64,000 nt of DNA from assembly GCF_019242955.1 (NCBI RefSeq), contig NZ_CP066129.1, positions 868,001 through 932,000 on the forward strand. The letters are read 5' to 3'. Below the pieces are notes generated by a model. That model searched no databases. It was not told where the DNA came from and saw nothing but the letters and a program-made list of their open reading frames with translations. The translations under genes and the position numbers were made by a program. Origin of the DNA: Morganella morganii. Lineage in GTDB: Bacteria; Pseudomonadota; Gammaproteobacteria; Enterobacterales; Enterobacteriaceae. Shown here piece after piece: positions 1-64,000 of the stretch; the stretch's first letter is position 1; every line of letters starts with the position of its first letter.

Positions 1-203
1 TGATTATGCCCCAGTACCATCGGTCCCCATGAACCGACATAGTCGACATAGGCTTTGCCGTCGACGTCATAAATATAGGCTCCGTTGGCGCGTTCGATAA
101 ACAGCGGAGTACCGCCGACGCCGTTAAAGGCACGAACCGGTGAGTTCACGCCACCCGGGATAAAATGTTGTGCTTCAGTATAGAGATTTTCAGAACGGCT
201 CAT
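1..203 (-). CDS. hemL: Glutamate-1-semialdehyde 2,1-aminomutase, N-terminal part (cut by window edge)
   Basis: Encodes the first ~67 residues of HemL, the PLP enzyme that converts glutamate-1-semialdehyde to 5-aminolevulinate in C5 haem/tetrapyrrole synthesis. The N-terminus [20 protein letters not shown] followed by SPVRAF and later [17 protein letters not shown] is characteristic of the family. The ATG is at 201-203 on the minus strand, with an AGGAGTCC ribosome-binding sequence just upstream. The catalytic lysine lies outside the window. The gene is divergent from erpA, as hemL lies close to erpA in other enterobacteria, but no clcA-like gene sits between them here. Confidence 0.95.
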
Positions 204-442
204 GCAGGACTCCTGTCAGTCGGTGAGCGGGAAATTGCGGCTATTGTAAAGGAGAGCGCCGGTGAATCCAACTTATCGCATTATCCTCATGATAACTATA
301 TCCTTATTAATAATGTGGATACTGTGCTTTCTGTGTGACGAAACTTGAACGATTGCCGGAGGTGGTGGATAATCACCGGTAGTGTCCGGAAGCGGTCAGC
401 TTCTGCGTGTGTTTACTGGTCACGGCCAGTCTGGAGTAATAA
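204..442. other. hemL/erpA divergent intergenic region
   Basis: This 239-base gap must hold the promoters for hemL (leftward) and erpA (rightward). It includes an AT-rich core around 285-325 suitable for promoter elements. I see no small gene and no clear regulator box that I can name. Confidence 0.4.
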
Positions 443-787
443 ATGAGCGATGATTCAGCAATGCCTCTGCAATTTACTGATGCGGCAGCTAAAAAAGTAA
501 AAATATTAATCGCGGATGAAGAAAATCCGAACCTGCGTCTGCGTGTGTATATCACCGGCGGCGGCTGCAGCGGTTTCCAGTATGGCTTCACTTTTGATGA
601 TGCCATCAATGACGGCGACATGACCATCGAGAAAGAGGGCGTGGCGCTGGTGGTTGATCCGATGAGCCTGCAATATCTGGTCGGCGGTTGTGTGGATTAT
701 ACCGAAGGGCTGGAAGGTTCACGGTTTATTGTGACCAACCCGAATGCCAAAACAACCTGTGGCTGTGGTTCATCTTTCAGTATCTGA
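443..787 (+). CDS. erpA: Iron-sulfur cluster insertion protein ErpA
   Basis: A-type carrier that delivers Fe-S clusters to apoproteins such as IspG/IspH and respiratory enzymes. The 114-residue product has the HesB/IscA fold. The three cluster-binding cysteines are visible, one in [11 protein letters not shown] and two in the C-terminal [11 protein letters not shown]. Length equals the E. coli protein (114 aa). The ATG at 443 follows a TGGAG ribosome-binding site at 432-436. It is a single-gene unit that ends at a strong intrinsic terminator. Confidence 0.97.
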
Positions 788-807
788 TTTATCCGCAGAC
801 AACAAAC

Positions 808-840
808 AAAACGGGCGCTTTTGCGCCCGTTTTGTTTTTA
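808..840 (+). terminator. Intrinsic terminator after erpA
   Basis: An 8-bp GC-rich stem (ACGGGCGC / GCGCCCGT, 811-818 with 823-830) flanked by A and T tracts (TTTTGTTTTT), 20 bases after the erpA stop. Confidence 0.9.
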
Positions 841-1506
841 TGCCGATAAGTATCATTAAAGAAAGAAGGGTTATTGTCTGCAACCTGTATCCATACAATA
901 AAAGAGGATAATTGTGTATATCCGGCCTCAGACAGAGAAAATCGGTCATTCGGGATGATTTTATTCCGCTGCACTGTAAAAATCAGGATCTCCGGCTGAA
1001 ACAGGAGCGTTTAAATACCACGGATTATATTATATAACGGTGTAATGCTAATATTATTTGTCAGATAAACTGATGAATTAATAAAATGAAATAAAAATAT
1101 ATTATTTAATATTTTTAATCCGGATTTTTATTGCTATATGGTTTTTAATTTAATTATTTATTAAATATCAATCGCATTTACGGCATTTTAATGCAGTACT
1201 GCATCATTGTATTATTTTGATTTATAGTTATTTTTTTATTTATCCTCTCTGACTTTATTATATTCATCATTGGCTGATAATATTATCGATATATACTTGT
1301 ATCTATAGCGATAAATTGATTTCATCTTGATCCCGCTCAATATGCCGGTATTTCACTCATTTACACTGAACATGTAAAAATATTACCTGTTCACATCGGT
1401 CACACCTGAAATATGAGAAATAAATGCAGGAATATACCGGACTATTTTATCTCAGCCAGTGATACCCGCCGGAGCGTTTCCGGCAGTGTACGTTAAGGAA
1501 TCTTCT
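841..1506. other. Long AT-rich intergenic region upstream of the radical SAM/dms operon
   Basis: About 670 bases with no convincing gene. The stretch 1020-1320 is very AT-rich. The short reading frames present have no ribosome-binding site or recognisable product. It contains the candidate FNR site described separately, and the dms operon leader (1375-1506) is long enough to hold further regulation. Confidence 0.6.
1327..1340 (+). promoter_or_regulatory. Candidate FNR binding site for the radical SAM-torD-dms operon
   Basis: TTGATCCCGCTCAA matches the FNR consensus TTGAT-N4-ATCAA at 9 of 10 positions. A weak -10 hexamer TACACT at 1362-1367 would put a start near 1375, giving the classical -41.5 spacing for FNR-activated promoters. 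Anaerobic FNR activation is well established for E. coli dmsABC, so the site fits the downstream genes. Assignment is by eye only. Confidence 0.65.
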
Positions 1507-2856
1507 ATGATTTACCCGCTGACAGAACAGACCCCGGTTTTACAGCATAATGCGGCGTTGCAGCGGTATGTCAGGCGCTATGCCGATATTGAAAAACAGA
1601 CACAGCAGGCCATTGCGCAGTACGGATTACCATTTGAAGCACCCCACCGCCGCCGGGCGGAAACGGATGCACTGCGCCGTGAAGTCAAAGCGCTGGGGGC
1701 GGTTTTTGCCAATAACGGCAAGAGTATTCACAGCCGCTGGCTGTCATCCGCGTGTGTGCAGTGCCGCACCGGTGAGGGCAGTTACACCACATTTTTATCA
1801 CTGAAATGTCACCGCGACTGCTATTTTTGCTTCAATCCGAATCAGGAAAATTACGATGGTTTTCAGCATGAGATGCGTGATGCCATTGGTGAAGTGAATG
1901 CGATTGCCGGAGAAGGGTATCCGCTTACTCACATTGCGCTGACCGGCGGCGAGCCGCTGCTGTTTCGTCAGGAGAGCATCCGCTTTTTTGAGACGGTACA
2001 GGCGAAGTTGCCCGGCGTTCATACCCGGCTGTATACCGCCGGTGATCCGCTGGATCGCAATACCGCGCTGGCACTGGCGGCAGCCGGTCTGAAAGAGGTG
2101 CGTTTCAGTATCAAAATTGATGATCCGCCGGAGAAAATTGAAAAAGTGCTCAGCCGGATAGCGCTGGCACGGGAGATTTTTCCGGATGTGATGGTGGAAA
2201 TGCCGGTGATCCCCGGCAGTGAAGAGCAGATGTATGACCTGCTGCTGAAACTGGATGCTATCGGCGTGAACGGCATCAATCTGCTGGAATTCTGTTTTCC
2301 GCTGACCAACAGCCCGGCCTATCAGGAACGGGGCTTTGCCCTGAAAAATCCGCCTTACGAAGTTTATTACAATTACTGGTATGCCGGTGGTCTGGCGGTG
2401 GCGGACAGTGAACTTGCCTGTCTGCGGGTACTGAAATTTGCCCTCGAAAATCAGCTTTCCGCCGGTGTGCATTACTGCTCACTGGAGAACAAACACACCG
2501 GCCAGGTGTATCAGAGCAACGCGTTTCTCAGCGCGGAGCCGTATTATCTTTTTTCTCCCCGCGATTATTTTTTCAAAAGCGCGAAGGTGTTCGGTGAGGA
2601 TTGCGCTGCTGTCGCGGCGGTGCTGCGTAAAGCAGATGCACCCTTCCGGGAAGATCTCCTGCACGGTTTTTTACAATTCAGTCCTGAATCGATTATGCAC
2701 CTGACGGACACCCCTGAATTGCCTGTTCTGCTGACATCCCATATTGCGGAGGCCGATGAGCAGGGCAATCCCCTGATTAAAGAAGTGCGGGTTGAACTCA
2801 CCACGCCCGCTGAATTTTCGTCCGACGATATCCACGGAGGTATGTGTGAACAGTGA
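1507..2856 (+). CDS. Radical SAM protein linked to a DMSO reductase-like operon
   Basis: A 449-residue radical SAM enzyme of unknown reaction. The [4Fe-4S]-binding CxxxCxxC is C101-H-R-D-C-Y-F-C108. An extra CxxC (CVQC) lies about 20 residues before it, and ALTGGEPLLF is the usual GGE SAM-contacting motif. Further cysteines lie in the C-terminal half (for example HYCSLENKHTGQ), which could bind an auxiliary cluster. I chose the ATG at 1507 because translation from further upstream adds a non-conserved leader, and TAAGGAATC lies just before it. Its end overlaps the next gene by 11 bases, so it is translationally coupled to the TorD-like chaperone and dmsABC. This suggests a role in maturation of the oxidoreductase or in processing its substrate; that role is an inference. 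Confidence 0.75.
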   Translation: MIYPLTEQTPVLQHNAALQRYVRRYADIEKQTQQAIAQYGLPFEAPHRRRAETDALRREVKALGAVFANNGKSIHSRWLSSACVQCRTGEGSYTTFLSLKCHRDCYFCFNPNQENYDGFQHEMRDAIGEVNAIAGEGYPLTHIALTGGEPLLFRQESIRFFETVQAKLPGVHTRLYTAGDPLDRNTALALAAAGLKEVRFSIKIDDPPEKIEKVLSRIALAREIFPDVMVEMPVIPGSEEQMYDLLLKLDAIGVNGINLLEFCFPLTNSPAYQERGFALKNPPYEVYYNYWYAGGLAVADSELACLRVLKFALENQLSAGVHYCSLENKHTGQVYQSNAFLSAEPYYLFSPRDYFFKSAKVFGEDCAAVAAVLRKADAPFREDLLHGFLQFSPESIMHLTDTPELPVLLTSHIAEADEQGNPLIKEVRVELTTPAEFSSDDIHGGMCEQ

Positions 2857-3532
2857 TGACCGGGACCCGGATTATCTGTATGCGCGTCAGTTTGCTTATG
2901 ACGTTCTGCGCCGTCTGCTGACGGACGAGCCGACAGCGGAACTGCTGGTTTATCTGCGTGATGAGGGGCTGTCACTGTTTCCGGCAGATGACTCGCTGCC
3001 CGCCATGCAGAGTGCGCTCGATGCCATGCGGGATGATCTGAATACCCGCATGCTTAAACAGGGGGCATCTGATTTTGAGGCGCTGCACTGGGACTTTACG
3101 CGTCTGTTTATCGGACCGGAATCACCGCCTGCGCCGCCGTGGGAGTCAGTTTATGTCTCCCGCGACAAACTGTTGTTTCAGGAGAGCACCCTGAGCGTGA
3201 AAACCTTTTATCAGCAGCACGGTTTTCACCTGCCGGAAACAGAGTATGAGGCGGCGGATCACATCGGCTATGAACTGGATTTCCTGTGGAAGCTGAGTGA
3301 GCAGGCGTCACAGGAACTTGACCGTGAACAGGCGATATGTGAGCGCATTACCGTACTGCTGGCGGTTTCATCTGAATTTATGCAGGCACATCTGCTGGCG
3401 TTTATCACACCGTTCTGCCGTGAACTGAATAATCACGCGGAAACGGGGTTTTATCGTCAGCTCAGTACGCTTCTGGAAGTCTTTGTCCGGAATGATTATA
3501 AAAAAATCAATGAATTAATAAACTTACAATAA
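2846..3532 (+). CDS. TorD/DmsD-family molybdoenzyme chaperone
   Basis: A 228-residue, mostly helical protein of the TorD/DmsD family. These cytoplasmic chaperones bind the Tat signal of molybdoenzymes and assist cofactor insertion. Family features include the central LHWDFTRLFIGPESPPAPPW segment (compare the YxxLF.GP motif) and a Y/E-rich helix AADHIGYELDFLWKLSEQA. The start is taken as GTG 2846 (VNSDDRDPDYLYARQFAYD), because GGAGG at 2836-2840 is ideally placed. Longer in-frame starts would run far into the radical SAM gene. It directly precedes the Tat-dependent catalytic subunit, its probable client. It resembles the accessory gene accompanying the second dms-like operon in Salmonella. Confidence 0.85.
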   Translation: MNSDDRDPDYLYARQFAYDVLRRLLTDEPTAELLVYLRDEGLSLFPADDSLPAMQSALDAMRDDLNTRMLKQGASDFEALHWDFTRLFIGPESPPAPPWESVYVSRDKLLFQESTLSVKTFYQQHGFHLPETEYEAADHIGYELDFLWKLSEQASQELDREQAICERITVLLAVSSEFMQAHLLAFITPFCRELNNHAETGFYRQLSTLLEVFVRNDYKKINELINLQ

Positions 3533-3564
3533 TAATTTAAAAACATGATGATGAGGTAAGAGCA

Positions 3565-6144
3565 ATGTCAGACAGACAGAAAACCGGCGTAACCCGCCGT
3601 TCATTTCTGAAATGGACGTCGGCAGCATCCGCCATGGCGGCACTGCCGCTGAGCAGACAACTTCATGCCGCCACCCCGGCACCGGCACAGACCACCCCGG
3701 CGGCACCTTCAGCCGCCAAAGGGCAGTGGAAACCTGTCGCCTGCTGGCATAACTGCGGCGGCCGCTGTGTTAATAAAGCACTGGTGGCCGATGGCGTGGT
3801 GATCAGACAAAAAACCGATGATGTGGTGGCCGATTCCCCTGACTTCCCGCAGCAGCGCGGGTGTCTGCGCGGCCGTTCCCAGCGCAAACAGGTGTTCGGC
3901 GCAGATCGCCTGAAATACCCGATGAAACGTAAAAACTGGGCACCGGGCGGCGGGGATAAAACCCTGCGCGGCCGCGATCAGTGGGTGCGTATCAGCTGGG
4001 ATGAGGCGCTGGATATTGTGGCATCCGAAACCAAACGCATCACCGGACAACACGGTAATGAATCCCTGTGGGTAACCGGTGGTAACGGTACGGATTTTCA
4101 GAGTGTATTCTCTGCCGCAGGTGGTTTTACCGGTGACTGGGGAACAACTTCCTGGGGAGCGTGGTTTGAAACGCCGGCACATCTGGGGCTGCTGGAAGGG
4201 TTCTACACCTTCGGCACCAATGACCGTTTTGATATGCGTAACTCACAGCTGATTGTGATGTGGGGTGCGAACCCGGCGTGGTCCAGTCCGGGCAGTCCGA
4301 CTTATAACTATTATCAGGCGAAAAAAGCCGGAGCGCGTTTTATCAGTATCGACCCGAGCTATACCGCCACCGCAGAACTGATGGATGCAGACTGGTATCC
4401 GATCAACCCGGGTACAGACCACGCGCTGGCGCTGGGGATCATGCATGCACTGCTGGAGATGGACAGCCCGGAAAATCCGCTGATCGATTGGGAATTCCTG
4501 CGCCGCTGCACTGTCGGTTTCGATGAAAGCAATATGCCGTCAGGGGCTGATCCGAAGAAAAACTTCAAAGATTATCTGCTGGGTACCTATACCGGCAAAC
4601 CGACCACTCCGGAATGGGCAGCAGAGATCTGCGGTATCTCCGCATCGGATATCCGCTCGCTGGCACGTCAGATTGGCGGCACACAGCGCGTGGCGCTGTT
4701 AACCGGCTGGGCACCGGCACGTATTCATAACGGTGAGGGATGGGTTCAGGCATTTTCAACACTCGGCTTTATGACCGGCCATATGGGCCGCCCGGGCCGC
4801 ATGACCGGCGCGTGCTGTCACTATGCCGCCGGGAACAACGGCACCCGCCTGTTGATGGCCGGTGCGAACGGCTTACCGGCAGTGAAAAACCCGGTCAGTC
4901 TGAAAATCAACCACAATGAACTGAACCGCGCTCTGCTGGAGAAAAAATTCCGTCAGCGTGGTGTCGGGGATGTGGATGCCAATATTCAGATGATTTTTCA
5001 TCCGTTTAACGCCACCTTACAGACCCGCGCCAATATTATGCAGGGAATCGAGGCTTACCGCAGCGGTGTGGAGTTTATCGCGACCGCAGCCTATGTCCCG
5101 CATACCTGTGCGAAATATTCGGATGTGATCCTGCCGGTGACAACCGAGTGGGAGCGCGAGGGTACCATTCTTAACCCGAGTAACCGTGAAGTAATCATTG
5201 CTGCGGTGAATGTGACCCCGCCGCTGTATGAAGCGAAAAGCGACCAGTGGATCGCGAAAGAGCTGGGTAAACGGCTGGGTGTCAATGTGGACGAGATCTT
5301 CCCGATCTCCGAAAAGCAGCAGTTCTTCAACAAACTCAACGGTGCAACCATCATTACCGAAGATGGTGTCACCAAAGCGCCGCTGTTTACCATTACGCAG
5401 GCGGATATTGATGAGTGGCAGGTGACCGGTACGCCGCAGGAAGGACGCATCACGCTGAATGAATTCCTGACCAAAGGGAAATATCAGGTGGAGCGCACCG
5501 CAGATGATAATTACCGCTATATCGCGTATGAGGACTTTATCCGCGATCCGGTTGCGAATCCGCGTCCGACACCAAGCGGTAAATTCGAAATCTACTGCGA
5601 AACGCTGACGGAGAAAGCGAAAGAGTGCGGCTGGACTGAATTACCGCCAATCGCCGAATACATCCCGTCAGCCAGTGGTTATGAAGCCAGTTTTAAAGAT
5701 TTCAGCAAAAAAGAGAAAGGGGATTATCCGTTCCAGGTCTATAACCCGCACTATCTGCGCCGTTCACACAGTACCCTGGATAACGTGCCGTGGCTGCGTG
5801 AGCAGTGGCCGAGCCCTATCTATATTAATGCCTCCGATGCCAGACGTCTGGATATCAAACAGGGTGAAACGGTTCTGGTGACCAGCCCGCAGGGCAAAAT
5901 CCTGCGTCCGGCACTGGTGACCCAGACCATGAAACCGGGTGTGGTTGCACTGCCGCACGGCAGCTGGACCAATGTGGATGAAACCACCGGGATCGATATG
6001 GCCGGGGCGGATAACTCCCTGACGATTCAGGTACCGACCGGGCTGGGTACCTCCGGGTGGAACACGATGCTGTGTAATATCGAAAAATGGCACGGTGAGC
6101 AATTAACTGACGATGCGCGTCTGCCGCAGCGGATTATCGGATAA
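3565..6144 (+). CDS. dmsA: DMSO reductase-like molybdopterin catalytic subunit (DmsA family)
   Basis: An 859-residue Mo-bisMGD oxidoreductase exported by Tat: the twin-arginine motif TRRSFLKW is at residues 10-17, followed by a hydrophobic stretch and an Ala/Pro-rich linker. An N-terminal [4Fe-4S] site is formed by C60, C64, C68 and C100. The region GDWGTTSWGAW should contain the serine that ligates Mo in DmsA-type enzymes, but the local sequence differs from E. coli DmsA, so this residue is inferred. The C-terminal molybdopterin dinucleotide-binding domain runs to about residue 859. The protein is longer than E. coli DmsA (about 810), so it is probably a paralogue with a different S- or N-oxide substrate. 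It forms an operon with dmsB and dmsC. Confidence 0.88.
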   Translation: MSDRQKTGVTRRSFLKWTSAASAMAALPLSRQLHAATPAPAQTTPAAPSAAKGQWKPVACWHNCGGRCVNKALVADGVVIRQKTDDVVADSPDFPQQRGCLRGRSQRKQVFGADRLKYPMKRKNWAPGGGDKTLRGRDQWVRISWDEALDIVASETKRITGQHGNESLWVTGGNGTDFQSVFSAAGGFTGDWGTTSWGAWFETPAHLGLLEGFYTFGTNDRFDMRNSQLIVMWGANPAWSSPGSPTYNYYQAKKAGARFISIDPSYTATAELMDADWYPINPGTDHALALGIMHALLEMDSPENPLIDWEFLRRCTVGFDESNMPSGADPKKNFKDYLLGTYTGKPTTPEWAAEICGISASDIRSLARQIGGTQRVALLTGWAPARIHNGEGWVQAFSTLGFMTGHMGRPGRMTGACCHYAAGNNGTRLLMAGANGLPAVKNPVSLKINHNELNRALLEKKFRQRGVGDVDANIQMIFHPFNATLQTRANIMQGIEAYRSGVEFIATAAYVPHTCAKYSDVILPVTTEWEREGTILNPSNREVIIAAVNVTPPLYEAKSDQWIAKELGKRLGVNVDEIFPISEKQQFFNKLNGATIITEDGVTKAPLFTITQADIDEWQVTGTPQEGRITLNEFLTKGKYQVERTADDNYRYIAYEDFIRDPVANPRPTPSGKFEIYCETLTEKAKECGWTELPPIAEYIPSASGYEASFKDFSKKEKGDYPFQVYNPHYLRRSHSTLDNVPWLREQWPSPIYINASDARRLDIKQGETVLVTSPQGKILRPALVTQTMKPGVVALPHGSWTNVDETTGIDMAGADNSLTIQVPTGLGTSGWNTMLCNIEKWHGEQLTDDARLPQRIIG

Positions 6145-6155
6145 GGGGCACAGAC

Positions 6156-6698
6156 ATGGATAAGCAAGTTGGATTTTATATAAATGTCGCCGCCTGCATC
6201 GGGTGCAAAACCTGTGTTGTGGCGTGCAAGGATAAGAACGATCTCGAGGTCGGGCGTAATTTCCGCCGGGTGTATGATATCGAGGCCGGGGAGTATCCGC
6301 GCCCGCGCCGCTGGCATCTCTCCATTGCCTGCAACCATTGTGACGATCCGCAGTGTGTCAGCCATTGTCCGACAACCGCGATGCATAAGCGGGAAGAGGA
6401 CGGGGTGGTGCTGGTGGATCATGACAAGTGTGTGGGCTGCCGTTACTGTACCTGGGCCTGTCCGTATGAAGCACCGCAGTTTGACCCTGCGCTCGGTATG
6501 ATGACCAAATGTGATACCTGTCTGGATCTGCGGGAGCAGGGCGGCAATCCGATGTGTGTGGATTCCTGCCCGATGCGCGCCATTGAGTTCGGTCTTATCA
6601 GCGAACTGCGCAAAAAATACGGTACCAATGCCGATATCGGCGGTTTGCCTAACTCATCCGTTACCCGGCCGAACCTGGTTGTCGGCACCAAAGGATAA
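6156..6698 (+). CDS. dmsB: DMSO reductase-like iron-sulfur subunit (DmsB family)
   Basis: A 180-residue ferredoxin-like electron-transfer subunit that should carry four [4Fe-4S] clusters between the membrane anchor and the catalytic subunit. Four cysteine groups are visible: CIGCKTCVVAC (C14-C24), CNHCDDPQCVSHCP, CVGCRYCTWACP and CDTCLDLREQ...CVDSCP. It lies 11 bases after dmsA. It is about 25 residues shorter than E. coli DmsB, mainly at the C-terminus, which ends RPNLVVGTKG. Confidence 0.93.
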   Translation: MDKQVGFYINVAACIGCKTCVVACKDKNDLEVGRNFRRVYDIEAGEYPRPRRWHLSIACNHCDDPQCVSHCPTTAMHKREEDGVVLVDHDKCVGCRYCTWACPYEAPQFDPALGMMTKCDTCLDLREQGGNPMCVDSCPMRAIEFGLISELRKKYGTNADIGGLPNSSVTRPNLVVGTKG

Positions 6699-6709
6699 GG
6701 AGAATGATC

Positions 6710-7564
6710 ATGCATGAACTGCCTCTTGTTATATTCACCTTATTTATGCAGGCTTCGGTCGGCTGTCTGGTGATCACGTTACTTTGTTACTTCCGCCTGT
6801 TCGGCTGCACGGATGCCCGCACCGCGATGAAATGGGTGCGCGTTCCGCTGGTTGTCTCTTTCCTGCTGGGCTGTGCCGGTCTGCTGGGTTCCCTGTTCCA
6901 TATGGGGAATCCGTTCCATATGTTTTATACCATGCTGCACGTTTCTGACTCGTGGATGAGCCGTGAAGTCTGGGCGACGGCTGTTTATATGGCGCTGCTG
7001 TTCTTCAGTGTCGCGCTGCTGCTGTTAAAACAGAAAGTGAACGGCTTCCTGCTGCTGTTAAGTGCAGTGGCGGGGCTGGTGTATATGTATGTGATGTCCG
7101 CGCTGTACGCAAACACCCTGTTTAATCTGTGGGGCGGACTGTTTACCTATACCGGGTTCTTCGGTTCCGTGCTGCTGACCGGCGGAATGATTGCCGGGCT
7201 GCTGCTGGTGACTGCACTGGGTTACGCCCGTGAGGATGTGCTGATTCAGCGTGTGGTGAAGATTGCGCTTGCGGCGGGCGTGGCGGGATTGCTGCTGATA
7301 CTGCTGAGTGCGCTGTCGCTGACCGGTAACATCGGTGAGCCGATCTATGCCGGAATGACACCACGGGTTATGCCGGAAGGGTTGCTGAACCTGCATATTA
7401 TCCGTGTGGTGCTGATCGGACTGGGAATGTTCTTTGCCGGACGTCTGCTGTGTCAGAAAAATGCACAGGTCACTAACGGCACGCTGATGATGGCACTGGC
7501 GGTTATCTGTGTCTTTGCCGGTGAAGCGGTCGGGCGTGTGGTGTTCTTCTCGCTCGGCGGGTAA
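6710..7564 (+). CDS. dmsC: DMSO reductase-like membrane anchor subunit (DmsC family)
   Basis: A 284-residue integral membrane protein with about eight hydrophobic segments. It anchors the reductase and oxidises menaquinol. The sequence MHELPLVIFTLFMQASVGCL is the typical DmsC start, and the length matches E. coli DmsC (287 aa). Two in-frame ATGs occur, at 6704 and 6710. AAGGAG at 6697-6702 gives proper spacing (7 bases) only to the second, so 6710 is chosen. Last gene of the operon. Confidence 0.92.
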   Translation: MHELPLVIFTLFMQASVGCLVITLLCYFRLFGCTDARTAMKWVRVPLVVSFLLGCAGLLGSLFHMGNPFHMFYTMLHVSDSWMSREVWATAVYMALLFFSVALLLLKQKVNGFLLLLSAVAGLVYMYVMSALYANTLFNLWGGLFTYTGFFGSVLLTGGMIAGLLLVTALGYAREDVLIQRVVKIALAAGVAGLLLILLSALSLTGNIGEPIYAGMTPRVMPEGLLNLHIIRVVLIGLGMFFAGRLLCQKNAQVTNGTLMMALAVICVFAGEAVGRVVFFSLGG

Positions 7565-7583
7565 TACGCGGTATGAAACAAAG

Positions 7584-7613
7584 ATCCGGACGCCTTCACG
7601 TCCGGATTTTTTA
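7584..7613. terminator. Intrinsic terminator after dmsC, next to the macro-domain gene end
   Basis: A 9-bp stem ATCCGGACG / CGTCCGGAT (7584-7592, 7599-7607) followed by TTTTTT on the plus strand. It ends one base before the stop of the convergent macro-domain gene, and the few As on its left could let it serve both directions. Confidence 0.88.
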
Positions 7614-8582
7614 TCAGCGGGTAAGAATGACATCCCCTAAAATATTATCTTTCAGCAGGCCGCCGTTTTTGGCCTGGAACAGCACAAAATCAATATCCCG
7701 CGCCTGATAGCGCTCGCGCAGAATCGTGGTGATCTCTTTGATTGCTTTCCCCTGCAATAATCCGTCAATCATCATCGCCAGCAGCAGAGACTGATCACGG
7801 TAGGTCAGCGGATTGAGTGAACCCATCACCCGGTTGAGGTAGTGATCAAAGATTGGCAGCGGGTTTTCCGGGAGCTCGCGGTTCAGTTTGATCTGCACAT
7901 CGATCACCGTATTAAAATCAATACCGTAGTGTGCAATCCGGTCACGCAGATCATTGACATAGCGATCAATATCATCGGAATACAGCGTGCTGATCGTGCC
8001 GCTGAAATTAAACAGATTCATGCCGTTCAGGCGCTGTAAAATATAAATGGCAATATAGAGATTGTAGCGTGACGGGATCAGCAGGCAGTTATCAATCCAC
8101 CAGACCAGCACATGATGCGGGCTGATACTGTCATCAATATATTTGACCGGCGGATAGATCATAATATCGGTATCTGTTAACTCGCCGAGATGTGTCTGGA
8201 TCAGATTATCCACCTGACGCCAATCCAGCCCGCCGCTGCCGCAGCCGAGTGCCGGAATGGCCACGGATTTCAGTCCCTGTTTTTTAATCAGGGCTTTCAG
8301 CTCGCGCAGTCCGCTTTCGATAAATTCATAACCGGAAGGGGAGTCCCATTTATCGCGGGTCGGGAAGTTGATCACTTTCCGGCCGTGTTCGTCCGTAACT
8401 GACAGCTGACCGGCGCCTATTTTATTTTCTTTGCATAAAGCTTCATAGGCGTGTGCGTTGACCGGATAATCCAGCCTGAACTGATAGGCAATTCCCTTTC
8501 CCATGACGCCCTGACAATTAACGGCATTTACCAATGCCTGCGCATCAGATCTCAGTAAATCACCCTTGAGGTATTTAATCAT
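7614..8582 (-). CDS. Macro-domain protein (DarG/TARG1-like N-terminus) with an unknown C-terminal domain
   Basis: A 322-residue protein. Residues 1 to about 150 form a macro domain: GDLLRSDAQALVNAVNCQG, VMGKGIAYQFR, and the later IPALGCGSGGLDW phosphate loop. The NxVNCxGVMGKGIA signature is that of the DarG/TARG1-like branch, whose members bind ADP-ribose and can remove it from DNA or protein. Residues 150-322 are helical, do not resemble the known DarG C-terminal domain, and are unrecognised by me. No DarT-like ADP-ribosyltransferase is adjacent. The gene stands alone on the minus strand between the dms operon and the divergent avcD gene, in ordinary base composition. A role in defence or in ADP-ribose removal is inference. 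Confidence 0.85.
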   Translation of the reverse strand: MIKYLKGDLLRSDAQALVNAVNCQGVMGKGIAYQFRLDYPVNAHAYEALCKENKIGAGQLSVTDEHGRKVINFPTRDKWDSPSGYEFIESGLRELKALIKKQGLKSVAIPALGCGSGGLDWRQVDNLIQTHLGELTDTDIMIYPPVKYIDDSISPHHVLVWWIDNCLLIPSRYNLYIAIYILQRLNGMNLFNFSGTISTLYSDDIDRYVNDLRDRIAHYGIDFNTVIDVQIKLNRELPENPLPIFDHYLNRVMGSLNPLTYRDQSLLLAMMIDGLLQGKAIKEITTILRERYQARDIDFVLFQAKNGGLLKDNILGDVILTR

Positions 8583-8821
8583 CGTTACAGTCCGTTTTAT
8601 ATTTCAGTCTGCAATATTGTCGCCTGCTATGACGCTGACGGGTATAGGAATTTTCTTGGGTTTTTATTAAATTAAAAATAATTTTTAAGTATAAATATCT
8701 AAAGTTTATTTAATAACAACCTAAGTTTAATTTATTTTGAATATTGATTCTGGTCACGGTATTTTATTTTAATTAAATTAATAATTATCGTTTATTGGCT
8801 GGTTGGTGGGGTTGGGGTTAC
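8583..8821. other. AT-rich divergent region upstream of avcD
   Basis: 239 bases between the macro gene and avcD. Composition drops sharply near 8650, marking the probable left edge of the acquired segment. In Vibrio cholerae the AvcD deaminase is held inactive by a small RNA (AvcI) encoded just upstream, so this is where an equivalent RNA would be expected. I see no strong hairpin by eye, so its presence is unproven. A G/T-rich tract (GGTTGGTGGGGTTGGGGTTA, 8801-8820) lies immediately before the avcD ATG. Confidence 0.4.
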
Positions 8822-10342
8822 ATGGAAATTAATTACGATGGTTTTAATAATTCAGAAGTTGTAATTGGATTAGTTGGTGCTGTTGGTGTTGATCTTGAAC
8901 AAGTGTTTAGGATTATTGAGAAAAAATTTAATTCATTTAAATATAATTCAGAATTAATAAAGATATCTTCTGATGTAATTCCCGGTTTTATTGAATGTGA
9001 AAAAGAAGAGGGTAAATATCAACGAATAAATTACCTTATGAATAAAGGTAATGAGATAAGGAAGAGTTATCAGGATAATTCAATTTTAGCAAAAGGTTTT
9101 GCTTTGCATGTTAATTTAAGAAGGAAGGATGAAAACAAAAAAGATGAATTGATGGAAAGGACTGTATGGGTTGTTTCATCATTGAAAACACCAGAGGAAG
9201 TAAACGAATTAAGAAAAATATACTCTGATGGGTTTTATCTTTTTGGTATATACTCATCAGAGGAAAGGCGATTTCAGGCATTGACTGAAAATAAGGAAAT
9301 GGAAGGAAGGCAAGCTGAAGAATTAATAGAGAGGGATAAGGATGAGTCAGATGACTATGGACAAAAAACACGAGACACATATCATTTATCTGATTTCTTC
9401 ATAAACTATGATGGTAATTTTGATAAATTTAGTCATGACATAGGAAGAGTAATAGATTTATTATTTGGTCACCCTTACATAACACCTACGTTTGATGAAT
9501 ATGCTATGTACATGGCATTTTCAGCCGCTTTACGCTCAGGCGATCTATCCAGACAGGTTGGTGCTGTAGTAACAAAAGATCAGCAGATAATGTCTACAGG
9601 TGCTAACGATGTTCCCAGAAGTGGTGGTGGACTCTATTGGCCTCATTATGATGAAAAAAATATTGAAATAATTGATGTTGAAGACGGTCGTGATTACAAA
9701 AAAAAATTCGACTCTAATAAGAAAGAGCAAAAAGAAATTATTGATGGGGTGATTAATTCCCTGAAGAAGGAAAGTAATGTTAAATTTAATAAAAAACAAA
9801 TTGAAGAAATAGAGTTTAAATTAAAAAAATCAAGAATAAAGGATATAACAGAGTATGGCAGAGTTGTTCATGCAGAAATGGAAGCCATCCTTTCATGTGC
9901 CAGGAATTATGTTTCAACAAAAAATTCGGAGTTATATTGTACAACATTCCCTTGTCATAACTGTGCGAAGCATATAATAGCATCAGGTATAAAGCGAGTT
10001 ACCTATATTGAACCATATCCAAAAAGTAAAGCAACTAAGTTTCATAGTGATTCAATTATCCTTAGTGATTCTGATAACAATAATGAAGATGATGAAAAAG
10101 AAAAAATAGAAAAAGTAATTTTTGAGCCATTTGTTGGCGTTGGCCCAAAATCATTCTTAAAGTTATTTTCTATTAGTTTGGGAGGCGGGAATACAATAAA
10201 AAGGAAAGATGCTGATGGAAATATTGTGGATTTTAATCCGAAGAATGCTAAACTAAAAACAGTGATGTTACCTTCATCGTATATTGAACGTGAACGTTAT
10301 GCAGCATCACAACTATTTGATAAAAAGAGAAAAATAGAATGA
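8822..10342 (+). CDS. avcD: Anti-phage dCTP/dCMP deaminase (AvcD family)
   Basis: A 506-residue two-domain defence protein. The N-terminal half starts with a P-loop-like VIGLVGAVGVDLEQV (residues 14-28). The C-terminal half is a zinc cytidine/deoxycytidylate deaminase with H350-A-E352 and PC378-HNC381. Family members deaminate dCTP/dCMP on phage infection and deplete the DNA precursor pool. ATG 8822 (MEINYDGF) is preferred; an in-frame TTG at 8795 would add nine residues, and neither has a classical Shine-Dalgarno. The gene is very AT-rich (about one third GC), with AAA/AAT/ATA codon use unlike its neighbours, which indicates recent transfer. It overlaps a small downstream reading frame by four bases (ATGA). 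Confidence 0.88.
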   Translation: MEINYDGFNNSEVVIGLVGAVGVDLEQVFRIIEKKFNSFKYNSELIKISSDVIPGFIECEKEEGKYQRINYLMNKGNEIRKSYQDNSILAKGFALHVNLRRKDENKKDELMERTVWVVSSLKTPEEVNELRKIYSDGFYLFGIYSSEERRFQALTENKEMEGRQAEELIERDKDESDDYGQKTRDTYHLSDFFINYDGNFDKFSHDIGRVIDLLFGHPYITPTFDEYAMYMAFSAALRSGDLSRQVGAVVTKDQQIMSTGANDVPRSGGGLYWPHYDEKNIEIIDVEDGRDYKKKFDSNKKEQKEIIDGVINSLKKESNVKFNKKQIEEIEFKLKKSRIKDITEYGRVVHAEMEAILSCARNYVSTKNSELYCTTFPCHNCAKHIIASGIKRVTYIEPYPKSKATKFHSDSIILSDSDNNNEDDEKEKIEKVIFEPFVGVGPKSFLKLFSISLGGGNTIKRKDADGNIVDFNPKNAKLKTVMLPSSYIERERYAASQLFDKKRKIE

Positions 10343-10521
10343 CTTATGAACAAAGACAAGCATTTTTAGACCATATAAGAGAATCTAAAGAAATTGTGGA
10401 TGGATGGCCTGCATGGAAGCGTGAAGATAGTGATAGTGTCCGGAACAATCATCACGAAGATTCACTTTGTGGTAGTCAGTTGGCAGAACAACATCGCGCT
10501 GAAACTGAAGCAGCATCCTGA
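10339..10521 (+). CDS. Small protein translationally coupled to avcD
   Basis: Sixty codons starting in an ATGA overlap with the avcD stop. The first ~28 residues (MTYEQRQAFLDHIRESKEIV, then DGWPAWKR) look protein-like and share the AT-rich style of avcD. The remainder lies in sequence with the ordinary composition of the chromosome. I think the true gene may be truncated or fused to flanking DNA near 10430. The function is unknown; a partner of the deaminase is possible from its position alone. Confidence 0.45.
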   Translation: MTYEQRQAFLDHIRESKEIVDGWPAWKREDSDSVRNNHHEDSLCGSQLAEQHRAETEAAS

Positions 10522-10597
10522 GTCGTTTATTACAGATAAGCCACCCATACAGCAGGTGGCATTAACGCTGCTGATTTCGCTTTTTACGCTATAGTTA

Positions 10598-11410
10598 CTA
10601 TTCGGTCGTTCCATTTATCTTCTCACACAATTCTTCCGCAGCCTTTAACAGCCGCGGCGTGCCGCGCTGGAACCAGTCGGCATTGATAGTAATAACCGGC
10701 ACATCAAGCTGCGGAGACCAGAAGCGTTTTACATTCTCCACTTCGCGGTCATCCCCTGAGATCAGGATCATCGCCGGTCTGCGGGTCAGTACCTGCTCAC
10801 GATTGACCTGCGGCCAGGGAACCGGGCTGTCGGCAAACACGTTTTTACCACGGCACAGTGTGACCACTTCGCTTTGCAGGGTGTTGCCGGATGCGGTAAA
10901 AATCGGGTTCTGGCCGAACTGGAGAAAGATCCGTTTTTCCGGTTTATCACCGTAGCGGGCTTTCAGGGTTTCAATCCCGCTGCGCATATCTGAAGCAGCT
11001 TGTTCCGCCAGGGCCGGTTGCGGACTGTAAGAAGCAAGGCGATCCAGATCATCCGCAATTTCACCGAGGTTGTGCGGATCAAAATACTCGACTTTTATCC
11101 CGAGATGCTCCAGCTGACTCAGCGGGCGCTGCGGGTTGCCGCCGCGCCAGGCCATGATCAGATCCGGCTTCAGGGCAATAATACGTTCAAGATTCAGTCC
11201 CTGCCAGCTGGACACCTGTTCGATGTTTTTTGCTTCCGGGGGGTAATCCGCGTTGGCACTGACGCCGACCAGGTTATCTCCCAGACCGGCGGCATAGGCC
11301 ATCTCCGCCAGTGACGGGGAGAGGGCGATCACCCGCTGTGCCGCAGCCTGTGCTCCGGCGGATGCCAGCAGAAACAGCAGACCGGCGAAGCGCAATGATC
11401 GTCTGATCAT
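10598..11410 (-). CDS. btuF: Vitamin B12 ABC transporter periplasmic binding protein BtuF
   Basis: Periplasmic cobalamin-binding protein that delivers B12 to BtuCD. It is 270 residues with a cleavable Sec signal ([20 protein letters not shown], then QAAA). The mature protein begins [20 protein letters not shown], typical of class III helical-backbone binding proteins. Length is close to E. coli BtuF (266 aa). The start codon overlaps the mtnN stop by four bases, the same mtnN-btuF order as in E. coli. No convincing terminator follows it, and the acquired avcD segment ends right behind it. Confidence 0.95.
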
Positions 11411-12108
11411 TTCAGCGAATCAATATTGGCGAGGATTTCCGCCACCATCAGGGAAGACTGCTTTGCCGCCAGCGGCAGAAACTCATCAAAACTGAGGTGA
11501 GAGGCTTTATCTGCCACATCAGAAATGGCGCGAACCACCACAAACGGTACCTGATACTGATGGCACACATGGCCGACAGCCGCACATTCCATTTCCACCG
11601 CCACCACGGACGGGAACGTTGCACGGATACGCGCCAGCGGCTCTGCGCCGTTAATAAAGGCGTCACCGCTGCAAATCAGGCCGCGTACGGCGTTCAGGCC
11701 GAGCGTCTGAATACATTTCTCAGTCAGTGTGATAAGACCGGCATCAGCGGTAAAGGCAGGCGGACATTGTGCCATCTGGCCCGGCTCGTAGCCGAATGCA
11801 GTGACATCCGCGTCGTGATAACGGACTTCCGAGGAGACAACAATATCGCCGACATTCAGGTGCGGGGCGAGGCCACCGGCAGAACCGGTGTTAATCACCA
11901 CATCCGGTTTGCACAGCTCCAGCAGCAGGGTGGTACCGATGGCGGCCGCCACTTTACCGATACCGGATTTGAGCAGGGCGACATCAACACCGTTGATCTG
12001 ACCGGTATAGATTTCACAGCCGCCGTGGCGGAGGGTTTGCATGTTGGTAATCTGATCACGCAGCAGGGTTACTTCCTGCTCCATCGCACCTATGATACCG
12101 ACTTTCAT
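11407..12108 (-). CDS. mtnN: 5'-methylthioadenosine/S-adenosylhomocysteine nucleosidase
   Basis: Hydrolyses MTA and SAH (and 5'-deoxyadenosine) to adenine plus the ribosyl thio compound, in methionine salvage and the autoinducer-2 pathway. It has 233 residues; E. coli Pfs has 232. [20 protein letters not shown] is the conserved start, [20 protein letters not shown] the phosphorylase-like loop, and [16 protein letters not shown] carries the catalytic Asp. A frame-open extension upstream of ATG 12108 was discarded because the family begins at MKVGIIG. First gene of mtnN-btuF, divergent from dgt. Confidence 0.96.
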
Positions 12109-12223
12109 TATGTCATACTCCCTGAATAGAAATTGAACTGCATAATAACGGATTAGCAACAGTTTATCACTGAATCCCGGCGGGCGGTGTCTTTTCCCGT
12201 GCGGATAAAAAGACGGAGGCGAC

Positions 12224-13735
12224 GTGCCGGTGATCGATTTTAAAAAGAAGCTGAATTTCCACCGCCAGTTTGGTGCTTCAGCGGCGGAATCCGCAGAAGA
12301 GTTTCTGGTGAATCAGGCATTTGAAAGTGATCGCGGGCGCATCATCAATTCCGCCGCTGTCCGTCGTCTGCAACAGAAAACCCAGGTTTTTCCGCTGGAG
12401 CAGAATTCCGCTGTCCGCAGCCGTCTCACTCACTCTCTGGAAGTACAGCAGGTCGGGCGCTATATCGCCAAAACCATCCTCAGTCAGCTGAAACAGTCAC
12501 AACAGCTGGAAGAATATGGCCTGGATGAGCGCACGGATGCTTTTGAAAGTGTGGTGGAAATGGCGTGTCTGATGCATGACATCGGTAACCCGCCGTTCGG
12601 CCATTTCGGCGAGGCAGCGATTCAGAAATGGTTCGGCAGTCTGCTGGGTGAACCGCAGACCGGCGGGGAAGATAACTGTCAGATTACCGTACTGCGCCTG
12701 ACCGGTTCACCGCAGGCGGATAATCTGCGCCGTCAGCTGCGCCGCGATTTATGTCAGTTTGAGGGGAATGCCCAGGGAATGCGGATGGCGCACCATCTGC
12801 TGAAACTCAATCTGACATTTGCCCAGATAGGCAGTGTGCTGAAATATACCCGTCCCGCCTGGCAGTTAGAGCCGGTGCCGGAAGAATTCGATTATCTCAC
12901 CAAAAAACCGGGCTATTACTGGTCTGAAAATACCCTGATTCAGCGGCTGCGTGATGAGTTACAGCTCGGTGAATTCTGCCGTTTTCCGCTCAGTTATATT
13001 ATGGAAGCCGCGGATGATATCTCGTATTGCATTGCTGATCTGGATGATGCGGTGGAGAAAGGCATTCTGACCCCGGATACGCTGGTGACGTATCTGCGCC
13101 AGGAGTGGCAGGCGCTGGAAGGCTCAGAGGATTCCGCCCTGTTCCGGGATACGGTGGAACTGGCTTACCAGTCGCTTACCCGCAGTCATCACCGCAGCCC
13201 GCAGGATCAGTTTTTCATGTATCTGCGGGTCTATATCACCAACAAACTGGTGCCGTACACCGCACAACGCTTTATTGATAATCTGCCTGCGGTGTTTGCG
13301 GGCACTTACAATCAGGCGCTGCTGGAAGATAAAAGTGAAGAACACCGCCTGCTGAAGACCCTGAAACGGGTCGCGTTTAAGTATGTGTTTACCCATCACG
13401 AAGTGGAAGAGCTTGAATTGCAGGGATTCAGAATCATCAATGGTCTGCTGGATTTCTACCGGCCATTATTAATGATGCCGCAGGCCGATTTTGCGGATCT
13501 GGTCCGTGAAAATTTCCACAAATACTATTTTATCGAAACCCGGCTGTTGCATAAGCTGTCACGCAAGCAGCGGGCGGCTTACAGTGAAGCGGTTGCCGCA
13601 CTGGCGGAACACCCGCCGGAAGAGCGGACGATTCTGGAATTTTATTACCGGGCCCGGCTGATTCAGGATTATATCAGCGGTATGACCGACCATTACGCTT
13701 ACGAAGAATACCGGCGTTTCTCTGTTTGTCAGTAA
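12224..13735 (+). CDS. dgt: Deoxyguanosinetriphosphate triphosphohydrolase
   Basis: dGTPase that splits dGTP into deoxyguanosine and tripolyphosphate; it affects dNTP pools and phage sensitivity. It has 503 residues (E. coli 505). The HD-domain metal ligands are in [19 protein letters not shown] and [16 protein letters not shown]. It starts at GTG 12224, with GGAGG at 12215-12219; another GTG two codons later is also possible. It is divergent from mtnN as in E. coli, but degP does not follow it here. Confidence 0.95.
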
Positions 13736-13774
13736 GCTGCTGATTAATGGCAGCACTTTCTCACAAATGACCTG

Positions 13775-13804
13775 ACAATTCCGGTTCAATATTACCGGAA
13801 TTGT
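13775..13804. terminator. Perfect 11-bp hairpin after dgt
   Basis: ACAATTCCGGT and ACCGGAATTGT (13775-13785, 13794-13804) form a perfect stem with an 8-base loop, 40 bases after the dgt stop. It lacks a T tract, so it may be an mRNA-end stabiliser or a weak terminator. Confidence 0.55.
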
Positions 13805-14034
13805 TGCTACGATTAATCTGCAGTTGTTGCTGAAATAGATTCACTGTATTCGGTGGCGGATATCTGTTATTTAAGGACGAAATATCAAAACAATTTGCGA
13901 TGCAAATGTTAATGAATATAAAGCAAATTGTTATTATTTCTTATTTTTTATATGTGCATCATATTATCGCAGCCTGAATATGTTTCAGGGACTATACCGT
14001 CGCACCAAATGTATTAACCGGGATTACATCACGT

Positions 14035-15156
14035 ATGCAAAAAGAGTATCGGGTCGGGATTGAATTTGAATATTGGCTGACGTTGTACCGGAATAAAAGT
14101 GCCGCCGGTATTAAATCTTTTGACAATATTACCTTGTCAGAGCTGGAGCCTGCACTGAATAACCGTCCGGGGATGGATGATGCCTCGCTGCATAAAGGAG
14201 ATGCGGGCATTAAAGCCGGTTACTGGTATGTTGAGGGCGATGAGCGTTTTTCGCCGGAAGGTCAGCTTGTTGCACAGGTTATCAAAGGGATAGAAATCCG
14301 TACCCCGCCGGCAGAGTCAGTAACGGCAGCATTAAATTCCCTGCAAACGATAGAAATTCAGCTGAGTGAGCGCCTGAAGGACTGCGGGCTGGGACTGGGG
14401 ATCAGCGCTTATCACCCGGTTTCGCCGCGCTATCAGTTTAATCCGCCGCTGAATGCGTGGGAAAAAGACTTTCGCGAGGAACATGCCGCATTCCGCCATG
14501 CCGACCTGGTGATGCAGACCTGCGGGCCGGATATCAATATCTCCGTACCGGAAATGAGCGATGTCCGTGTTGTCCAGGCAGTGGAAAAACTGACCTTTTT
14601 CGCGCCGTATCTGGTGGCTCTTTCGCTGAACGGCCCGCTGGAAAACGGGCAGTTATGGGGCGGTTTATCCCGCCGTACCGCACTGCGCAGTTGTCATCGT
14701 CCGGCCTGCAAAGGGTTTCTGACCAACTCGGCGGTGTATCCGCATGACTTTATTTACCCTGCGCGTAACGAGGGAGAGCACGGACGGATTGAGTTCAAAG
14801 CGTTTGATGCCGTTCCTGATCCGGCGCTGCTGGGCGCATTCTGCGCGTGGGTTCTCGGGCTGGTGCTGGATGATACCATCTCCTTTAATTACGGCGTGCA
14901 GCCGGATTCCCGCTTTAATGCGATTGCCCGTGATCCGTTTGCGGATCTGACCGTTTCCACGGTGGCGGAAACGCTGCTGAACGCCGCCCGACGGGCGCTG
15001 GAACAACATGGTCTGCTGCATGAAGCTGACCGGCTGCAGTTACTCAGTGAACGTCTGGCAAACAGAATGACGCCTGCGGATGAAATGATCACCCGTTTTA
15101 TGGTCAGTGGTGAGTTAATGCATTTCGGCGGGCTGTGGCCGGATCTTAATGCGTAA
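14035..15156 (+). CDS. Glutamate-cysteine ligase family 2 (GCS2-type) carboxylate-amine ligase
   Basis: A 373-residue enzyme of the GCS2 family (YbdK-like fold), members of which join the gamma-carboxyl of glutamate, or a similar acid, to an amine with ATP. The metal-binding acidic N-terminus is MQKEYRVGIEFEYWLTLY. Other family-like segments are KGIEIRTPP, GLGISAYHPVSPRYQF and GRIEFKAFDAVPD. ATG 14035 is the only sensible start, though no strong ribosome-binding site precedes it. It stands alone, with about 300 AT-rich bases upstream and a strong terminator downstream. The true substrate is unknown; it is not the classical GshA. E. coli carries barA next to rlmD at this position. Confidence 0.7.
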   Translation: MQKEYRVGIEFEYWLTLYRNKSAAGIKSFDNITLSELEPALNNRPGMDDASLHKGDAGIKAGYWYVEGDERFSPEGQLVAQVIKGIEIRTPPAESVTAALNSLQTIEIQLSERLKDCGLGLGISAYHPVSPRYQFNPPLNAWEKDFREEHAAFRHADLVMQTCGPDINISVPEMSDVRVVQAVEKLTFFAPYLVALSLNGPLENGQLWGGLSRRTALRSCHRPACKGFLTNSAVYPHDFIYPARNEGEHGRIEFKAFDAVPDPALLGAFCAWVLGLVLDDTISFNYGVQPDSRFNAIARDPFADLTVSTVAETLLNAARRALEQHGLLHEADRLQLLSERLANRMTPADEMITRFMVSGELMHFGGLWPDLNA

Positions 15157-15197
15157 CACCGTCATATCAGGATACATTTTTGTTACCGGCAATAATA

Positions 15198-15228
15198 AAC
15201 CGTTATTTTTTTAATAACGGTTTTTTTT
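15198..15228 (+). terminator. Intrinsic terminator after the GCS2-type gene
   Basis: Ten-bp stem AACCGTTATT / AATAACGGTT (15198-15207, 15213-15222) followed by six further Ts. Confidence 0.88.
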
Positions 15229-15544
15229 GCGGTAAAAAAATCAGCACTGGTAAGTTCATGTAAATTTAATATTTATCAGAGACTGATCCTGCGTATTATT
15301 CACAGAATACTGCTGTTTCTGACAGCATTAATAATGAAACCGGCAGCACGACGGTATAACGATAAATATTATTTATCATTTTAATAAATAGTGCTGAGGT
15401 GCTATCCGGCATTATGGTATCATCATCAGCTCGTATTTTTACCGGTTTACAGCGTGTAACCTGCAGCGTACCCGAATAATCCGTTGGTCAATACGCTGCT
15501 TTATGGGAAAATCACCGGCCTCACAGACAACGTTTTTTATCATT
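15229..15544. other. Intergenic region upstream of rlmD
   Basis: About 315 bases, AT-rich around 15250-15400, with no gene that I can support. It presumably carries the rlmD/relA promoter. I see no nameable regulator site. Confidence 0.4.
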
Positions 15545-16885
15545 ATGGCGCAATTTTATTCTCAGCCCCGTCAGGCCCCGCGGCAGTCCCGTACTGTCAC
15601 TGTCACCGCTGACTCTCTCGATGCTCTCGGGCAGGGCATTGCCCGCCTTCAGGGCAAAACTGTTTTTATCCCGGATCTGATGCCGGATGAGTCCGCACAG
15701 GTCAGGCTGACGGAAGAAAAGCGCCACTACGCCAAAGGCAGTGTGGTGAAACGTCTGTCTGATAATCCGGCACGCCGCAAACCGGCCTGCCGTCATTACG
15801 GACAGTGCGGCGGCTGTCAGCAGCAGCACATTCCGGTTGCAATGCAGCGGGAAACCAAAGCTGCTTATCTCTCTTACCTGCTGACCCGCGAAACGGGTGA
15901 GGCGTGCGGGGATATCCCTGTACTGAGCGGGGAAGAGTACGGCTACCGCCGCCGGGCGCGGCTGGCACTGGTGTATTCCCCGAAAACAAAACAGCTGACC
16001 ATGGGATTTCGTCAGGCGCAGAGCAAATCAACGGTCGCCGTAAAACAGTGTCCGGTACTGGTTCCGCGTCTTGAAGCATTGCTGGTACCCTTACAGGCCT
16101 GTCTCGCGTCGCTGGCTGCCGCACCGAAACTCGGTCATGCGGAACTGGCGGATACGGAAAGTGGTCCTCTGCTGGTGCTGCGCCATCTGGCGCCGCTCAG
16201 TGATGCGGATATGTCGGTACTGACGGCATTTTGTTCTGAATACAGCACTGCGCTTTATTTGCAGGGCAGTGCGGATACTCCGCCTGTGTCAGTTTGTGCG
16301 CAGTATCCTCCGTATTACGCGGTGGCCGGGTTAAAATTACAGTTCAGCCCGCAGGATTTTATCCAGGTGAACGGTGACCTGAATGAGCAGATGGTCGCAC
16401 AGGCGCTGAACTGGTTGGAGCTGACAAAACACGATCGCGTGTTAGATCTCTTCTGCGGGATGGGAAACTTTACGCTGCCGGTAGCGGAACGCGCCGGTGA
16501 AGTTGTCGGAGTGGAGGGCGTGGAAGCGCTGGTCCGCACGGCCCGGGAGAATGCCCGTCTCAATCATCTGGCGAATGCCGCGTTTTATCACGCGGATTTG
16601 TCGCAGGATATTACCGGGGAGCCGTGGGCGGCTTCCGGGTTTAATAAAGTATTACTGGATCCGGCACGAGCCGGGGCGGCTGAGATTATGCCGCATATTG
16701 TTGCGCTTTCCCCTGAGCGCATCGTTTATGTTTCCTGCAATCCCACAACACTTGCAAGGGATAGTCAGGTTCTGCATGGTGCCGGGTATCACCGGAATGC
16801 TGTCCGCATGCTGGATATGTTTCCGCAAACCGGCCATTTGGAGTCGATGGTGCTTTTCACGAAGACACCACCGGTCAGTCAGTAG
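15545..16885 (+). CDS. rlmD: 23S rRNA (uracil-1939-C5)-methyltransferase RlmD
   Basis: SAM-dependent enzyme that methylates U1939 of 23S rRNA. It has 446 residues: an N-terminal TRAM domain (TVTADSLDALGQGIARLQGK), an Fe-S cysteine cluster CRHYGQCGGCQQQH, the SAM motif VLDLFCGMGNFTLPVAERAG and the catalytic cysteine in IVYVSCNPTTLARD. The start is ATG 15545 (MAQFYSQ), as in the E. coli protein; an in-frame ATG at 15503 would add a leader without a ribosome-binding site. It precedes relA by nine bases, the conserved rlmD-relA pairing. Confidence 0.95.
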   Translation: MAQFYSQPRQAPRQSRTVTVTADSLDALGQGIARLQGKTVFIPDLMPDESAQVRLTEEKRHYAKGSVVKRLSDNPARRKPACRHYGQCGGCQQQHIPVAMQRETKAAYLSYLLTRETGEACGDIPVLSGEEYGYRRRARLALVYSPKTKQLTMGFRQAQSKSTVAVKQCPVLVPRLEALLVPLQACLASLAAAPKLGHAELADTESGPLLVLRHLAPLSDADMSVLTAFCSEYSTALYLQGSADTPPVSVCAQYPPYYAVAGLKLQFSPQDFIQVNGDLNEQMVAQALNWLELTKHDRVLDLFCGMGNFTLPVAERAGEVVGVEGVEALVRTARENARLNHLANAAFYHADLSQDITGEPWAASGFNKVLLDPARAGAAEIMPHIVALSPERIVYVSCNPTTLARDSQVLHGAGYHRNAVRMLDMFPQTGHLESMVLFTKTPPVSQ

Positions 16886-16894
16886 GGAGAATGT

Positions 16895-19129
16895 ATGGTC
16901 GCGGTAAGAAGTGCGCATTTAACACCGGCCGGTGAGTTTGACCCGGCACACTGGATTAACAGCCTCGGGCTGCATAACCCGGTGACGGGTGAAAAACTGG
17001 AAGAGGTCTGGCATTACTGTCATCAGCAGGTTGATGGTCATCAGGATGCGGCGCTGCTGTTGGGGCGCGGTATTGAGATGGTGGAAATTTTATCCACCCT
17101 CAGTATGGATCTCGACAGTCTGCGTGCAGCGTTGCTTTTTCCGCTGGCCGAAGCGGAGATCCTCGGTGAGGAAGAGATAAGCGAAGCCTTTGGCTCCGCT
17201 ATCTGGCTGCTGGTCAAAGGTGTGATGGATATGGATGCTATCCGTCAGCTGAAAGCCACCCATAATGACGAAACCAGTTCGGTGCAGGTGGATAACATCC
17301 GCCGCATGCTGCTCTCCATGGTGGAAGATTTCCGCTGCGTGGTTATCAAGCTGGCGGAGCGGATCGCCCATCTGCGCGAAGTGAAAGATGCCGGTGAGGA
17401 CGAACGCGTCCTGGCCGCCAAAGAGTGTTTCAATATTTATGCCCCGCTGGCGAACCGCCTCGGGATCGGGCAACTGAAATGGGAGCTGGAGGATTACTGC
17501 TTCCGTTATCTGCACCCGGATGATTACAAACGCATTGCCAGTCTGCTGCATGAGCGCCGTCTTGACCGCGAAGAGTATATCGATAATTTTGTGACGTCAC
17601 TGCGTGAAGACATGAAAGAAGAGGGTATTCAGGCAGAGATCTACGGGCGGCCGAAGCATATTTACAGCATCTGGCGCAAGATGCAGAAAAAATCACTTTC
17701 TTTTGATGAACTGTTTGATGTCCGCGCCGTGCGGATTGTGGTGGAGCGTCTCCAGGACTGCTACGCCGCACTCGGGATTGTCCACACCCATTTCCGTCAT
17801 CTGCCGGATGAGTTTGATGACTATGTGGCGAATCCGAAACCGAACGGCTATCAGTCCATTCATACCGTGGTGCTGGGGCCGAAAGGCAAAACCCTGGAAA
17901 TTCAGATCCGTACCCGGCAGATGCATGAAGATGCGGAACTCGGCGTTGCGGCGCACTGGAAATACAAAGAAGGTACCGCAGGCGGCGGGAAAACCGGCAG
18001 TTACGAGAACCGCATTGCCTGGCTGCGTAAACTGATTGCGTGGCAGGAAGAGATGGCCGATTCCGGCGAAATGCTGGATGAAGTGCGCAGTCAGGTGTTT
18101 GACGACCGTGTTTACGTCTTTACCCCGAAAGGGGATGTGGTGGATTTACCGGCCGGCTCCACGCCGCTCGATTTCGCCTACCATATCCACAGCGATGTGG
18201 GGCACCGCTGCATCGGCGCGAAAATCGGCGGCCGTATCGTGCCGTTCAGCTACCAGTTACAGATGGGCGATCAGATTGAAGTCATCACCCAGAAACAGCC
18301 GAACCCGAGCCGTGACTGGCTGAACCCGAACCTGGGCTATGTCACCACCAGCCGCGGGCGGGCAAAAATCCATAACTGGTTCCGCAAACAGGATCGCGAT
18401 AAAAATATTATTGCCGGACGGCAGATGCTGGACAATGAACTGGCCGCGCAGGATATCAGCCTGAAAGAGGCGGAAAAACTGCTGATCGCCCGCTATAACG
18501 TGCATTCGCTGGATGAAGTGCTGGCCGGTATTGGTGTCGGTGATATCCGTATCAACCAGTTGTCGAACTTCCTGCAAAGCAAGCTGAACAAACCGACAGC
18601 GGAAGAAGCCGATCGTGAAGCCCTGAAAACCCTTGAAAAAGCGCCGCCGGCCAAACCGGCACCGGCTCACCAGAGCAGCGGCCGCATTGTGGTTGAAGGT
18701 GTCGGTAACCTGATGCATCACATCGCCCGCTGCTGCCAGCCGATTCCGGGGGATGATATTATCGGTTTTATCACCAAAGGCCGGGGGATCTCCATCCACC
18801 GCGCGGATTGTGAACAGCTGGCGGAATTGCAGGAGCAGGCACCGGAGCGTCTGGTGGAAGCAGTCTGGAGCGCGAGTTACTCCAGCGGCTATTCTCTGGT
18901 GGTGCGGGTGGTGGCAAATGACCGCAGCGGTCTGCTGCGTGATATCACCACGATTCTGGCTAACGAAAAAGTGAATGTTCTCGGGGTGCGCAGCCACAGT
19001 GATGTGAAACAGCAGATTGCCACCATCGATATGGACATGGAAATTTACAATATCCAGACCCTCAGCCGTGTGCTGGCAAAACTGAACCAGCTGCCGGATG
19101 TGATTGAGGCCAAACGCCACACTCAGTAA
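16895..19129 (+). CDS. relA: GTP pyrophosphokinase (ppGpp synthetase I) RelA
   Basis: Ribosome-associated (p)ppGpp synthetase that triggers the stringent response on amino acid starvation. It has 744 residues, identical in length to E. coli RelA. Order: a degenerate hydrolase domain (LVKGVMDMDAIRQL, lacking the HD pair), the synthetase domain with GRPKHIYSIWRKMQKKSLSF and ELFDVRAVRIVV, TGS (VYVFTPKGDVVDLPAGSTPL), the zinc-finger-like CCQPIPGDDIIGFITKGRGI and a C-terminal ACT domain. ATG 16895 follows GTAGGGAGA. Co-transcribed with rlmD. Confidence 0.97.
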   Translation: MVAVRSAHLTPAGEFDPAHWINSLGLHNPVTGEKLEEVWHYCHQQVDGHQDAALLLGRGIEMVEILSTLSMDLDSLRAALLFPLAEAEILGEEEISEAFGSAIWLLVKGVMDMDAIRQLKATHNDETSSVQVDNIRRMLLSMVEDFRCVVIKLAERIAHLREVKDAGEDERVLAAKECFNIYAPLANRLGIGQLKWELEDYCFRYLHPDDYKRIASLLHERRLDREEYIDNFVTSLREDMKEEGIQAEIYGRPKHIYSIWRKMQKKSLSFDELFDVRAVRIVVERLQDCYAALGIVHTHFRHLPDEFDDYVANPKPNGYQSIHTVVLGPKGKTLEIQIRTRQMHEDAELGVAAHWKYKEGTAGGGKTGSYENRIAWLRKLIAWQEEMADSGEMLDEVRSQVFDDRVYVFTPKGDVVDLPAGSTPLDFAYHIHSDVGHRCIGAKIGGRIVPFSYQLQMGDQIEVITQKQPNPSRDWLNPNLGYVTTSRGRAKIHNWFRKQDRDKNIIAGRQMLDNELAAQDISLKEAEKLLIARYNVHSLDEVLAGIGVGDIRINQLSNFLQSKLNKPTAEEADREALKTLEKAPPAKPAPAHQSSGRIVVEGVGNLMHHIARCCQPIPGDDIIGFITKGRGISIHRADCEQLAELQEQAPERLVEAVWSASYSSGYSLVVRVVANDRSGLLRDITTILANEKVNVLGVRSHSDVKQQIATIDMDMEIYNIQTLSRVLAKLNQLPDVIEAKRHTQ

Positions 19130-19150
19130 AACGGCCGGAAATCGGTTACA

Positions 19151-19176
19151 CTGAAAAGCAGACTCTGGTCTGCTTT
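19151..19176 (+). repeat. 26-bp direct repeat, copy 1 (hairpin)
   Basis: CTGAAAAGCAGACTCTGGTC plus TGCTTT; identical to 19330-19355. The inner AAAGCAGAC/GTCTGCTTT forms a 9-bp stem. No T tract follows this copy. Confidence 0.9.
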
Positions 19177-19329
19177 GAGATTGCTGACAAAGCAGGATAA
19201 AACGTGGTTTTTCCTGCTTTGTGTTATTAGCCGAAAGTGTTATCAGCCGAAAATCAATAAATTGATTTTCCTGGTTTATTTTTACAACCTCAGTCGGTCG
19301 TCGCCAACCCCTGCGGGTTTGTCAACGGC

Positions 19330-19360
19330 CTGAAAAGCAGACTCTGGTCTGCTTTTTTTA
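19330..19360 (+). terminator. 26-bp direct repeat, copy 2: intrinsic terminator before mazG
   Basis: Second copy of the 26-bp repeat (19330-19355), with a 9-bp AAAGCAGAC/GTCTGCTTT stem. Here it is followed by further Ts, making a proper intrinsic terminator for the relA transcript, 35 bases before the mazG ATG. Confidence 0.85.
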
Positions 19361-19394
19361 TCACTCGCGGAAATCATATTCAGGAACTAATCAC

Positions 19395-20183
19395 ATGTCT
19401 GTATCAGTTGAACGCCTGCTGGCGATCATGTCGCAGTTACGCGACCCGGAAAACGGCTGTCCGTGGGACAAAGCGCAAACTTATGCCACTATCGCCCCTT
19501 ACACCCTGGAAGAAACCTATGAGGTTCTGGATGCCATTGAGCGGGCTGATTTTGACGATCTGAAAGGTGAGTTAGGTGACTTACTTTTTCAGGTGGTGTT
19601 CTATGCACAGATGGCGAAAGAAGAAGGGCGTTTTGACTTTGAGGATATTGCCGCCGCGGTCAGCGATAAACTGACCCGCCGCCATCCGCATATTTTTGCC
19701 CGTGAGCAGGGGATCGGCGCGGAAGCGGCTATTTCCGGCTGGGAACAGCGCAAAAGTGCGGAGCGCGCTGAAAAATCACAATATTCTCTGCTGGATGATA
19801 TCCCGGCAACACTGCCTGCCCTGATGCGAGCCTATAAAATCCAGAAACGCTGTGCGTCAGCCGGATTTGACTGGGACACACTCCCGCCGGTGCTCGGTAA
19901 GGTGTACGAGGAACTGGATGAGGTGATGGAGGAAGTGAATCAGCCGCAGGTGAATGATGAGCGTGTGGCCGAAGAGCTGGGGGATTTACTGTTCGCAGTG
20001 GTGAATTTTTCCCGTCATCTGGGACATAAACCGGAAATGGTGTTACAAAAAGCCTGCCGCAAGTTTGAAAACCGTTTCCGGCAGGTGGAGAACGATATCG
20101 CCGCCCGCGGACTGACGATGGAATCAGCAACACTTGATGAAATGGAGAAAAGTTGGCAGGATGTTAAATCCCGTGAGGGGTAA
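19395..20183 (+). CDS. mazG: Nucleoside triphosphate pyrophosphohydrolase MazG
   Basis: Hydrolyses NTPs and dNTPs to monophosphates and pyrophosphate; it influences ppGpp-dependent survival. It has 262 residues (E. coli 263) with two tandem MazG domains, each with an EExxE-type metal site: EETYEVLDAIE...ELGDLLFQVVF and YEELDEVMEEVNQ...EELGDLLFAVVNF. Start at ATG 19395. It has its own promoter region because a terminator separates it from relA. Confidence 0.95.
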   Translation: MSVSVERLLAIMSQLRDPENGCPWDKAQTYATIAPYTLEETYEVLDAIERADFDDLKGELGDLLFQVVFYAQMAKEEGRFDFEDIAAAVSDKLTRRHPHIFAREQGIGAEAAISGWEQRKSAERAEKSQYSLLDDIPATLPALMRAYKIQKRCASAGFDWDTLPPVLGKVYEELDEVMEEVNQPQVNDERVAEELGDLLFAVVNFSRHLGHKPEMVLQKACRKFENRFRQVENDIAARGLTMESATLDEMEKSWQDVKSREG

Positions 20184-20322
20184 GCTTAATGCTTTCAGCT
20201 AATGATTTTACCGGAGAATGAAAAGTTTTTTATAAAATGTAAGACGTTGATTAGTTAGTGTAAAAAGGCGGTTTTTACCGCCCCGGGAGCGACGGATAAC
20301 CGAAAAGAGGTGACGAGATTAT

Positions 20323-20351
20323 TTGTCGCCAAAATAAGGTTAGGGTATACT
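20323..20351 (+). promoter_or_regulatory. pyrG: Candidate sigma-70 promoter of pyrG
   Basis: TTGTCG (20323-20328) and TATACT (20346-20351), 17 bases apart, end about 55 bases before the pyrG ATG. Both hexamers are close to consensus. Confidence 0.6.
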
Positions 20352-20391
20352 ATTTTCCCGTCCTGTTATATCCATCATCTATTACACCTAA

Positions 20392-22044
<1,653 letters not shown>

Positions 22045-22060
22045 GATGTGAGGTGAGTGA

Positions 22061-23416
<1,356 letters not shown>

Positions 23417-23433
23417 TTGTTACTGTGAATGTT

Positions 23434-23467
23434 AAAAAAGGTGTGTCCGGCGGACACACCTTTTTTT
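23434..23467. terminator. Intrinsic terminator after eno
   Basis: GGTGTGTCC / GGACACACC stem (23440-23448, 23452-23460) with an A tract before and seven Ts after; could work in both directions. Confidence 0.92.
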
Positions 23468-23749
23468 ATGACTCAGCTATCTTATCTTACGAATATTTCC
23501 CCGGTTTTTATCCGTTCCCTCAATGACTAAAACTGGTCATTTACCATGCTATGACAAGTTTTTTTACTTATTCTGTTGCCTCAGATCGCAAAATGGACGT
23601 TTTGTGATGTATTTTGTTATTAATACTTTTTATATTTCACATGAAGATAAATTGTTTAACATTTTTAGCATTCATGCAAAAACGCCGGCTATTAAATTAT
23701 GACAGCAACCGGTTTCGTGAATACTTTACATCCTACTGAGGGAATTATC

Positions 23750-25135
23750 ATGGACGCTTCAGAAACGCTCACCCAATCCACCGGGCTGAGTTCTTTTAAC
23801 ACAAAAGGACTCATCATCCTGGCTCTGGACATTGTGCTGCTGATACTGCTGCTGAAATATCTGCCCTACAGCGACAAAGAGAATGCAGGACTGGCCTTAA
23901 TGGTGTTTGTTGCTGTTTTATGGCTGACTGAGGCGATTCATGTCACGCTGACCGCGTTACTGATCCCGATTCTGGCTGTATTTCTCGGGTTGCTGGGCGC
24001 AGGTAAGGCGTTACAGTCATTTGCCAGCCCGACGATTTTCCTGTTCTTCGGTGGTTTCGCTCTGGCGACGGCACTGCATATCCAGGGGCTTGATCGCCTG
24101 ATTGCCAACCGTCTTCTGCTGATCGCCCGTGGCCGGTTATGGGCGGCGGTGATCCTGTTGTTCAGTGTCACCGGTGCGCTTTCCATGTGGATCAGTAATA
24201 CCGCGACAGCTGCGATGATGTTACCGCTGGTGCTGGGTATTCTGGGCAACCTGGATATCCGTCATGACCGTAACACGTTTGTGTTTATGCTGCTGGGGGT
24301 CGCTTACAGTGCCAGTATCGGTGGTCTGGGAACCATGGTCGGCAGTCCGCCGAATATTATTGCCGCAAACCAATTGGGTATGGATTTCTTCACCTGGATG
24401 AAATACGGCATTCCGATGGTATTGATCCTGATGCCGATTATGTTCGGTATTATGTATCTGATGTTACGTCCGAAGCTGGGTGCCCGTTTTGAAATTGAAG
24501 TGGAGCAGGTTCACTGGACACCAAAACGTCTGCTGACACTTGGTATTTTCGGTCTGACGGTTATCTGCTGGATTGGCAGCGCGCCGCTGAGTGAACTGCT
24601 GGGTAACATTAAGGACTTCGATACCATTATCGCGCTGAGTGCCGCCGCGCTGATTGGTATTACCGGGGTGGCCAGCTGGTCACAGATCCAGAACAACACG
24701 GAGTGGGGCGTTCTGTTCCTGTTTGGTGGTGGTCTGACACTGAGTATGATCCTGAAAGATTCCGGTGCCAGCGAAGTGATGGCGGACTGGATGAAAACCT
24801 CATTTGGTAACAGCAGCTGGCTGGTGATTATTATCGCCGTCACCACCTTTATCATTGTGCTGACCGAGTTCACCAGTAACACCGCCAGCGCCGCGCTTCT
24901 GGTGCCTATCTTTGCCGGTGTGGCTGAAGGTCTGGGAATGCCGGTTATGGCGCTGACTATGATTATCGGTATCGGTGCATCCTGTGCCTTTATGCTGCCG
25001 GTGGCGACACCGCCGAACGCGATAGTCTTCGGAACCGGGTTTATCAAACAGTCCGAAATGGTGCGGGTTGGTGGTGTACTGAATATTGCCTGTATTATCG
25101 TTATCTCAGCGTTTGCCTGGTTGTTCTGGGTATAA
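23750..25135 (+). CDS. DASS/SLC13-family anion (dicarboxylate) transporter
   Basis: A 461-residue inner-membrane protein with about eleven hydrophobic segments, of the divalent anion:sodium symporter family. Members take up C4-dicarboxylates, citrate, sulfate or similar anions with cations. The two family SNT motifs that form the substrate/sodium site are SNTATAAMMLPLVLG and SNTASAALLVPIFAG, and GGFALATALHIQGLD is another signature. ATG 23750 is preferred over an upstream in-frame ATG because TGAGGGAA sits just before it. It is monocistronic; the substrate cannot be deduced. Confidence 0.85.
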   Translation: MDASETLTQSTGLSSFNTKGLIILALDIVLLILLLKYLPYSDKENAGLALMVFVAVLWLTEAIHVTLTALLIPILAVFLGLLGAGKALQSFASPTIFLFFGGFALATALHIQGLDRLIANRLLLIARGRLWAAVILLFSVTGALSMWISNTATAAMMLPLVLGILGNLDIRHDRNTFVFMLLGVAYSASIGGLGTMVGSPPNIIAANQLGMDFFTWMKYGIPMVLILMPIMFGIMYLMLRPKLGARFEIEVEQVHWTPKRLLTLGIFGLTVICWIGSAPLSELLGNIKDFDTIIALSAAALIGITGVASWSQIQNNTEWGVLFLFGGGLTLSMILKDSGASEVMADWMKTSFGNSSWLVIIIAVTTFIIVLTEFTSNTASAALLVPIFAGVAEGLGMPVMALTMIIGIGASCAFMLPVATPPNAIVFGTGFIKQSEMVRVGGVLNIACIIVISAFAWLFWV

Positions 25136-25176
25136 CAGTCCCTCTGACGATAAAGATACAAACAAAGTACAACACA

Positions 25177-25208
25177 AAAAACCCGCTGATTTATCAGCGG
25201 GTTTTTTT
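25177..25208 (+). terminator. Intrinsic terminator after the DASS transporter
   Basis: ACCCGCTGAT / ATCAGCGGGT stem at 25181-25202 followed by a T tract. Confidence 0.9.
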
Positions 25209-25307
25209 ATACCGGTAAGCAAAGAATATCGGTGCGGATGCATCGGCACTGAGATACTGCAAAAGTACAGAAGATCAGCCGGAGAGAGACACAGGTATTA
25301 TCAGATA

Positions 25308-25336
25308 TAAAAAAGCCCCGCATCAGGCAGGGCTTC
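25308..25336 (-). terminator. Intrinsic terminator after mltD
   Basis: AAGCCC...GGGCTT stem around 25313-25336, followed on the minus strand by a run of Ts. Confidence 0.75.
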
Positions 25337-25353
25337 GGATAAGAGAGATGATA

Positions 25354-26751
25354 TCAGCCGCGTTTATTCGCAACATATACGGTTAATTCAATACCCGGAT
25401 GTAAATCCTTCATTTTGACTTTACTGTTCCAGGACATCAGTTCTTTCAGTGTCACGCCATGACGCTGCGCGATGCTGTAGTAAGAATCACCCTGACGGAC
25501 TTTATACTTCGCCAGACGCATTGCATTTTTGGTGGCCGCTTTTGATGGTTTCACCACCGGACTGCCTTTCACCCGTAATGTTTGTCCCGGTTGCAGAACA
25601 GAGGCGCTTTTCAGTCCGTTCAGCTTTTTCAGCTCAGCAACGGTCATCTTATGGCGGTTAGCGATGGCGTAGAATGAATCACCGCTTTTCACTTTATACT
25701 TCGCAGCCTGTGCACGACCGGCTGGTGTGCTTAACTGTTCTGTACGCTGATTGTTTTTCGCGACTGCTGTGCGGATATCATTAAGCACCGCGTCATCAGA
25801 TAACGCGCTCATCAGTTGGTCGACTTTGGTTTTCGGCAGCATCAGATAGTGAGGACCGGCCGGAGACGTTACACCGCGTTTCAGGCTCGGGTTGTAATCT
25901 TTCAGTCTGGAAACCGGCATATCCAGCAACTGTGCCGCAACATCCAGGGAAATCTGCTGGCCGATATTTACCCGTGCCAGAGCGCGTTCTGCATTGGGTA
26001 CCGGTAAATTCACACCGTTGCGGTCGCTGTTGCGGATAACATTGCTCAGGGCAAAAATACGCGGAACATAATCCATGGTCTCTTTCGGCAGGGATAATGA
26101 CCAGTAATCCGTTGGTTTTCCGGCTGCAGCGTTCGCTTCCATCGCGCGCAGCACACGGCCTTCGCCGCTGTTATAAGCAGCCAGGGTCAGAGCCCAGTCT
26201 CCGCCGAACATATTATTCAGACGTTCCAGCAAATCCAGCGCGGCAGTGGTGGAGGCTGCCACATCACGGCGGTCATCAACCCACTGGTTCTGATTCAGCC
26301 CGTTTGCTTTGCCGGTGCTCGGGATAATCTGCCATAACCCGGCAGCCTGAGCCGGTGAGGTGGCATGCGGATTAAAAGCACTCTCCACTATGGGCAGCAG
26401 AACCAGTTCCATCGGCATGTTACGTTCATCGATTTTACCGATGATCCAGTACATGTAAGGTTCTGCGCGCAGTGTCACATCGTGGAGATAGCTCTTTTTG
26501 GCGAGGTAAGAGGCTTCTTCAGCCCGGATGCGGTCGTTATCCGGGATGTTCATTTTCATCTCATCGCGGATATAACCCCAGATGTCATCTTCGGGGCTGA
26601 CGGAGGACATTTTTGCTGCATCCATCTGCTGAGCAGTCAGTAAAAAGCCGTTACCGGAAGGATAATGAGGTTTCTGAGTGGTTTTCTGCGGCGCAGTCTG
26701 ACACCCCGCCAGCAAGATTGCGGCGGCAAGAAGTGTGGCTTTGATTTTCAT
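25354..26751 (-). CDS. mltD: Membrane-bound lytic murein transglycosylase D
   Basis: Outer-membrane lipoprotein that cleaves peptidoglycan to 1,6-anhydromuropeptides. It has 465 residues (E. coli 452). The lipobox LLAGC puts the lipidated Cys at residue 17. The SLT catalytic domain has the catalytic Glu in LPIVESAFNPHATSP and the motif GLWQIIPSTG. Two C-terminal LysM domains (YKVKSGDSFYAIANRHKMT and YKVRQGDSYYSIAQRHGVT) bind glycan. It is divergent from the yafS side and upstream of gloB, as in E. coli. Confidence 0.95.
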   Translation of the reverse strand: MKIKATLLAAAILLAGCQTAPQKTTQKPHYPSGNGFLLTAQQMDAAKMSSVSPEDDIWGYIRDEMKMNIPDNDRIRAEEASYLAKKSYLHDVTLRAEPYMYWIIGKIDERNMPMELVLLPIVESAFNPHATSPAQAAGLWQIIPSTGKANGLNQNQWVDDRRDVAASTTAALDLLERLNNMFGGDWALTLAAYNSGEGRVLRAMEANAAAGKPTDYWSLSLPKETMDYVPRIFALSNVIRNSDRNGVNLPVPNAERALARVNIGQQISLDVAAQLLDMPVSRLKDYNPSLKRGVTSPAGPHYLMLPKTKVDQLMSALSDDAVLNDIRTAVAKNNQRTEQLSTPAGRAQAAKYKVKSGDSFYAIANRHKMTVAELKKLNGLKSASVLQPGQTLRVKGSPVVKPSKAATKNAMRLAKYKVRQGDSYYSIAQRHGVTLKELMSWNSKVKMKDLHPGIELTVYVANKRG

Positions 26752-26808
26752 GTTGGCGGAATCAGCATTATTATTCTTCAGTCTGTAGGTTTCGCAATCA
26801 TACTGGTG

Positions 26809-27591
26809 TTATTCCGCCCTGACAACGATTACGGCTAAAATTGATCTTTTTTTTGCGCGTAAAGACGTAAAAGTTTCCTCAGCCGTCGCAGTATGTTTAC
26901 TTACTGATAAATTATGTTGCAGATCAATATTATCACAGTTAAGAAAAACATTAATTTTCCTTTCTGTTTTCAGTGTGACGGGCAGTGTGGCTTCATTATT
27001 ACGGCGTAATTGTTCAATATAACGCTGATATGCCTGAATATCGGTGTTTTCCGGCCAGACTGCGTGTGCAAAGGCGAGATTTGACTGTGTGTATTCATGC
27101 GCACAGCAGACCAGTGTCTCATCCGGCAGTGCCGCAAGACGGCTGACGGAGCGGAACATCTGCGCCGGTGTACCTTCAAAAATCCGGCCGCAACCGCCGG
27201 AAAACAGCGTATCGCCGCAAAAAAGATACGGTTCGCAGTAATAAGCCACATGGCCGAGCGTGTGTCCCGGTACAGCCATAACCTGAAATGTCAGCCCGCC
27301 GCAGGTGATAATGTCATTATCCTGTACGCAGTGATTTGCACCTTTCGCCATGGTTTCAGCGGGGCCGTAAACCGGCAGGCCGGGGTAGTGTGAGACAATC
27401 TCAGCCGTACCGCCGGTGTGATCCGCATGGTGGTGTGTCAGCAGGATGGCAGAGGGGGTCAGTCCCTGTTCCCGCAATGTATTCAGCACCGGTGCACTGA
27501 CGCCGGGATCAACGATGACGCAGGTGTGCGCATTATCCCGTAATAGCCAAATGTAGTTATCTGATAACGCGGAAATTCTGATAAGCTCCAT
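26809..27591 (-). CDS. gloB: Hydroxyacylglutathione hydrolase (glyoxalase II), with altered C-terminus
   Basis: Second enzyme of the glyoxalase pathway; hydrolyses S-lactoylglutathione to lactate and glutathione. It is a metallo-beta-lactamase fold with the binuclear metal motif LTHHHADHTGG and further ligands in AVPGHTLGHVAYY and FCGDTLFSGGCGR. ATG 27591 (MELIRISALSDNYIW) follows AGGTGAGG; the frame is open further upstream, but that part is not GloB. The 260-residue product is longer than usual (about 251). A run of eight As near the 3' end (26847-26854) seems to carry one extra base: with seven As the protein would end AKKDQF at 26835, like normal GloB tails. See findings. Confidence 0.92.
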   Translation of the reverse strand: MELIRISALSDNYIWLLRDNAHTCVIVDPGVSAPVLNTLREQGLTPSAILLTHHHADHTGGTAEIVSHYPGLPVYGPAETMAKGANHCVQDNDIITCGGLTFQVMAVPGHTLGHVAYYCEPYLFCGDTLFSGGCGRIFEGTPAQMFRSVSRLAALPDETLVCCAHEYTQSNLAFAHAVWPENTDIQAYQRYIEQLRRNNEATLPVTLKTERKINVFLNCDNIDLQHNLSVSKHTATAEETFTSLRAKKRSILAVIVVRAE

Positions 27592-27631
27592 AGATACCTC
27601 ACCTTTTTGAGTGTAAACCAAGGATAAAGCC

Positions 27632-28363
27632 ATGTTTTCTGCACGAGCGACAAAAACTCTGACGATGCCGGACTCGTGGTGCGATATCCCCTGCGGGCGC
27701 CGCTTCCGGCAGTCGCTGGAAGCACAACTGGCACCCTGGTGGCCGAAAATGTTTGGCTTCCATCTGATTAAGATTGGTGCACTGAGCTGTGAAATTAACA
27801 GCAGCAGCTGCATGATTCCGCATCAGGTGAATATGGCACCGCAGGGTAACACCTTACAGGTATTCGGGGAGGCGGCGCAATTGCCGTTTCTGGACAAATC
27901 CGCGGATGTCTGTGTGCTGGCACATAATCTGGGCTACAGCAGTGACCCGCACCGGCTGCTGCGCGAGGCTGACCGTGTCCTGATTGAGGACGGCTGGCTG
28001 ATTATCAGCGGGTTCAACCCGTTAAGCCTGCTGGGGGCGCGTAAACTGATCCCGTGGCGTCTGAATCAGCAGCCGCAGTGCAGCCGGATGTTTTCACAGT
28101 TCCGCATGCTGGACTGGCTCAGTCTGCTCAACTACGAAATTATGTATCACCGGCTTACCATCCCGATCCCGTGGTGTAACCCGGACAGCGCCGGCAACCG
28201 CTATGCACGGATTTTCGGCTGTCTGGGGGTGATTGTGGCGCGCAAACGCACGGTACCGCTGACATTCACACCGCAGAAGCTGCGCCTGCTGCGGCCGAAA
28301 CTGAATAATGTGGTGGGCGCGGCCCGCGAGCAGACGCCGCCGCGCTGTCTGAAACGCCGCTGA
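27632..28363 (+). CDS. yafS: SAM-dependent methyltransferase-like protein YafS
   Basis: A 243-residue class I methyltransferase-fold protein with an AQLPFLDKSADVCVLAHNLG motif (compare LPFxDxSFDxV) and LREADRVLIEDGWLIISGFN. The substrate is unknown. The gene order gloB-yafS-rnhA-dnaQ matches E. coli and supports the name. ATG 27632 lies in the short divergent gap to gloB. Its stop codon lies inside a hairpin shared with the convergent rnhA. Confidence 0.85.
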   Translation: MFSARATKTLTMPDSWCDIPCGRRFRQSLEAQLAPWWPKMFGFHLIKIGALSCEINSSSCMIPHQVNMAPQGNTLQVFGEAAQLPFLDKSADVCVLAHNLGYSSDPHRLLREADRVLIEDGWLIISGFNPLSLLGARKLIPWRLNQQPQCSRMFSQFRMLDWLSLLNYEIMYHRLTIPIPWCNPDSAGNRYARIFGCLGVIVARKRTVPLTFTPQKLRLLRPKLNNVVGAAREQTPPRCLKRR

Positions 28364-28379
28364 GGATTATTCAGCGGCG
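28355..28379. terminator. Shared hairpin at the yafS/rnhA convergent ends
   Basis: CGCCGCTGA / TCAGCGGCG (28355-28363, 28371-28379) is a perfect 9-bp stem with a 7-base loop. It contains the yafS stop codon and the last codons of rnhA. No T tract, so stabilisation or anti-collision is as likely as termination. Confidence 0.55.
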
Positions 28380-28837
28380 GGCTGATAACCGGTATCGTTC
28401 TGTGACGGGGACTCTGCCGCCGCACGGGCAAGCTCATCACAGCGTTCGTTTTCCGGATGTCCGGCATGGCCTTTCACCCACTGCCAGTCAATCTGATGAC
28501 GGGTGATAGCGGAATCCAGACGCTGCCACAAATCGACATTCACCACCGGGGATTTATCCGCTTTACGCCAGCCGCGCCGTTTCCAGTTATGTATCCACTG
28601 CGTGATCCCCTGGCGGACATACTGGCTGTCGGTGGTCAGCACGATATCACACGGGCGTTTGAGCGTTTCCAGCGCCATAATAGCGGCCAGCAGTTCCATC
28701 CGGTTATTGGTGGTGAGAAAAAAGCCCTCACTGAGCGTTTTTTCACGGCCTTTATAACGCAGCAGCGCACCGTAGCCGCCGGGGCCCGGATTTCCGAGGC
28801 AGGAGCCGTCGGTGAAAATTTCTACCTTGTCACTCAT
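28367..28837 (-). CDS. rnhA: Ribonuclease HI
   Basis: Degrades the RNA strand of RNA-DNA hybrids. It has 156 residues (E. coli 155). Catalytic acidic residues appear in [13 protein letters not shown] (Asp), [14 protein letters not shown] (Glu) and [12 protein letters not shown] (Asp), with the basic handle [12 protein letters not shown] 28837 ([11 protein letters not shown]) is chosen by homology; an in-frame ATG upstream would overlap the dnaQ promoter. Divergent from dnaQ, as in E. coli. Confidence 0.97.
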
Positions 28838-28898
28838 CTCTGGTAGACTCTTCCTCTGATTGATTGGCAATTACCTGAGTCTGACACAAAACGTCATT

Positions 28899-29633
28899 AT
28901 GAGCACTGATATTACACGACAAATTGTTCTCGATACCGAAACCACCGGTATGAACAAACTGGGTGCCCACTACGAGGGGCACAATATTATTGAGATCGGT
29001 GCGGTTGAAGTGATCAACCGGCGCCTGACCGGCCGTAATTTCCATCTGTATATCCGGCCTGACCGGCTGGTGGACCCGGAAGCCTTTGGTGTGCACGGGA
29101 TCAGTGATGAATTCCTGATGGATAAACCGGTGTTTGCCGATATCGCGGATGAATTTATTGAATTTATCCGTGGTGCAGAGCTGGTGATTCATAATGCGCC
29201 CTTCGATATCGGCTTTATGGATTATGAATTCCGCAAGCTGAACCGGGGTATCCCGCCGACGGCTGAATTCTGTACCATCACCGACAGCCTGACGCTTGCC
29301 AGACAACTATTCCCGGGTAAGCGTAATAACCTCGATGCGTTATGTGACCGCTATCAGATAGATAACTCAAAACGTCTGCTGCACGGCGCGTTACTCGATG
29401 CCGAAATTCTGTCGGATGTCTATCTGGCGATGACCGGCGGCCAGACATCACTGGCTTTTTCTGCAGATAATGAGAGCGGCGGCGAAGAGAACGTTCAGGC
29501 CATTCAGCGGATTGCCCGCCCGCAGAGCGGCCTGCGCGTGGTATATGCCACGGATGAGGAAATCTCGGAACACGAAGCACGTCTGGATCTGGCTGAGAAA
29601 AAAGGAGCCAATCCTTGCATCTGGCGGAGCTGA
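28899..29633 (+). CDS. dnaQ: DNA polymerase III epsilon subunit (3'-5' proofreading exonuclease)
   Basis: Proofreading subunit of the replicative polymerase. It has 244 residues (E. coli 243). ExoI is [10 protein letters not shown], Exo[18 protein letters not shown] and Exo[18 protein letters not shown]. The C-terminal [16 protein letters not shown] tail that binds alpha is intact. ATG 28899 matches the family start; an earlier in-frame ATG is not needed. Its last 19 bases overlap a small cysteine-cluster gene. Confidence 0.97.
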
Positions 29634-29884
29634 CCTGCCGCAGCGGATGCGGTGCCTGTTGCACTGCGCCATCCATTTCGTCCCCCATTCCCGGTATGCC
29701 GGAGGGGAAACCGGCCAATACCCGCTGTGTGCAGTTGTCAGCACAAAATCTGTGTCTGATTTTCGGCTCACCGCTGCGCCCGGCTGTTTGTGCCGGATTG
29801 CAGCCCTCGCGGGAAATGTGCGGGGAGAGCCGTGATGATGCGATGACTTATCTTCTTGATCTGGAAAAACAAACGTCTCCCTGA
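29615..29884 (+). CDS. YkgJ-type cysteine-cluster protein
   Basis: An 89-residue protein rich in cysteine (CRSGCGACC near the N-terminus, then C...C...C...C along the chain), like the YkgJ/UPF0153 family proposed to bind zinc or iron-sulfur. The likely start is TTG 29615 with AAAGGAG at 29601-29607, the only well-placed ribosome-binding site. This makes a 19-base overlap with dnaQ and suggests translational coupling. The function is unknown. Confidence 0.75.
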
Positions 29885-29994
29885 GCACGGATGACCGCGT
29901 GGCGGGATCGTGTATGTCGTGTGCACTTTTCCGTATTAAACCGGTCTTTCAGGCGAAAAACTGTGCAATTGCATGGGTTTACACAAATCAGCTA

Positions 29995-30023
29995 TTGACG
30001 AACGGAAACCGGCATCGTATTAT
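29995..30023 (+). promoter_or_regulatory. Promoter of tRNA-Asp
   Basis: TTGACG (29995-30000) and TATTAT (30018-30023) with an ideal 17-base spacer, followed by a GC-rich discriminator (GCACC), as expected of a stringently controlled stable RNA promoter. Confidence 0.85.
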
Positions 30024-30050
30024 TCGCACCGTTCCCGAAAAGGAACACAC

Positions 30051-30127
30051 GGAGCGGTAGTTCAGTTGGTTAGAATACCTGCCTGTCACGCAGGGGGTCG
30101 CGGGTTCGAGTCCCGTCCGTTCCGCCA
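30051..30127 (+). tRNA. aspV: tRNA-Asp (anticodon GTC)
   Basis: A 77-base tRNA starting GGAGCGGTAGTTCAGTTGG and ending CCGTTCCGCCA with encoded CCA. The acceptor pairs GGAGCGG/CCGTTCC, the anticodon loop is CTGTCAC (GTC) and the T-loop is GGTTCGAGTCC. Its place behind dnaQ matches E. coli aspV. Confidence 0.97.
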
Positions 30128-30135
30128 GATTACAG

Positions 30136-30165
30136 AAGCCCTGACAGCAATGTCAGGGCTTTTCT
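30136..30165 (+). terminator. Intrinsic terminator after tRNA-Asp
   Basis: AGCCCTGACA / TGTCAGGGCT stem (30137-30160), then TTTCTGTTT. Confidence 0.85.
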
Positions 30166-30395
30166 GTTTCGTGCTGTACAATTTCTCTCTGCATAATCGC
30201 GTTGTATCATTATCATCCCCCGGTATTACCTCTCTTATCATTTTGATAATGCGTTGTGACCACACTCATACTTTATATGAATAAATAATGTTCAGGTGCT
30301 GGCACATATCTTGCTGTTTGTTTTCCGTAACCGGTTGCGCGGCCGTCGCCGCTGTGCCGGTAAAAACAATAAAACCAATCACAGAGGTTGTATTT

Positions 30396-31733
30396 ATGAA
30401 AACAAACACCGGGAGTGATGAAGTCAATGAAATGATGCCGATGCGGAAACTGTTTCCGTATGCTGTTCAGCATATTTTTGCCATGTTTACCGGCACCATT
30501 GCCGTGCCGATAGTGATTTCCCAGGTTCTGAAACTGTCGCAGGAAGATACCACCCTGCTGATTGCCGCGGCGATTTTTGTTTCCGGCGTGGGGACGCTTA
30601 TCCAGTCACTGAGTATCACCAAATATGTCGGCGTCAGTCTGCCGCTGATCCTCGGCACTTCGTTTGTGGCGATGCCGCCGGTTTTTATTATCGCCTCGCA
30701 GTTCGGCGGGGGAATTGAGTCACTGCCTTATGTCTTCGGCGGGACACTGGTTTCCGGGGTGCTGCTGTTCTTTCTTGCGCCGTTGTACGGAAAAATCGCT
30801 TTCTTATTCAAACCGATAGTTATTGGCTGTTATCTTATTATGCTCGGTGTTTCCCTGCTGCCGGTTTCGTTTTCCGGGATTGTCGGTTATCCGGGGGAGG
30901 CTTCCTACGGTGACCCGGCCGGTATTTTTCTCGGTGTGCTGACTATCGCGGTGATTGTGCTGTTAAACCGCTTCGGTAAAGGCGCGTTGCGGGAAATGTC
31001 GATTCTTATCGGCCTGATCGTGGCTACCCTGGTGGCGGTGGTAATGGATATGGTCAATTTCGGCCCGGTGAGCAGTGCCGGGTGGTTTTCGTTTGTCCGT
31101 CCCGCCCATTACGGTATTCATTTTGATCTGACCGCGATTATTCTGATGTTCCTCGGTACTTTTATGGCCACACTGGATTCAGTCGGCACTTTTTCCACCG
31201 TCGGCCGCCTGTGTAACCGCTCTATGGAAGGCAATGCTCTGAACTCTCCGATGCGCGGGGAAGGGGTGGCGGTAACTATTTCCGGGCTGTTTAACTGTAC
31301 GCCGCTGACCTCTTTTATTAACAATGCAGGGGTCATTATTATCTCCGGTGTGCGCAGCCGTTATGTGACGGCGTGCAGCGGAGTGATTCTGATTATCCTC
31401 AGTATTATTCCCAAATTCTCTGCGATTGCGACCATGATCCCCGCTTCTGTTTTCGGTGGCGCGACCCTGGTGATTTTTGCTTTTATTACTGTTGCCGGGA
31501 TAGACACACTGACAAAATCCGTCGATATGACCAAAATGGGCAATATGATGGTTGTCGGAATTTCAGTCAGTGTCGGGCTGATGTTTAACGGACAGGGGGA
31601 AGCCCTTTCTCAGCTGCCGGAAATGTTGCGGATTATTCTTTCCCAGGGCGTGATAGTGACCTTTGTTCTGGCTATCGTGCTGAATCTTTTATTTAATTTT
31701 GACAGTGTGATCGGTAAAAAAGAAAAACCGTAA
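30396..31733 (+). CDS. NCS2-family nucleobase permease (uracil/xanthine/urate type)
   Basis: A 445-residue inner-membrane protein with 12-14 predicted transmembrane segments, of the nucleobase:cation symporter-2 family. Characteristic motifs are the TM1 QHIFAMFTGTIAVPIVI, the central LDSVGTFSTVGRL segment, where the family keeps substrate-binding residues, and TSFINNAGVIIISGVRSRYV. ATG 30396 has AGAGG upstream; the frame is open earlier, but that segment is not conserved. Monocistronic, between tRNA-Asp and tktA. Whether it takes a purine or uracil cannot be settled by eye. Confidence 0.88.
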   Translation: MKTNTGSDEVNEMMPMRKLFPYAVQHIFAMFTGTIAVPIVISQVLKLSQEDTTLLIAAAIFVSGVGTLIQSLSITKYVGVSLPLILGTSFVAMPPVFIIASQFGGGIESLPYVFGGTLVSGVLLFFLAPLYGKIAFLFKPIVIGCYLIMLGVSLLPVSFSGIVGYPGEASYGDPAGIFLGVLTIAVIVLLNRFGKGALREMSILIGLIVATLVAVVMDMVNFGPVSSAGWFSFVRPAHYGIHFDLTAIILMFLGTFMATLDSVGTFSTVGRLCNRSMEGNALNSPMRGEGVAVTISGLFNCTPLTSFINNAGVIIISGVRSRYVTACSGVILIILSIIPKFSAIATMIPASVFGGATLVIFAFITVAGIDTLTKSVDMTKMGNMMVVGISVSVGLMFNGQGEALSQLPEMLRIILSQGVIVTFVLAIVLNLLFNFDSVIGKKEKP

Positions 31734-32082
31734 TATCTTTGCCTGCCGGTAAGCGGAATTTTTCCGTCACCGGCAGGAAACGCCTGCCATCCGCCGGATA
31801 AGCACACAGAATGCAGTATTTCCGCTTGCTATTCATTGTGGTAATCGGGTTTAATAGGTCACTTCCGCTGTTGCGCAATACCTGGTGCTAAAACGATTTA
31901 GTCAGCGAAAATGCCGCCTGTGCGAAGTCTTGTTTCTGTTCTCAGACACGCCTCGCCTGACGTCTCATTGTTGTCTTTTCAGCCCCGACCCTTTGCCTCT
32001 GACCGGTGATAAGGATTGCCATCCGTGCGCGGCACTGCGAAAATAGCCTGTATCTGCTTTTTATCCGAACCTGGAGTAGACA
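31734..32082. other. Intergenic region before tktA, with a long hairpin
   Basis: CCTGCCGGT (31742-31750) pairs with ACCGGCAGG (31769-31777), and an inner CGGAA/TTCCG pair extends the stem. This probably marks the end of the NCS2 transcript, although no T tract follows. The remaining ~300 bases should hold the tktA promoter; no gene seen. Confidence 0.5.
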
Positions 32083-34077
32083 ATGACCTCTCGTAAAACT
32101 CTTGCTAATGCGATTCGTTTCCTGAGCATGGACGCGGTGCAAAAGGCAAATTCCGGACACCCCGGCGCACCAATGGGCATGGCTGATATCGCGGAAGTAC
32201 TGTGGCGCGACTATCTGAAGCACAACCCGACCAACCCGCACTGGAGTGATCGTGACCGCTTTGTGCTGTCAAACGGCCACGGCTCAATGCTGATTTACAG
32301 CCTGCTGCACCTCACCGGCTATGATGTATCGGTGGATGACTTAAAAGCCTTCCGTCAGCTGCATTCCAAAACCCCGGGTCACCCTGAATACGGTTATACC
32401 CCGGGTGTGGAAACCACTACCGGCCCGTTAGGCCAGGGTATCGCAAACGCAGTCGGTTTTGCTGTGGCAGAACAGACACTGGCGGCGCAGTTCAACCGTC
32501 CGGGTCACGATATTGTTGATCATCACACCTACGTCTTTATGGGCGACGGCTGTATGATGGAAGGGATCTCCCACGAGGCCTGCTCTCTGGCCGGTACCCT
32601 GAAGCTGGGTAAACTGGTTGCCTTCTACGATGACAACGGCATTTCCATCGACGGTAACGTTCAGGGCTGGTTTACTGATGATACCGCCAAACGTTTTGAA
32701 GCTTACGGCTGGCACGTCGTGCGCGGCATTGACGGTCACAATCCTGACCAGATCAAAGCGGCGGTTGAAGAAGCCAAAGCGGTTACTGACAAACCATCCC
32801 TGCTGATGTGCAAAACAGTTATCGGTTTCGGTTCGCCGAAGAAAGCCGGTACTGCGGATGCACACGGTTCTCCGTTAGGTGATGCGGAAATCGCCGCTAC
32901 CCGCGAAGCACTGAACTGGCCGTATGCGCCGTTCGAAATCCCGCAGGAAATCTATACTGAGTGGGATGCGAAGAAAGCCGGTGCTGCTGCTGAATCTGAG
33001 TGGGATGTGAAATTCGCTCACTACGAAAAAGCCTTCCCTGAACTGGCCCGCGAATACCGCCGCCGTGTAAACGGTGAGCTGCCTGCTGAGTGGGAAGCTG
33101 ACGCAAACGCCTTTATTCAGAATCTCCAGGACAACCCGGCCAGCATTGCCAGCCGCAAAGCATCACAAAATGCACTGGAAGCATTCGGTAAAGTGCTGCC
33201 TGAATTTATGGGCGGTTCCGCTGACCTGGCACCGAGTAACCTGACCATGTGGTCCGGCTCTGCGCCAATCAATGAAGATAAAGCGGGTAACTACATCCAT
33301 TACGGCGTGCGCGAGTTCGGCATGTCTGCCATCATGAACGGTATCGCTCTGCACGGCGGTTTCATTCCTTACGGCGCGACCTTCCTGATGTTCGTTGAAT
33401 ATGCCCGTAACGCGGTGCGTATGGCGGCACTGATGAAGATCCGCAGCATCTTTGTTTACACTCATGACTCTATCGGTCTGGGTGAAGACGGCCCGACTCA
33501 CCAGCCGGTTGAGCAGATCGCCAGCCTGCGTGTGACACCAAACATGAGCACATGGCGTCCGTGTGACCAGGTGGAATCCGCTGTGGCGTGGAAATATGCG
33601 ATTGAGCGTAAAAACGGCCCGACATCCCTGATCTTCTCCCGCCAGAATCTGGCACAGCAGCTGCGTACCGCGCAGCAGCTGGCTGATATCGAAAAAGGGG
33701 CGTATATCCTGAAAGATTGCGCAGGTCAGCCGGAAGTGATCCTGATTGCCACCGGTTCTGAAGTGGAACTGGCCGTGAAAGCATACGAGCAGCTGACAGC
33801 CGAAGGCCGTAAAGCGCGTGTGGTATCTATGCCGTCCACTGATGCATTTGATAAACAGGATGCCGCGTACCGTGAATCTGTTCTGCCGTCAGCGGTGACA
33901 GCACGTGTTGCTGTTGAAGCGGGTATTGCGGATTACTGGTTCAAATACACAGGTATGCAGGGTGCCATCGTCGGCATGCATTCATTCGGTGAATCTGCAC
34001 CTGCCGGTCAGCTGTTCAGTGAGTTTGGTTTCACTGTTGAGAACGTGGTTTCTCAGGCGAAAGCCCTGCTGAAATAA
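32083..34077 (+). CDS. tktA: Transketolase
   Basis: Thiamine-diphosphate enzyme that moves two-carbon units in the pentose phosphate pathway. It has 664 residues (E. coli 663). ThDP motif: [20 protein letters not shown]...[10 protein letters not shown]. It has conserved [16 protein letters not shown], and the pyrimidine domain starts near [17 protein letters not shown]. Codon use is of the highly expressed class. It is followed by epd, the order found in many gammaproteobacteria. Confidence 0.97.
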
Positions 34078-34096
34078 TCTGCTGATACAGATTCTG

Positions 34097-34136
34097 AAAG
34101 CGCATTCCGGTTTTTTTGACCGAATGCGCTTTTTTT
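34097..34136 (+). terminator. Intrinsic terminator after tktA
   Basis: AAAGCGCATTC / GAATGCGCTTT (34097-34107, 34122-34132) followed by a T tract. Confidence 0.9.
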
Positions 34137-34342
34137 ATCTTTGCCTGTCTGACTTTCTTGCGATCTTTTTTCATTTAGCATAACCTGTCTTTATTGAGCT
34201 GAACCGTTTCAGTCGCAGGGGTGTTCAGATTGTGCCGCACGGGATAAAAAAGATTGCGGTTTCTATGATAAATACCCCGTACAAAAACCCGTGAGTCCGT
34301 TATTCTTAGTTCGCTGATAATTTGGCTATTTCTGAGGATACT

Positions 34343-35365
34343 ATGACAATAAAAATTGCAATCAACGGGTTTGGGAGAATCGGGCGGAGTGTGCTGCGGG
34401 CGTTGTATGAAACCGGGCGTAATACGCAGATTACCGTTGTTGCTATTAACGAACTGGCGGATTCCGAAGGTATTGCACACTTACTTCAATATGACACAAG
34501 CCACGGACGCTTTTTTAAACCGGTGAAGCTGACAGATAAAAATACACTGAAAGTCGGCGATGACACGATCCGCATCCTGCATGAAGCGGATATTCATCAG
34601 CTTCCCTGGGCGGAACTCGGTGTGGATGTGGTACTTGATTGCAGCGGCGTGTACGGTTCCCGTGATGACGGGCTCGCACATATTGCGGGCGGTGCGAAAA
34701 AAGTCCTGTTTTCCCATCCCGGCGGTAATGACCTGGATGCGACCATTGTCTACGGTGTTAACCATAATACACTGACTGCACAGGATAAAATTGTATCGAA
34801 CGCGTCCTGTACCACCAACTGCATCATTCCGGTGATAAAATTACTGGATGAGGGATTCGGTATCGAATCCGGTACGGTGACCACTATTCACGCGGCGATG
34901 AATGATCAGCCGGTGATTGATGCTTATCACAGTGATTTACGGCGCACGCGGGCGGCCGGGCACTCCATCATTCCGGTGGATACCAAACTGGCTGCGGGGA
35001 TCAGGCGTATTTTCCCTAAATTTGAAGATCATTTTGAGGCGATTTCAGTCCGGGTGCCTACAATTAATGTGACGGCGATTGATTTGAGCGTTACCGTCAA
35101 AAGTAATGTCACCACGCAGGATGTAAACCGCCTTCTGCAAAACGCAGCGACGGGGGCATTTCGTGGTATAGTGGACTACACAGAGTTACCGTTAGTCTCG
35201 GCGGATTTTAACCATGATCCGCACAGTGCTATCGTTGACGGCACACAGACCCGCGTCAGCGGACAGCATCTGATAAAAATGCTGGTCTGGTGCGATAACG
35301 AATGGGGCTTTGCGAACCGTATGCTGGATACCACTCTGGTAATGGCTGAGGCGGGTTTTCACTGA
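34343..35365 (+). CDS. epd: Erythrose-4-phosphate dehydrogenase
   Basis: NAD-dependent enzyme that oxidises erythrose 4-phosphate to 4-phosphoerythronate for pyridoxal phosphate synthesis; GapA-like fold. It has 340 residues (E. coli 339). NAD motif [18 protein letters not shown]; catalytic Cys in [20 protein letters not shown] 34343 ([11 protein letters not shown]) follows TGAGGATA. First gene of epd-pgk-fbaA. Confidence 0.96.
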
Positions 35366-35434
35366 GGGACGGCGTGCCCCGGCAGAAAATTGAACACAAT
35401 TTAACTGATAAGAGAATCAACAAGAGGATTCACC

Positions 35435-36598
35435 ATGTCCGTAATTAAGATGACCGATCTGGATCTGGCGGGTAAACGTATTTTTATCCGTGCTGACCTG
35501 AACGTTCCTGTCAAAGATGGCAAAGTTACCTCTGATGCACGTATCCGTGCCTCGCTCCCGACAATCGAAGCCGCACTGAAACAGGGTGCCAAAGTCATGG
35601 TGACCTCTCACCTCGGCCGTCCGGTTGAAGGGGAATACAACGAAGAGTTTTCACTGAAACCGGTTGTTGATTATCTGGCAGATAAACTGAGCTGCCCGGT
35701 GCGCCTGGAAAAAGATTACCTCAACGGACTGGAACTGAATGCCGGTGAGCTGGTGGTGCTGGAAAACGTCCGCTTTAACAAAGGCGAGAAAAAAGACGAC
35801 GAAACCCTGTCTAAACAGTATGCCGCTCTGTGCGATATTTTTGTGATGGACGCTTTCGGTACTGCACACCGCGCCCAGGCATCGACCCACGGCGTGGCAA
35901 AATTTGCGCCTGTCGCCTGTGCCGGCCCGTTGTTATGGGCGGAACTGGATGCACTCGGCAAAGCGCTGGGTAACCCTGCACGTCCGATGGTCGCGATTGT
36001 CGGCGGCTCCAAAGTGTCTACCAAACTGACGGTACTGGACTCTCTGTCCAAAATCGCGGATCAGATCATCGTCGGCGGTGGTATCGCCAACACCTTTATT
36101 GCAGCAGAAGGGCACAATGTCGGCCGCTCACTGTATGAAGATGACCTGATCCCGGAAGCAAAAAAATTACTCAGCACCTGTGATATCCCGGTTCCGGTTG
36201 ATGTCCGTGTGGCGACTGAGTTCTCTGAAACCGCAGAAGCGGTACTGAAATCAGCCAATGACATCAAAGATGATGAGCAGGTACTGGATATCGGTGACGA
36301 ATCCGCACACCACCTGGCTGAAATTCTGAAAAATGCCAAAACGATTCTGTGGAATGGTCCGGTCGGCGTGTTTGAGTTCCCTAACTTCCGTAAAGGAACT
36401 GAAATCGTGGCTAACGCGATTGCTGACAGCGACGCGTTCTCTATCGCAGGCGGTGGTGATACCCTGGCGGCTATCGATTTATTCGGCATTGCGGATAAAA
36501 TTTCCTACATCTCTACCGGCGGCGGCGCATTCCTGGAATTCGTCGAAGGCAAAAAACTGCCAGCCGTTGTGATGCTGGAAGAGCGTGCAAAACAGTAA
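35435..36598 (+). CDS. pgk: Phosphoglycerate kinase
   Basis: Makes ATP and 3-phosphoglycerate from 1,3-bisphosphoglycerate in glycolysis. It has 387 residues. Signature [20 protein letters not shown], hinge/nucleotide segment [13 protein letters not shown], and C-terminal [25 protein letters not shown] precedes ATG 35435. Sits in the epd-pgk-fbaA operon, 69 bases after epd. Confidence 0.98.
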
Positions 36599-36677
36599 CA
36601 GTCATAATCAGATGACAACAACGGGCGGTGCAGGCCGCCCGTGACAACTTCCGAAAGACCAATACAGGAAATTTGAC

Positions 36678-37754
36678 ATGTCTAAAGTTTTTGATTTTGT
36701 AAAACCCGGTGTCGTCACTGGCGATGATGTTCAGAAAATCTTTGCGGTAGCCAAAGAAAATAATTTTGCACTGCCAGCGGTAAACTGCGTCGGGACAGAC
36801 TCGATCAACGCCGTATTGGAAGCGGCGGCCAAAGTCCGTGCTCCTGTTATTGTTCAGTTCTCAAACGGCGGTGCCGCATTTATCGCCGGTAAAGGTTTCA
36901 AAGGCGAAGGTCAGCAGTCTGCTGTTCTGGGTGCAATCTCCGGTGCGCATCATGTGCATCAGATGGCAGAATATTACGGCGTGCCGGTCATTCTGCATAC
37001 TGACCACTGTGCGAAGAAATTACTGCCGTGGTTAGACGGCCTGCTGGACGCCGGTGAGAAACACTTTGCCGCGACCGGTAAACCACTGTTCTCTTCTCAC
37101 ATGATCGACCTGTCAGAAGAGTCACTGGAAGAAAACATTGAGATTTGCAGCAAGTACCTGGCGCGTATGGCGAAAATTGGTATGACTCTGGAAATCGAAC
37201 TGGGCTGTACCGGTGGTGAGGAAGACGGCGTGGATAACTCCCACCTCGATAACTCCGCACTGTATACCCAGCCGGAAGATGTCGCGTATGCCTATGAAAA
37301 ACTGAATGCCATCAGCCCGCGTTTCACTATCGCGGCGTCATTCGGTAACGTGCACGGTGTTTACAAGCCGGGTAACGTGCAGTTAACACCAAAAATTCTG
37401 CGTAACTCTCAGGACTATGTTTCTGAGAAATATAACCTGCCGCACAACAGCCTGGATTTCGTATTCCACGGCGGTTCCGGTTCAACTGCGGAAGAAATCA
37501 AAGAAGCAGTGGGTTACGGTGTGGTGAAAATGAATATCGATACCGATACTCAGTGGGCAACCTGGGAAGGTATCCTGCACTACTACCAGAAAAATGAAGG
37601 TTATCTGCAGGGCCAGCTGGGCAACCCGGAAGGCCGGGACAAACCGAACAAAAAATACTATGACCCGCGTGCATGGTTACGTGCCGGTCAGCAGACAATG
37701 ATCGAACGTCTGGAAAAAGCATTCAAAGAACTGAACTGCGTTAACGTTCTGTAA
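36678..37754 (+). CDS. fbaA: Fructose-bisphosphate aldolase, class II
   Basis: Zinc-dependent aldolase that splits fructose 1,6-bisphosphate. It has 358 residues (E. coli 359). Zinc ligands lie in ILHTDHCAKKLLPW and further His residues (FGNVHGVYK, FHGGSG). The acidic EIELGCTGGEEDGVDNS segment is diagnostic. Last gene of the epd-pgk-fbaA operon before a strong terminator. Confidence 0.98.
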   Translation: MSKVFDFVKPGVVTGDDVQKIFAVAKENNFALPAVNCVGTDSINAVLEAAAKVRAPVIVQFSNGGAAFIAGKGFKGEGQQSAVLGAISGAHHVHQMAEYYGVPVILHTDHCAKKLLPWLDGLLDAGEKHFAATGKPLFSSHMIDLSEESLEENIEICSKYLARMAKIGMTLEIELGCTGGEEDGVDNSHLDNSALYTQPEDVAYAYEKLNAISPRFTIAASFGNVHGVYKPGNVQLTPKILRNSQDYVSEKYNLPHNSLDFVFHGGSGSTAEEIKEAVGYGVVKMNIDTDTQWATWEGILHYYQKNEGYLQGQLGNPEGRDKPNKKYYDPRAWLRAGQQTMIERLEKAFKELNCVNVL

Positions 37755-37773
37755 TTTGTTGCGTGAATAATAA

Positions 37774-37805
37774 AACCGCCCGGTATTTTGCCGGGCGGTT
37801 TTTTT
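37774..37805. terminator. Intrinsic terminator after fbaA
   Basis: Ten-bp stem AACCGCCCGG / CCGGGCGGTT (37774-37783, 37791-37800) followed by Ts. The As on the left side could make it serve the convergent terW-like gene too. Confidence 0.92.
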
Positions 37806-37812
37806 GTATGAA

Positions 37813-38295
37813 TTATTTTTTCTGCTGGCTTTCATTACGCCGGATTATCGATTCAATTAACTCATCGATATGAAGATTGACCAGCATTTCAACCGCATCA
37901 CTGCGGGTTTTGCCGGAAAGAAGTGACAGGTGGTTAATTTTTCTGACTGTTGTGCCGGTCAGCGATAATGACACGGCTTTCTTTTTCTCTTTATCCAGCG
38001 ACACTTTCCCGCGGTAATACACGGATTTCGGACTTTCATTGCTGTTCAGTTCTTCACTGAGTTTCTTCAGTGTTTTGCGATCCAGTGTGCCGGCATCCGT
38101 CATCTCATAGGTATGTGACGCTTTCCGGTAGCGGATTTCGGCTGACCAGGTATCACGTAACTCTTTGAATGTACGGGTCAGTGTTGCCTCTGAGCAGCGG
38201 AGTGTCGCCAGGATCTCATCTGACGGAACCGGTTTTCCGGGGCCGAGCAGGGTTGCCAGGGTGAATAAACGAACCTGTCGTGTGCTTAGTTGCAT
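37813..38295 (-). CDS. terW: TerW-like transcriptional regulator of the Ter locus
   Basis: A 160-residue DNA-binding protein. The N-terminal winged helix (MQLSTRQVRLFTLATLLGPG, then LRCSEATLTRTFKELRDTW) is followed by a linker and a C-terminal segment resembling a ribbon-helix-helix (VSLSLTGTTVRKINHLSLL, then RSDAVEMLVNLHIDEL). From memory this layout and the MQLSTRQ start match TerW, described as a regulator that binds the promoter of ter operons. ATG 38295 is chosen for that reason; an in-frame ATG nine codons upstream exists. It is separated by 165 bases from the citE-like gene, on the same strand. Confidence 0.72.
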   Translation of the reverse strand: MQLSTRQVRLFTLATLLGPGKPVPSDEILATLRCSEATLTRTFKELRDTWSAEIRYRKASHTYEMTDAGTLDRKTLKKLSEELNSNESPKSVYYRGKVSLDKEKKKAVSLSLTGTTVRKINHLSLLSGKTRSDAVEMLVNLHIDELIESIIRRNESQQKK

Positions 38296-38460
38296 AGTCT
38301 GGGGACACCTGTATAAAAACAAAGAGACTGAGTAACGATTATTGCGGAACAGCCTGTGCCGCAGATAACCGTACTATTTAATCAGCAAGCCAGAATATAT
38401 CAAGGCACTCAGATATAATAGTACCGGATATTCTGCCTGATGATATTTTTGTCTGCAATA

Positions 38461-39408
38461 TTACGCGTTTTGTGTTTTAAACGGTTGTCCGTCAGATTTT
38501 CGTTGTGCGATCCCGTATACCCGTGCCCTGGCCAGAATAGCGGATGCCCAGCGGCGGTGTGTTGCCGGTTCACACATGGCTCCCTGCGATTTGAATACCG
38601 CCTGTGTGGAGTTCAGTATCCGCAGCGCATCGGCGTGTTCATCGGCAGAGACCCGCAGTGCGTGTTCAATCACCGCCACCTGGTTCGGGTGAATTGCGGT
38701 TTTACCTACCAGCCCGTGAGCAATATCCAGCGCCAGTTCCCGGGTCATGACATCGTGATCATCAATGTGCTCGCAGACCGGTGCGGTCATGGCAAAGTCG
38801 TACGGGGCAAAAACAGCGACCAGCATTTTAATCACATAGCCCATCGGACCGTCATACAGTGTGAGATGACGCGGGCGGCGCAGTGAAATCACATTCATCA
38901 GGTCATTACCGCCGATACGCAGTGCGATGATCCGGTCATGGCAGGGATGGGATTTGAGAACCTGTGCCAGTTCCCGCATCTGCACCACATCACAGACCTC
39001 TTCAGTTTCCAGGGTCGGCATCATGCACAGCGGGGTATCCTGTACCACCTGCCACCAGACCGGCAGCGTTTGTTGTGTGAACTTCGGCAGAACCAGCCCG
39101 TCGATCGCACTGAGATCACAGTGCTCCCGCAGCCATAATCCCATTTCAGGATGACGCGGACGGATAAATACCAGCGGCCAGTTCTGGTTACCGGCACGCT
39201 GTTTTTCTGCCGTCAGTGCCGCCAGGATAACCTGCAAATTATTCAGTGCCTGCGGGAGATCCGTTTCACTGACCGCATCTTCCAGACAAATAATCAGAGA
39301 GCGTAATCCGCTGATTTTATTATTGATAACAGCATCTGTGATATCAGTGCGGGTGGCGGGCATATAGAGTGAAGCCCCTAAATTCCACGGTGAGAGACGC
39401 AGAGTCAT
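38461..39408 (-). CDS. HpcH/HpaI (CitE-like) C-C bond lyase of the Ter biosynthetic arm
   Basis: A 315-residue TIM-barrel protein related to citrate lyase beta/HpcH aldolases: SLIICLEDAVSETDLPQA carries the acidic metal site, and FIRPRHPEMGLWL and ALRIGGNDLMNVISLRRP are other family-like parts. In Ter loci this lyase occurs with ATP-grasp and phosphoribosyltransferase genes, in a module predicted to make a small nucleoside-like molecule; the reaction is unproven. Its ATG overlaps the StiP-like gene by four bases. Last gene of the five-gene leftward operon. Confidence 0.82.
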   Translation of the reverse strand: MTLRLSPWNLGASLYMPATRTDITDAVINNKISGLRSLIICLEDAVSETDLPQALNNLQVILAALTAEKQRAGNQNWPLVFIRPRHPEMGLWLREHCDLSAIDGLVLPKFTQQTLPVWWQVVQDTPLCMMPTLETEEVCDVVQMRELAQVLKSHPCHDRIIALRIGGNDLMNVISLRRPRHLTLYDGPMGYVIKMLVAVFAPYDFAMTAPVCEHIDDHDVMTRELALDIAHGLVGKTAIHPNQVAVIEHALRVSADEHADALRILNSTQAVFKSQGAMCEPATHRRWASAILARARVYGIAQRKSDGQPFKTQNA

Positions 39409-40487
39409 GGTGATACCTTCCTGATAATAGTGACGGCGCGGTACTGCCCGAGGGCGTCGCCGGCTTCCGTGATAGTGATCCCTTTCTGACGGGCGAGATA
39501 AAGCAGTAATTCCACGTCCGGCTCTGTACAGTCACGCACAAAGACATGATCCGGCACCCGGCGAAGAACGGCGCGGGTCGCTTCGGCAATACCGGGTTTG
39601 ATTCTGTTCAGGTCACTCACATCGCAGCGTGCGGCCAGCGCGGTGATCACCGCGAGGCTTTTTGCCCGCAATGCGGCTTTAGTCTCAGGATCGGGAAATA
39701 CCGCCGCAGAAACCGCAGTATTCTGCTGACGGCGTAATGCAGCAACAGTACCGGTCAGTGTCCGGCTGCATTCATAAGATTGTAAGTGCTCACAATGAAC
39801 ACAGCCGTGCGGGCCGGTATCCGACCAGACGGAGCGGGAGATAAGCCCGGAAACCGGTGCTCCCATAATCCCGGAGGGGATCAGCCAGTCATCGTCAGCA
39901 GCAGAAAGCCAGGCGCATCCGGCCGGATCGGCCAGCACCACCAGACGCGGATCGGCCGGGTAGCCGGGTCTGTCTTTCAGCGATCGGATCAGCTCACCGG
40001 TGATAGCGCCTTTGCCTGTCCAGCCATCCACAAACACAATACCGGTCGTGCCGTGATGGTGTTCGATCCATTCCAGCGCAGCGGTATCAATACCGCGGTC
40101 ACGGATAATGCTGATACCGTAATGGTGCGAGGTTTTTCCCGCATCACGCAGTGCCTGATGCAGCATCACGCCCAACGGCACACCGGCACGGACCAGACTG
40201 ACCAGCACAACCGGCTGATCAGCAAAGTAATCACCCAGCGTACGGGCGAGGGAACTCACATCCTGCGCCAGCCGCGGCGCACCTTTTTCCAGCGCACGGT
40301 TAAACAGATCAAGATGCCAGGCGGTAGGCGCGGGCTCCTGACTGAGCATATCGGAATAGTGTTTCTGTCCGGACTGAATCAGCTGCTCTTTCAGTTCAAC
40401 CGGTGTCATATCAATGGTGACCGGCCGGAGCAGAAACTGCACATCATCCGGCAGATAACTGCCTGAGAACGGGGGGAAATTATACAT
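39405..40487 (-). CDS. StiP-type phosphoribosyltransferase/PELOTA protein (Ter arm)
   Basis: A 360-residue protein of the family usually labelled 'cysteine protease StiP', now regarded as a phosphoribosyltransferase-like domain joined to a PELOTA RNA-binding-like domain. PRTase-like parts: VLVSLVRAGVPLGVMLHQAL and IVFVDGWTGKGAITGELI (PRPP-loop equivalent). The C-terminal DHVFVRDCTEPDVELLLYLA part is the PELOTA-like region. ATG 40487 (MYNFPPFSGSYLPDD) follows GAGGTATCC; it overlaps the HAD gene by eight bases. The 'protease' label should not be taken literally. Confidence 0.82.
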   Translation of the reverse strand: MYNFPPFSGSYLPDDVQFLLRPVTIDMTPVELKEQLIQSGQKHYSDMLSQEPAPTAWHLDLFNRALEKGAPRLAQDVSSLARTLGDYFADQPVVLVSLVRAGVPLGVMLHQALRDAGKTSHHYGISIIRDRGIDTAALEWIEHHHGTTGIVFVDGWTGKGAITGELIRSLKDRPGYPADPRLVVLADPAGCAWLSAADDDWLIPSGIMGAPVSGLISRSVWSDTGPHGCVHCEHLQSYECSRTLTGTVAALRRQQNTAVSAAVFPDPETKAALRAKSLAVITALAARCDVSDLNRIKPGIAEATRAVLRRVPDHVFVRDCTEPDVELLLYLARQKGITITEAGDALGQYRAVTIIRKVSP

Positions 40488-41265
40488 CGGATACCTCACT
40501 GAAAATCCGGGCGGCGACAGCATCCGCAAACTGACTGCGGGATGGCATACCGAACCAGGTACAGTGCTTCATGAAACGGTAATCGCTCAGACTGTCGCCG
40601 AGGCCGATAACCGGAAAGGTGCCGCGCTCTGCCCGTAATAACGTCAGCAGGCGGGTGACTGCCAGGCCTTTTTCCACCGGGTCCGGCAGCCAGGCAATAT
40701 TGTTACTGTTGCGGTGAATATAAAATCCGTCTGACGGAAACTGTTGTTCAATCTCTGCGGCAACCGCATACAATTCATCTGTACGGGTGCTGTCGGTGTG
40801 TTTCATCACCAGATAGACCGGCACGTCATCGTACTCATAATTAATACGGGCCCATGCCTCAATACCGCGTTCCGCCATCAGGTCAGTACAAAACTGCTGA
40901 AGTGACAGCAGGCGCTCACGGTAAGGGGCGAGGGCGGCCAGCATCTGAGACTGCCAGACCGGCTCCGGTGAGCCGTCCGGTTGCAGGATCACCGCACCGT
41001 GTGTGGTAATGGCGTAAGAACGGAACGGAACAGTCACGCGCCGGAGTTCTTCTGTACCACGTGCCGTAACCGGAATGAGATCGGCATATGTCAGCAGCCA
41101 GTCCGTCAGCATCGCCTGTTCTTCAGTCATAAAGCTGCGCGGCTGCAATGTGCGGTCAAGAGCGCCGGTGCGGAATGGCGTGAGATCCTGCTCCTGTGTC
41201 ATTTTGCGTTTTGTCTGGAACAGGGTGTCATCCAGATCGGTCAGGATCACCGGTTTAGTCGTCAT
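40480..41265 (-). CDS. HAD-family hydrolase (Ter arm)
   Basis: A 261-residue phosphatase-like HAD protein. Motif I is LTDLDDTLFQTK with both aspartates; motif IV is VIGLGDSLSDYRFMKH. The cap resembles the Cof/sucrose-phosphatase group. It probably removes a phosphate from an intermediate of the Ter-linked pathway. GGAG lies nine bases before ATG 41265. It overlaps both neighbours, so translation is coupled. Confidence 0.85.
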   Translation of the reverse strand: MTTKPVILTDLDDTLFQTKRKMTQEQDLTPFRTGALDRTLQPRSFMTEEQAMLTDWLLTYADLIPVTARGTEELRRVTVPFRSYAITTHGAVILQPDGSPEPVWQSQMLAALAPYRERLLSLQQFCTDLMAERGIEAWARINYEYDDVPVYLVMKHTDSTRTDELYAVAAEIEQQFPSDGFYIHRNSNNIAWLPDPVEKGLAVTRLLTLLRAERGTFPVIGLGDSLSDYRFMKHCTWFGMPSRSQFADAVAARIFSEVSDV

Positions 41266-42397
41266 AAATAATCTCCGTCAGTGGTGCGCAGCCGGACAGC
41301 GCCTGTAATAACTGCGGATCAAATGCCGCCGGGTCAGTTTCTGTGCACAGCAGAATGCGGTCAAATGACTGATGTGCCACATTGTAGAGGTAGTTGGCGA
41401 TCCCCAGTCCGTAGTTATCCGTAAAGGAAATCACCGATTCAATGGCACCGCCCGGGGCTATCGGAGAGCGGGTCAGGGCGCTGAATTTCACATCCGCCCC
41501 GGCGTCCGTCAGCCGTTCGGCCAGCAGGAACGGCTCCCAGACAAATTCACCGGAACCCAGCACCAGAATCCGCTCACCCGGCAGCGCGGTCACCGCACAG
41601 CCGAAATCAGTATGCGGTTCATGCAGACCCAGCCGTACCCGCGTCAGCGGACGGCGGATCGGTACGGTGCCTGCTGAACTGACATTCACATCCGGCATCT
41701 CCGGCAGCGTGGCATCGGGATCAGCTTCCCAGCGCCAGCTTCCGTTAATCAGCGAGACATGCTGTAACGGTAATCCGTGCTGAGAAGTGGCCGGCGTATC
41801 ACGCCAGTCTGTCAGTGTGACAGTGACAACCTGCTGTAAATCAGGTAATTGTCCGCTTTCATGTAATGCGGTCAGCAGATTGGTAAAGGTATTGCCGGTG
41901 GTGGCTTCATCATCTGCCAGCACCAGGGTTTTCGCCTGCTGCAACCGGGCTTTCAGTTGCGGATCATCCGGAAAATAGAGCAGATGATCCGTCGCGTGGC
42001 TGTGGTTCTCTTTAAACTCACACAGCAGCTCCCCGTCTGCCGGATGACGGGTGGAAGAGAGATACAGGGACGCCGGATACTGACGGCGGATTTCACTGTA
42101 TACCCCCGCACCCAGCCCGACAGCGGTTTCCGCCATACCGATAACCAGTAACGGCTGCGGAAGATCCTGCGGAAACTGTTCAGCAAGGCGACGGTAAACG
42201 CCGCGCATGATTTCCGGCTCTGCCGGGATATGACGGCCAAGCACTTTGCTGACAAACAGAAATGCCCGTTTCGGATTACGCCGCTCCGCGATACCAAACA
42301 GGGTATCCAGTGTTTCCGGAGTGGCATCGCTGCGGACTTCCAGCGTGCCGGTAGTCAGTGTGAACCGGTGATGACCGGGACGGGAAAAACCGGGCAT
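41255..42397 (-). CDS. Phosphoribosyltransferase with TRSP-type C-terminal domain (Ter arm)
   Basis: A 380-residue protein. The N-terminal half is a type I phosphoribosyltransferase with the PRPP loop LVLADDEATTGNTFTNLL and VIGMAETAVGLGAGVYSEIR. The C-terminal half (RVRLGLHEPHTDFGCAVTAL onward, with VLGSGEFVWEPFLLAERL) matches the TRSP domain found with it in Ter loci. ATG 42397 (MPGFSRPGHH) has TGAGG at the right distance; an ATG seven codons earlier, overlapping the ATP-grasp stop, is the alternative. Probably acts on a nucleobase-like substrate. Confidence 0.82.
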   Translation of the reverse strand: MPGFSRPGHHRFTLTTGTLEVRSDATPETLDTLFGIAERRNPKRAFLFVSKVLGRHIPAEPEIMRGVYRRLAEQFPQDLPQPLLVIGMAETAVGLGAGVYSEIRRQYPASLYLSSTRHPADGELLCEFKENHSHATDHLLYFPDDPQLKARLQQAKTLVLADDEATTGNTFTNLLTALHESGQLPDLQQVVTVTLTDWRDTPATSQHGLPLQHVSLINGSWRWEADPDATLPEMPDVNVSSAGTVPIRRPLTRVRLGLHEPHTDFGCAVTALPGERILVLGSGEFVWEPFLLAERLTDAGADVKFSALTRSPIAPGGAIESVISFTDNYGLGIANYLYNVAHQSFDRILLCTETDPAAFDPQLLQALSGCAPLTEIIYDD

Positions 42398-42404
42398 AGT
42401 GACC

Positions 42405-43463
42405 TCAGTGTATTGCATTATTCAGGGAAGACGGGTAGCTGACGGCTTCGGTCAGGGGACGGACAACCGCCGGACGAAATGCAGTGCGGTCATATTCTCT
42501 GACTTCATCCGCGCTGAGCAGGCCAAGCTGGTACAGGGCAAACAGTCCCGGCAGATTCACACCACTCAGTGCGGTATAGCCGATGCCGCCGGACGGCCGC
42601 ATATTGATTTCAAGCAGCAGCGGTTGCCCGTGATGGTCATGGCGGGTCTGCACATTCACCAGCCCGTCAGCGTTCATCACCCGCGCACAGGCGCAGGCCA
42701 GCTCAAATGCGGGACCATCATGTTCAAGGTATTGCAGGGAACCTTCTTTCCGCCGCGCAACAGCCGCCAGGACCTCTCCGCGATCAGCCAGAATATCCAC
42801 AGAATACTCCGGGCCGGGCAGGCAGGGCATCAGTACCTGAGGGACGCATTTTCCGGTACTGCCGAATGCGGACAGGTACTGCTCCGGTGTGGTGATCCGC
42901 CGTTCAGGATGGCTGAACATCGCCATCGGTGATGCTTTGTCATCAAACTGCCAGAAACCGGTGCCATAAATACCCTGTACCGGTTTGATACAGAGCGGCA
43001 GTCCCGGAAACGGGGAGTCAGTCAGTGCATCACGCAGTTGTGCGGCGGACGTGATTTGTACCGAAGGTACGACCGGCAGACCGTGTGATGCCATTTCAGC
43101 GGCAAACCGGGCTTTATCATCCGCCACGGCGTAATCAGACAGAGAAACGACACCGGTTGTCAGCCGGGCGCCGGAGGCGGTGATAGTGTTTCTGTGCGTT
43201 TCAAACCACGGGGTATTCCGTCCGGCGTGGATGGCCTGAATACCGTATTTTTTCGTAACAGACAGAATAAACGCCAGCCGGGCATTATCGTCAGCCGGTT
43301 CAGTCAGCGAGAAACCGGCTTCTGACAGGATCTCATGACGGGGCTGCCGGTGAGAGGCAAATATCGTGAGATCAACCTGTAATGTTTGCGCGAACAGCCT
43401 GATATTCCGGATCAGATCACGCTGGGAAGAGAGACCTTCCGTCAGCCAGATTGCATGCGCCAT
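42405..43463 (-). CDS. ATP-grasp ligase of the Ter biosynthetic arm
   Basis: A 352-residue ATP-grasp enzyme, first gene of the leftward operon. The B-domain lysine is in LPLCIKPVQGIYGTGFWQFD. Metal-binding acidic residues are in NADGLVNVQTRHD and LLEINMRPSGGIGYT. Such enzymes form amide or peptide bonds through an acyl-phosphate. The N-terminal Rossmann-like part starts MAHAIWLTEGLSSQRDLI. AGGAATAAA precedes ATG 43463. It is divergent from terZ, sharing the 43464-43757 control region. Confidence 0.83.
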   Translation of the reverse strand: MAHAIWLTEGLSSQRDLIRNIRLFAQTLQVDLTIFASHRQPRHEILSEAGFSLTEPADDNARLAFILSVTKKYGIQAIHAGRNTPWFETHRNTITASGARLTTGVVSLSDYAVADDKARFAAEMASHGLPVVPSVQITSAAQLRDALTDSPFPGLPLCIKPVQGIYGTGFWQFDDKASPMAMFSHPERRITTPEQYLSAFGSTGKCVPQVLMPCLPGPEYSVDILADRGEVLAAVARRKEGSLQYLEHDGPAFELACACARVMNADGLVNVQTRHDHHGQPLLLEINMRPSGGIGYTALSGVNLPGLFALYQLGLLSADEVREYDRTAFRPAVVRPLTEAVSYPSSLNNAIH

Positions 43464-43757
43464 TTTTGTTTATTCCTGTTCTGTTTTATCCGATAGATTG
43501 GGAGGGAGTTTATTTATGATTACTCAACATGTCAATCATATTATGATTATGTTGTTATTGAAGATAAGCTGACGAAGTCTGACATAACACATAGTTTTGT
43601 AAGTTACTTTTGATTATTTAACTATTTGTTTTTATTTGCTTATTAATTTTATGTGAAATATATCTTGCCAAAGAACTCCGTCATGATATGATTTTTCAAA
43701 ATTCATTATAACGTGTACCTGTCACTGGGATTCCTCTCCCGTTTAAGGAATGAAAAT
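43464..43757. promoter_or_regulatory. Divergent control region of the Ter locus
   Basis: 294 AT-rich bases between the biosynthetic arm and terZABCDE. It must hold both promoters. It contains a large inverted repeat (43525-43554) and, towards terZ, TATAAC/CATTAT-like -10 material around 43706-43712. The likely target of the TerW-like protein. Confidence 0.6.
43525..43554. repeat. Inverted repeat, candidate operator in the Ter promoter region
   Basis: CAACAT-GTC-AATCAT-ATT-ATGATT-ATGTTG: the outer CAACAT/ATGTTG and inner AATCAT/ATGATT halves pair, with a 3-base bulge on the left. A size and symmetry suitable for a dimeric regulator. Confidence 0.65.
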
Positions 43758-44345
43758 ATGGTTTCACTGACGAAGAATCAGACGGTATCTCTCAGCAAGG
43801 CATCAGCCGCTTTAAATCAGCTGCATTTTGGCCTCGGCTGGGATCCTGTTCAGAAAAAGAAAGGTTTTCTCGGTTCGCTGTTCGGCGGCGGTAACGACTC
43901 GATCGATCTGGATGCCAGCTGCATTCTGCTGGATAAAGACGGCCGTATTCTCGATACCATCTGGTTCCGCAAACTGAAATCAGACTGCAAATCGGTGGTT
44001 CATGAAGGGGATAACCTGACCGGTGAGGGTGACGGTGATGATGAAGTGATCCGCGTGGATCTGAACCGTCTGCCGCAGAATACCGAATATCTGGCCTTTA
44101 CCGTGAACAGCTTCCGCGGCCAGACATTTAATGATGTGGAAAATGCCTTCTGCCGTGTGCTGGATCAGAGCGGTAAAGAGCTGGTGCGTTATCAGCTGAA
44201 TGAGCAGGGCTCACATACCGGTATTGTGATTGCCTCCCTGTGCCGCAGCGGCGGTGAGTGGAACTTTACCGCACACGGTGCTGCGTGCCGTGGCCGCACT
44301 ATTGATGATATGTCTTCTGACATTGTCAGTACGGTGGTGCGCTGA
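43758..44345 (+). CDS. terZ: TerZ, TerD-family stress/tellurite protein
   Basis: A 195-residue TerD-family protein, first of terZABCDE. The repeats of this family bind calcium: DLDASCILLDKDGR and [15 protein letters not shown] are the acidic loops. It starts MVSLTKNQTVSLSKASAALN at ATG 43758, after TTAAGGAATG. The insertion KKKGFLGSLFGGGNDSID is typical of TerZ rather than TerD/TerE. Its stop shares one base with the terA start (TGATG). Confidence 0.9.
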   Translation: MVSLTKNQTVSLSKASAALNQLHFGLGWDPVQKKKGFLGSLFGGGNDSIDLDASCILLDKDGRILDTIWFRKLKSDCKSVVHEGDNLTGEGDGDDEVIRVDLNRLPQNTEYLAFTVNSFRGQTFNDVENAFCRVLDQSGKELVRYQLNEQGSHTGIVIASLCRSGGEWNFTAHGAACRGRTIDDMSSDIVSTVVR

Positions 44346-45508
44346 TGACTATGACGCCGGGGGCGAACGCGCCCGTTCCGCTGAAAACACTGCGGATTAC
44401 GGTGCTGTCCGGCGCGGCGGCGGATGCTTCTGCTTTCCGCCTGTACGCTGACGGCAAAGTGAAAGGTGACCCGGACATGGTCTTTTACGGCCAGCCGCAG
44501 AATGATGACAGCACCATCAGCTGGCAGCAGAACGGTAACAATACCGTCTTTACGGTTGATCTCAGCCGTCTGCGTCAGGATGTGCAGAAAGTGGCATTTG
44601 TGGTCACCTGTGACGGCGGACAGACTGTTGCCGGACTGCGAAGCCTGGAAGTGCAGGTTGATGCGGATCAGGAAAAACTGCTCAGCGGCAATGTGGATAC
44701 CACGGGGCGTCAGGAAGCGGCACTGATCCTCGGCGAACTGTACCGCCGTAATAATGAGTGGAAATTCCGCTTTGTTGCCCAGGGTTTCAACGGCGGGCTG
44801 CAACCGCTGGCGGAACATTTCGGGGTGGATGTGGCCGCTGAGCCGGCACCAAAACCTGCGCCGGCACCAAAACCGGCAGAAAGCAAAATCAGTTTAAGCA
44901 AGATATCGCTGAGTAAAGAGAAGCCGTCAATCAGCCTGAGCAAGCGGGATAACTTCGGTGAAATCCGCATTAATCTGAACTGGCACCGGGAAGCGCAGAG
45001 CAGCAGTTCCGGTGGTTTTCTCAGCAATGTATTCGGTGGCGGCAACAAAGGTATCGACCTGGATCTGGGCGCATTTGTTGAATTACAAAATGGTCAGAAA
45101 TCCGTGATTCAGGCGCTGGGTAATGCATTTGGTGATTACCGCCGCGAACCGTTTATTCAGCTGCAGGGTGATGATCGCACCGGCTCGGTGTCTGAAGGTG
45201 AGTGGCTGCATATTAACGGCGGCGAATGGAAACATATCCGCCAGATCCTTATCTACGCCTTTATTTACCAGGGCGTACCGAGCTGGGATAAAACAGATGG
45301 CGTGGTCACGGTCTTTGTACCGGAGCAGCCGCCGGTGGAAACCCGGCTGACAGAAGGGGATAACCGCCGCACCATGTGCGCGATTGCCCGCCTGGTCAAT
45401 GAGAACGGGGCGATCAAAGTTGAGCGTCTTAACCGTTTCTTCAAAAATCAAAGCGATATGGACGAAGCGTTCGGGTGGGGTTTCCGCTGGAAAGCCGGCT
45501 CGAAATAA
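44345..45508 (+). CDS. terA: TerA, double TerD-like domain protein
   Basis: A 387-residue protein of the Ter operon. The N-terminal TerD-like half (VLSGAAADASAFRLYADGKV) is joined by an Ala/Pro/Lys linker (PAPKPAPAPKPAESK) and short SLSK repeats to a C-terminal TerD-like half (IRINLNWHREAQ, then GGGNKGIDLDLGAFVELQNG). ATG 44345 overlaps the terZ stop. TerA lacks part of the calcium-binding acidic residues of TerD. Required together with the other Ter proteins for the phenotype in other systems. Confidence 0.9.
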   Translation: MTMTPGANAPVPLKTLRITVLSGAAADASAFRLYADGKVKGDPDMVFYGQPQNDDSTISWQQNGNNTVFTVDLSRLRQDVQKVAFVVTCDGGQTVAGLRSLEVQVDADQEKLLSGNVDTTGRQEAALILGELYRRNNEWKFRFVAQGFNGGLQPLAEHFGVDVAAEPAPKPAPAPKPAESKISLSKISLSKEKPSISLSKRDNFGEIRINLNWHREAQSSSSGGFLSNVFGGGNKGIDLDLGAFVELQNGQKSVIQALGNAFGDYRREPFIQLQGDDRTGSVSEGEWLHINGGEWKHIRQILIYAFIYQGVPSWDKTDGVVTVFVPEQPPVETRLTEGDNRRTMCAIARLVNENGAIKVERLNRFFKNQSDMDEAFGWGFRWKAGSK

Positions 45509-45527
45509 TTTAATTGAGGATACAGCA

Positions 45528-45983
45528 ATGAGTATACTGAACCGGGTCAAAAATGCGTTTAATTCAGGCCGCGAAGAACTGACAAAACAGGTCAGTCGTT
45601 TCAGAAACCGTAAGTTTATGGAAGGTACAATTGCAGTCTGTGCCCGTATTGCGGTTTCCAGTGACGGGGTAAGCGCGGAAGAAAAACAGAAAATGATTGG
45701 TTTTCTGAAGTCCTCCGAAGAACTGAAAGTATTTGAAACCGAAGAAGTAATTACGTTTTTCAACAAACTGGTGACCAGTTTCGATTTCGACATGGAAATC
45801 GGAAAAGGTGAAACCATGAAATATATCCTGGCGCTGAAGGATCAGCCGGAAGCAGCGCAGTTAGCGGTGCGTGTCGGGATTGCGGTCGCGAAGAGTGATG
45901 GTGACTTCGACCAGGATGAGCAGAAAGCAGTAAAAGAGATCGCTGCAGCGCTGGGGTTTGACCCGGCAGAATTTGGTCTCTGA
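45528..45983 (+). CDS. terB: TerB, tellurite-resistance/metal-binding helical protein
   Basis: A 151-residue helical protein, the standard TerB length. It contains two EF-hand-like helical repeats with acidic positions: ARIAVSSDGVSAEEKQKMIG and VAKSDGDFDQDEQKAVKEIA. TerB associates with TerC at the membrane in other bacteria. ATG 45528 (MSILNRVKNAFN) follows GAGGATACAGCA; a frame-open upstream stretch overlapping terA was discarded. Confidence 0.93.
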   Translation: MSILNRVKNAFNSGREELTKQVSRFRNRKFMEGTIAVCARIAVSSDGVSAEEKQKMIGFLKSSEELKVFETEEVITFFNKLVTSFDFDMEIGKGETMKYILALKDQPEAAQLAVRVGIAVAKSDGDFDQDEQKAVKEIAAALGFDPAEFGL

Positions 45984-46005
45984 TTTTTATACCTAAGGGT
46001 TAATT

Positions 46006-47040
46006 ATGGAATCAACACATATCGGTTTTCCGATGGAAACAGTTACCGTTTTCGTCGTCCTCGCTATCGGTGCGATTTTTCTTGATTTGTTTATGCACCG
46101 GGGCGATAAGCCGGTTTCACTGAAAAATGCGGCAATCTGGTCTGTTTTCTGGGTTGCTGTGGCAATGGGTTTTGCCGGGTTTCTGTATATCCACCACGGT
46201 TCGGAAGTCGCGAGCCTGTTTGTCACCGGTTATGCGCTTGAGAAAGTGCTGTCCGTCGACAACCTGTTTGTGATGATGGCTATTTTCTCCTGGTTCTCGG
46301 TTCCGGATCGTTTCCGCCACCGTGTTCTGTACTGGGGGATTATCGGGGCTATCGTTTTCCGCGGGATTTTCGTGGCGATAGGTACCGGTCTGCTGAGTCT
46401 GGGGCCGTATGTGGAAGTGATTTTCGCCCTGATCGTTGCATGGACCGCTGTCATGATGCTGCGGAACCGCGAAGAGCAGGATGAGATAGAAGATTACTCG
46501 CAGCACATTGCTTACCGGATGGTGAAAAAACTGTTCCCTATCTGGCCGAAACTGAGCGGACACGCTTTCCTGCTGACGCAGAAAGAAGTGGATGCCGAAC
46601 TGGCAAAACCGGAGAACAAAGACGTCACTATCGGCCGCGGTCAAAAAGCCGCACTGTATGCCACGCCGCTGATGCTGTGTGTGGCGGTAGTGGAACTGTC
46701 CGATGTGATGTTTGCGTTTGACTCTGTACCGGCGATTATCGCCGTCAGCCGTGAGCCGCTGATTGTTTACAGTGCCATGATGTTTGCGATTCTCGGCCTG
46801 CGTACCCTGTACTTTGTCCTGGAAGCACTGAAGCAGTACCTGGTTCACCTGGAAAAAGCGGTTATTGCGCTGCTGTTCTTTATCGCGGTGAAACTGGGTC
46901 TGAATGCAACAGACAGCCTCTGGGGTCACGGATTACATATTTCGGCCACCAGCAGCCTGTTCGTCGTGCTCGGGGTTCTGGCACTCGGTATCATCGCCAG
47001 CTTTATGTTCCCGGAAAAAACGGAAAATGCGGATAAGTAA
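46006..47040 (+). CDS. terC: TerC-family integral membrane protein
   Basis: A 344-residue membrane protein with about nine hydrophobic segments. It is the membrane core of the Ter complex and is related to Alx/YkoY metal transporters. The family acidic intramembrane motifs are visible: LEKVLSVDNLFVMMAIFSWF and VVELSDVMFAFDSVPAIIAV. ATG 46006 is 22 bases after terB. In other systems TerC is essential for tellurite resistance; manganese or other metal export to exoenzymes has been proposed for the family. Confidence 0.94.
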   Translation: MESTHIGFPMETVTVFVVLAIGAIFLDLFMHRGDKPVSLKNAAIWSVFWVAVAMGFAGFLYIHHGSEVASLFVTGYALEKVLSVDNLFVMMAIFSWFSVPDRFRHRVLYWGIIGAIVFRGIFVAIGTGLLSLGPYVEVIFALIVAWTAVMMLRNREEQDEIEDYSQHIAYRMVKKLFPIWPKLSGHAFLLTQKEVDAELAKPENKDVTIGRGQKAALYATPLMLCVAVVELSDVMFAFDSVPAIIAVSREPLIVYSAMMFAILGLRTLYFVLEALKQYLVHLEKAVIALLFFIAVKLGLNATDSLWGHGLHISATSSLFVVLGVLALGIIASFMFPEKTENADK

Positions 47041-47082
47041 TTATCCGCCACCCGTCACTGATTTAACTAAGGAGTAAGTGAA

Positions 47083-47661
47083 ATGAGCGTTTCTCTTTCT
47101 AAAGGTGGTAATGTGTCGCTGAGTAAAACAGCCCCTTCAATGAAAAACGTCCTGATAGGCTTAGGCTGGGATGTTCGTTCCACAGATGGTCAGGATTTTG
47201 ACCTTGATGCCTCCGCGTTCCTGCTGACAGCAGCCGGTAAAGTGCGCGGTGATGCAGACTTTATTTTCTATAACAACCTGCGTTCGACTGACGGCTCTGT
47301 CACCCATACCGGCGACAACCGTACCGGCCAGGGTGATGGTGATGATGAATCCCTGATTATCAAACTGGATATGATTCCGGCAGAGATCGATAAAATCGTC
47401 TTCGTGGTCACCATTCATGATGCGCAGACCCGCCGCCAGAGCTTCGGCCAGGTGTCCGGTGCGTTTATCCGCCTGGTGAATGATGACACCAATACGGAAA
47501 TCGCCCGTTATGACCTGACGGAAGATGCGTCCACCGAAACCGCTATGCTGTTTGGTGAACTCTACCGTCACGGCACCGAGTGGAAATTCCGTGCCGTCGG
47601 GCAGGGCTATGCCGGTGGTCTGTCATCCGTCTGTGCGCAATACGGTATTAATGCGTCCTGA
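47083..47661 (+). CDS. terD: TerD
   Basis: A 192-residue TerD protein: [20 protein letters not shown] start, calcium-binding [14 protein letters not shown] and [18 protein letters not shown]. Cytoplasmic, proposed to sense or store calcium and work with TerB/TerC. AAGGAG lies before ATG 47083. Paralogous to the following terE. Confidence 0.95.
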
Positions 47662-47724
47662 TAATTTCTTTCAGCGGGCTGAGAATCAGCCCTCTTTATA
47701 ATAATCCGCAGCAGGAGTCCGAAA

Positions 47725-48300
47725 ATGGCAGTTTCTCTTACAAAAGGTGGTAACGTCTCCCTGACCAAAGAAGCCCCGTCAATGAGCGTGGCAATGGTTG
47801 GTCTGGGCTGGGATGCGCGTGTGACTGATGGTCAGGATTTTGACCTCGACGCATCGGTATTTATGGTCGGTGATGACGGAAAAGTATTATCCGATGGTCA
47901 TTTCATCTTCTTTAATAACAAAACCAGCCCGTGCGGCGCGGTGGAACACCAGGGCGATAACCGTACCGGTGAAGGCGACGGCGATGATGAGCAGGTGAAA
48001 ATCAGCCTGAATACTCTCCCGGCAGAGGTGAAAAAACTGGTCTTCTCCGTGACGATTTATGATGCGGAAGGACGTAAACAGAACTTTGGTATGGTCAGCA
48101 ACAGTTTCATCCGTATCTGCAATAATGATAACGGTACTGAAATTGCCCGCTTTGATCTGTCTGAAGATGCTTCAACAGAAACCGCGATGGTCTTCGGTGA
48201 ATTATACCGTCACGGCGCAGAGTGGAAATTCAAAGCTGTCGGCCAGGGCTTTGCCGGTGGTCTGGCGGCATTAGCATCACAGCACGGTGTTAATATTTAA
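47725..48300 (+). CDS. terE: TerE
   Basis: A 191-residue TerD-family protein closely similar to ter[59 protein letters not shown]. Ends the terZABCDE operon; no terF follows. AGGAG precedes ATG 47725. Confidence 0.95.
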
Positions 48301-48324
48301 TTATTAATATCAGCTGGCTGCAGT

Positions 48325-48355
48325 AAAAAATGCCCTGTCCGTGACGGACAGGGCA
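48325..48355 (-). terminator. Intrinsic terminator of ggt, facing terE
   Basis: Eleven-bp stem TGCCCTGTCCG / CGGACAGGGCA (48331-48341, 48345-48355), followed on the minus strand by TTTTTT. It has no T tract on the plus strand, so terE may rely on the hairpin alone. Confidence 0.85.
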
Positions 48356-48383
48356 TACTGCGTTTACAGATCCGGCCGGGAGA

Positions 48384-50147
48384 TTATTCGACTCCTGCTG
48401 CCTCTCCGGCCGGACGGCGCACATCATTGGCACCGTATAAATAACCTTCCCGTACCTTACCGGATACGGCGGCATCATTGCCGGAAGAGTCTGCACTGAC
48501 CCCGGCGGCACCCGGTAATCCCACCATGATCAGCTCGGCAGCACCCCACGGTGTCTGCTCAACCATTTTATAACCCATTTTATCCAGCAGATTCAGTGAG
48601 TCTTTTGATACACCGCGCTGCTCGTAATACACCTCATCCGGCAGCCACTGATGGTGAATACGCGGTGCATTTACCGCCTCCTGCGGCGCCATACCGTGAT
48701 CGATAATATTCAGTGCGGTTTGTAAGGTAATGGAGATAATCCGTGAACCGCCCGGTGAACCCAGTACCAGGAATATGTTGCCGTCTTTGGTGACAATAGT
48801 CGGGCTCATGGAAGAAAGCGGGCGCTTGCCCGGGGCAATCGCGTTGCGCTCACCCTGAACCAGGCCGTACATATTCTTCTCGCCGATTTTGGTGGTGAAA
48901 TCATCCATTTCATCATTGAGGAAGAAACCGGTACCCGGCGGGATCACCACCGCACCAAAACGGCCATTGATGGTATAGGTGGTGGAAACCGCATTGCCTT
49001 TGTTATCCACCACGGAATAGTGTGTGGTTTCCGGCTTTTCATGCGGGCCGGTACCCGGCTGCACCTGAGCGGAAGGCGTGGCTTTACCCGGAATGATTTC
49101 TTTGCGCAGCTCTTCCGCATAGGCTTTACTGGTCAGTTTTTCGGTCGGATTGTTCACAAACGCCGGGTCACCGAGGAAGGTATTACGATCCATATAAGAG
49201 TGGCGCATCGCCTCGGTCAGCGTATGGATATAATCCGCCGAGTTAAAGCCCATCGCTTTCAGATCATAACCTTCCAGAATATTCAGCGTCTGGCAGATGG
49301 TGACACCGCCGGAGCTCGGCGGCGGGGCGGAAATAAATTCATACCCGCGATAAGTACAGGTCACCGGTGCGACCTCTGCAATCGTGTAATCCGCAAAATC
49401 TTTGGCTGTCAGCTTACCGCCCCCGGCCTGAGATGCTTTTTCCACTAACTGCGGAATCTCACCCTCGTAAAAGGCGGACGGGCCCTCTTTGGCGATACGC
49501 TCCAGGGTATTGGCAAGATCGGTCTGAATCAGGCGGTCGCCCGGCTGAAATGCAGAGCCGTCAGGTTTGAGGAAAATCCGGGCTGCTTCCGGGTCCTGCT
49601 TAAAGCGGGCTGTGGTGGTATCCATCACATCAGTATCCGCGCGGGTCAGGATAAAGCCGTCGCGGGCCAGCTTAATCGCCGGCGCCATCACCTGCTCCCG
49701 CTTCATGGTGCCGTATTTCTCCAGGGCGTAATCCAGCCCTTTAACGGTTCCGGGAACCCCGGCGGCAAGGTAGCCGTACAGGCTGGCATCTTTGATCAGA
49801 TTCCCGTCTTTATCGAGATACATATCCGCTGAAGCTGAGGCCGGGGCAGTCTCACGGAAATTGATGAAAATGTTTTTACCGTCTGCCAGATGCAGTGTCA
49901 TAAAACCGCCGCCGCCGATATTACCGCAGCAGGGATTCACCACAGCCTGGGCATAACCGACAGCTACCGCTGCATCCACCGCGTTACCGCCGGCTTTCAG
50001 AATGTCTGCACCGGCCTGTGATGCCAGATGCTGGGAAGACACCACCATTCCGTTACGGGCCTCAACGGCAGGTTCGGAAGCGGCATATAATTGCGGGGAA
50101 AGCAGCAGAGAGAGCAAAAGAACAGGTGTTCGCCATGGGGTTATCAT
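48384..50147 (-). CDS. ggt: Gamma-glutamyltranspeptidase
   Basis: Periplasmic self-cleaving Ntn hydrolase that removes or transfers the gamma-glutamyl group of glutathione. It has 587 residues: a Sec signal (MITPWRTPVLLLSLLLSPQL), then a large subunit. The autoprocessing and catalytic threonine lies in KPETTHYSVVDNKGNAVSTT. PLSSMSPTIV and LGSPGGSRII are the oxyanion-related motifs of the small subunit. GGAG precedes ATG 50147. Monocistronic, behind its own promoter. Confidence 0.95.
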   Translation of the reverse strand: MITPWRTPVLLLSLLLSPQLYAASEPAVEARNGMVVSSQHLASQAGADILKAGGNAVDAAVAVGYAQAVVNPCCGNIGGGGFMTLHLADGKNIFINFRETAPASASADMYLDKDGNLIKDASLYGYLAAGVPGTVKGLDYALEKYGTMKREQVMAPAIKLARDGFILTRADTDVMDTTTARFKQDPEAARIFLKPDGSAFQPGDRLIQTDLANTLERIAKEGPSAFYEGEIPQLVEKASQAGGGKLTAKDFADYTIAEVAPVTCTYRGYEFISAPPPSSGGVTICQTLNILEGYDLKAMGFNSADYIHTLTEAMRHSYMDRNTFLGDPAFVNNPTEKLTSKAYAEELRKEIIPGKATPSAQVQPGTGPHEKPETTHYSVVDNKGNAVSTTYTINGRFGAVVIPPGTGFFLNDEMDDFTTKIGEKNMYGLVQGERNAIAPGKRPLSSMSPTIVTKDGNIFLVLGSPGGSRIISITLQTALNIIDHGMAPQEAVNAPRIHHQWLPDEVYYEQRGVSKDSLNLLDKMGYKMVEQTPWGAAELIMVGLPGAAGVSADSSGNDAAVSGKVREGYLYGANDVRRPAGEAAGVE

Positions 50148-50302
50148 TATTATCTCCGTCGGTTTTGCAGGTATTTTTATGATGTATTGATTTATTATTT
50201 GTTAATTAATGGTTAATTAACGTATAGCAGGGATACAAATATTTGAGAAATGATGTGCGGAAAAATGTGAAACCGGACGGAAAAGCAGGGCGGGGAAATA
50301 AT

Positions 50303-50326
50303 AAAAAACCCGGATAGTCCGGGTCC
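50303..50326 (-). terminator. Intrinsic terminator after dtpB
   Basis: ACCCGGA / TCCGGGT stem (50309-50315, 50319-50325) with a T run on the minus strand. A second inverted repeat AACCGGTGCTG/CAGCACCGGTT lies between it and the dtpB stop (around 50370-50392). Confidence 0.8.
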
Positions 50327-50396
50327 TGAAGAACAGCTTGTCATTACGCAAACATGACGGTAACCGGTGCTGTCTGCACAGCACCGGTTAACACAA

Positions 50397-51866
50397 TCAG
50401 GCTGTTTTTTCTTCTTTCATGATTTTATTCAGTTTCGGTACAATCGCCCACATAATCAGGCCGGCAACGGCTGTTGCGATACCGATTTTACCGAATACAT
50501 CGGTGTAGATACCGAGTGTCTGAAGCGGGTCAGTCACGCCTTCAGGCGGTGCTGTAAAGGTTGCCACATAACCGCCCAGCAGTGTTGCCATTGCCTGAGT
50601 CAGGAACCACATCCCGAGAATAAAGCCCATCAGGTGCTGCGGAACGAACGCAGCAACCATCGCCAGACCCAGCGCACTGATCATCAGCTCACCGACTGCC
50701 TGGAAGAAATAAACCAGCACGATAAACCACGGTGATGTCAGACCGGTCGCATCCGCAAACCACATACCGGATGCGGCAGCAGTCAGGAAACCGGCGGAGC
50801 AGCAGAACATACCGATGGTGAATTTACCCGGCATTGAGAAGTCTTTGCCGCGCGCACCCATTTTACTGTAGAAGTAAGCCAGAACCGGGCTCAGTACGAT
50901 AATCCAGAACGGGTTCAGCGCCTGGAAACTGACCGGATGCACATCAATACCCATAATGGTGTGATGCACGTTATAGATAGCGAAGAAGTTCAGTGAGGTC
51001 GGCATCTGTGCGTACAGCACGTAGAAGATAACGGCTTCCAGCATCAGAACGAACGCGACATACATCTTGTTCCGCTCAACACCTTTCAGTTTGAACGCTT
51101 CGCGGAAGAAGAAAAAGATAACCACGGCGGTAACGGCGAGTAACACATAGTTGGCAATGATAACGTTATGCAGTAACCATGCGCACAGGAAGACGGTTGC
51201 CACACTGCCGGCGATAACCACCAGCAGGCTGCCGAATTTCATTGGTTTGTGATCCGGCTCGGAACCGATATTGCTCACCATTTTCTGGCAGAACAGGAAG
51301 ACCGCCAGGGCGATCAGCAGGCCGATACCACAGATATTATAGGTGACGGTATAGCTGTATTTGTCCGCGATAACCGGTGCCAGTGACAGGGAAATCAGGG
51401 AGCCGATATTGATCGACATATAGAACAGGGTGAATGCCCCGTCCAGACGCGGGTCTTTCGGTGCATAGCATTTTGACAGCAGGCTGGCCGGGTTAGCTTT
51501 GAATAAGCCGTTACCGACAGCAATGGTACCCAGTGCGTAGAAAATCAGATCCGGGTGCATGATAGACAGGCCGGTCATAAAATAACCGACAGCCATCACG
51601 ATGGCCCCTAAGATGATGGTCCGCTTGGTACCGAGGACATGGTCACCGACGTAACCACCGATAGAGATCAGACCGTATACCAGCGCGGCGAATGCCCCGA
51701 AGGTGATAAATGCCTGTTCCTGACTGAATCCCAGTTTCTGAACGAAGTAGACGGCCAGGATGCCTTGCACACCGTAATAGCCGAAGCGTTCCCACAGCTC
51801 CACGATAAAAATCATGAAGAATGGCTTAGGTTGGTTAAACAATCCAACCTGCGCGGGTTTACTCAT
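50397..51866 (-). CDS. dtpB: Di-/tripeptide:proton symporter (POT family), DtpB type
   Basis: A 489-residue proton-coupled peptide transporter with 14 predicted membrane segments; the length equals E. coli DtpB. POT signatures: the ExxER-type [35 protein letters not shown], and [13 protein letters not shown]. Similarity along the whole chain (for example [20 protein letters not shown]) supports DtpB over DtpA/C/D. GAGG lies before ATG 51866. Confidence 0.9.
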
Positions 51867-52289
51867 GGTTTAATGCCTCTTATTAATAATTATTCATCAC
51901 GCAAAAGCCTTCCCGGCATCGCGGAGGCAAAGCTAAAAGATAAACTCTTGCGTAAGGTTGAGTGTTTGCGTATTTGTCAGGGTATTTGCCAAAGGGCTCA
52001 GACTAATATATTGCCTGCTGAGCATCTCAAAGGCAGATCACACTTACTACAATAATTAATATCATAATTGAAATAAAATTCATTAGATTGACATCAATAA
52101 TTACTCTGCAATGGTTTTGTTGATGGCGTATTGAGCAGATTGATGGTTATTTATTCTGCTGTCCGGCGCGGGACGGAATTAAATATGACAATTTGTAACA
52201 GTTATTTTTCTTATGAATAATGATTCGTTAACACAATATGTGTTAACGAATCAGGCCGTTGACAAACTTATGATAAGAATGAAAGGGGA
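51867..52289. other. AT-rich region between dtpB and hpaC, with a long palindrome
   Basis: About 420 bases without a supported gene. It carries the dtpB promoter (leftward) and the end of the hpaC transcript. The main structure is the 31-base palindrome at 52222-52252. Confidence 0.55.
52222..52252. repeat. Perfect 14-bp inverted repeat
   Basis: GATTCGTTAACACA and TGTGTTAACGAATC separated by ATA. Located 37 bases after the hpaC stop. It has no T tract on either strand, so it may be an operator or an mRNA-end hairpin. Confidence 0.8.
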
Positions 52290-52814
52290 TCAGGCAACGG
52301 CAGCAGCGGGGATATCACCGGTTTCGACAGTACGGAAATCGCGGCGGAAATAAATCAGACCGTGTCCTTCGTCGCGGACACCGATATTACGGATCTCAGC
52401 CATAAAGATATTATGTGTGCCGATTTCCTGAACCTGAGTCACCACACCCTCCAGACAGGCGAGAGAACCGTGAAGACAAGGTTGTCCCAGTTCTCCGGAT
52501 TGCCAGTGATCACCGGCAAAACGCGCATCCATACTCAGGCCGGTCATCCCGGCAAAATCACAGGCCAGTGCCTGATGTTCATGGGTGAGCACATTGACAC
52601 ACAGCCGCCCGTTGGCTCTGAACACCTCACTGAGCGCACTGCTGCGGTTGATGCACACCAGCAGTGTCGGCGGGGTATCGGTGACAGAGCAGACTGCGGT
52701 GGCGGTCAGCCCGCCGCGTCCGGCATCGCCGTCGGTGGTGACAATATTGACGGCAGCGGAGAGTGTCGCCATTGCGTCGCGGAATAACAGACGCTGTGAA
52801 TTATCCAAAGACAT
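52290..52814 (-). CDS. hpaC: HpaC-like flavin reductase (4-hydroxyphenylacetate monooxygenase reductase component)
   Basis: A 174-residue NAD(P)H:flavin oxidoreductase of the HpaC/RutF family, which supplies reduced FAD to the oxygenase HpaB. Family parts: FRDAMATLSAAVNIVTTDGD, GLTATAVCSVTDTPPTLLVC and YFRRDFRTV at the end. ATG 52814 (MSLDNSQRLLF) has GGGAG upstream; the 11-codon extension is discarded. No hpaB oxygenase occurs in the window. It lies behind the aldehyde dehydrogenase on the same strand, with a 147-base gap. Confidence 0.85.
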   Translation of the reverse strand: MSLDNSQRLLFRDAMATLSAAVNIVTTDGDAGRGGLTATAVCSVTDTPPTLLVCINRSSALSEVFRANGRLCVNVLTHEHQALACDFAGMTGLSMDARFAGDHWQSGELGQPCLHGSLACLEGVVTQVQEIGTHNIFMAEIRNIGVRDEGHGLIYFRRDFRTVETGDIPAAAVA

Positions 52815-52961
52815 ACCAACTCCCGGTGGGATAAAAATGTGACGCAATTGTTGCTTATTTGCGAATGATACGCAGTCTAATGATAGCCGGGGAAAAATAC
52901 AAGGGAGAGTCAGAAAATGCGGCCGCCGGAAGAGGCAGCCGCATGGGGTGGTCAGCGGAGA

Positions 52962-54434
52962 TTAACGGATACCGCCGAAGCAGAGATATTTGATTTCCAG
53001 ATAGTCATCAATACCGTGACGGGAGCCCTCACGGCCGAGGCCGGATTGCTTGATACCGCCGAACGGTGCCACCTCCGTTGAAATAATCCCTTCATTAATA
53101 CCGACCATCCCGGCTTCCAGCGCTTCCGCCACGCGGTAGACCCGGCCGATATCGCGGGAATAGAAATAAGCAGCCAGACCGAACTCACTGTTGTTTGCCG
53201 CACGGATGGCTTCTTCTTCATCACGGAAACGCACCAGCGGTGCCAGCGGGCCGAAGGTTTCCTCGCGGGTGACCAGCATGTCCGGTGTGACACCGGTCAG
53301 TACAGTCGGCTCAAAAAATAATCCGCCCTGTGCCGCCGGTTTACCGCCGCTGAGAACCGTTGCGCCTTTGCTGACCGCATCTGCGATATGCTCACTGACT
53401 TTGCGGATTGCCGCTTCATTAATCAGCGGGCCCTGCTGTGCGTTTTCATCCGTGTAAGGTGCGACATGCAGCGCGCTGACCGCCTCTGCCAGTTTGGCGG
53501 CAAAAGCGTCATACACACCATCCTGCACATAGAGGCGGTTGGCACAGACACAGGTTTGCCCGCTGTTACGGAATTTGGCGGCCATGGCACCGGCAACCGC
53601 GGCATCAAGATCGGCATCATCAAACACAATAAACGGCGCATTACCGCCCAGTTCGAGAGAGAGTTTTTTCACCGTCTCCGCACTCTGTGCCATCAGCAGC
53701 TTGCCGACGCGGGTGGAGCCGGTAAAGGAGATTTTGCGCACGACCGGGCTGGTGGTCAGTTCGCCGCCGATAGCTGCCGCATCAAGGCCGGTGACAACAT
53801 TAAACACCCCGGCCGGAATACCGGCCTGCTCAGCAAGTGCAGCCAGTGCGAGGGCTGAGAGCGGGGTTTCCGCTGCCGGTTTCAGTACCATCGTACAGCC
53901 TGCCGCCAGTGCCGGGGCGGCTTTACGGGTGATCATGGCATTCGGGAAATTCCACGGCGTGATTGCACCGACCACCCCGATCGGCTGGCGGATGGTGACA
54001 ATCCGCTGTCCGCTCTGTGTGGCCGGAATGGTTTCGCCGTACACGCGCTTGCCTTCTTCGGCAAACCATTCGATAAAACTTGCGCCGTAGGCGATTTCCC
54101 CGCGTGATTCAGCCAGCGGTTTACCCTGTTCCAGACTCAGGAGCTGTGCCAGTTCCTCCTGATTCTCCATGACAAGATCAAACCAGCGGCGCAGAATCTG
54201 CGCACGGGCTTTGGCCGTCAGTGCGCGCCAGCCCGGCAGGGCATTTTTTGCGGCCGCAATGGCAAGCCGGGTTTCGTGTGCGCCGAGGTCGCTGACGCGG
54301 GTAATCAGCCCGCCGGTGGCCGGGTTGGTCACATCAAACGTGGCCTTATCCTGTGCATCGGTCCACTGACCATTGATATAGCCGCCGGTGCGCAGCAGGG
54401 AAAAGGAAGGATCGGTTAACGATGAGGTGAACAT
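52962..54434 (-). CDS. NAD(P)-dependent succinate-semialdehyde dehydrogenase (GabD-like)
   Basis: A 490-residue aldehyde dehydrogenase close to GabD. VGAITPWNFPNAMITRK binds the cofactor, LELGGNAPFIVFDDADLD has the general-base Glu and NSGQTCVCANRLYV the catalytic Cys. EVAPFGGIKQSGLGREGSRH is the typical C-terminal motif. It would oxidise succinic semialdehyde, the last aldehyde of the 4-hydroxyphenylacetate route and of GABA breakdown. Divergent from hpaR, which favours the former role. Confidence 0.85.
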   Translation of the reverse strand: MFTSSLTDPSFSLLRTGGYINGQWTDAQDKATFDVTNPATGGLITRVSDLGAHETRLAIAAAKNALPGWRALTAKARAQILRRWFDLVMENQEELAQLLSLEQGKPLAESRGEIAYGASFIEWFAEEGKRVYGETIPATQSGQRIVTIRQPIGVVGAITPWNFPNAMITRKAAPALAAGCTMVLKPAAETPLSALALAALAEQAGIPAGVFNVVTGLDAAAIGGELTTSPVVRKISFTGSTRVGKLLMAQSAETVKKLSLELGGNAPFIVFDDADLDAAVAGAMAAKFRNSGQTCVCANRLYVQDGVYDAFAAKLAEAVSALHVAPYTDENAQQGPLINEAAIRKVSEHIADAVSKGATVLSGGKPAAQGGLFFEPTVLTGVTPDMLVTREETFGPLAPLVRFRDEEEAIRAANNSEFGLAAYFYSRDIGRVYRVAEALEAGMVGINEGIISTEVAPFGGIKQSGLGREGSRHGIDDYLEIKYLCFGGIR

Positions 54435-54640
54435 AGAGAGCTCCGTTGCGTTTTCTCAAAAAAGTGATGAGGGCACTGAGATATCAGCAGAAGACCATTG
54501 ATTTATTGTTAATATAGCGTTAATAAAAGGAGAGTCCTTTGGGTCTTTGTGGCTGATATACTTTTTATTCTAACAGAGGATATCTGATTGCGCATTTTCC
54601 CGATAAAATTGCGCCTTTTTTTGATAACGTCGATGTTTAT

Positions 54641-54654
54641 GATGTGAGCACATC
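54641..54654. promoter_or_regulatory. Palindrome upstream of hpaR, candidate HpaR operator
   Basis: GATGTG-AG-CACATC, a perfect 6-bp inverted repeat, 18 bases before the hpaR start. The position would allow autoregulation by the MarR-type product. Confidence 0.5.
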
Positions 54655-54672
54655 GCGGAGAAATTACCCATT

Positions 54673-55110
54673 ATGCATGAATCATTACTTATCGCCCTTT
54701 TGCAGGCCCGTGAAGTGGTCCTCGGCTACTTTCGCCCGACCCTGAAAGCACACCGGCTGACAGAGCAGCAGTGGCGGATTATCCGCATACTGGCTAAGAC
54801 CCCGTCACTCGATTTTCATCTCCTGGCACAGAAAAGCTGTATTCTGCGTCCCAGCCTGACCGGCATTCTGACAAGGATGGAAAAAGCGGGCATTATTCAC
54901 CGGCTCAAACCCCTCAGTGACCAGCGCAAACTCTATCTCTCCCTGACTGACGAGGGCACGGCGTTGTATCACCGTGTTCAGGCGGAAGTGGAGACCGGCT
55001 ATCAGGCGCTGGAACTACAGTTCACGCCGGAGAAAGTACGTCAGCTCTATGCGCTGCTGGATGACCTGGTTGCACTGCCGCAGCGTGACGGCGGTGAAGA
55101 AGAAGAATAA
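54673..55110 (+). CDS. hpaR: MarR-family regulator HpaR
   Basis: A 145-residue MarR-type repressor of the homoprotocatechuate degradation genes. MHESLLIALLQAREVVLGYF and LTEQQWRIIRILAKTPSLDF closely follow E. coli HpaR. The winged helix is ILRPSLTGILTRMEKAGI, wing LKPLSDQRKLYLSLTDEG. Divergent from the aldehyde dehydrogenase gene, its probable target. The pathway's ring-hydroxylating and ring-cleavage genes are not in the window. Confidence 0.87.
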   Translation: MHESLLIALLQAREVVLGYFRPTLKAHRLTEQQWRIIRILAKTPSLDFHLLAQKSCILRPSLTGILTRMEKAGIIHRLKPLSDQRKLYLSLTDEGTALYHRVQAEVETGYQALELQFTPEKVRQLYALLDDLVALPQRDGGEEEE

Positions 55111-55138
55111 AAAAAAGCGCCGCTCAGATGAGCGGCGC
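55111..55138 (-). terminator. Intrinsic terminator after betT
   Basis: GCGCCGCT / AGCGGCGC stem (55117-55124, 55131-55138) with an eight-T tract on the minus strand. It begins at the hpaR stop, so it may also stop that transcript. Confidence 0.85.
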
Positions 55139-55154
55139 GGTTTCAGTGACAGAT

Positions 55155-57155
55155 TTATTTCTTGCCGAGCAGATGCAGGAAATGAATATGTTTTTCATAC
55201 TGGTCAAGGATGTCATGAATGATCTGCTCCTTGTTCCAGCCCATGATGTCATAATCCTGTCCGCCCTCTTTCAGATGAATTTCAGCGCGGTAATAGCGGT
55301 GCTCCTCATCTTTTTCCTCATCCGTCATACCGGACAGCGCAAAAGAAGGCTGATTGTAATAGCGCAGGCGGGTTTCATAGATAAAGTTCATATCATCGCC
55401 CAGATCGACCTCAAAGGTGATCCTGTCATCACGGCTGCGGTCGATATGGCTCGGGGTGCTCTGTTTTTCCAGCTCCTGCGACACCATCTCCATCGCTTCT
55501 GACACCACTTCATCAATAAAGCGCTTAACCAGCGAACGTTTCGGGAAATAGCCGATATTACGCAGGCGGCGCTGCCACGGGATCGGATTGCGGCTTGCGG
55601 TCGGTGCAATCGTCGCCAGCTGCTGGCTGTCGCGTTTATGCACATCAATCCGCAGTGCTTTAATCAGTCCGTAAATTGAGAATAACAGTACGACGGCAAA
55701 CGGCAGAGCACTGGCGATAGTCACGGTTTGCAGGGCAGATAATCCCCCCGCCAGCAGCAGAGTGATGGCTACCACGCCCATCAGTCCGGCCCAGAAAATC
55801 CGCTGCCAGACCGGGGTGTGTGTATCCCCGCCGGAGGCGAGGGTGTCCACCACCATCGCGCCGGAGTCAGCGGAAGTCACAAAGAAGACAATCACCATCA
55901 GCATGGCAAAGAATGAAAGCACGGTGGAGAACGGGAAATACTCAAGGAACTGGAACAGCGCCAGTGATACATCCTCTTTCACGACTGTTGCAAGTGCAGT
56001 GGCACCCTGATTTTTGATCAGATCAATAGCGGTGTTACCGAAGAACGTCATCCACAGCAGGGTAAAGCCCGCCGGGACAAATAACACGCCGAAGACAAAT
56101 TCACGGATGGTGCGCCCGCGTGAAATCCGCGCAATAAACATCCCGACAAACGGCGACCATGACAGCCACCAGCCCCAGTAAAGCAGCGTCCAGCCACCCA
56201 GCCAGTCATCGGATTTCGGCTCATAGGCGAAGAGATTAAAGGTATTACTGACGATTTCAGAAAGATAACCGCCGGTGTTCTCAACAAAGGATTTCAGCAG
56301 CAGTACCGTCGGGCCTAACACACCAACCATAATCAGCAGCAGAACCGCCAGACCGAGGTTCAGTTCTGACAGAAAACGGATGCCTTTATCCAGACCGGAC
56401 ACCACTGACAATGTTGCCAGTGAGGTGATCACCACAATCAGCACCACCTGAACGGTTTCGGTCTGCGGCAGGCCGAACAGATGATTCAGCCCGGCATTCA
56501 CCTGTAACACGCCGAAACCGAGGGAAGTCGCGACCCCGAAGACGGTACCGACCACCGCGAAAATATCCACCGCATGACCGGCTGCACCGTAAATACGATC
56601 ACCGATAATCGGGTAAAGCGCGGAGCGCAGTGTCAGCGGCAGGCCGTGGCGGTAGCTGAAAAACGCAAGGATCAGCGCCACAACCGCGTAAATAGCCCAG
56701 GCGTGTAACCCCCAGTGGAAGAAGGTCAGGCGCATGGCCTCTTTTGCCGCTTCAACCGTTTCCGGTGTGCCGACAGGCGGGGAAAGATAGTGCATCACCG
56801 GTTCGGCGACACCAAAGAACATCAGCCCGATCCCCATACCGGCGGAGAACAGCATGGCAAACCAGGATATATAACTGTACGCCGGACGGGCGTGGTCAGG
56901 GCCGAGTTTAATATCACCGAAACGGGACAGCCCCATAAAGGTGACGCTCAGTAAAATCAGGGCGACGGCGAGAATATAGAACCAGCTGGCATTTTTAAAC
57001 AGGCTGGTCTGAAGGGCTTTAAGATGTATATCCGCCGTCTGGGGAAACAGGGCGGCAAAGCCGACAATCAGGAGAATAACCAGGGCCGAAATATAAAAAA
57101 CCGGCGGATTAATCTTCATTTTTTTTGCGGATTGTTCAGTGTCCTGATGACTCAT
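55155..57155 (-). CDS. betT: BCCT-family choline transporter BetT
   Basis: A 666-residue proton-coupled, high-affinity choline uptake protein for osmoprotection. It has twelve membrane segments. The BCCT signature includes WTLLYWGWWLSWSPFVGMFI, and GMGIGLMFFGVAEPVMHY is the glycine-rich substrate segment. A long cytoplasmic C-terminal tail (about residue 490 onward) senses osmolarity in E. coli BetT (677 aa). AAGGAATAATTC precedes ATG 57155. No betI, betA or betB in the window. Confidence 0.92.
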   Translation of the reverse strand: MSHQDTEQSAKKMKINPPVFYISALVILLIVGFAALFPQTADIHLKALQTSLFKNASWFYILAVALILLSVTFMGLSRFGDIKLGPDHARPAYSYISWFAMLFSAGMGIGLMFFGVAEPVMHYLSPPVGTPETVEAAKEAMRLTFFHWGLHAWAIYAVVALILAFFSYRHGLPLTLRSALYPIIGDRIYGAAGHAVDIFAVVGTVFGVATSLGFGVLQVNAGLNHLFGLPQTETVQVVLIVVITSLATLSVVSGLDKGIRFLSELNLGLAVLLLIMVGVLGPTVLLLKSFVENTGGYLSEIVSNTFNLFAYEPKSDDWLGGWTLLYWGWWLSWSPFVGMFIARISRGRTIREFVFGVLFVPAGFTLLWMTFFGNTAIDLIKNQGATALATVVKEDVSLALFQFLEYFPFSTVLSFFAMLMVIVFFVTSADSGAMVVDTLASGGDTHTPVWQRIFWAGLMGVVAITLLLAGGLSALQTVTIASALPFAVVLLFSIYGLIKALRIDVHKRDSQQLATIAPTASRNPIPWQRRLRNIGYFPKRSLVKRFIDEVVSEAMEMVSQELEKQSTPSHIDRSRDDRITFEVDLGDDMNFIYETRLRYYNQPSFALSGMTDEEKDEEHRYYRAEIHLKEGGQDYDIMGWNKEQIIHDILDQYEKHIHFLHLLGKK

Positions 57156-57585
57156 GAATTATTCCTTTTATCAGTTGCAGATAACGCCGGCAGTAAAAAG
57201 GGGTGTACTGCACCAAAGCGTCAGATTTTCCTTCTGAAAACGGTACGCGGCTGCGTAGCGGTAAAATAGAAACCCCGGCAGAATAGTCAGCGGGAGATCA
57301 GAAAAAACAGAAATGAATACAGGCTAAACCTGCGGGAAAAAAAACGGTGATATCAGATTTTATTTCCCCTGTTGGTGAAAAAAAGAGGATTATAGTGCCA
57401 AAAATGTCACTCTGCGGCAAGTCATCCTGCTTTCCGGCGGAAAACAGAGGTATTTTTATCTGTGAATTTTCGTTGCGGAAGTCTGTAAAGTCTCTGAAAT
57501 AACGCAATAAAAAAGCCGGAAACACAGATTGTTTCCGGCTGACGGCTGTTTTACAGACAGGTACGGGATATTACGTGTTCAGTCT
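57156..57585. other. Intergenic region betT-lipoprotein
   Basis: About 430 bases. I find no supported gene; a 75-codon minus-strand frame at 57298-57525 has no ribosome-binding site or recognisable product. Holds the betT promoter and, at 57507-57540, the terminator of the downstream lipoprotein gene. Confidence 0.55.
57507..57540 (-). terminator. Intrinsic terminator after the lipoprotein gene
   Basis: AGCCGGAAAC / GTTTCCGGCT stem (57514-57523, 57531-57540) with TTTTTTATT on the minus strand. Confidence 0.88.
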
Positions 57586-58095
57586 TTACTGAGCATCCCC
57601 GGTTTTTTCTGAGACATCCTGTTTCAGCTCATCAATTTTTTTATCAGCGGCGGCTTTGGCTTCATCCGCTTTTTGTTTCAGCTCTGCGGCTTTTTCTTCC
57701 GCGGCTTTTTTGGCGTCTTCGCCTTTATCTTTGGCGTCAGCCAGCAGGGCATCCGCTTCTTTCTTCAGTTCATCCGCTTTGGCATCAGCATTATCACGGA
57801 TTTCGCCGGCTTTCTCTTTCGCATCAGCCATTACCGCTCCGGCTTTTTCTTTGGCATCACCGGCGGCTTCTGTGGCGTCCTGTTTCAGTTCTGCGGCTTT
57901 CTGCTCTGTTTTATCAGCTGCGTCTTTGGCATCCTGCTTCAGTTCATCCGTTTTCTGTTCAGCGGCTTCTTTTATCTGCGCAGCGCCTTCCTGTGCTTTT
58001 TGCGCAGCAGGGTCGGTTTTGCTGCTGTCGTCACAGCCGGTGGCCAGTGCGAATACCCCTGCAAGGATGAGTGAACTTAATAATGCTTTCTTCAT
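57586..58095 (-). CDS. Lys/Ala-rich repetitive lipoprotein (LEA-like)
   Basis: A 169-residue lipoprotein: signal MKKALLSSLILAGVFALATGC with the lipidated Cys at 21. After it the whole chain is charged and helical, built of imperfect 11-residue units such as KADELKKEADA, KAAELKQKADE and DELKQDAKDAA, without aromatic or further Cys residues. This resembles LEA/apolipoprotein-type amphipathic helices linked to envelope or desiccation stress, but the function is not known to me. GAGGAG precedes ATG 58095. Monocistronic. Confidence 0.8.
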   Translation of the reverse strand: MKKALLSSLILAGVFALATGCDDSSKTDPAAQKAQEGAAQIKEAAEQKTDELKQDAKDAADKTEQKAAELKQDATEAAGDAKEKAGAVMADAKEKAGEIRDNADAKADELKKEADALLADAKDKGEDAKKAAEEKAAELKQKADEAKAAADKKIDELKQDVSEKTGDAQ

Positions 58096-58405
58096 GATTA
58101 ACTCCTCTTCAGCAATACTGAGTAAAATAACCGGATAACATCGTGTCCGTGATCATTGAGTATATAATAAAATCAGGCAGTCTGCTGACAGATATAATTT
58201 TCTGTCAGCGTTATCCCTTTCAGCATAGAAAATGAAGCACCGGTTGTATAGTGCTGAGGGTAATTTATCCGTAACGCCATAAAATAATATCCCGCTGCAT
58301 AAAAATATCCGGTAATATCAATACAGAATGTAATCTTATAAGCGTAACATAGTAACGTGTTTTATTTCAGTTGGTTAGCATCGTTTGTCAGTGTAAGGAA
58401 ATACC
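58096..58405. other. Divergent intergenic region lipoprotein/DUF421, with a hairpin
   Basis: 310 AT-rich bases. GCTGACAGA / TCTGTCAGC (58184-58192, 58201-58209) is a perfect 9-bp inverted repeat with an 8-base loop, about 90 bases before the lipoprotein start. Could be an operator or part of a 5' leader. No gene seen. Confidence 0.5.
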
Positions 58406-59083
58406 ATGACATATTATCTTCTGGTTATCGTTAAATTTATCATCGGCTTTGTTATTGTGTTAACGCACATGAATCTCTCCGGTAAAACCCAATTATCACA
58501 AATGACACCGGTTGATTTTATCGGAAACTTTGTACTGGGCGGCATTATCGGCGGGGTTATTTACAGTGATACTATTCCGCTGACGCAATATATTATTATA
58601 CTGCTGATGGGCGTGAGTTTTATCAGCATAATCAATTGGGTCAGTAAGCATATCAATGTCCTGCGGGCGGTAACTATCGGTAACCCGATCCCGATTATTA
58701 AGAACGGGGCGTTTATCATGGACAGCATTCATGAGAAGCGCAATAAAATCGATATTCTGAATATCACTTCCCGCATGCATTCACGGGGGATCTATTCATT
58801 CCGTGATGTATATTATGCGCAGATAGAGCCGGACGGTCAGCTGACGGTGATTTGTGACCAGTCACAAATGCCGTCTGTCATCGTGATGAAAGACGGCGTG
58901 CCGCGCAAACATGAGCTGGAACAGATCGGTCATGATGAGGAGTGGCTGGCAGACCACCTGAAACAGCAGGGCATTGACGATCCTGAGACCGTGTTCCTGG
59001 CGGAGTTTTATAACGGCAGCCTCAATGTGGTGATGAAAGACGGGCGGATGACCGGCCATCACCGCGAACCGTCACAGCCGTAA
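58406..59083 (+). CDS. DUF421 (YetF-type) membrane protein
   Basis: A 225-residue protein: three N-terminal membrane segments (to about residue 80), then a cytoplasmic DUF421 domain with PIPIIKNGAFIMDSI and ELEQIGHDEEWLADHLKQQG. MTPVDFIGNFVLGGIIGGVI is typical of the family. The function is unknown; Bacillus homologues (YetF group) are linked to spore and membrane stress. TAAGGAAATACC precedes ATG 58406. Ends three bases before the convergent deoR-type gene. Confidence 0.82.
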   Translation: MTYYLLVIVKFIIGFVIVLTHMNLSGKTQLSQMTPVDFIGNFVLGGIIGGVIYSDTIPLTQYIIILLMGVSFISIINWVSKHINVLRAVTIGNPIPIIKNGAFIMDSIHEKRNKIDILNITSRMHSRGIYSFRDVYYAQIEPDGQLTVICDQSQMPSVIVMKDGVPRKHELEQIGHDEEWLADHLKQQGIDDPETVFLAEFYNGSLNVVMKDGRMTGHHREPSQP

Positions 59084-59085
59084 GA

Positions 59086-59841
59086 TTACGGCACGATAAC
59101 GACTTTTTCCGGATATTTTTCGCGGAATTCGTGTGCTTTCTGCCATTTATCGTCACAGATAATTTTATCGATAACGGCAATTTCCGCGATTTTTAAAATC
59201 CCCTGCTGGCCGAATTTACTGGAGTCGGCCAGAATAATTTTCTGCTTACTTTTCTCCAGCATTTTCCGTGCAATCATTCCTTCCTCAACACTTTTGACCA
59301 GAATACCTTCATCGCGCACACCGCCCGCGCCGACAAAGGCGAAATCCGCATAGATATGATCAATCTCATGCAGGGTTTTTGCGCCCAGGTTGGCGCGGAA
59401 TTCATGGCTGTATTCACCACCCAGCACATAGACTTTTGCCAGCGGATTTTGTGAGGTGATTTTATCCGCGATAAGGGCAGAGTTGGTGAAAACGGTAAAC
59501 GCAATGGCCGGTAACTGCGCGGAAAACAACAGTGTTGTCGAACAGGAATCGATATACAGTGTATCGTGTTCGGAAATCAGTCCGGCGGCATAGCGTGCGA
59601 GCGCCATTTTTTCCTCACGGTTCAGTTCCAGCCGCTGCTCAAAGCTGCCTTCGCTGACACTCTTTTTCTTCATTGCCCCGCCGTGGATTTTGATGATCTC
59701 GCCCTCTTTCTCCAGAATAGAGAGATCACGGCGGATCGTCTCAGAGGTGACATTCAGCGTATCAGCGAGATCCTGCACACTGACCTCGCCTTTCTGATTC
59801 AGCAGATCGAGGATATATTCCTTTCTTTTTATCGGATTCAT
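59086..59841 (-). CDS. DeoR-family transcriptional regulator of the adjoining operon
   Basis: A 251-residue DeoR-type repressor. Helix-turn-helix: [20 protein letters not shown] with [18 protein letters not shown]. The C-terminal sugar-phosphate isomerase-like sensor domain has the [12 protein letters not shown] and [14 protein letters not shown] motifs. These regulators usually respond to a phosphorylated sugar. ATG 59841 ([14 protein letters not shown]) fits the family; an ATG four codons earlier is possible. It is the last gene of the permease-TIM-HAD-deoR set, 43 bases behind the HAD gene. Confidence 0.88.
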
Positions 59842-59884
59842 GACCGTTCTCATCACACTCGTAAACATGAACAATATTAGCGCA

Positions 59885-60694
59885 TTATGCACCGTTGCGA
59901 AATGCCGCCCTGTAATGCTGAAGTGCGGCAGCAACGCCATCTTCCCGGCAGTCAGCGGTAATGTATCCGGCGGCCTGCTTCAGTGCCGGAACGGCATTGC
60001 CCATCGCCACACGGATATCTGCTGCGGCAAATAAAGAGAGATCATTTTCCTGATCTCCGATGGCCATAATGGTTCCCGGCCGGAGAATACCGCGTGCCAC
60101 CAGTATATGCAGGATATTTCCTTTGCTGACCGATGCCGGAACCAGTTCAAAATAGTGCTGATCAGTAAAGAACGCACTGATGTCCGCCGGTAACTGCGGC
60201 CGCAATACGTCTGCCCGGCAGAGAAGTGTTTCTGCTTCCCCGCACAGGGTGATTTTGATGATATCTGCCCGGCTGAGAATATCGTCAGCAGCCATGGTAT
60301 GCATTGGCAACCCGAATAATTCAGATTCATGGATTGTGTATTCTGATATTTCTCCGGGCGGACAGAGCAGGGCATCTTCACTGAATGCATGCCAGCCGGC
60401 GGTGAGAACATTCCGCAACGGGGATAACATGGCCGGAGACAGGCTCGTCCGGCTCAGGACAGATTGCGTGCGGCAGTCATAAATCACCGCGCCGTTGCAG
60501 GCCCCGATAGCCCGGAGTACCGGAAGAAGCCCGGCACTGTTCATCAGAGACAAAATCGCCCGCAGCGGGCGGGCAGAGCAAATCACAATATCTGTTTCCG
60601 GCGGCAGCGCCAGCAGTGCCCGGCGGTTAGCCTCTGAAATCATATTGTCCGGGTGCAGCAGGGTGCCGTCGAGATCGATAGCCAGTGTTGTCAT
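59885..60694 (-). CDS. HAD-family (Cof-type) phosphatase of the unassigned operon
   Basis: A 269-residue HAD phosphatase: motif [14 protein letters not shown], motif [11 protein letters not shown], motif [22 protein letters not shown]. Cof-type enzymes dephosphorylate sugar phosphates, PLP and similar compounds. ATG 60694 is selected by homology, since the open frame upstream is not HAD. Between the TIM-barrel gene and deoR on the same strand. Confidence 0.87.
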
Positions 60695-60737
60695 AAAAAG
60701 CCTCAGCGGGAGCGAAGCCCCCGCCCGGGAATGCCGG

Positions 60738-61580
60738 TCAGTCGTGATGAATGAAGGATTGAGTGACCTGTGCGGCCGCCTGACACACCACGTTATCAAT
60801 TGCGGTGCCGACCACCAGAATATTCACGCCGGTTTCTTTAAATGCTTTGGCATTGGCGACGTTAATACCGCCTTCTGCCAGTGTCGGGACACTGACCGCC
60901 CCCACCAGCGCTTTCAGGCGGGCTTTAATCTGATCAGGGATTTCACCCGCAGCCACACCCTCGTAGCTCATACCGGTCATCAGGCCGATCATATCCACGC
61001 CGATGGCTTCCATTTTCTTCGCCACTTCCGCGACGTCTTCCGGGGTTTCTGCCGGAATACCGAAGGTGTGCAGATCGTCAGGGTGACCAATGTAGGCATC
61101 CACGGTCAGGCCGAAGCGGTGCGCAAGATTGACAATATCTGCCAGATCTTCAAAGGTGGATTTATGGGTGTGCAGGCCGTCTGCTCCGGCGCGGGCAATT
61201 TGTAAAATGTCTTCTTCAGTCACCGGGACGGGGATGGTTTCGGTGAATCCGCCGGCGATCCCGACAGTAATAAAGACATCATCCGGGATAACATTACGGA
61301 TACCGTTAACGGCTTCCGCCATCTGTGCGGTGGAGATCTCATGGCGGATCTGCTCGGCGGCGTGCATGTTATTCACGCCTCTGTGCCCGCGTGCCAGTGC
61401 CAGCGCCGGATGGTTCGGCTCCAGCATTTTGACCCCGGCATCACACACAGCTTTCGCCAGTCGCGCGTCATCACCGGTGATACCTGTGCTGAGCAGCGTT
61501 TGTCCGTTGTGCAGCGCAATCGCATTTCTGACTTTCGCCATCGCCTGTGCACGTTTTTTATTCATATCACCTATAAACAT
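60738..61580 (-). CDS. TIM-barrel protein, aldolase/epimerase-like, of the unassigned operon
   Basis: A 280-residue (beta/alpha)8-type protein. The C-terminal phosphate-binding loops are evident: VPTLAEGGINVANAKAFKET followed by GVNILVVGTAIDN. Potential catalytic residues occur in MLEPNHPALALARGHRGVNN, DDVFITVGIAGGF and DGLHTHKSTFEDL. The fold and loops suggest a phosphorylated substrate, but I do not recognise the enzyme. GAGG precedes ATG 61580; the ATG five codons later is less well placed. It is 121 bases behind the permease gene, and a CRP-like site lies in that gap. Confidence 0.65.
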   Translation of the reverse strand: MFIGDMNKKRAQAMAKVRNAIALHNGQTLLSTGITGDDARLAKAVCDAGVKMLEPNHPALALARGHRGVNNMHAAEQIRHEISTAQMAEAVNGIRNVIPDDVFITVGIAGGFTETIPVPVTEEDILQIARAGADGLHTHKSTFEDLADIVNLAHRFGLTVDAYIGHPDDLHTFGIPAETPEDVAEVAKKMEAIGVDMIGLMTGMSYEGVAAGEIPDQIKARLKALVGAVSVPTLAEGGINVANAKAFKETGVNILVVGTAIDNVVCQAAAQVTQSFIHHD

Positions 61581-61658
61581 ATCAACCTCTTATTACTTTT
61601 TTATATTTTGTGTGACGGCACCCGGAGGTGCCGTTTTCATAAAGCCCTGGTGTTGGCG

Positions 61659-61674
61659 TGTGATATTTTTCACA
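61659..61674. promoter_or_regulatory. Candidate CRP site between the permease and TIM-barrel genes
   Basis: TGTGA-TATTTT-TCACA, a perfect match to the CRP half-sites TGTGA-N6-TCACA. It lies 79 bases before the TIM-barrel gene start, which hints at an internal catabolite-controlled promoter. Confidence 0.7.
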
Positions 61675-61701
61675 CTTACTATTTGCTGTGTAGTCTTTGC
61701 A

Positions 61702-63276
61702 TCAGCCTGCTGCTTTCGCGGTTGTCACGGCACTGAAACGGTTGGCGATGACAGTAATGGTGCAGGTTAAAACCAGAATCACGGTCATGGTCAGCGCCAT
61801 GTAAAGTGCATTACTGGATAAGAACGGAGAGGCAAACGCTGGTACATACGCCACCCCTTTGACATTAAACATACCGAGCATCATGCCGCCGATCCCGGCG
61901 GAAAGAATGGCACCGCCGAACACGATTTTGTTGGCAAACATGAAAGGATATGCCGATTCCACAAAGGTCCCGAATCCCATATTGATCAGCAGTCCCGGTG
62001 CGGCAACCGCCGCTTCACTGCGTTCACGCGGGGCAATGACGTTTGCCAGGTTAATCCCTGCTGCCACCATCACCAGCCCGACCATATCCACCGCGCCGAG
62101 GAAGCTGACACCGGTTTTTTCCATCTCAAGCAGCACCAGCGGCAGGATCACCGCGTGATAGACACCGCCGAGGATCGCAGGCCAGATAACCAGACCCGCC
62201 AGCAGACCCGCCAGTACCGGGCTGAACGCGAGGGTGCTTTCCAGCGCCAGCTTGATGTAGTTACCGGCCAGCAGTGCCAGCGGGCTGAGGAAGTAGAACA
62301 TGATAAGACCGGCGGCCAGACCGGAAATCCCGCCCGCCACGATGTTCACGGTGGTCATCGGGAATTTCCAGCTGATACACAGCGCAAACAGGTAACGGAC
62401 AAAAATACCCGCCATGATCCCGCCTGCGATCCCGCCAATCAGCCCGCCCTCGACAGAGAGCACCCCGGCGACGACCCCGGAAACAATAGAGACTTCATCC
62501 AGCTCGGAAACCTGTTTGGCTGCAATCACCGCCACAATCACCGGCAGCCCTTTGAGCAGCAGCTGGAAAATCGCATCCAGGCTTTCCAGCCCCGGGATAT
62601 GACTCAGCGCCAGCACAATCGCCATGGCAATAAAGCCGGGCAGGGCGGGGATCATAATACCGCGGATATTCATCCGCTTAAGCAGGCTCTTATCAGACGG
62701 CCCGCCGGCACTGCCTGCACTGCCCAGAACCGGACGGAATTTAATCCCCCAGTGTTTGCACAGCGAGGAGATAAACGAGATGGCCCGGGTTCTGCTGGTG
62801 GTACCGGTGGTTCCGGAAGTGGCAATCACATTGGCACCGGCAGCGGCGATATGAGCCATAGAGGTACCGCCGGTCCCGGCGATCGGGACTTTCTTTTCTG
62901 CTGCGGCCTGAAGTGCGAGACGGTTGGCGTTGTGCGGATCGCCGCTCATAATAATGATGCCGTCGATATCGCCCTGTTCTATCAGCCGGGCAATCTGTTC
63001 ATCACTGCCGCGCACTGCATCGTTGACTTCCGCCAGAGTGCCGGAGAACGTGATTGCAGGTACGGCATCTGCGTCTGTCAGGGTGTAGACCGCGGCGGCG
63101 GTAGTGGGTTTGGCAACATCCATCGACGCCTGTGCTGCAATAAACTGCACTGCAGCAACAGAAATACCGGCGGACTGACATTGCGTGTAGATTTCGCTCA
63201 GAAGTTTTTCAGGATCTGCACCACCGAGGTTGTACAGGTTCCCGCCACTACTGCCCAGTATGACAATTTTTTTCAT
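61702..63276 (-). CDS. PTS EIIC-like permease with an N-terminal Rossmann-like domain
   Basis: A 524-residue fusion. Residues 1 to about 200 form a soluble alpha/beta domain: KKIVILGSSGGNLYNLGGAD, IIIMSGDPHNANRL and GTGGTSMAHIAAAGANVIAT are glycine/serine-rich nucleotide- or sugar-binding loops. Residues 205-524 are hydrophobic with about ten membrane segments, resembling PTS EIIC (GFGTFVESAYPFMFANKIVF, GGMMLGMFNVKGVAYVPAFA). No EIIA or EIIB phosphorylation motif is obvious in it or beside it. ATG 63276 lies behind GAGGTCC. First gene of the permease-TIM-HAD-deoR operon. The substrate is unknown. Confidence 0.7.
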   Translation of the reverse strand: MKKIVILGSSGGNLYNLGGADPEKLLSEIYTQCQSAGISVAAVQFIAAQASMDVAKPTTAAAVYTLTDADAVPAITFSGTLAEVNDAVRGSDEQIARLIEQGDIDGIIIMSGDPHNANRLALQAAAEKKVPIAGTGGTSMAHIAAAGANVIATSGTTGTTSRTRAISFISSLCKHWGIKFRPVLGSAGSAGGPSDKSLLKRMNIRGIMIPALPGFIAMAIVLALSHIPGLESLDAIFQLLLKGLPVIVAVIAAKQVSELDEVSIVSGVVAGVLSVEGGLIGGIAGGIMAGIFVRYLFALCISWKFPMTTVNIVAGGISGLAAGLIMFYFLSPLALLAGNYIKLALESTLAFSPVLAGLLAGLVIWPAILGGVYHAVILPLVLLEMEKTGVSFLGAVDMVGLVMVAAGINLANVIAPRERSEAAVAAPGLLINMGFGTFVESAYPFMFANKIVFGGAILSAGIGGMMLGMFNVKGVAYVPAFASPFLSSNALYMALTMTVILVLTCTITVIANRFSAVTTAKAAG

Positions 63277-63579
63277 AATCGGACCTCAGGGGGTTCAGGG
63301 TAAGTAACGACTTATTGTTGTTTTTTGTTGATATTGCTTGGTATAACAACGTAAAGCAACACATCTAAATAAGACGTGTTGTTTATTAAATAACCGCTGA
63401 ATGGATTCGATTAAGGTGAAGTGGTGTTAAACAGGAAATTTTTTAGTGTTACAAACTTAAAACTACGATTTTTGTTTTATTTTATGCTATTTAATTATTA
63501 ACTAATTATTTTGCTTTATGTTGTTTTGTGTGAGTTTGATCATAATTAACTGGACTTATTACACACGGAAACCACACAA
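63277..63579. promoter_or_regulatory. Control region of the permease operon
   Basis: About 300 AT-rich bases between lldD and the permease gene. Contains CAACAC...GTGTTG inverted half-sites (63356-63382) and repeated GTTGTT/AACAAC elements around 63314-63352 that suit a DeoR-type operator, plus a CRP-like site at 63529-63544. Confidence 0.5.
63529..63544. promoter_or_regulatory. Candidate CRP site upstream of the permease operon
   Basis: TGTGA-GTTTGA-TCATA, 9 of 10 matches to the CRP half-sites. It lies 253 bases before the permease start, so either the mRNA leader is long or the site acts at a distance. Confidence 0.5.
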
Positions 63580-63581
63580 AA

Positions 63582-63607
63582 CAAAAAAGCCACTCCGGAG
63601 AGTGGCT
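63582..63607 (-). terminator. Intrinsic terminator after lldD
   Basis: AGCCACTC / GAGTGGCT stem (63588-63595, 63600-63607) with TTTTTTG on the minus strand. Confidence 0.88.
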
Positions 63608-63631
63608 TCAGAAGAAAAGTAAAAAAGCGGA

Positions 63632-64000
63632 TCAGGCGGGCAGATTCACCAGCGAATCGCGGGTGATATCGCGGATGGTTTTTGCGCCGGTCAGCGTCAT
63701 TGCCACGCGCATCTCTTTATCAATCAGATCCAGCAGGTTTTCGACCCCCGCCTGTCCCTGTGCTGCGAGGGCGTAAACAAAGGCACGGCCGAGCAGGACT
63801 GAATCTGCTCCCAGCGCCAGCATCCGTACCACATCAAGGCCGTTGCGGATCCCGGAATCACTCAGAATCGTGATATCCGATTTTACCGCATCAGCAATGG
63901 CAGGCAGGGCGCGGGCGGTAGAGAGCACACCGTCGAGCTGACGGCCGCCGTGGTTTGACACCACAATACCGTCCGCACCGAAGCGTACCGCGTCTTTTGC
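63632..64000 (-). CDS. lldD: L-lactate dehydrogenase (FMN, LldD type), C-terminal part (cut by window edge)
   Basis: The last 122 residues of an FMN-dependent alpha-hydroxy acid dehydrogenase, which oxidises L-lactate to pyruvate at the membrane. [20 protein letters not shown] contains the catalytic His and Arg, and [20 protein letters not shown] and [12 protein letters not shown] bind the FMN phosphate. The match to E. coli LldD is close through [16 protein letters not shown], but the tail is shorter (ends LVNLPA). The start lies outside the window. Confidence 0.92.

Follow-up and report, generated by a model that had tools for sequence, protein, structure and literature searches.

A permease with a predicted EIIC fold and a TIM-barrel protein form a widespread gene pair within an operon of Morganella morganii

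The conserved unit in a four-gene operon of Morganella morganii is a pair of genes, encoding a permease (PERM) and a TIM-barrel protein (TIM), and not the set of four. We propose, with a probability of roughly 0.55 for the explanation as a whole, that Enterobacterales carry in this operon their own form of a widespread two-gene module, in which a PTS-independent EIIC-type permease feeds a HisA/HPS-like phosphosugar enzyme. The operon is probably another way to take up and process a compound, with PERM placed beside an uncharacterised enzyme.

Organization of the operon

The four genes lie on the minus strand at 59086-63276 of the window, the 64,000-nucleotide stretch of contig NZ_CP066129.1 that was analysed. 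PERM (61702..63276; 524 aa), an EIIC-fold permease with an N-terminal alpha/beta domain, is followed by TIM (60738..61580; 280 aa), a barrel of the ribulose-phosphate-binding type, by HAD (59885..60694; 269 aa), a HAD-IIB (Cof-type) phosphatase, and by DeoR (59086..59841; 251 aa), a DeoR/GlpR-family regulator. The longer starts given by the ORF caller would make HAD (from a TTG) overlap TIM and DeoR overlap HAD; the ATG codons at 60694 and 59841 were used, and with these the original prediction of four genes on one strand, separated by 121, 43 and 43 bases, held. HAD scored 146 bits against PF08282 (cut-off 20.9) and 68 against TIGR01484 (cut-off 41.8), and came slightly under the cut-off of TIGR00099 (129.5 versus 137). 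DeoR matched PF08220 (65.4 bits) and PF00455 (137.6 bits), that is, both the HTH and the sensor domains are present.

The same gene order was found in 16 of 17 other Enterobacterales loci, the exception (L030) being without HAD, and the four-gene operon was found in 3 of 5426 E. coli genomes, with 79.7% identity to the Citrobacter query. Its recurrence in other Enterobacterales and in E. coli is therefore more than chance. In locus L018 the DeoR frame is split. Plasmid searches gave no match for PERM or the Citrobacter operon and a single match for TIM, on a Nostoc plasmid, and plasmid-borne spread was rejected.

Two putative CRP sites were identified, both by match to the consensus only. A candidate CRP-like site is located upstream of PERM (63529..63544, minus strand; one mismatch; 268 bases upstream of PERM; then AAAACAACA), and consensus matching predicted sites with two mismatches or fewer in each of 18 Enterobacterales PERM upstream regions; the shuffles for upstream sites were simple, not dinucleotide-preserving, and concerned sites of at most one mismatch. 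The second, a perfect CRP-consensus palindrome in the PERM-TIM gap (61659..61674, plus strand), could alternatively be a short hairpin. Its core is identical in three of four other Morganella PERM-TIM gaps and differs by one change in the fourth, and it was not found in the four gaps examined from other genera.

Conservation of PERM and TIM as a pair

Two peptide patterns of TIM were used to scan genomes, and of the 85 relatives the best 80 were retained; permeases without TIM are therefore not findable in this way. PERM was present at 74 of the 81 TIM loci, 69 times in full length, with 48-99% identity, and the pair spans seven phyla. This count rests on tblastn and not on the cluster tables, in which some TIM genes are masked by antisense ORFs because ORFs were chosen by length. 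At 65 of the 67 loci with both genes complete (fragments and interrupted genes omitted), PERM lies directly upstream of TIM on the same strand, with gaps of -8 to 244 bases; seven pairs overlap.

The neighbourhood survey had been set beforehand as a refutation test of the original prediction that the genes travel together. PERM and TIM stayed together through it, but the four-gene set did not: HAD and DeoR accompany the pair in Enterobacterales (HAD cluster 16/17 loci, DeoR cluster 17/17), and the HAD family adjoined it only there. A GntR-type regulator cluster stands in their place at 37 of 64 non-Enterobacterales loci, the names of the regulator clusters resting on Pfam tests of a few members (one GntR, three DeoR and one of the Chloroflexota cluster). 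Kinase-like genes were seen by eye near the pair in L064 and L051. As originally predicted, no characterised homologue with a defined substrate appeared among the libraries, titles and abstract beginnings searched. These titles and abstract beginnings, drawn mostly from outside the subscription journals, likewise contained no description of a PERM-TIM module.

The permease

Structure prediction showed that the C-terminal part of PERM (residues 198-524; 61705..62685, minus strand) has the PTS EIIC fold, in agreement with profile and tblastn likeness. VIA comparison of the predicted structure gave Z scores of 26.0 with 9a6a_B and 22.7 with a PtsG entry, both integrative models, and 19.3 with the crystal structure of MalT (5iws), over alignments of 304-321 residues, which bears out the EIIC-like membrane part originally proposed. 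Comparison with five GFL EIICs by hhalign covered 262 columns (probability 51%, E 1.5e-4), and a GFL EIIBC query matched three PERM genes by tblastn (E 1e-5 to 3e-4). H374 and the His of GFL EIICs occupy the same alignment column, and E440 is one position off the Glu of GITEP. At E up to 0.1 PERM of the window gave no Pfam match, PF02378 (PTS_EIIC) included, and it matched a single NCBIfam model, with 15.5 bits where the cut-off is 332. Of 48 PERM homologues, 9 matched PF02378 when E values up to 1 were allowed (best 1.3e-6).

The N-domain (residues 1-180; 62737..63276, minus strand) is alpha/beta in the predicted structure and has no kinship to EIIB (hhalign probability 0.13%), both as originally predicted, and no EIIB or EIIA Pfam match was obtained with the window protein or its homologues. 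S9 S10 G11 G12, D53, N85, S111, D113, N118, G134-G137, S154-T157 and R164 are invariant, and the Gly/Ser/Thr loops, compared in 43 diverse alignment rows, are nearly so. Structures were predicted for TIM and for the whole permease, and the N-domain was compared as part of the latter. Its fold neighbours (VIA, Z 8-9) were type II dehydroquinases, PurE, MurG and binding proteins, so the fold search suggested earlier gave an alpha/beta fold but no specific neighbour, a Z of about 9 being unspecific. Foldseek returned PPi-PFK and L-asparaginases at E 0.1-0.6, and a phosphofructokinase or asparaginase identity was rejected, the VIA neighbours being unspecific. A kinase signature was looked for and none was recognised, and a profile search of the PDB gave a best E of 0.5. 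The best family matches were weak: Peripla_BP_4 in 9 of 43 rows (E up to 1, best 1.4e-6) and MGS in 9 of 43 (best 1.7e-4). Among 398 genomes of one phylum, that of genome G343, strong N-domain profile matches were confined to PERM; no standalone N-domain was found at strong E, and there were three weak matches (E 0.0009-0.008).

The TIM-barrel protein

TIM is a full-length homologue, sharing the fold, of the uncharacterised Sebaldella termitidis protein of PDB entry 4ML9 (64% identity over 275 residues; Z 44.9, 275 residues at 1.0 Å), which is named by no paper found in a search mostly without subscription journals. TIM of the window is under every Pfam and NCBIfam cut-off, reaching 18-26 bits against HPS, HisA and NanE models with cut-offs of 189-593 (18.5 against 305 for the HisA model NF010114). 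At E up to 0.01, its homologues matched HPS models in 52 of 53 cases, HisA PRK13585 in 46 and NanE in 42. The likeness is to the C-terminal phosphate-binding half, and the phosphate-binding type of barrel proposed earlier was supported. PF00977 (HisA/HisF) gave no match for TIM of the window and matched 14 of 53 relatives at E up to 10 (best 2.3e-6). PF25509 (DUF7916), at the same threshold, likewise gave none for the window protein and matched 8 of 53 homologues (best 1.5e-5); its kinship to TIM is moderate (hhalign 76.6%), and at 5 of 10 loci, viewed with 1.5 kb flanks, DUF7916 genes adjoin EIIC genes of a true PTS.

The second fold match was 2p10 (Z 21.7), which we take to be a PF09370-type protein, with PrpB-type lyases within about 1 Z (20.7). 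A Tm-1-type UPF0261/PF09370 pair was considered and dropped because hhalign gave only 14% for TIM with PF09370 and 13% for the N-domain with UPF0261. By eye, the N-domain loops resemble UPF0261.

PTS phosphorelay in carrier genomes

Dependence on the PEP phosphorelay is what defines an EIIC permease. EI was found in 41 of 49 PERM-carrying genomes; in the other eight neither the EI N-domain nor HPr was found, HPr being present in another eight genomes tested. A GFL-type EIIB domain was not found in 19 of the 49. Six of the EI-less genomes are MAGs, which may be incomplete, and two are draft isolates, Tissierella praeacuta DSM 18095 and Longilinea arvoryzae KOME-1; close Tissierella relatives do have HPr. 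The permease of one of the MAGs (L085, Chloroflexota) branches among Bacillota, and the contig may therefore be misbinned. PERM is interrupted in two of the 49 genomes (L039 and L092), neither of them EI-less. All 30 PERM positions examined, chosen for being conserved, are kept in the EI-less eight. On the permease tree, where rows without an EI search were counted as having EI, the EI-less label needs six changes and is mildly clustered (11 of 500 shuffles as low).

A cognate EIIB or EIIA, fused or linked, was not found by N-domain comparison, Pfam or locus queries; queries with known EIIA, EIIB and EIICB proteins brought up a PTS gene set at L062 alone among the 81 loci, at a distance of more than 6.5 kb. 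Since EI and HPr were not found in eight carriers that keep the conserved PERM positions, the relay is probably not essential, and PERM does not seem to depend on it. The original prediction had allowed for an unlinked EIIA and EIIB. As a general answer this is unlikely, given the eight genomes without EI and HPr and the 19 without GFL EIIB, but searches of the window's own host gave two matches for EI, three for HPr and six for GFL EIIB, so that a PTS partner is possible there.

Association with imidazoleglycerol-phosphate dehydratase

Of the 64 TIM loci outside Enterobacterales, 13 have a gene for a HisB-type imidazoleglycerol-phosphate dehydratase (IGPD) no more than 2.2 kb away. HisG and HisD were both found in 9 of the 12 IGPD-linked genomes searched (L053 being outside the set), and in eight of these nine the linked gene is the sole full-length IGPD, as worked out from coordinates. 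L037, L041 and L042 have an IGPD-like gene and neither HisG nor HisD was found; they would therefore not reach histidine by the known route. Among TIM-carrying genomes, which include two with no permease at the locus (L047 and L071), 20 of 48 were without HisG, 19 of 48 without HisD and 19 of 49 without IGPD.

The arrangements vary. In L050 the order is hisZ-like (named by eye), hisG, hisD, PERM, TIM, GntR, hisB and hisFIE-like; Lachnospiraceae loci have PERM-TIM-GntR-hisB and L071 has hisB-TIM; an aminotransferase gene and hisB lie downstream in Actinomyces L072; and in L081 an aromatic amino-acid lyase gene (PF00221) lies between TIM and PERM. Control by a his T-box was rejected, as a search of 22 loci with the Rfam gathering scores gave none. 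The linked genes, in some Bacillota and one Actinomycetota locus, suggest that the pathway touches the imidazoleglycerol-phosphate step there, and the orphans among the linked dehydratases hint at imidazoleglycerol-phosphate-like chemistry beyond histidine biosynthesis.

Alternative explanations and proposed mechanism

PERM may instead be an EIIC-type facilitator that does not phosphorylate its solute; the N-domain would then serve as a sensor or gate, and a separate kinase would phosphorylate the solute. Its occurrence in genomes without EI and HPr matches and the weak likeness of the N-domain to one lobe of sugar-binding proteins (Peripla_BP_4) agree with this, but a carbohydrate kinase was not recognised among the annotated recurrent neighbour clusters, and the N-domain loops, near-invariant in 43 diverse rows, seem more strictly conserved than a gate alone would require; we regard this reading as possible, though on the unlikely side. 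An ordinary PTS appears unlikely; here PERM would be an EIIC served by EIIB and EIIA from genes elsewhere and would pass a sugar phosphate to TIM, the N-domain being accessory. The missing EI, HPr and EIIB, the single distant PTS gene set and the N-domain's lack of kinship to EIIB all speak against it, even though the host and most carriers have EI, PERM retains H374 and E440 close to where GFL EIICs have substrate-site residues, DUF7916 relatives of TIM sit with true EIIBC and EIIA, and the E. coli homologue of PERM is named 'PTS sugar transporter' in RefSeq.

A third possibility, salvage of a histidine precursor, has PERM import an imidazole-bearing polyol or glycoside, TIM make or handle imidazoleglycerol phosphate, and HisB lead on to histidine. 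In its favour are the his-gene orders, the lyase and aminotransferase genes, the linked gene as sole full-length IGPD in eight of the nine linked genomes with HisG and HisD, and the RefSeq name of TIM, 'histidine biosynthesis protein'. Against it are the carriers without HisG, HisD or IGPD, the three with an IGPD-like gene but neither HisG nor HisD, and the lack of a T-box in the 22 loci searched, and we consider it improbable. Decidedly speculative, and quite unlikely, is the idea of PERM as a self-contained group translocator. The N-domain would then draw the phosphoryl group for the solute presented by the EIIC part not from phospho-EIIB but from a nucleotide, pyrophosphate or a metabolite, and so stand in for EI, HPr, EIIA and EIIB, while TIM, in some phyla with an IGPD-type dehydratase, would turn over an imidazole- or polyol-phosphate in a route apart from histidine biosynthesis.

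For the preferred reading, a PTS-independent permease feeding a phosphosugar enzyme, we suggest that the solute, small, polar and probably sugar-like, is bound and carried across by the EIIC part, and that the N-domain takes up a nucleotide or a phosphorylated ligand on the inner side, where it may phosphorylate the incoming solute from another donor or gate transport. TIM, as an enzyme of HisA/HPS/NanE/RPE type, would isomerise, epimerise or split the resulting phosphate ester, and in Enterobacterales HAD would hydrolyse a product or overflow phosphate, while DeoR, perhaps together with CRP, would keep the operon repressed as long as no sugar-phosphate intermediate is present. Where a HisB-type gene is linked, in some Bacillota and one Actinomycetota locus, the pathway may meet the imidazoleglycerol-phosphate step. 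If this is true, a conserved EIIC-fold family kept in genomes without detectable EI and HPr, and with an invariant extra domain where EIIB would be, would show how a permease of the PTS may lose its coupling to the relay or gain one to another donor. Its near-constant partner is a relative of 4ML9, an enzyme with a solved structure and no function.

Comparison with known systems

The closest known relatives of PERM are in the GFL EIIC superfamily (PF02378; MalT 5IWS, PtsG), with which it shares the predicted fold (residues 196-520, Z 19-26) and His and Glu motifs in corresponding regions. Unlike these, PERM has no attached EIIB or EIIA, its N-domain is without EIIB likeness, it also occurs in genomes without EI and HPr matches, and the window's copy is under PF02378 detection. 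TIM resembles 4ML9 in sequence and fold, 4ML9 itself being solved with its function uncharacterised. With the HPS, HisA and NanE barrels TIM shares the C-terminal phosphate-binding half, but its N-terminal half is outside the HPS and NanE matches. DUF7916 (PF25509) is a TIM-barrel relative which also adjoins EIIC genes; its EIICs, in contrast to PERM, are true PTS.

The four-gene operon and its surroundings

The four genes of the original prediction were confirmed on the minus strand of the window: the permease gene (63276 to 61702), followed by genes for a TIM-barrel protein, TIM (61580 to 60738), a HAD hydrolase (60694 to 59885) and a DeoR regulator (59841 to 59086). They are separated by 121, 43 and 43 bases, as described. 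The genome measures 4.14 Mb, and the window corresponds to its bases 868001-932000. A gene for an unrelated YetF/DUF421 membrane protein (58406-59083, plus strand) is convergent with the operon and ends 2 bases before the end of the DeoR gene. It is preceded by genes for a lipoprotein-like protein rich in Ala, Lys and Asp with weak YtxH likeness (57586-58095, minus strand), and for an ordinary choline BCCT transporter BetT (55155-57155, minus strand; NF007399, 744.8 bits) and HpaR regulator (54673-55110, plus strand; TIGR02337, 169.2 bits). Beyond the window, the same genome carries a PF09370 gene with an adjoining UPF0261-looking gene (G000:C1:815562-819359, locus L100); UPF0261 corresponds in bacteria to the Tm-1 protein of plants.

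Distribution and gene neighbourhood

The window permease and its counterpart in Morganella morganii H1r share 99% identity. The gene was present in all six searched genomes of the genus, in none of 34 further genomes of the family and order and, among 299 genomes sampled from the phylum, in the window's own genome only. The four genes occur in 3 of 5426 E. coli genomes, located between a slipin gene and yjbD in both of the records inspected; there the permease and TIM are named 'PTS sugar transporter' and 'histidine biosynthesis protein', and the HAD and DeoR proteins 'Cof-type HAD-IIB family hydrolase' and 'DeoR/GlpR family DNA-binding transcription regulator'. Full-length permeases were found in Pseudomonadota, Bacillota, Chloroflexota, Spirochaetota, Mycoplasmatota, Actinomycetota and one Planctomycetota MAG. 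In the midpoint-rooted permease tree the Enterobacterales sequences form one clade with Bacillaceae as sister (support 95/83 and 100/100), which suggests that the Enterobacterales permease was acquired by transfer from the Bacillaceae side.

The neighbourhood survey that had been proposed, comprising 80 TIM loci from a genome scan and one plasmid locus, found the permease at 74 of these 81 loci, so that permease and TIM do co-occur. Of the 67 loci where both genes are complete, 65 have the permease immediately before TIM in the same orientation, with gaps of -8 to 244 bases and an overlap at seven loci. The two exceptions, L033 and L081, have TIM first, and at L081 the two genes are separated by one for an aromatic amino-acid lyase on the opposite strand. 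The seven loci without the permease are L047, L071, L093, L095 and the cyanobacterial L015, L068 and L091; the Nostoc homologues in this cyanobacterial set have no recognised metabolic genes as neighbours.

The third partner of the pair varies among lineages. At the 17 Enterobacterales loci, the HAD gene was found at 16 (missing from L030) and the DeoR gene at all, though split at L018 of Morganella psychrotolerans into two ORFs (L018:10615-11503), likely a loss of the regulator. At the 64 other loci a GntR/UTRA-cluster gene is present at 37 (within 600 bases at 36) and a DeoR-cluster gene at 5. Six Chloroflexota loci carry a gene for a 360-aa protein, the tested member of which has no Pfam match, and in Bacillaceae locus L090 a HAD-type gene of a different sort follows TIM. 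Ten more recurrent neighbour clusters, one of them without a match, are ordinary flanking genes (MATE, LysR, argininosuccinate synthase, a pseudouridine synthase and others). The conserved unit is thus the permease-TIM pair, and not the four-gene set of the original prediction.

Link to imidazoleglycerol-phosphate dehydratase

An imidazoleglycerol-phosphate dehydratase (IGPD, HisB-type) gene lies within 2.2 kb of TIM or the permease at 13 of the 64 non-Enterobacterales loci, 12 of which have the permease. Lachnospiraceae loci have the order permease-TIM-GntR-hisB; at L050 the trio sits within a histidine operon, with hisD on one side and hisB on the other; at L071 the gene next upstream of TIM is hisB; and at L072, from Actinomyces, an aminotransferase gene and hisB lie downstream. 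By coordinates, the linked gene is the sole full-length IGPD in 11 of 12 searched genomes, that of L046 having a second. HisG and HisD were found in 9 of these 12 genomes, in 7 of the 9 on a contig other than that of the linked IGPD, and neither was found for L037, L041 and L042. The divergent IGPD-like proteins near the pair in these three (L037:10804-11733, L041:10687-11427 and L042:10675-11415) keep the metal motifs HHxxED and HHxxE and appear to be orphan dehydratases. Between TIM and GntR at L046 is a gene for a degenerate IGPD-fold protein (L046:4696-5238; PF00475 23.7 bits, cut-off 27), in which the His metal motifs are absent. HisG is absent from 20 of 48 TIM-carrying genomes and IGPD from 19 of 49; therefore the link is not to histidine synthesis in general, and is one of chemistry or regulation of the IGPD step in some lineages.

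Regulation upstream of the permease

A CRP-like site with up to two mismatches was found upstream of the permease in all 18 Enterobacterales regions. Sites with at most one mismatch were found in 9 of these 18 sequences, which are related to one another, versus 1.4% of simple shuffles; the whole window contains 4 such sites, which does not significantly exceed the expected mean of 1.74. The word AAAACAACA follows the CRP-like site in 7 of 8 examined regions and may, as a lead only, be a candidate DeoR operator. At L063 the strand opposite the permease gene carries a Clostridiales-1 RNA (L063:1-139, minus strand; 77.1 bits), roughly 100 bases upstream of that gene.

Probable INDEPENDENCE from the PTS

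Uptake had been proposed to use either an unlinked EIIA/EIIB or the N-terminal domain of the permease in their place. PTS queries over the 81 loci found a separate EIIBC/EIIA set at L062 only, more than 6.5 kb off, and the EIIB domain of the glucose/maltose/trehalose (GFL) superfamily is absent from 19 of 49 permease-carrying genomes. Of 49 genomes with a permease match, 8 gave no hit for enzyme I (PF05524), and HPr (PF00381) is absent from the same 8 and was found in 8 of 8 others tested. The 8 genomes are six MAGs and the isolates Tissierella praeacuta DSM 18095 and Longilinea arvoryzae KOME-1, and their permeases keep all 30 examined conserved positions in both domains. With rows not searched for enzyme I scored as having it, its absence requires 6 changes on the permease tree; label shuffling gave a mean of 7.7, and 11 of 500 shuffles were as low. 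The permease of L085, from one of these MAGs, branches away from its phylum and the contig may be misbinned; close Tissierella relatives do carry HPr, which counts against true absence in T. praeacuta. Because both proteins are missing in the same genomes, true absence explains the data better than gaps, and the phosphorelay is probably dispensable for the permease-TIM unit. The original interpretation is thereby supported in part, changed as to the conserved unit and as to the role of the phosphorelay.

Proposed mechanism

The observations are of gene order, folds, conservation and co-occurrence, and each chemical step that follows is inferred. The solute would enter via the EIIC part of the permease, the N-terminal domain would bind a phosphorylated ligand or donor, and the resulting phosphate ester would be the substrate of TIM; in the Enterobacterales version, HAD would remove a phosphate and DeoR would sense an intermediate.

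Comparison with known systems

The window permease has no Pfam family match; PTS_EIIC is matched by 9 of 48 homologues when hits up to E 1 are counted (best 1.3e-6), and three permease genes were found by tblastn with GFL EIIBC queries (E 1e-5 to 3e-4). In its AlphaFold2 model (mean pLDDT 86, from 48 homologues), structural alignment pairs residues 196-520 with EIICs of the glucose/maltose/trehalose class: 9a6a_B (Z 26.0) and a PtsG entry (Z 22.7), both integrative models, and the MalT crystal structure 5iws (Z 19.3). Profile comparison with five GFL EIICs aligned 262 columns (probability 51%, E 1.5e-4), placing H374 opposite the conserved EIIC histidine and E440 one position off the GITEP glutamate. 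Residues 1-180 are a separate alpha/beta domain with no kinship to EIIB (hhalign 0.13%) and with weak best sequence matches to Peripla_BP_4 and MGS. In 398 genomes of one phylum (that of genome G343), the profile of this domain strongly matched three already known permeases only, with three weak matches besides. Its Gly/Ser/Thr loops are invariant across 43 rows, which argues for a ligand site.

TIM shares 64% identity with PDB 4ML9, a Sebaldella protein whose structure was solved without a function, and its model superposes on it at 1.0 A over 275 residues. Of 53 TIM homologues, 52 are matched at E up to 0.01 by hexulose-6-phosphate synthase models, 46 by HisA and 42 by NanE; the window TIM scores 18-26 bits with these models, against cut-offs of 189-593. 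The fold is also near PrpB/PEP-mutase lyases (Z about 20) and TrpA (Z about 18-19). With hits allowed up to E 10, the related family DUF7916 is matched by 8 of the 53 homologues (best 1.5e-5; hhalign of TIM with DUF7916, 76.6%). Ten DUF7916 loci of the carrier genomes (L129-L137 and L139) were viewed with 1.5 kb flanks; at 5 of them the DUF7916 gene adjoins a true PTS EIIC gene, with EIIB and/or EIIA at some, and these EIIC genes represent two PTS classes or more. DUF7916 and PTS EIIC genes are thus another EIIC-TIM partnership, giving two related TIM families each tied to EIIC-type uptake, and the known kind to which the present system belongs is that of the EIIC permeases.
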